Source: Bacteroidota bacterium
GTDB taxonomy: Bacteria > Bacteroidota > Ignavibacteria > Kapaibacteriales > UBA2268
Direction of reading: 5' to 3'
Assembly: GCA_022708005.1 (NCBI GenBank)
Contig: JAKIZN010000016.1
Location: forward strand, 1 to 13,137
Length of the DNA stretch: 13,137 bases
Part shown: one piece after another, positions 1 through 13,137 of the stretch
Layout: each line of letters starts with the position of its first letter
How positions within the stretch are numbered: the stretch's first letter is position 1
Position numbers and translations under genes: made by a program
Notes under the pieces: generated by a model
What the model was told of the DNA's origin: nothing
Database searches by the model: none
The model's input: the letters and a program-made list of their open reading frames with translations, nothing else

Positions 1-180
1 GATGACGAAATCGCCTGTATCTACGTGCGGAGTGAACCAAGGCTTGTTCTTTCCTCTTAGGATAGAAGCTACTTGAGTTGCAAGGCGACCTACTGTCATC
101 CCTGTTGCATCAAGGCACCACCAATCTCTTACCACCGTCTCTTTCTTTGCAGACTTGGTTATTTTTGCTGAGGGTTCCAA
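1..180 (-). CDS. rplM: Ribosomal protein L13 (uL13), N-terminal part, runs off window
   Basis: Large-subunit ribosomal protein L13, an early-assembling 23S rRNA binder. My own translation of the minus strand gives 60 residues. They contain the family signatures [24 protein letters not shown] and [12 protein letters not shown], which match the conserved N-terminal third of L13 (the whole protein is usually about 145 residues). The rest lies beyond position 1. The start is TTG at 180-178. It is the only usable start, because an in-frame TAA lies at 201-199, and a GAGGAG ribosome site sits 9 nt upstream. The short tail before the core ([13 protein letters not shown]) is lineage-typical. rpsI normally follows rplM, but that would be outside this window. 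Identification is secure; the TTG start is well supported. Confidence 0.95.
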
Positions 181-189
181 TTGATTACG

Positions 190-195
190 CTCCTC
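190..195 (-). promoter_or_regulatory. Ribosome binding site that fixes the rplM TTG start
   Basis: On the minus strand this reads GAGGAG, a strong Shine-Dalgarno core ending 9 nt before the TTG at 180-178. With the in-frame stop just upstream (201-199), it leaves no competing start for L13. Confidence 0.7.
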
Positions 196-238
196 TTCTT
201 ATTAAAATGATACATTTATAAATATTTACAATCAGTAA

Positions 239-276
239 AGTTTACAAAAATATAAGATTTTTGTCAATTTAACAAA
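239..276 (-). promoter_or_regulatory. Probable rplM promoter
   Basis: Two readings overlap on the minus strand. The Bacteroidetes-type reading is TTTG at 276-273, a 20-nt spacer, then TATTTTTG at 252-245, an exact fit to TAnnTTTG. The sigma70-like reading is TTGACA at 267-262, a 17-nt spacer, then TAAACT at 244-239. Either would start transcription roughly 60 nt before the rplM TTG. The rest of the 181-323 gap is AT-rich. I see no convincing terminator for the seven-gene cluster that ends at 324. Confidence 0.6.
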
Positions 277-323
277 TATTTTTTTGCTCCGCGTTATTTC
301 TTTCGCTTTTCCACCGCTAATAA

Positions 324-791
324 CTACAATCGCCCACTTAATTTTAGCAAAACTATACTCAGATTTAGCATCACTGTTATAAACACTACCACTACGCAAA
401 CTATCAAAATTTTAATTATCACAGAACTGCTTTTGTCTGCTTTAGCATCAAAATTTAAAAATGGGACGTTCAATGATAGGATTAAGACGCTTGCCATTAT
501 AAAATATCTTATCAAGTCAGCAGACAAAAATTCAAAAGACGACAGCAGCAATAGTATTAGAATTTTATCTATGGCAACGCCGCTTGTCGCCACAAATGAT
601 AGTCTGGCGTTATATATCAAAAGGCATACAATCGGCGATAGAGCGATAAACAGCATCAGAGCTACGTCTGCTCTATAATCTATCGGCAGCAGAGAAATTG
701 CAACCGCGGCGGCAGCCAACGAAAGCGAATTTGCTCCATATTTCAGCTTTCCAATCCCGAAGAAGCTCAGCAATGCCGTCCCAAAGTCCAA
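324..791 (-). CDS. Diverged PgpA-like (phosphatidylglycerophosphatase A family) membrane protein
   Basis: A 155-residue hydrophobic protein with four or so membrane segments, placed directly after pgsA. Phosphatidylglycerophosphatase A would dephosphorylate the product of PgsA. The layout resembles PgpA: FFGIGKL at 10-16 matches the family's N-terminal FGxGxxP region, and NSLSLAA at 21-27 falls where PGTxGSL is expected. VAIDK at 72-76 lies where the family has the acidic VIDE motif, and RYF at 95-97 lies where RxFD is expected. The acidic residues normally seen in VIDE, RxFD and the C-terminal DD pair are not evident here. The protein may therefore be inactive or have another role. The start is TTG at 791-789, immediately after the pgsA TAG stop (794-792), with GAGG in the end of pgsA as ribosome site. 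The family call is by position and weak motif match only; it could be an unrelated small membrane protein. Confidence 0.5.
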   Translation of the reverse strand: MDFGTALLSFFGIGKLKYGANSLSLAAAAVAISLLPIDYRADVALMLFIALSPIVCLLIYNARLSFVATSGVAIDKILILLLLSSFEFLSADLIRYFIMASVLILSLNVPFLNFDAKADKSSSVIIKILIVCVVVVFITVMLNLSIVLLKLSGRL

Positions 792-1367
792 CTATTTTGC
801 CTCGCTTTTGAACATTACAAATAAATATTCCAACATAGACCAAACTGTCAGAATCGTTATCAACAGCATTGAAAAATAAACTGCTGAGGAGTGCAATAAA
901 TCATTTATTCTCAAAGATATAGAGCTATCTAAATATTGACTCGCAGAATAAGCTATCAGAATAAAGAATATAAAAATCATCTGAATCGTAGTTTTCATTT
1001 TTGCAGTCGATGAAGTTTTAAGACTTTTATCGCCCACCTTGAAAACTCGCAAGACAGTTGTGCCAATATCGCGTAGGAATATAATAGTTACCATCCACCA
1101 AGGAGCAAATTTCAACACAGCGAAAGCGATAAATGCCGCTGTAGTCAGCAACTTATCTGCCAGCGGGTCGAAAAATGCTCCCCATTCAGACGTAACCTTC
1201 AACTTGCGAGCTATATAGCCATCGAAAAAATCAGAAACTGCTCCTATGGTAAATGCTATAAGCGATAGCACAATAAATTTAGGCTTGCCCGATACAAGCC
1301 ACACAAAAAACAGCGGAGCCAAAACTGCTCGAAAAATCGATAATATATTAGGAATTTTCCTTCGCAT
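792..1367 (-). CDS. pgsA: CDP-diacylglycerol-glycerol-3-phosphate 3-phosphatidyltransferase
   Basis: Integral membrane enzyme that joins CDP-diacylglycerol and glycerol-3-phosphate into phosphatidylglycerophosphate, the committed step to phosphatidylglycerol and cardiolipin. The full CDP-alcohol phosphatidyltransferase motif D-x2-DG-x2-AR-x8-G-x3-D-x3-D is visible with D46, D49, G50, A53, R54, G63, D67 and D71. The N-terminus (RRKIPNILSIFR) and the later AKMKTTIQ segment at 122-129 are typical of PgsA rather than of other CDP-alcohol transferases. Its 191 residues are the usual length. The ATG overlaps the tpiA stop by one base (TAATG), so translation is probably coupled. The next gene downstream, the PgpA-like one, is the expected partner for the following pathway step. 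Confidence 0.9.
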   Translation of the reverse strand: MRRKIPNILSIFRAVLAPLFFVWLVSGKPKFIVLSLIAFTIGAVSDFFDGYIARKLKVTSEWGAFFDPLADKLLTTAAFIAFAVLKFAPWWMVTIIFLRDIGTTVLRVFKVGDKSLKTSSTAKMKTTIQMIFIFFILIAYSASQYLDSSISLRINDLLHSSAVYFSMLLITILTVWSMLEYLFVMFKSEAK

Positions 1368-2134
1368 TACACATATTTTTGGGCAATTTTAATAATTTCC
1401 GCAAATGACTCGCCTTTGAGCGACGCACCTCCTATCAGCCCGCCGTTAACATTTTCGATAGCCAAAAGCTCGTTTGCATTTTTTTCGTTCAAGCTACCGC
1501 CGTAAAGTAATGCAACGCCTTTAGCCGCTTCCCCGAATTTTTCGACAAGGAATTGCCTAATCCAATTATGTGCTTCCACTACTTGCTCAGTTGTAGCTGA
1601 AACGCCAGTGCCGATAGCCCATACTGGCTCGTAAGCGATAACAATATTTTCTATTGCTTCTGCTGAAACGCCTTCCAAATCTGCATTTAGCTGTTTAGAT
1701 AGCACATTGAAAGTATTGCCCGAATTGCGTTCGTCGAGAGTCTCGCCAATGCACAAAATAGGCGTTTTCCCAAAATCTAAAATTGCGAGCAATTTTTTAT
1801 TGATTAATTCATCGCTTTCGTCGAAATAAGCGCGGCGTTCGGAGTGACCTATAATGATATGCGAAACTCCGCAGTAATCAAGCATTTCAATTGAAATTTC
1901 GCCAGTAAACGCTCCTTTTTGTTCAAAATGGCAATTTTGCGACCCCAAGAGCAAAGAAGTGCCATCTACCAATTTAGAAATAGGATAAAGGTTTGTGAAT
2001 GGAGGGCATATCAAAACTTTTGAGCTAACCTCATCGGAAGATTTTAGAAATCCCAATATGTATTGAGCCAATTTTTCAGCCTCGAATACATTGGTGTTCA
2101 TTTTCCAATTGCCTGCTATCAACATTTTTTTCAT
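1367..2134 (-). CDS. tpiA: Triosephosphate isomerase
   Basis: Cytoplasmic glycolytic enzyme interconverting dihydroxyacetone phosphate and glyceraldehyde-3-phosphate. The 255-residue length and the motifs are canonical. Catalytic Lys is K11 in AGNWKMN, catalytic His is H97 in IIGHSERR, and catalytic Glu is E169 in AYEPVWAIGTG, where the mobile loop 6 follows. The phosphate-binding YGGS (211-214) and GGLIGGASL (231-239) are intact. The ATG overlaps the lptC stop by 4 nt (ATGA), with GGAG about 7 nt upstream of the start. A glycolytic gene inside an envelope cluster may simply reflect supply of dihydroxyacetone phosphate, the precursor of glycerol-3-phosphate that pgsA uses; that link is inference. 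Confidence 0.97.
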   Translation of the reverse strand: MKKMLIAGNWKMNTNVFEAEKLAQYILGFLKSSDEVSSKVLICPPFTNLYPISKLVDGTSLLLGSQNCHFEQKGAFTGEISIEMLDYCGVSHIIIGHSERRAYFDESDELINKKLLAILDFGKTPILCIGETLDERNSGNTFNVLSKQLNADLEGVSAEAIENIVIAYEPVWAIGTGVSATTEQVVEAHNWIRQFLVEKFGEAAKGVALLYGGSLNEKNANELLAIENVNGGLIGGASLKGESFAEIIKIAQKYV

Positions 2135-2700
2135 TGTTTCACTCCACTTACTTTAAAAATTTTATAATTTAACAAATATTGGTCAGATTCAAAGCCATAG
2201 CCTTCTATTAATTCCGAAGGTGATGTTATTCTTACAAATGCAGTCGAAAAAAACTTTTGTTCGGCTTGGTTCCACTGGAGCACAGAAGTTTCAAGGCGAG
2301 TTTGGGAGCTATCGGAAAAAACTACCACCTTGCCCTTTGCTATCATATCTCGCGTGTTATCGTCAATCCTCGCACTATCGGCAGTAAGCCAAGTTGTTAC
2401 ATTTGAAGAGTTTTTGGAAAATAGCTCGAGCCGCAAAGCATTATCAATCAAAGTCTCCATTCTCGAAGTATAAATCCTGCCTCTGCCAGCTTTTAATTTC
2501 GCTTTAACCCAATTTGAATCTACAAATTTAACTTCAAAATCATGGCTTATTTGCTCTGGCTTTAGCGTCCAATCTGTCGAATCGAGCAACTTGGGCGTTG
2601 CTTTACTTTTTTCTTGACAGGACATCGAAAGCAATATTATCGCAGTTGCAGCAACGGCGAAAAGCAATGGCTTTGCGATATGTCTGCCATTTTGCCTCAA
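2131..2700 (-). CDS. lptC: LPS export protein LptC (LptC/YrbK family)
   Basis: Periplasmic bridge component of the Lpt system that carries LPS from the inner-membrane LptB2FG transporter toward LptA. It is 189 residues. A hydrophobic N-terminal segment (11-27) ends in LLSMSC, a loose lipobox with C28, so it may be a lipoprotein as in many Bacteroidota. The rest is the LptC beta-jellyroll signature: YTSRMETLIDNALRLEL (77-93), ADSARIDDNTRDMIAKGKVV (107-126), LETSVLQWNQAEQKF (136-150) and the terminal GYGFESDQYLLNYKI (167-181) before a VSGV end. The start is TTG, overlapping the kdsA TGA by 4 nt (TTGA). A nearby ATG is out of frame. The family identity is clear; the exact lipidation is uncertain. 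Confidence 0.85.
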   Translation of the reverse strand: MRQNGRHIAKPLLFAVAATAIILLSMSCQEKSKATPKLLDSTDWTLKPEQISHDFEVKFVDSNWVKAKLKAGRGRIYTSRMETLIDNALRLELFSKNSSNVTTWLTADSARIDDNTRDMIAKGKVVVFSDSSQTRLETSVLQWNQAEQKFFSTAFVRITSPSELIEGYGFESDQYLLNYKIFKVSGVKQ

Positions 2701-3485
2701 GCGCTGCCTCGCTTTATGAAATAATTTAGCTCTAATAGCTCATTGATAAAATCCTTCGCTTCAGATAAAGGTAACTGCGTGGCAGCATCGCTTTTTGCTA
2801 AACTTGGATTTGGGTGCGTCTCGAAAAATACTCCGTCAATGCCAAGCGATACCGCTGCCCTTGCAAGCAATTTGATAAACTCTCGCTTGCCACCAGATTG
2901 GGCGCCAATCGAAGGCTGTTGGACTGAATGAGTTGCATCATATATTGTAATGTAATTGCTTTCTTTCATTGTTATAAGCGAGCGGAAATCTACCACTAAA
3001 TCGTGATAGCCAAAGAATGTGCCGCGCTCTGTTAGCCAAATGTTGCTATTGCCTGTTGAGCTTACCTTAGCAGCCGCTTTTATTATATCTTCTGGCGCCA
3101 TAAATTGCCCTTTTTTGATATTCACTGCCTTGCCTGTCTGCCCTGCCGCGAGCAGCAAATCCGTTTGCCTTGATAGGAAAGCTGGAATTTGCAAAACATC
3201 TACGTATTTGCAAGCCATTTCGGCGTCGCCGACGCTATGAATATCCGTTAAAGTCGGGACGCCATAGCTTTTGCCTACCGACGCTATCCACCCTAATGCC
3301 GTTTCGTCGCCAACTCCTTCAAATGACCCGACGCTTGTCCTATTTGCCTTTCGATAAGATGCCTTATAGTAATATTCAACATCAAATGTTTTGGCTATGG
3401 AAGTCAAAACGGCTGCGGTTTCTTCTACCACTTCTTTCGATTCCGCAAGGCAAGGTCCGGCTATTATCTTAAATTTCTGTAGCAT
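2697..3485 (-). CDS. kdsA: 3-deoxy-8-phosphooctulonate synthase (KDO-8-phosphate synthase)
   Basis: Condenses phosphoenolpyruvate with arabinose-5-phosphate to make KDO-8-phosphate for the LPS inner core. It is 262 residues, a normal length. Signature stretches are IAGPCLAES (8-16), KASYRKANRTSVGSFEG (41-57), LQIPAFLSRQTDLL (98-111), NIKKGQFMAPED (122-133), TERGTFFGYHDLVVDFRSL (152-170), and FETHPNPSLAKSDAATQLPL (221-240). Cys12 with His186, Glu222 and Asp233 corresponds to the metal site of the metal-dependent class (as in Aquifex). The metal-free class (as in E. coli) has Asn at the Cys position. It ends in a TTGA overlap with lptC, and its ATG lies 1 nt after the TPR gene's stop. Its presence shows a Gram-negative cell making KDO-containing LPS. 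Confidence 0.96.
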   Translation of the reverse strand: MLQKFKIIAGPCLAESKEVVEETAAVLTSIAKTFDVEYYYKASYRKANRTSVGSFEGVGDETALGWIASVGKSYGVPTLTDIHSVGDAEMACKYVDVLQIPAFLSRQTDLLLAAGQTGKAVNIKKGQFMAPEDIIKAAAKVSSTGNSNIWLTERGTFFGYHDLVVDFRSLITMKESNYITIYDATHSVQQPSIGAQSGGKREFIKLLARAAVSLGIDGVFFETHPNPSLAKSDAATQLPLSEAKDFINELLELNYFIKRGSA

Positions 3486-3486
3486 A

Positions 3487-4749
3487 TTATTCCGACTTTA
3501 ATTGTAAAATTTCTTTTTTGACAAGCGGTATGTACGATTGCAATTGCTCGTTGTCGCCTGCAAGTTCTATAAATGATTCATAATCTTGTATTGCATCTTT
3601 GGGATTGCCTAGCGCTCTGTTGCACTTGCCGCGATTATAATAAGTCTGTGCATCTTTGGGATTTAAGTTGATTGCTGCATCATAATTCAATTTTGCACTT
3701 TTATAATCCTTCAAATTAAAATGGCAATTGCCTAATCTCATAAATGCTGCTGCGTTGGTCTTATCCACTTTAACAGCCTCGGCGTAGTCTTTCGCTGCTG
3801 CGGCATAATCTTTTTTCTCAAAAAGCACATCGGCGCGATTCAGCAAAGCGGATAAATTTTGCGGGTTTATCGCCAGCACCCTTGTCAAATCGTTATATGC
3901 TTCATCAAGCATTTCTAACTCGAAATAAATAACGGCACGGTTGGAATATGCCGCTTCGTTTTTGCTGTCAAATCCTATTACTTTTGTGTAATCGTCAAGT
4001 GCTTTAGCATGGTCGCCAAGTTCTTGATATGCGAATGCTCGCGATAATAGCAAATTATAATCCTTTGGATTGGCAGCGATAAGCGTCGAAAAATCAGCTA
4101 TAGCTTCGGCAAATTTGCCTAATCGCTGGTTGAGCAAGCCGCGTAGCCTCAGGGCATCTGATTTATTAGGGTTAAATTTAAGCGTTGTTTCAATATCATT
4201 AAAAGCTCGCTCATACTCTTCAAGCTGATAATAAATCTCAGCCCTACCGTGATAATAATTAGGATTTTTGCTGTTTAGCGATATTGCTGCAGAAAAGTCC
4301 GCTATTGCTTTATCGAAATTTTTTAGCTCGGCATAAAGCACTGCCCTGCTGTAAAACGTAGATGCTTTGCCGGGCTCAAGCGATATTACTATGTTAATCT
4401 CTTTGATTGCCCTATCATATAACTTTAGCGATATTAGTGCATTAGCAAGATTTTCGCGGACATCTATTTGAGTGCTATCAATTGCAAGAGCAAACTCGAA
4501 ATTATCCGCTGCCTGCTTTGCTTCGCCAAGGCTTAGCAAAGCCGAGCCTTTCAGATTGTAAAAATGAGGATTTTTTTGAATATTAATCAACGAATCGGCA
4601 ATTTCGACAACTACCGAAAAGTTGCCCGAATTATACTCCGACACTGCTCTATCATACATTAATTGCATATCATTTTCTTGCGAAAAGGCTTGACTGCCCG
4701 AAAATCCCCAAAACAGTATCGCAAGCAATATAACGCTAATGCGGCTCAT
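3487..4749 (-). CDS. Exported tetratricopeptide-repeat protein
   Basis: A 420-residue protein with an N-terminal signal peptide (hydrophobic ILLAILFWGFSGSQA, likely cut after A21), then roughly eleven back-to-back 34-residue TPR units filling about 27-420. Each shows the TPR pattern of small residues and a closing P (for example YAELKNFDKAIADFSAAI and LGKFAEAIADF). TPR arrays form helical scaffolds for protein-protein contact, so it is most likely a periplasmic or outer-membrane-facing adaptor. No catalytic domain is seen. It sits between osmC-like and kdsA with a 4-nt ATGA overlap to osmC-like. Its place at the head of an LPS cluster suggests an envelope role, but the partner is unknown. The exact biological function cannot be read from the sequence. 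Confidence 0.85.
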   Translation of the reverse strand: MSRISVILLAILFWGFSGSQAFSQENDMQLMYDRAVSEYNSGNFSVVVEIADSLINIQKNPHFYNLKGSALLSLGEAKQAADNFEFALAIDSTQIDVRENLANALISLKLYDRAIKEINIVISLEPGKASTFYSRAVLYAELKNFDKAIADFSAAISLNSKNPNYYHGRAEIYYQLEEYERAFNDIETTLKFNPNKSDALRLRGLLNQRLGKFAEAIADFSTLIAANPKDYNLLLSRAFAYQELGDHAKALDDYTKVIGFDSKNEAAYSNRAVIYFELEMLDEAYNDLTRVLAINPQNLSALLNRADVLFEKKDYAAAAKDYAEAVKVDKTNAAAFMRLGNCHFNLKDYKSAKLNYDAAINLNPKDAQTYYNRGKCNRALGNPKDAIQDYESFIELAGDNEQLQSYIPLVKKEILQLKSE

Positions 4750-5186
4750 AAAGCTATCCCACTAATATCAACTTCTTTGCCTTGCACTCTAAAAGTAGCG
4801 CTGAGCTTAACGTCTGGGTGCAAACTTCTCGATACGGGGCAGTTTTTTATAATGTTAGCGAATAGCCTTACCTCGTCGTCGGATAGTTCATTCGGAAAAT
4901 CGAACTCAAGATAAATAGCCGAAATCCTTCTTAGCGGCTGCTGCGCCATTTCCTTTTGGGCAACTACTTTAAGCCCTTTAATGTCAATATTTCGAGAAAC
5001 TGCGGCTATCCCCATAGTTGTAGCAATGCACGATGCTATCGATGCCGCAGTTAAATCAGTTGGAGATATATATTCCGCTTTGCCTTGATTATCCAGCGGT
5101 GCGTCAGTCAAAAAGCTATTCCCTGACGGCGCGTGAGTTACTTTGCAATGCAACTCACCGAGATATTCAACATCTAATCTTACCAT
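4746..5186 (-). CDS. OsmC/Ohr-family thiol peroxidase-like protein
   Basis: A 146-residue OsmC-family protein. The two redox cysteines of the family are present: C53 in AASIASCIATTMG and C116 in NIIKNCPVSRSLHP. The SPTDLTAASIASC segment (41-53) is the usual OsmC helix. Family members reduce organic or fatty-acid hydroperoxides with thiol donors; this one looks nearer the general OsmC/YhfA-like branch than Ohr, but that split is a judgement. It is the first gene of the seven-gene cluster. Its ATG at 5186-5184 has AGG about 8 nt upstream. A role protecting membrane lipids would suit the neighbours, which is inference. There is no signal peptide, so it acts in the cytoplasm. Confidence 0.85.
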   Translation of the reverse strand: MVRLDVEYLGELHCKVTHAPSGNSFLTDAPLDNQGKAEYISPTDLTAASIASCIATTMGIAAVSRNIDIKGLKVVAQKEMAQQPLRRISAIYLEFDFPNELSDDEVRLFANIIKNCPVSRSLHPDVKLSATFRVQGKEVDISGIAL

Positions 5187-5215
5187 TTTAAACCTATTTA
5201 ATAAATTTCATAGCA

Positions 5216-5223
5216 CAAATTTA
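5216..5223 (-). promoter_or_regulatory. Possible -7 element for the seven-gene cluster
   Basis: On the minus strand this reads TAAATTTG, an exact TAnnTTTG match about 30 nt before the osmC-like ATG. No TTTG lies at the preferred 17-23 nt upstream; the nearest (5252-5249) is 25 nt away. The call is tentative. Confidence 0.3.
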
Positions 5224-5321
5224 ACAAAATAAATCATACTTTTGAACTCAAAAGTGCATGTCCGCTTTTTTTATCCTAAATAATTCGTTAGAAACTCTCT
5301 ATTGTCTGCCCGCTGTTTTCC

Positions 5322-5354
5322 AGATGTCCTACACCTTCGAGGTGTAGGACATCT
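5322..5354. repeat. 33-nt perfect palindrome (REP-like hairpin)
   Basis: The left arm AGATGTCCTACACCT (5322-5336) and the right arm AGGTGTAGGACATCT (5340-5354) are perfect reverse complements, with a 3-nt TCG centre. No gene converges here and the neighbours are divergent, so terminator duty is unlikely although ATTTTT follows. Short GC-richer palindromes of this kind are typical of REP elements mobilised by TnpA-REP (RAYT) transposases. Membership of a multicopy family cannot be shown from one copy. Confidence 0.75.
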
Positions 5355-5363
5355 ATTTTTACA

Positions 5364-5476
5364 GTCTGAATCAGGATTTTCAAGATTATATGATTACCGA
5401 GATAAGAAAGGGAGAAATTGAACAGCAGACAAAATAATCTTGTTAATCCTTTAATCCTGAGAATCGTGATTCAGAC
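5364..5476. repeat. 113-bp imperfect inverted repeat (MITE/REP-like)
   Basis: The ends GTCTGAATCA (5364-5373) and TGATTCAGAC (5467-5476) are perfect complements. The pairing extends inward: by hand alignment 34 of 42 columns agree between 5364-5405 and the reverse complement of 5435-5476. The arms are built from GATT/AATC units every 8-9 nt (for example TTAATCCTTTAATCCTGAG), and the roughly 30-nt centre is unrelated. No open frame or transposase is inside. The layout fits a small non-autonomous element or repetitive hairpin. Confidence 0.7.
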
Positions 5477-5507
5477 AAAAAGGCAAGGGGGCATGCCACC
5501 CTTGTCT
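5473..5507. repeat. 35-nt nested inverted repeat around GGCATGCC
   Basis: The outer arms AGACAA (5473-5478) and TTGTCT (5502-5507) enclose inner arms CAAGGG (5484-5489) and CCCTTG (5499-5504), around the palindromic GGCATGCC (5490-5497). The left end shares AGAC with the end of the preceding 113-bp repeat, so the modules abut or overlap. The two pairings compete for the same right arm, giving two alternative hairpins. Confidence 0.55.
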
Positions 5508-5525
5508 AAATAAACTGACGCAACC

Positions 5526-5553
5526 GTAGAGACGCAACATTTTGCGTCTCTAC
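5526..5553. repeat. 28-nt hairpin with GTAGAGACGCAA arms
   Basis: GTAGAGACGCAA (5526-5537) and TTGCGTCTCTAC (5542-5553) are perfect 12-bp complements around a CATT loop. Palindromes with a GTAGAGACG core recur as highly iterated intergenic repeats in cyanobacteria and other phyla, from memory. It has no T-run long enough to argue for a terminator. Confidence 0.7.
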
Positions 5554-5615
5554 AAAAGCACAATATCACAAATAAAATACCATATAAGACAACCCCATCT
5601 TGAAAACAGCTAATA

Positions 5616-5640
5616 GGCAATAGAATTGCCAACAGTTTTT
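5616..5640 (+). terminator. Small hairpin followed by a T-run, of doubtful function
   Basis: GGCAAT (5616-5621) and ATTGCC (5625-5630) pair around AGA, and five Ts follow at 5636-5640. It has the look of a weak intrinsic terminator, but no plus-strand gene ends upstream. It could instead be an attenuator-like hairpin in the leader of the MCP-like gene, or a chance structure. Confidence 0.3.
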
Positions 5641-5705
5641 CTAAAATAATTTGGTACGTTTTTTGCATAATATCAGTCGAAATTGACTAAAATAGTAGGT
5701 GTAGC

Positions 5706-7685
5706 TTGTTATCCGATGAAAAAAAATATTACTCGAGAAGTTTGCTGATGCTCAGCGTGGCAGCAGTAGTCTCTGTGGTTGCAATAATATCGCTCGGTAT
5801 ATTCGCACTCACCCATGGCGAGCAAAGCGATAAATTTATAGATAGCGCCAACGTTGCAGAGCAAACTAGCATAACGTTCAAGCTATTTTCAGAAACGGCA
5901 TATAGCAACACTGCCGATAATTATTCCAAAGTATCGGCAGCAATAAAGAAGCAGCTAAAATCAGAGCGGGGATTTCAATTAGTCCCAGATATTAGCCTTG
6001 TCGATGACGATACTCCCTCGCATTTATATTTTGCAGGCGCCGAAGTCGGCAGCGAAGCGGAACACAGCCAAACAAGCCTTTCGGAACGCTTTAAATTAGA
6101 CGCTAATACAAAAGTTATGATATACAAGCGGCTCGACCTGCAAGGCAATATGCAGCTTGCTTGGCATTCGCTTTATGAGCTTCCAACTGGATTTCGCTTA
6201 AAATTCATTCCCAGCGCGCTACAAGGTGGCCAAAAAAGCCGACTTATCGAAAATATATTTCGCGGACAAAGCTATACAACAGTGCAAAGTTTAAACGGCA
6301 CACTTTATTCAATTACATTCGAGCAACTTACAAACAAAAAAGGCGTTGTTATCGGTATGATAGCAATTTTGACAAAACTTAATGGCGTGCTTGACTTCGA
6401 TTTTCTGAAACTCTCTAAAAAATATTATATATTAGATAAAGTTACTGGGCAAGTAATATTTCCTGAAGCACAGGACAGCAAGTATAGCAAATCAGAATAC
6501 CGCTGGATAGATAGCTTACGGCAGGCAAGCGGCGATGGCGACTTCGCTTTTATAAAAGCTGACTGCGGACGAGTTGCCGTAAGCGACAGCAGACTAAACT
6601 GGATCATGTTCACCGAGCTGCCAACTTCGCGAAAAACTACTCAATCTGAACTACAGATAAATGCCGTCAAGATGGTTGCGGCGTCTGGCTTTCTTGTGCT
6701 AATAGTTGTTATTTTTATAGCAATATTTTTATCGGATAGATTTACAAAGAAAGCCGATTTTAAGGAAGCCTATCTGAACGATGTGATTAGCAATATAATA
6801 TTTCGGCGATATTCTGAAAATACAAATGATTTTATAGAAAGAGCATTCAAGCAAAAAGAGCGAGATAGCTTTTGCACCAGCCATGTTTTCAATATGTTGC
6901 AAAAAATCAACTCAAAAATGTCCGATTTGGAGCAGGACAACAGCGACTTGCACGACATTTTGCACAGCAAACTGAAAAAAGCAACATCGTTAGTCGAAAA
7001 GCTCAAATTTAACAGAGACAGTGTCGATGGGGTTTTAACTGATGCTACAGGCAGTTTAGCAGAAGTTGTATCGCAAATCAACCAACTCTCTGGTGCAGTC
7101 AAAGATATTCTGACTTTGGATAACTTAAGCGAGACAATATTAGAATTAGATGCACTTTCGGGATATGAGACTATCAAAGATAAATCTCAAAATTTAAGGG
7201 CTAAGATTGCTATAATTAGTGATAAAGTAGAAAAGGCATTCTCGGAGTTGAGTGCAATCAAGAAATCGGCTGAAAACGCTTACTTGCTCTCAGTTAATTC
7301 TGCTGTATCAGCCGAAAAATCAAGCTCCAGCAAGCTATCTGTGCTGTCTTATGAAGCATCGAAAATGTCCGATAGCCTTTCTAATGCAGTAGATCAAATT
7401 TCCTATTTGCTTTCTGAAGCCAGAAATGCAGCACAATTTAGCATCTTTGATATTGAAAATATTCATAAGACGCTATCCGATAAGCCAAGCCAAGGCAGTG
7501 CCGCACAAGCAATGCTGGAATACACCCGATTCAATGAAAAAGCAATGATGCTAACTAATCAATGTACTGCGTTGAGCAATGAATGCCAAAATGTGCTAAA
7601 AACATTGGAAGCGGGCAAAAGCAATGTGGGCAAAAGTGAGGCTATTATAAGCGATTTTATGAATTTAGCTGATGGAATTGATTAA
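5706..7685 (+). CDS. MCP-like membrane receptor with Cache-type sensor and divergent signalling hairpin
   Basis: A 659-residue receptor with TM1 at about 12-35, an extracytoplasmic region (36-320), TM2 at about 321-343 and a long cytoplasmic part. The outer region looks like a double Cache sensor: MIYKRLDLQGNMQLAWHS (138-155), then GQSYTTVQSLNGTLY with KKGVVIGMIAIL (187-222), then a membrane-proximal half with YILDKVTGQVIFP (241-253) and LNWIMFTELP (297-306). No HAMP is evident. Residues 380-659 are helical and largely coiled coil. Residues 505-575 follow the MCP hairpin pattern: YLLSVNSAVSAEK (526-538) echoes LLALNAAIEAAR, and LSVLSYEASKMSDS (544-557) echoes FAVVAxEVRKLAxxS. The Ala/Arg/Gly residues of the tip are mostly replaced by Ser or Lys. 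The TTG start follows AGGTG by about 5 nt; the later M15 is possible but would lose the positive N-terminus. Ligand unknown. Confidence 0.75.
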   Translation: MLSDEKKYYSRSLLMLSVAAVVSVVAIISLGIFALTHGEQSDKFIDSANVAEQTSITFKLFSETAYSNTADNYSKVSAAIKKQLKSERGFQLVPDISLVDDDTPSHLYFAGAEVGSEAEHSQTSLSERFKLDANTKVMIYKRLDLQGNMQLAWHSLYELPTGFRLKFIPSALQGGQKSRLIENIFRGQSYTTVQSLNGTLYSITFEQLTNKKGVVIGMIAILTKLNGVLDFDFLKLSKKYYILDKVTGQVIFPEAQDSKYSKSEYRWIDSLRQASGDGDFAFIKADCGRVAVSDSRLNWIMFTELPTSRKTTQSELQINAVKMVAASGFLVLIVVIFIAIFLSDRFTKKADFKEAYLNDVISNIIFRRYSENTNDFIERAFKQKERDSFCTSHVFNMLQKINSKMSDLEQDNSDLHDILHSKLKKATSLVEKLKFNRDSVDGVLTDATGSLAEVVSQINQLSGAVKDILTLDNLSETILELDALSGYETIKDKSQNLRAKIAIISDKVEKAFSELSAIKKSAENAYLLSVNSAVSAEKSSSSKLSVLSYEASKMSDSLSNAVDQISYLLSEARNAAQFSIFDIENIHKTLSDKPSQGSAAQAMLEYTRFNEKAMMLTNQCTALSNECQNVLKTLEAGKSNVGKSEAIISDFMNLADGID

Positions 7686-7702
7686 ATTATTAAAGTTAAT
7701 TT

Positions 7703-7718
7703 ATTTTATTAATAAAAT
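7703..7718. repeat. 16-bp perfect palindrome between MCP-like and CheA-like genes
   Basis: ATTTTATT followed directly by AATAAAAT lies in the 53-nt gap between the two genes. In such AT-rich DNA it may be chance. It could be a weak operator or an mRNA stem ahead of the ribosome site of the second gene. Confidence 0.35.
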
Positions 7719-7723
7719 AGAAC

Positions 7724-7730
7724 GGCGGAG
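7724..7730 (+). promoter_or_regulatory. Ribosome binding site for the CheA-like gene
   Basis: GGCGGAG with GGAG ending 8 nt before TTG at 7739. It is a good Shine-Dalgarno that supports the TTG start over later in-frame codons. Confidence 0.6.
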
Positions 7731-7738
7731 AAGTCGAT

Positions 7739-9838
7739 TTGAGCAATAAAAATATTAATATTGATTTAACTGAAAATTTCAAAAGCACTTGCAAGAGGCA
7801 TTGCGATATTATTGAAACTTGCTTGTTAGACTTTGAAAAATATGGTATTTTAGAATTGCTCAAAAATACTGCCAACTCTATTAATCAAATTAAAATTTCA
7901 TCTAAATCTGCCGGAATCAACAACGCTGCCAAGCTCGCGACTTATATGCAAGATGTCATTAACTTTGCAATTGAAGGCAAGCTCAACCTTTATTCAAACG
8001 ATATAGACGTGCTGCTCCGAGCTAACGACCTTTTTTACGGTGTACAACAGTTTTCTGCTTCGGAAGTTTTTGATTTATTTGAATTTGAAGAAATAATAAT
8101 AGACGAAATAATTAGCGAAATCAAGGCAATTACAGCGCCCCGCAGAATCAAAAAAGCTGCCGTTCCGCAAGAAAGTTTGCAAATTCATAAGATTAAAGAA
8201 GAAGCAGACAACAAAACAATTTTGCTCGAAAAGTTCAAATATGAATTAGTAAAAAGCACGCATGCCATACAGCACAACCTTGAATCAGTGCAAGACGACA
8301 GCAGTTCAATCGATGTAGCCCCCATTTCGACTGCACTTAATACGATAAAGGGAGCAGCGATAAGCGCAGGCATAGACAAAGCGTTTAACTTAGCAGATTC
8401 TATGCAAGATTTCCTTGCCTTCACTGCAAATAATAATATCCCAATAAGTAGCTACCAAATGGATATTTTAGTTAAGTGCAATAGGCTTTTCAAAGAGATT
8501 GCGGCAAGCTCTGCCATTGCCATAATTGACAAATTCAACGATTACAGCAACTATATCGATAGCTATACTAACTTCCTGCAAAACTTCCTCGATGATTACG
8601 AACCATCAGACAAAAGAACATTATCGCGAATCGCTCAGAGCGATATTTCACTTGACGATTACGGCAACCCGCCGAGCAACCAAGAGCAAGATAAGCTATT
8701 TTATTTCGGCTATAAATCATCAAACTTAAAAGATGCTTCAAAGTATAATAGAATGCTTGAGTTGTCTGTTTCGGCTATATCTAATTTGTCGTTATTGAAA
8801 AATTCAAGAACAGCAATAAAAGAGCTAAAAGCAAATTTAAGGCAAATACAGCTCGACTCAAGCAATATCCTATATAACATCGCAGATACAGAAAAAACCG
8901 TAGAAATAGCAGCAGAAATACCCAAAAAGCTCGACGCTCTCGCAGACGAGATAGATAAATTTGCTAGATATACCATTAAAGCAACGGAGGAGGTCAGAAG
9001 CAAAGTCGGTGCGATTTACAGTAATTTATTCAATCTTCGCTCCATTGCTTTCGGCGATATAATACTCGGTCTCAGCGAATTGGCTGCCGATATTGCAAAG
9101 CATTCAAACAAAAAAGTAAAGCTAAAAATAACTGGCAGATTTGTTCGGGTGGGCATAGAGGTAGCTTCACTTTTAGAAATTGCGTTGCCACAAATTTTGA
9201 TGTATATCATAGTATCGAACATCGAAAGCGTAGCCGAAAGGCAATCAGTCGGCAAATCCGAAGTTGGCGAAATATCCATTGCAGCACAATTTGTATCGAG
9301 CAGATTACTTATCGATATAGAAGATGGTATGGGCACAGATTCAAATTTGCAAGCCATTGAGATAGAAAGTATTATCAATTTAATCAGAAACCACAAGGGT
9401 AAAATCAGCATACAATCAGAGAGCGGGACCGCCACTAAAATATCTCTAACTTTTGACTTGGATTATGTCCTGCTCAAATCTTTGCTATTCGAGTTAGAAG
9501 GCGAGCTATACGCAATACAAATGATAGATAGCGAGGGATTAGTTCGCTTGAATGGCAGCGAAGAAGCATCGAGCGAGTTTCGCAAAATTGATATTCGTCA
9601 GCTATTAGAAGTCGACGGGAAATCTTCGCCCAACAATAACTATGCAGCACTCGCAAAGCACCGCGATGCTTACTACGCAATATACTTCGATAAGTTTATT
9701 GGCGAAGCCGAGCTTGCTCCAACGTTTGAGGGCGAGCTATCGCATCAGCCTAACTATATTGTCGCTACATCGACATATAACGGGTCGCAAGTAACGATAA
9801 TTGATGCAGATAAGCTATTAGATATATTCGTTGAGTAG
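7739..9838 (+). CDS. CheA-derived protein lacking phospho-His and ATP-lid motifs (pseudokinase-like)
   Basis: A 699-residue protein with the architecture of a CheA kinase. HPt-like domain 1 is about 11-105 and HPt-like domain 2 about 165-260. They are tandem copies (shared SAGI-x2-A-x3-LA-x2-MQD pattern). A linker (270-335) follows, then P3-like helices (340-420), a P4-like core (420-575) and a CheW-like P5 (575-699, with FELEGELYAIQMIDSEGLVR at 584-603). In HPt2, NTIKG (201-205) replaces the canonical HTLKG; in HPt1, NQIKI (49-53) does. So both phospho-accepting His positions are Asn. In P4 the G1 box survives as EDGMGTD (528-534), but the N box is reduced to SN (493-494) and the lid/G2 box (GxGVGMD) is absent. 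Autophosphorylation therefore looks unlikely. It follows the MCP-like gene by 53 nt and is probably its partner. A scaffold role is inference. Confidence 0.8.
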   Translation: MSNKNINIDLTENFKSTCKRHCDIIETCLLDFEKYGILELLKNTANSINQIKISSKSAGINNAAKLATYMQDVINFAIEGKLNLYSNDIDVLLRANDLFYGVQQFSASEVFDLFEFEEIIIDEIISEIKAITAPRRIKKAAVPQESLQIHKIKEEADNKTILLEKFKYELVKSTHAIQHNLESVQDDSSSIDVAPISTALNTIKGAAISAGIDKAFNLADSMQDFLAFTANNNIPISSYQMDILVKCNRLFKEIAASSAIAIIDKFNDYSNYIDSYTNFLQNFLDDYEPSDKRTLSRIAQSDISLDDYGNPPSNQEQDKLFYFGYKSSNLKDASKYNRMLELSVSAISNLSLLKNSRTAIKELKANLRQIQLDSSNILYNIADTEKTVEIAAEIPKKLDALADEIDKFARYTIKATEEVRSKVGAIYSNLFNLRSIAFGDIILGLSELAADIAKHSNKKVKLKITGRFVRVGIEVASLLEIALPQILMYIIVSNIESVAERQSVGKSEVGEISIAAQFVSSRLLIDIEDGMGTDSNLQAIEIESIINLIRNHKGKISIQSESGTATKISLTFDLDYVLLKSLLFELEGELYAIQMIDSEGLVRLNGSEEASSEFRKIDIRQLLEVDGKSSPNNNYAALAKHRDAYYAIYFDKFIGEAELAPTFEGELSHQPNYIVATSTYNGSQVTIIDADKLLDIFVE

Positions 9839-10402
9839 CTTTATAATTTTATCGAAATTCTCTGCGTATATGATAATTCCATCTTTATGCCCCGCGAGTG
9901 CGAAAATTCCGTTTGATAATTTGCTTTCAAGGACATAATTATATGCCTCCATCGCTATTTCAACTGTACCGTAATCCGCATTGCCATTTGTCTTCAATCC
10001 AGCAGAAATTAGCAAATTCCAAATTCTTTCATTGTGGATGTGAGCGACAACGTTTACTTTTTCATTTGCTCCATATATCGCCAAATGCGTCATTGCTTCT
10101 GACGACGCGGGCAATTTTCCAGAATATTTTACGAAATTTTTAGATATATCATATCCTTCGATGCAAGCAAAATGCTCTCTGCTTAAATCTCGAATAGAGC
10201 CAGTTTTGGAGCAAGAAACAACTACTTTGCCAACAGAACTTTTTTTGCTCACGTTGCCAAAGCCGTCGCCATCAGGCAGCGCCCCGATAAACCCCATAGC
10301 ATATAAATATTGTCTCAACTTATTTAATCCGGAAATCTCATGCTCGGCAGGGAGGTTATCGGATACTTGTTTGCAATCAAATTTTATGTAGCTCTCGCCC
10401 AT
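9818..10402 (-). CDS. Class II aldolase/adducin-family protein
   Basis: A 194-residue protein of the class II (zinc) aldolase/adducin fold, the family of fuculose-phosphate aldolase, ribulose-phosphate epimerase and methylthioribulose dehydratase. The expected site is intact: GN (49-50), E102 in PASSEAMTHLAIY (98-110), H121 and H123 in VVAHIHNE (118-125), and H172 in AGHKDG (170-175). E102 would be the catalytic acid/base, and H121, H123 and H172 the metal ligands. The substrate cannot be assigned. The ATG at 10402 has GGAG 7 nt upstream. Its 3' end overlaps the CheA-like gene by 21 nt in convergent orientation, and it reads away from trkA. There is no operon partner in this window. Confidence 0.8.
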   Translation of the reverse strand: MGESYIKFDCKQVSDNLPAEHEISGLNKLRQYLYAMGFIGALPDGDGFGNVSKKSSVGKVVVSCSKTGSIRDLSREHFACIEGYDISKNFVKYSGKLPASSEAMTHLAIYGANEKVNVVAHIHNERIWNLLISAGLKTNGNADYGTVEIAMEAYNYVLESKLSNGIFALAGHKDGIIIYAENFDKIIKLLNEYI

Positions 10403-10474
10403 CGCTTTACTCCAAATCTTTTTAGCAAATTTTTAAAATTTATTTTCAATAATATAAAAATAAATTCATTAAAG

Positions 10475-10509
10475 CAAAGATAAAAACAATAATGATTTGT
10501 AAAATCAAA
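10475..10509 (-). promoter_or_regulatory. Possible promoter of the class II aldolase gene
   Basis: On the minus strand TATCTTTG (10482-10475) fits TAnnTTTG. A TTTG at 10509-10506 lies 23 nt upstream, the long end of the accepted spacing. It overlaps the trkA promoter candidate on the other strand, so the two genes may share a divergent control region. Confidence 0.35.
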
Positions 10510-10525
10510 AAAATTTATAATTTTG
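10496..10525 (+). promoter_or_regulatory. Probable trkA promoter
   Basis: TTTG (10496-10499), an 18-nt spacer, then TAATTTTG (10518-10525), an exact Bacteroidetes-type TAnnTTTG. Transcription would begin about 20 nt before the trkA ATG at 10554. A TATAAT at 10516-10521 overlaps but lacks a good -35 partner. Confidence 0.5.
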
Positions 10526-10553
10526 TAGTTTATTAACAACTATTTCTATAAAA

Positions 10554-11897
10554 ATGAATATCGCTATTGTGGGCGCCGGAAATATCGGCTACCAACTTGC
10601 TAAAAGATTTGCTACTGTCAAAGGTGATGTAGTAGTAATCGAAATTGATCCAACCAGAGCGGAGTATGCACGAGATTATCTTGATGCAATGGTCATCGAG
10701 GGCAATTGCACAAGCTATGAAGTGCTGCAAACTGCCCGCTTGGATAAAATGGACGTATTCGTTGCGCTCACCAGCAACGACGAAGCTAATATCCTATCTT
10801 GCAAAATGGCAAAAAAAATGGGAGTTGGGACTACTATTGCGAGAATTAAAAATATAGAGTACATTTCTCCCGATTTTATATTAGATTCGCAAGATATGGG
10901 CGTGGACTTACTTGTTCAGCCAGAGCAGGAAACAGCAAGAGCTATTTTAAGACTGATAAGCCTATCAAGCTCAACGGACTCTATTGAGTTTGAGAATGGC
11001 AAGATACATTTCACAGGGCTGAGACTTGACGCAAAAACAGATTTACTTCGCAAGCCGCTTGCAGAATTGGGGGTTGCTTATGGGCATTTGCCTATGCGAA
11101 TCGTTGCTATTAAACGCGGTATGCGAACTGTGATTCCTCGCGGTAGCGACTTTTTAATGAAGGGCGACCAAATTTTCTTCATTTGCCACCCAGATTATTT
11201 CGACGAAGCACTGAGGCTATTCGGCAAAGAAGATGTGAAAATCGAAGATATTATGATTATCGGCGGTGGACAAATTGCTTATTTTATCGCAAAAGAACTG
11301 CAAAAGAAACTTAACATCAAGATTTTTGAAAATAATGAGGCAAAAGCAAGCGCAATTGCCAATAAGTTAGATGATACGCTTGTGATTCAAGGCGATGGCT
11401 CGGATCTCGATATGCTTGTTCTCGAAGGCTTAACCGATATGGACGAATTTATTGCTGTTACAAGCGACGACGAAACAAACATCATCACGAGTATAATCGC
11501 CAAGCACTTAAAAGTGCCGCGGACAATAACGCTGATAAATAAAAACGAGTATTTGCCTCTTTCGGGCACGCTTGGTTTAGACGCCGTAGTCAGCAAGCAC
11601 CAAATCACAGTGAATACAATCGAAAGTTTTATCAAAAGGCAGTTAATATCTAACATTGCAGACTTGCCCGGCATTGATGCCGAAATCGTAGTTTATATTG
11701 CACGAGAGCAATCTCGCGTTTCGGGCAAGCTATTGAAAAATATTAATTTCCCGAAAAATACAATCGTTGGAGCGATTATCAATCAGGACGAAGAGCTTGT
11801 TATACCGCAAGGAGATACCCGAATAAATGTCGGAGATAAAGTGCTGGTGTTTGCAAGTTCCGAGCAAGTGCTGTCTGTCGAAAAGCTGTTCAAATGA
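10554..11897 (+). CDS. trkA: Trk potassium uptake NAD-binding regulatory protein TrkA
   Basis: Cytoplasmic regulatory subunit that gates the TrkH channel on nucleotide binding. Its 447 residues have the classic duplicated layout: RCK-N 1 (1-120), RCK-C 1 (140-222), RCK-N 2 (228-350) and RCK-C 2 (370-447). The first Rossmann site is GAGNIG (7-12) with the acidic E30 at the end of strand 2 (VVVIEID). The second is GGGQIA (237-242), whose last Gly is Ala, with E259 in IKIFEN. The LTSNDEANI (72-80) and VTSDDETNI (302-310) copies show the duplication. The ATG start is supported by the promoter candidate just upstream; no clear Shine-Dalgarno is present. trkH follows after 13 nt, so the two are cotranscribed. 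Confidence 0.95.
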   Translation: MNIAIVGAGNIGYQLAKRFATVKGDVVVIEIDPTRAEYARDYLDAMVIEGNCTSYEVLQTARLDKMDVFVALTSNDEANILSCKMAKKMGVGTTIARIKNIEYISPDFILDSQDMGVDLLVQPEQETARAILRLISLSSSTDSIEFENGKIHFTGLRLDAKTDLLRKPLAELGVAYGHLPMRIVAIKRGMRTVIPRGSDFLMKGDQIFFICHPDYFDEALRLFGKEDVKIEDIMIIGGGQIAYFIAKELQKKLNIKIFENNEAKASAIANKLDDTLVIQGDGSDLDMLVLEGLTDMDEFIAVTSDDETNIITSIIAKHLKVPRTITLINKNEYLPLSGTLGLDAVVSKHQITVNTIESFIKRQLISNIADLPGIDAEIVVYIAREQSRVSGKLLKNINFPKNTIVGAIINQDEELVIPQGDTRINVGDKVLVFASSEQVLSVEKLFK

Positions 11898-11910
11898 CAC
11901 AAGAAAATAA

Positions 11911-13137
11911 ATGAACTATAGAATAGTAATCCAAATACTTGGACTTATACTTACTTTTTTAGGGCTGGCAATGCTTGTGCCTCTGCCCTTTTCGTTTTAC
12001 TATAATAGTGGCGACCATCTTGGCATTATTTATTCATCAATAATCACCGTGTCCGTTGGCTTATCGGCTTTCTTGTCTATGCGCAGGAAGTCTCTCGATG
12101 CAAAGCTTGATATTCGCCCTAAGGAAGGCTTTGCAATTGTTGGGCTTGCGTGGATATTGATGTCCGCATTTGGCAGCTTGCCATTTATGCTGAGCGGAGC
12201 TATTCCTAACTTTACAGATGCCTATTTCGAGACTATGTCTGGCTTTACAACTACCGGCGCTTCGACATTGACAGATGTCGAAGCAGTTTCTAAAGGTATT
12301 ATATTTTGGCGTAGCTTTACTCACTGGCTTGGCGGTATGGGAATTATCGTCCTTTCTATTGCCATACTTCCATTCCTTGGAGTTGCGGGTATGCAGCTTT
12401 TCAAGGCTGAAGTGCCGGGTCCGACTGCAGACAAGCTCACTCCACGAATAACAGAAACTGCAAAGATTCTTTGGGGAGTTTACTTATTGCTGACGGCTCT
12501 GCAAACCGTGCTTTTAATATTCGGCGGGATGAATTTATTTGATTCGCTATGCCATACATTTGGAACAATAGCAACTGGCGGATTTTCCATCAAAAATACG
12601 AGCGTGGCATATTACCACAGCCCTTTTATTGAATACGTCATAATAATATTTATGGTGCTATCAGGAATGAGTTTCTCCATGCACTATAATTTGCTAAGGG
12701 GTCATGCTAAAAGCTTTTTTAAAAATGAAGAATCAAGATTCTTCATTTTGATTATTTTAGTCTCGTCGCTTATAATTACTTTTGATGTATTTAATCTTAA
12801 AATCGCTAATTTAGTTGATTCTTTCAGACACAGCCTATTTCAAGTTAGTTCTGTTATAACAACAACTGGCTACGGCACAAGCGATTACGAGCAATGGAGC
12901 ATTAGCTCGCAAATAATCCTGCTGCTGCTAATGTATATTGGCGGCGGTGCTGGCTCAACTGCCGGCGGTATGAAGGTGGTGCGGGTGCAACTTCTAATCA
13001 AATTTGCATACTCAGAAATTAAACGGCTTATCCATCCCAAAGCTGTTATACCAGTCAGAATTAACGGCAATCCCGTAGATAAAACTATCATGACGCACAT
13101 TTCCGTTTTCTTTGTGGTTTATATTATGATTGCCACA
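11911..13137 (+). CDS. trkH: Trk potassium uptake channel subunit TrkH, 3' end outside window
   Basis: Membrane channel subunit of the Trk K+ uptake system. My translation runs 409 codons without a stop to the window end; full-length proteins are usually about 480-500 residues. All four selectivity-filter loops are visible: TTTGAS (113-118), ATGGFS (221-226), TTTGYG (317-322) and GAGSTAGG (346-353, followed by MKVVR). Multiple membrane helices lie between them, including LTFLGLAMLVPLPFSFY at the N-terminus and the FWRSFTHWLGGMGIIVLSIA block after the first loop. The ATG lies 13 nt after the trkA stop with only a weak AAGAAAA ribosome site, which suggests coupling to trkA. A perfect 28-nt inverted repeat lies inside the gene (see separate entry). 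Confidence 0.95.
   Translation, partial: MNYRIVIQILGLILTFLGLAMLVPLPFSFYYNSGDHLGIIYSSIITVSVGLSAFLSMRRKSLDAKLDIRPKEGFAIVGLAWILMSAFGSLPFMLSGAIPNFTDAYFETMSGFTTTGASTLTDVEAVSKGIIFWRSFTHWLGGMGIIVLSIAILPFLGVAGMQLFKAEVPGPTADKLTPRITETAKILWGVYLLLTALQTVLLIFGGMNLFDSLCHTFGTIATGGFSIKNTSVAYYHSPFIEYVIIIFMVLSGMSFSMHYNLLRGHAKSFFKNEESRFFILIILVSSLIITFDVFNLKIANLVDSFRHSLFQVSSVITTTGYGTSDYEQWSISSQIILLLLMYIGGGAGSTAGGMKVVRVQLLIKFAYSEIKRLIHPKAVIPVRINGNPVDKTIMTHISVFFVVYIMIAT
12722..12749. repeat. 28-nt perfect inverted repeat inside trkH
   Basis: AAAATGAAGAATC (12722-12734) and GATTCTTCATTTT (12737-12749) are perfect 13-bp complements around AA. The frame stays open, encoding KNEESRFFIL in the stretch just before a membrane helix. 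Such a stem in coding DNA is unusual; it could be a chance result of AT-rich DNA or an mRNA hairpin. Confidence 0.6.

Follow-up and report, generated by a model that had tools for sequence, protein, structure and literature searches.

An MCP-like receptor and a CheA-derived pseudokinase as the apparent maintained skeleton of a chemosensory operon

In the window, by which we mean the whole stretch of DNA analyzed (13,137 nucleotides of a Kapabacteria/Ignavibacteria-type genome), the gene for an MCP-like receptor is followed, 53 bp downstream, by the gene for a CheA-like protein (Table 1). Nothing of the size of CheR or CheB is encoded between the operon genes, as judged from their order and lengths, and the sole neighbor common to the window and the loci of four relatives from one genus (g20) encodes a class II aldolase/adducin-like protein.

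Table 1. Positions of the receptor, the CheA-like protein and adjoining features in the window
Feature	Positions	Strand	Residues or length	Remarks
MCP-like receptor gene	5706..7685	+	659 aa	TTG start; homologs in four g20 genomes
Receptor, first hydrophobic segment	5730..5822	+	9-39	Kyte-Doolittle >1.6
Receptor, extracytoplasmic Cache-type sensor region	5823..6641	+	about 40-312	
Receptor, second hydrophobic segment	6651..6752	+	316-349	Kyte-Doolittle
Receptor, hairpin tip region	7263..7370	+	520-555	N531 and E550 kept (alignments)
Intergenic gap	7686..7738	+	53 bp	Site of a CheW-like gene (172-174 aa) in four relatives
CheA-derived pseudokinase gene	7739..9838	+	699 aa	TTG start
Pseudo-HPt1	7760..8131	+	8-131	Asn49 (7883-7885) in place of His
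Pseudo-HPt2	8180..8596	+	148-286	Asn201 (8339-8341) in place of His; K204 and G205 kept
P3 dimerization helices	8735..9040	+	333-434	
P4 ATPase-like domain	9041..9457	+	435-573	Without N-box, F-box, lid and G2
Deletion site in P4	9359..9379	+	between 541 and 547	About 45 residues (F-box, ATP lid, G2)
P5 CheW-like domain	9458..9835	+	574-699	
Class II aldolase/adducin-like gene	9818..10402	-	194 aa	Tail-to-tail overlap with the CheA-like gene

The receptor has the layout of an MCP, with a Cache sensor between two membrane segments. This part of the earlier note is borne out by the Kyte-Doolittle profile and by Pfam: the Cache match, under the cut-off by sequence in the window receptor, is over it in the homolog from genome G034 (E = 1e-7). 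Homologs of the receptor are present in the four g20 genomes (31-33% identity), and its profile matches that of MCPs from the intact operons described below (profile-profile match of 98.2%, E = 2.9e-14); a profile built solely from the degenerate receptors matched one MCP in the PDB (E = 0.0069). For MCPsignal, there is no Pfam match in the window receptor at E ≤ 1 and one under the Pfam cut-off in the G034 homolog (E = 0.0092). HAMP gave no Pfam match in either protein (E ≤ 1 and E ≤ 0.1, respectively), which may still contain a diverged HAMP; the domain, which is not found in every MCP, is present in the intact relative G024. In the alignments, the turn of the receptor hairpin is two residues shorter than in intact MCPs; the predicted structure, a weak model (mean pLDDT of 63.9) built, like all our models, for a single chain, puts the turn at residues 538-540. 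The conserved Glu of the hairpin tip, which we take to be E385 of Tsr, is lost from the receptor. Because of the loss of this residue and of the two turn residues, the contact of the receptor with P5 and CheW may be altered.

The 699-residue protein has a CheA-like fold with two HPt domains, P3, P4 and P5. The CheA-type P3 hairpin and P5 follow each other in the CheA order (4xiv over residues 327-575, 4jpb over 576-694), and P1, P3-P4 and P5 retain CheA folds; the second HPt domain is detected by Pfam Hpt below the cut-off (E = 0.0002). Both domains have an HPt fold devoid of the acceptor His and are thus pseudo-HPts. Asn occupies the His position of both in all 11 core rows of the degenerate alignment, and the twelfth row (G010) has Gln and Lys; the change from His to Asn, about which the earlier note asked whether it occurs in every copy, is thus found in 11 of the 12. 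The His of HPt1 is found in 25/25 intact rows that fill this column. The Glu of helix C, presumably equivalent to E67 of E. coli, is missing from HPt1 in 11/12 and from HPt2 in 12/12 degenerate rows. In P4, the stretch with the F-box, lid and G2 is missing from all 12 (GRGxG is present in 26/26 intact rows vs 0/12 degenerate ones) and the N-box Asn from 11, with the DG of G1 retained in 12/12 and the full DGxG in 11/12. The receiver domain of the parental CheA-REC is gone as well. By its sequence, the CheA-derived protein is devoid of the residues with which a CheA would bind ATP and carry phosphate, which confirms the adjacent receptor and catalytically impaired CheA-like protein claimed in the earlier note. 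The boxes being truly missing, an ordinary CheA overlooked by Pfam is ruled out; so is a split or frameshifted gene, given that the CheA-like reading frame is uninterrupted in 6/6 genomes (in G019 and G034, the match of one search extends beyond the terminal stop codon).

Phosphorylation could persist in a concealed form, at an unusual residue modified by another kinase or through a separately encoded HPt or P4 domain, as in the CheA3/CheA4 pair of Rhodobacter sphaeroides. CheA3, as described in PMC10782961, has a P4 domain from which helices and ATP residues have been lost, a His-less state of its extra HPts and an intact first HPt that is phosphorylated by its partner CheA4. In contrast to CheA3, the window protein retains no acceptor, no His is common to all 12 degenerate rows, and Pfam Hpt has no match in the other scanned ORFs of the window or in six scanned neighbors in G034. 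We consider such hidden chemistry very improbable.

The degenerate CheA was found in 6 of the 54 genomes of the bacterial family and, in an order-wide search of 123 genomes, in the same six only (over 800 bits; next match, 94 bits). The 6/54 genomes and the 11 full-length protein clusters, the window included, rule out a chance ORF. In the tree, the 12 degenerate rows form a single clade (support 100/100), which is distant from the canonical CheAs; the nearest branches are CheAs of an intact Cache-MCP/CheA-REC operon from the same bacterial family. This parental operon of sister genomes consists of MCPs, CheWs, CheR, CheA-REC, CheB and a REC-phosphatase (domains scanned in G024; the other genomes assigned by gene order and length), and its CheA is present in eight genomes (G012, G017, G021, G024, G032, G038, G042 and G046). 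The receptor, CheW and CheA of the intact operon are homologous to the degenerate set. The intact operon differs in that the HPt1 His, N-box, lid, G2 and receiver are present and accompanied by CheR, CheB and a REC-SpoIIE/PP2C output, with HPt2 already carrying Asn in 2 of 5 two-HPt CheAs (G017 and G042). Two findings that according to the earlier note would speak against the loss, orthologs whose His and ATP boxes are intact and a canonical che cluster in relatives, have thus been made, but in other genomes of the family, the eight with intact CheA. They demonstrate where the degenerate set comes from and leave its losses standing.

The degenerate operons lack the CheR, CheB and REC-phosphatase genes. 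In the four g20 relatives, a degenerate CheW-like gene is located between the receptor and CheA-like genes, and such a gene is also present in the operon of G010, where the contig stops just upstream of CheW and the receptor was not found. Judged by this comparison, the window locus has lost the CheW that its relatives keep, and the pair envisaged in the earlier note is not the general form of the system. The profile of the cognate CheW has no match elsewhere in the window genome (82.66% complete) at E ≤ 1, in a search of limited sensitivity, because the canonical CheW of this genome (C359) was also missed. The window genome does hold CheR and CheB of another system. With the REC-PP2C protein of G024 as the query, close orthologs were detected in G021 (62%) and G032 (65%) and none in the six pseudokinase genomes (best match of 28-34% in 6/6). 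Matches in the four g20 genomes and G010 are full-length or nearly so (28% and 32%), and these genomes may encode a diverged phosphatase partner.

The stepwise reduction, from the full operon to MCP-CheW-CheA and, in the window, to MCP-CheA, could be that of a relic, a system without output that decays, most quickly in the window genome. The window branch of the CheA tree is five times longer than that of its sister (0.80 vs 0.16), with 105 vs 44 derived residues. A decaying relic seems, however, improbable, given the 11 full-length protein clusters and the CheA-like gene free of internal stops in all six genomes, the codon-position GC content of the window genes, which is like that of their coding neighbors, a concentration of conservation in pseudo-HPt2, and the selection regime in g20. 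The dN/dS ratios in this genus are 0.065-0.123 for the CheA-like gene (6 pairs), 0.113-0.155 for the receptor (6 pairs) and 0.057-0.179 for CheW (5 of 6 pairs computable; for the value of 0.057, dS is 2.52). All are well below 1 and show purifying selection on the remaining operon genes. The pair appears to be what is left, and is still preserved, of a once complete chemosensory operon. In the window genome, the function may be changing or fading, because of the faster evolution and the absence of CheW.

Constraint has moved to HPt2, which, despite being His-less, is the most conserved domain of the degenerate family and keeps K+3 and G+4. HPt2 identity exceeds P4 identity in 52 of 55 degenerate pairs, compared with none of the pairs of intact two-HPt relatives (0/10 and 0/36, or 0/46); all these pairs are non-independent, the intact groups are small (5 and 9 rows), and their HPt2 alignment is uncertain. 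Of the columns that are invariant in the other rows, the fast-evolving window copy departs from 1/102 in the HPts vs 12/92 in P3-P5 (Fisher p = 0.0008), a contrast that an odd-one-out control does not find in every member (6/107 vs 7/87 for P0008).

The retention, in a small group of uncultured bacteria, of a sensor with a dead kinase over a long time without kinase chemistry suggests a chemotaxis-type device that works by binding rather than by phosphate. The reading that we favor, with a probability of about 0.6, is a receptor-coupled, phosphorylation-free scaffold in which a pseudo-HPt would bind a receiver or kinase domain. The receptor hairpin would hold P5 at the membrane (in g20 and G010, together with the degenerate CheW of the operon), P3 would dimerize the CheA-like protein, and the pseudo-HPts, above all HPt2 with its intact K+3 and G+4, would bind a receiver or kinase domain but not phosphorylate it. 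Ligand sensing would then alter the exposure or affinity of the pseudo-HPt binding surface, with output by sequestration or scaffolding in place of phosphotransfer. The single clade of 12, the dN/dS well below 1 in g20 and the loss of the His and of lid/G2 in all 12 show that a chemosensory derivative unable to phosphorylate has been conserved, which supports the earlier note in part. A more specific and quite tentative version is a stimulus-gated decoy, where the ligand would toggle the pseudo-HPts between hidden and exposed states to catch or release a response regulator or the P4 domain of an active CheA. If true, this would be a chemosensory complex that signals without any phosphotransfer, and a natural answer to the question of the role of His-less HPt domains.

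According to PMC10782961, where thousands of CheA sequences were surveyed, P1, P3, P4 and P5 are present in all homologs, and the role of HPt domains lacking the phosphorylation site is yet to be determined. The open-access papers among the literature matches listed include no comparable receptor-coupled dead CheA. Here, a receptor and the body of CheA are kept, the catalytic and acceptor elements are removed, and a His-less HPt is the most conserved domain, so that one natural protein would isolate what CheA and pseudo-HPts do apart from catalysis; binding without phosphotransfer is a prediction that can be measured.

Among known proteins, ChpA of Pseudomonas aeruginosa (Xpt) likewise contains HPt domains without His, in the descriptions of PMC12632253 and PMC10782961, which propose them as possible protein-binding scaffolds while stating that their role is unknown; unlike the window protein, ChpA has kinase activity, and five of its domains have been shown to accept phosphate. 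The plant pseudo-HPt AHP6, similarly without the conserved His, represses the phosphorelay, most likely through competition for partners, according to PMC5975490 and PMC12785465; the likeness is one of description, and AHP6 differs in being a free-standing plant protein, outside any receptor-kinase scaffold.

Finally, the pseudo-CheA and its receptor could join the canonical arrays of the same cell and damp or localize them, with P5 in the rings, P3 heterodimers and pseudo-HPts docked on active P4 domains. The six pseudokinase genomes all contain ORFs of CheA size that give P4-like as well as CheW matches (boxes intact in the genomes checked, G000, G019, G043 and G049) and at least one canonical MCP each. 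Against such a built-in regulator, which we regard as unlikely, the hairpin of this receptor is shortened and its tip altered, and the dedicated CheW is itself divergent; interfaces shared with canonical arrays are not evident because the degenerate clade is far from canonical CheAs. An analogous array-integrating protein, ParP, is a non-enzymatic partner that binds CheA and, much like CheW and P5, the MCP tips (PMC5706961). As far as the description in that source goes, ParP is not a CheA derivative bearing HPt, P3 and P4; the feature that the window protein would share with a ParP-type integrator is its P5-like domain.

The receptor and the CheA-like protein are encoded on contig C65 of a draft genome (2.02 Mb, 421 contigs, 82.66% complete), flanked on both sides by genes of a housekeeping type: PgsA, TPI, an LptC-like protein, a DAHP-synthase-family protein, a TPR protein and OsmC on one side, and a class II aldolase-like protein, TrkA and TrkH on the other. 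No chemotaxis gene was found among the remaining main ORFs of the window, in agreement with the earlier note, which described the pair as standing without che genes nearby. The product of the 194-aa aldolase/adducin-like gene matches no NCBIfam model above the cut-off; its tail-to-tail overlap with the CheA-like gene recurs at four loci of genus g20, with 45-49% identity.

Coordinates of the genes and motif discussed (L0xx, loci in related genomes)
Feature	Position	Strand	Remark
MCP-like receptor ORF, 659 aa	window 5706-7685	+	ORF call
CheA-like ORF, 699 aa	window 7739-9838	+	ORF call
C18-x2-H21-C22 motif	window 7790-7822		CheA-like residues 18-28
Class II aldolase/adducin-like protein, 194 aa	window 9818-10402	-	tail-to-tail overlap with the CheA-like gene
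Degenerate CheW-like gene, genome G034	L054:11073-11591	-
ORF in the Cache-receptor slot, genome G042	L062:1912-4221
Intact CheA with Asn in HPt2, genome G042	L062:8840-11602
Intact CheA with Asn in HPt2, genome G017	L066:7310-10054

The claimed loss of the residues required for phosphorylation is borne out as well: Asn occupies the phospho-acceptor position of both HPt domains (N49 in HPt1, N201 in HPt2), the N-box of P4 has changed from NAxDHG to YIIVSN, and a stretch of about 45 residues comprising the F-box, the ATP lid and G2 is deleted. The deletion is common to all 12 degenerate sequences, the N-box Asn is substituted in 11 of them, and the helix-C Glu that pairs with the acceptor His, which we take to be E67 of E. 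coli CheA, is absent from HPt1 in 11 and from HPt2 in all 12; no His is conserved across the set. By comparison, GRGxG is present in 26/26 intact CheAs and the HPt1 His in all 25 that fill that column. G1 persists (DG in 12/12, complete DGxG in 11/12), and the receiver domain found at the C terminus in the intact-operon relatives is missing. The C18-x2-H21-C22 motif occurs in 11/11 core sequences (all but that of genome G010), with C28 in 9/11, and could have a structural role or form a metal or redox site. Judged by the function-defining residues, the CheA-like protein does not class as a CheA kinase, although the pair descends from CheA and an MCP. In a CheA survey, P1, P3, P4 and P5 are defined as universal in CheA, and R. 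sphaeroides CheA3 is described as mostly dead, with one functional HPt and a partner kinase (PMC10782961). CheA3 thus keeps one working HPt, whereas the window protein has lost the acceptor His from both; a CheA derivative lacking acceptor and ATP site and retained beside its receptor did not turn up among the papers listed in open-access literature searches, one listing being the first 20 of 1,136.

Degenerate CheAs are encoded in 6 of the 54 family genomes, namely the window genome, four of g20 (47-49% identity to the window protein) and G010 (29%), with no others among 123 genomes of the order. A search of 5.8 billion proteins yielded 11 clusters, including that of the window; member P0009 is 63% identical. 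The five named genomes that carry the CheA-like gene are labeled as MAGs of Kapabacteria, Kapaibacterium, Ignavibacteria (two) and Bacteroidetes. In g20, the receptor gene is followed by a CheW-like gene (172-174 aa) and the CheA-like gene, with ends that overlap or abut; in the window, CheW has been lost, leaving 53 bp between receptor and CheA-like genes, and in G010, CheW and the CheA-like gene lie at a contig end. The G034 CheW-like gene is degenerate too, aligning with positions 3-83 of 138 of the Pfam CheW profile at an E-value of 5.2e-5, just below the cut-off.

Intact CheAs of the parental kind are found in eight genomes of the same family. In G024, a Pfam scan delineates an operon of MCP (Cache_3-Cache_2, HAMP, MCPsignal), second MCP, CheW, CheR-TPR, CheW, CheA (Hpt, HATPase, CheW, REC), CheB and REC-SpoIIE phosphatase, and the loci of G017, G032, G038 and G046 resemble it in gene order and lengths. 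The G042 operon is headed by an ORF that does not align as an MCP, a contig end cuts the receptor in G012, and the G021 operon is split across contigs, with a fused double CheW. In the survey of relatives proposed in the earlier note, the degenerate gene recurs in five other genomes and intact CheA orthologs occur in eight; the latter point to the ancestry and leave the loss standing. Asn replaces His in both HPts of all 11 core sequences, but not in that of G010 (Gln and Lys).

In the maximum likelihood tree (end of P3, P4 and P5; 38 sequences, 350 columns), the 12 degenerate sequences form a single clade with 100/100 support, and its long stem lies next to the intact-operon CheAs, with the canonical chemotaxis CheAs more distant. 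The nearest sequence is that of G021 (split 83/83), an uncertain attachment; the intact-operon sequences are not monophyletic. Two of the five intact two-HPt kinases, those of G017 and G042, carry Asn in HPt2 with HPt1 and the kinase boxes intact, so that a His-less HPt2 can arise before kinase loss; these are a possible intermediate. With the G024 phosphatase as the query, close orthologs were detected in G021 (62%) and G032 (65%), and the best matches in all six pseudokinase genomes showed 28-34% identity, near full length in g20 and G010, where a paralog or a strongly diverged ortholog thus persists.

Among the four g20 species, the Nei-Gojobori dN/dS ratios are in the range of 0.065 to 0.123 for the CheA-like gene and 0.113 to 0.155 for the receptor (six pairs each), 0.057 to 0.179 for CheW (five of six pairs computable; dS of 2.52 at the lowest value) and 0.026 to 0.146 for four neighbor genes (one pair with dS of 2.21); synonymous changes between the window and g20 have reached saturation. 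In the degenerate family, constraint has shifted to HPt2: it shows higher conservation than P4 in 52 of 55 core pairs and higher than P5 in all 55, and in intact two-HPt CheAs, HPt2 conservation exceeds that of P4 or P5 in 0/10 and 0/36 pairs. Lys/Gly-type residues near the HPt acceptor serve receiver-domain docking; K204 and G205 of HPt2 are retained in all 11 core sequences, and in HPt1 all 11 have a basic residue at position 52 and have lost the Gly.

The window protein is the fastest-evolving core member (terminal branch of 0.80 vs 0.16 for its sister P0009; 105 vs 44 derived residues) and its CheW is missing; both features speak against maintenance. However, among columns invariant in the remaining ten core sequences, the window protein breaks just 1/102 in the HPts vs 12/92 in P3-P5 (Fisher p 0.0008, although the columns are not strictly independent). 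The respective counts are 0/101 and 1/81 for P0009, 2/103 and 4/84 for P0006, 2/103 and 2/82 for P0010, and 6/107 and 7/87 for P0008, so the contrast is strong only in the window. We read the window copy as one in which the pseudo-HPts seem to be still constrained and the array-side domains relaxed following the loss of CheW; for the window genome, the main rival explanation is relaxation alone.

The system has kept its parts for sensing (Cache), for anchoring (receptor hairpin and P5), for dimerization (P3) and for docking (HPts), and has lost enzymes and phosphate carriers. The simplest mechanism for the pair would be based on binding: the receptor would position a dimer that acts as a scaffold and holds a receiver or kinase domain through its pseudo-HPts. 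The plant pseudo-HPt AHP6 represses phosphorelay, most likely through competition (PMC5975490, PMC12785465), and a protein-binding scaffold role is proposed for non-phosphorylated HPt-like domains of ChpA (PMC12632253). Canonical MCPs, many receivers and ORFs of CheA size that give P4-like and CheW matches, all candidate partners of the pseudokinase, are present in each of the six pseudokinase genomes; among the CheA-sized ORFs examined, the boxes are intact in one each of G000 (the window genome), G019, G043 and G049. In G000, a single contig (C359, locus L004) carries a canonical CheA with its 5' end cut, CheW, CheR, CheB and a hybrid regulator, and a separate one (C313, L005) a canonical MCP, all named from their own sequences and CheW and MCPsignal matches.
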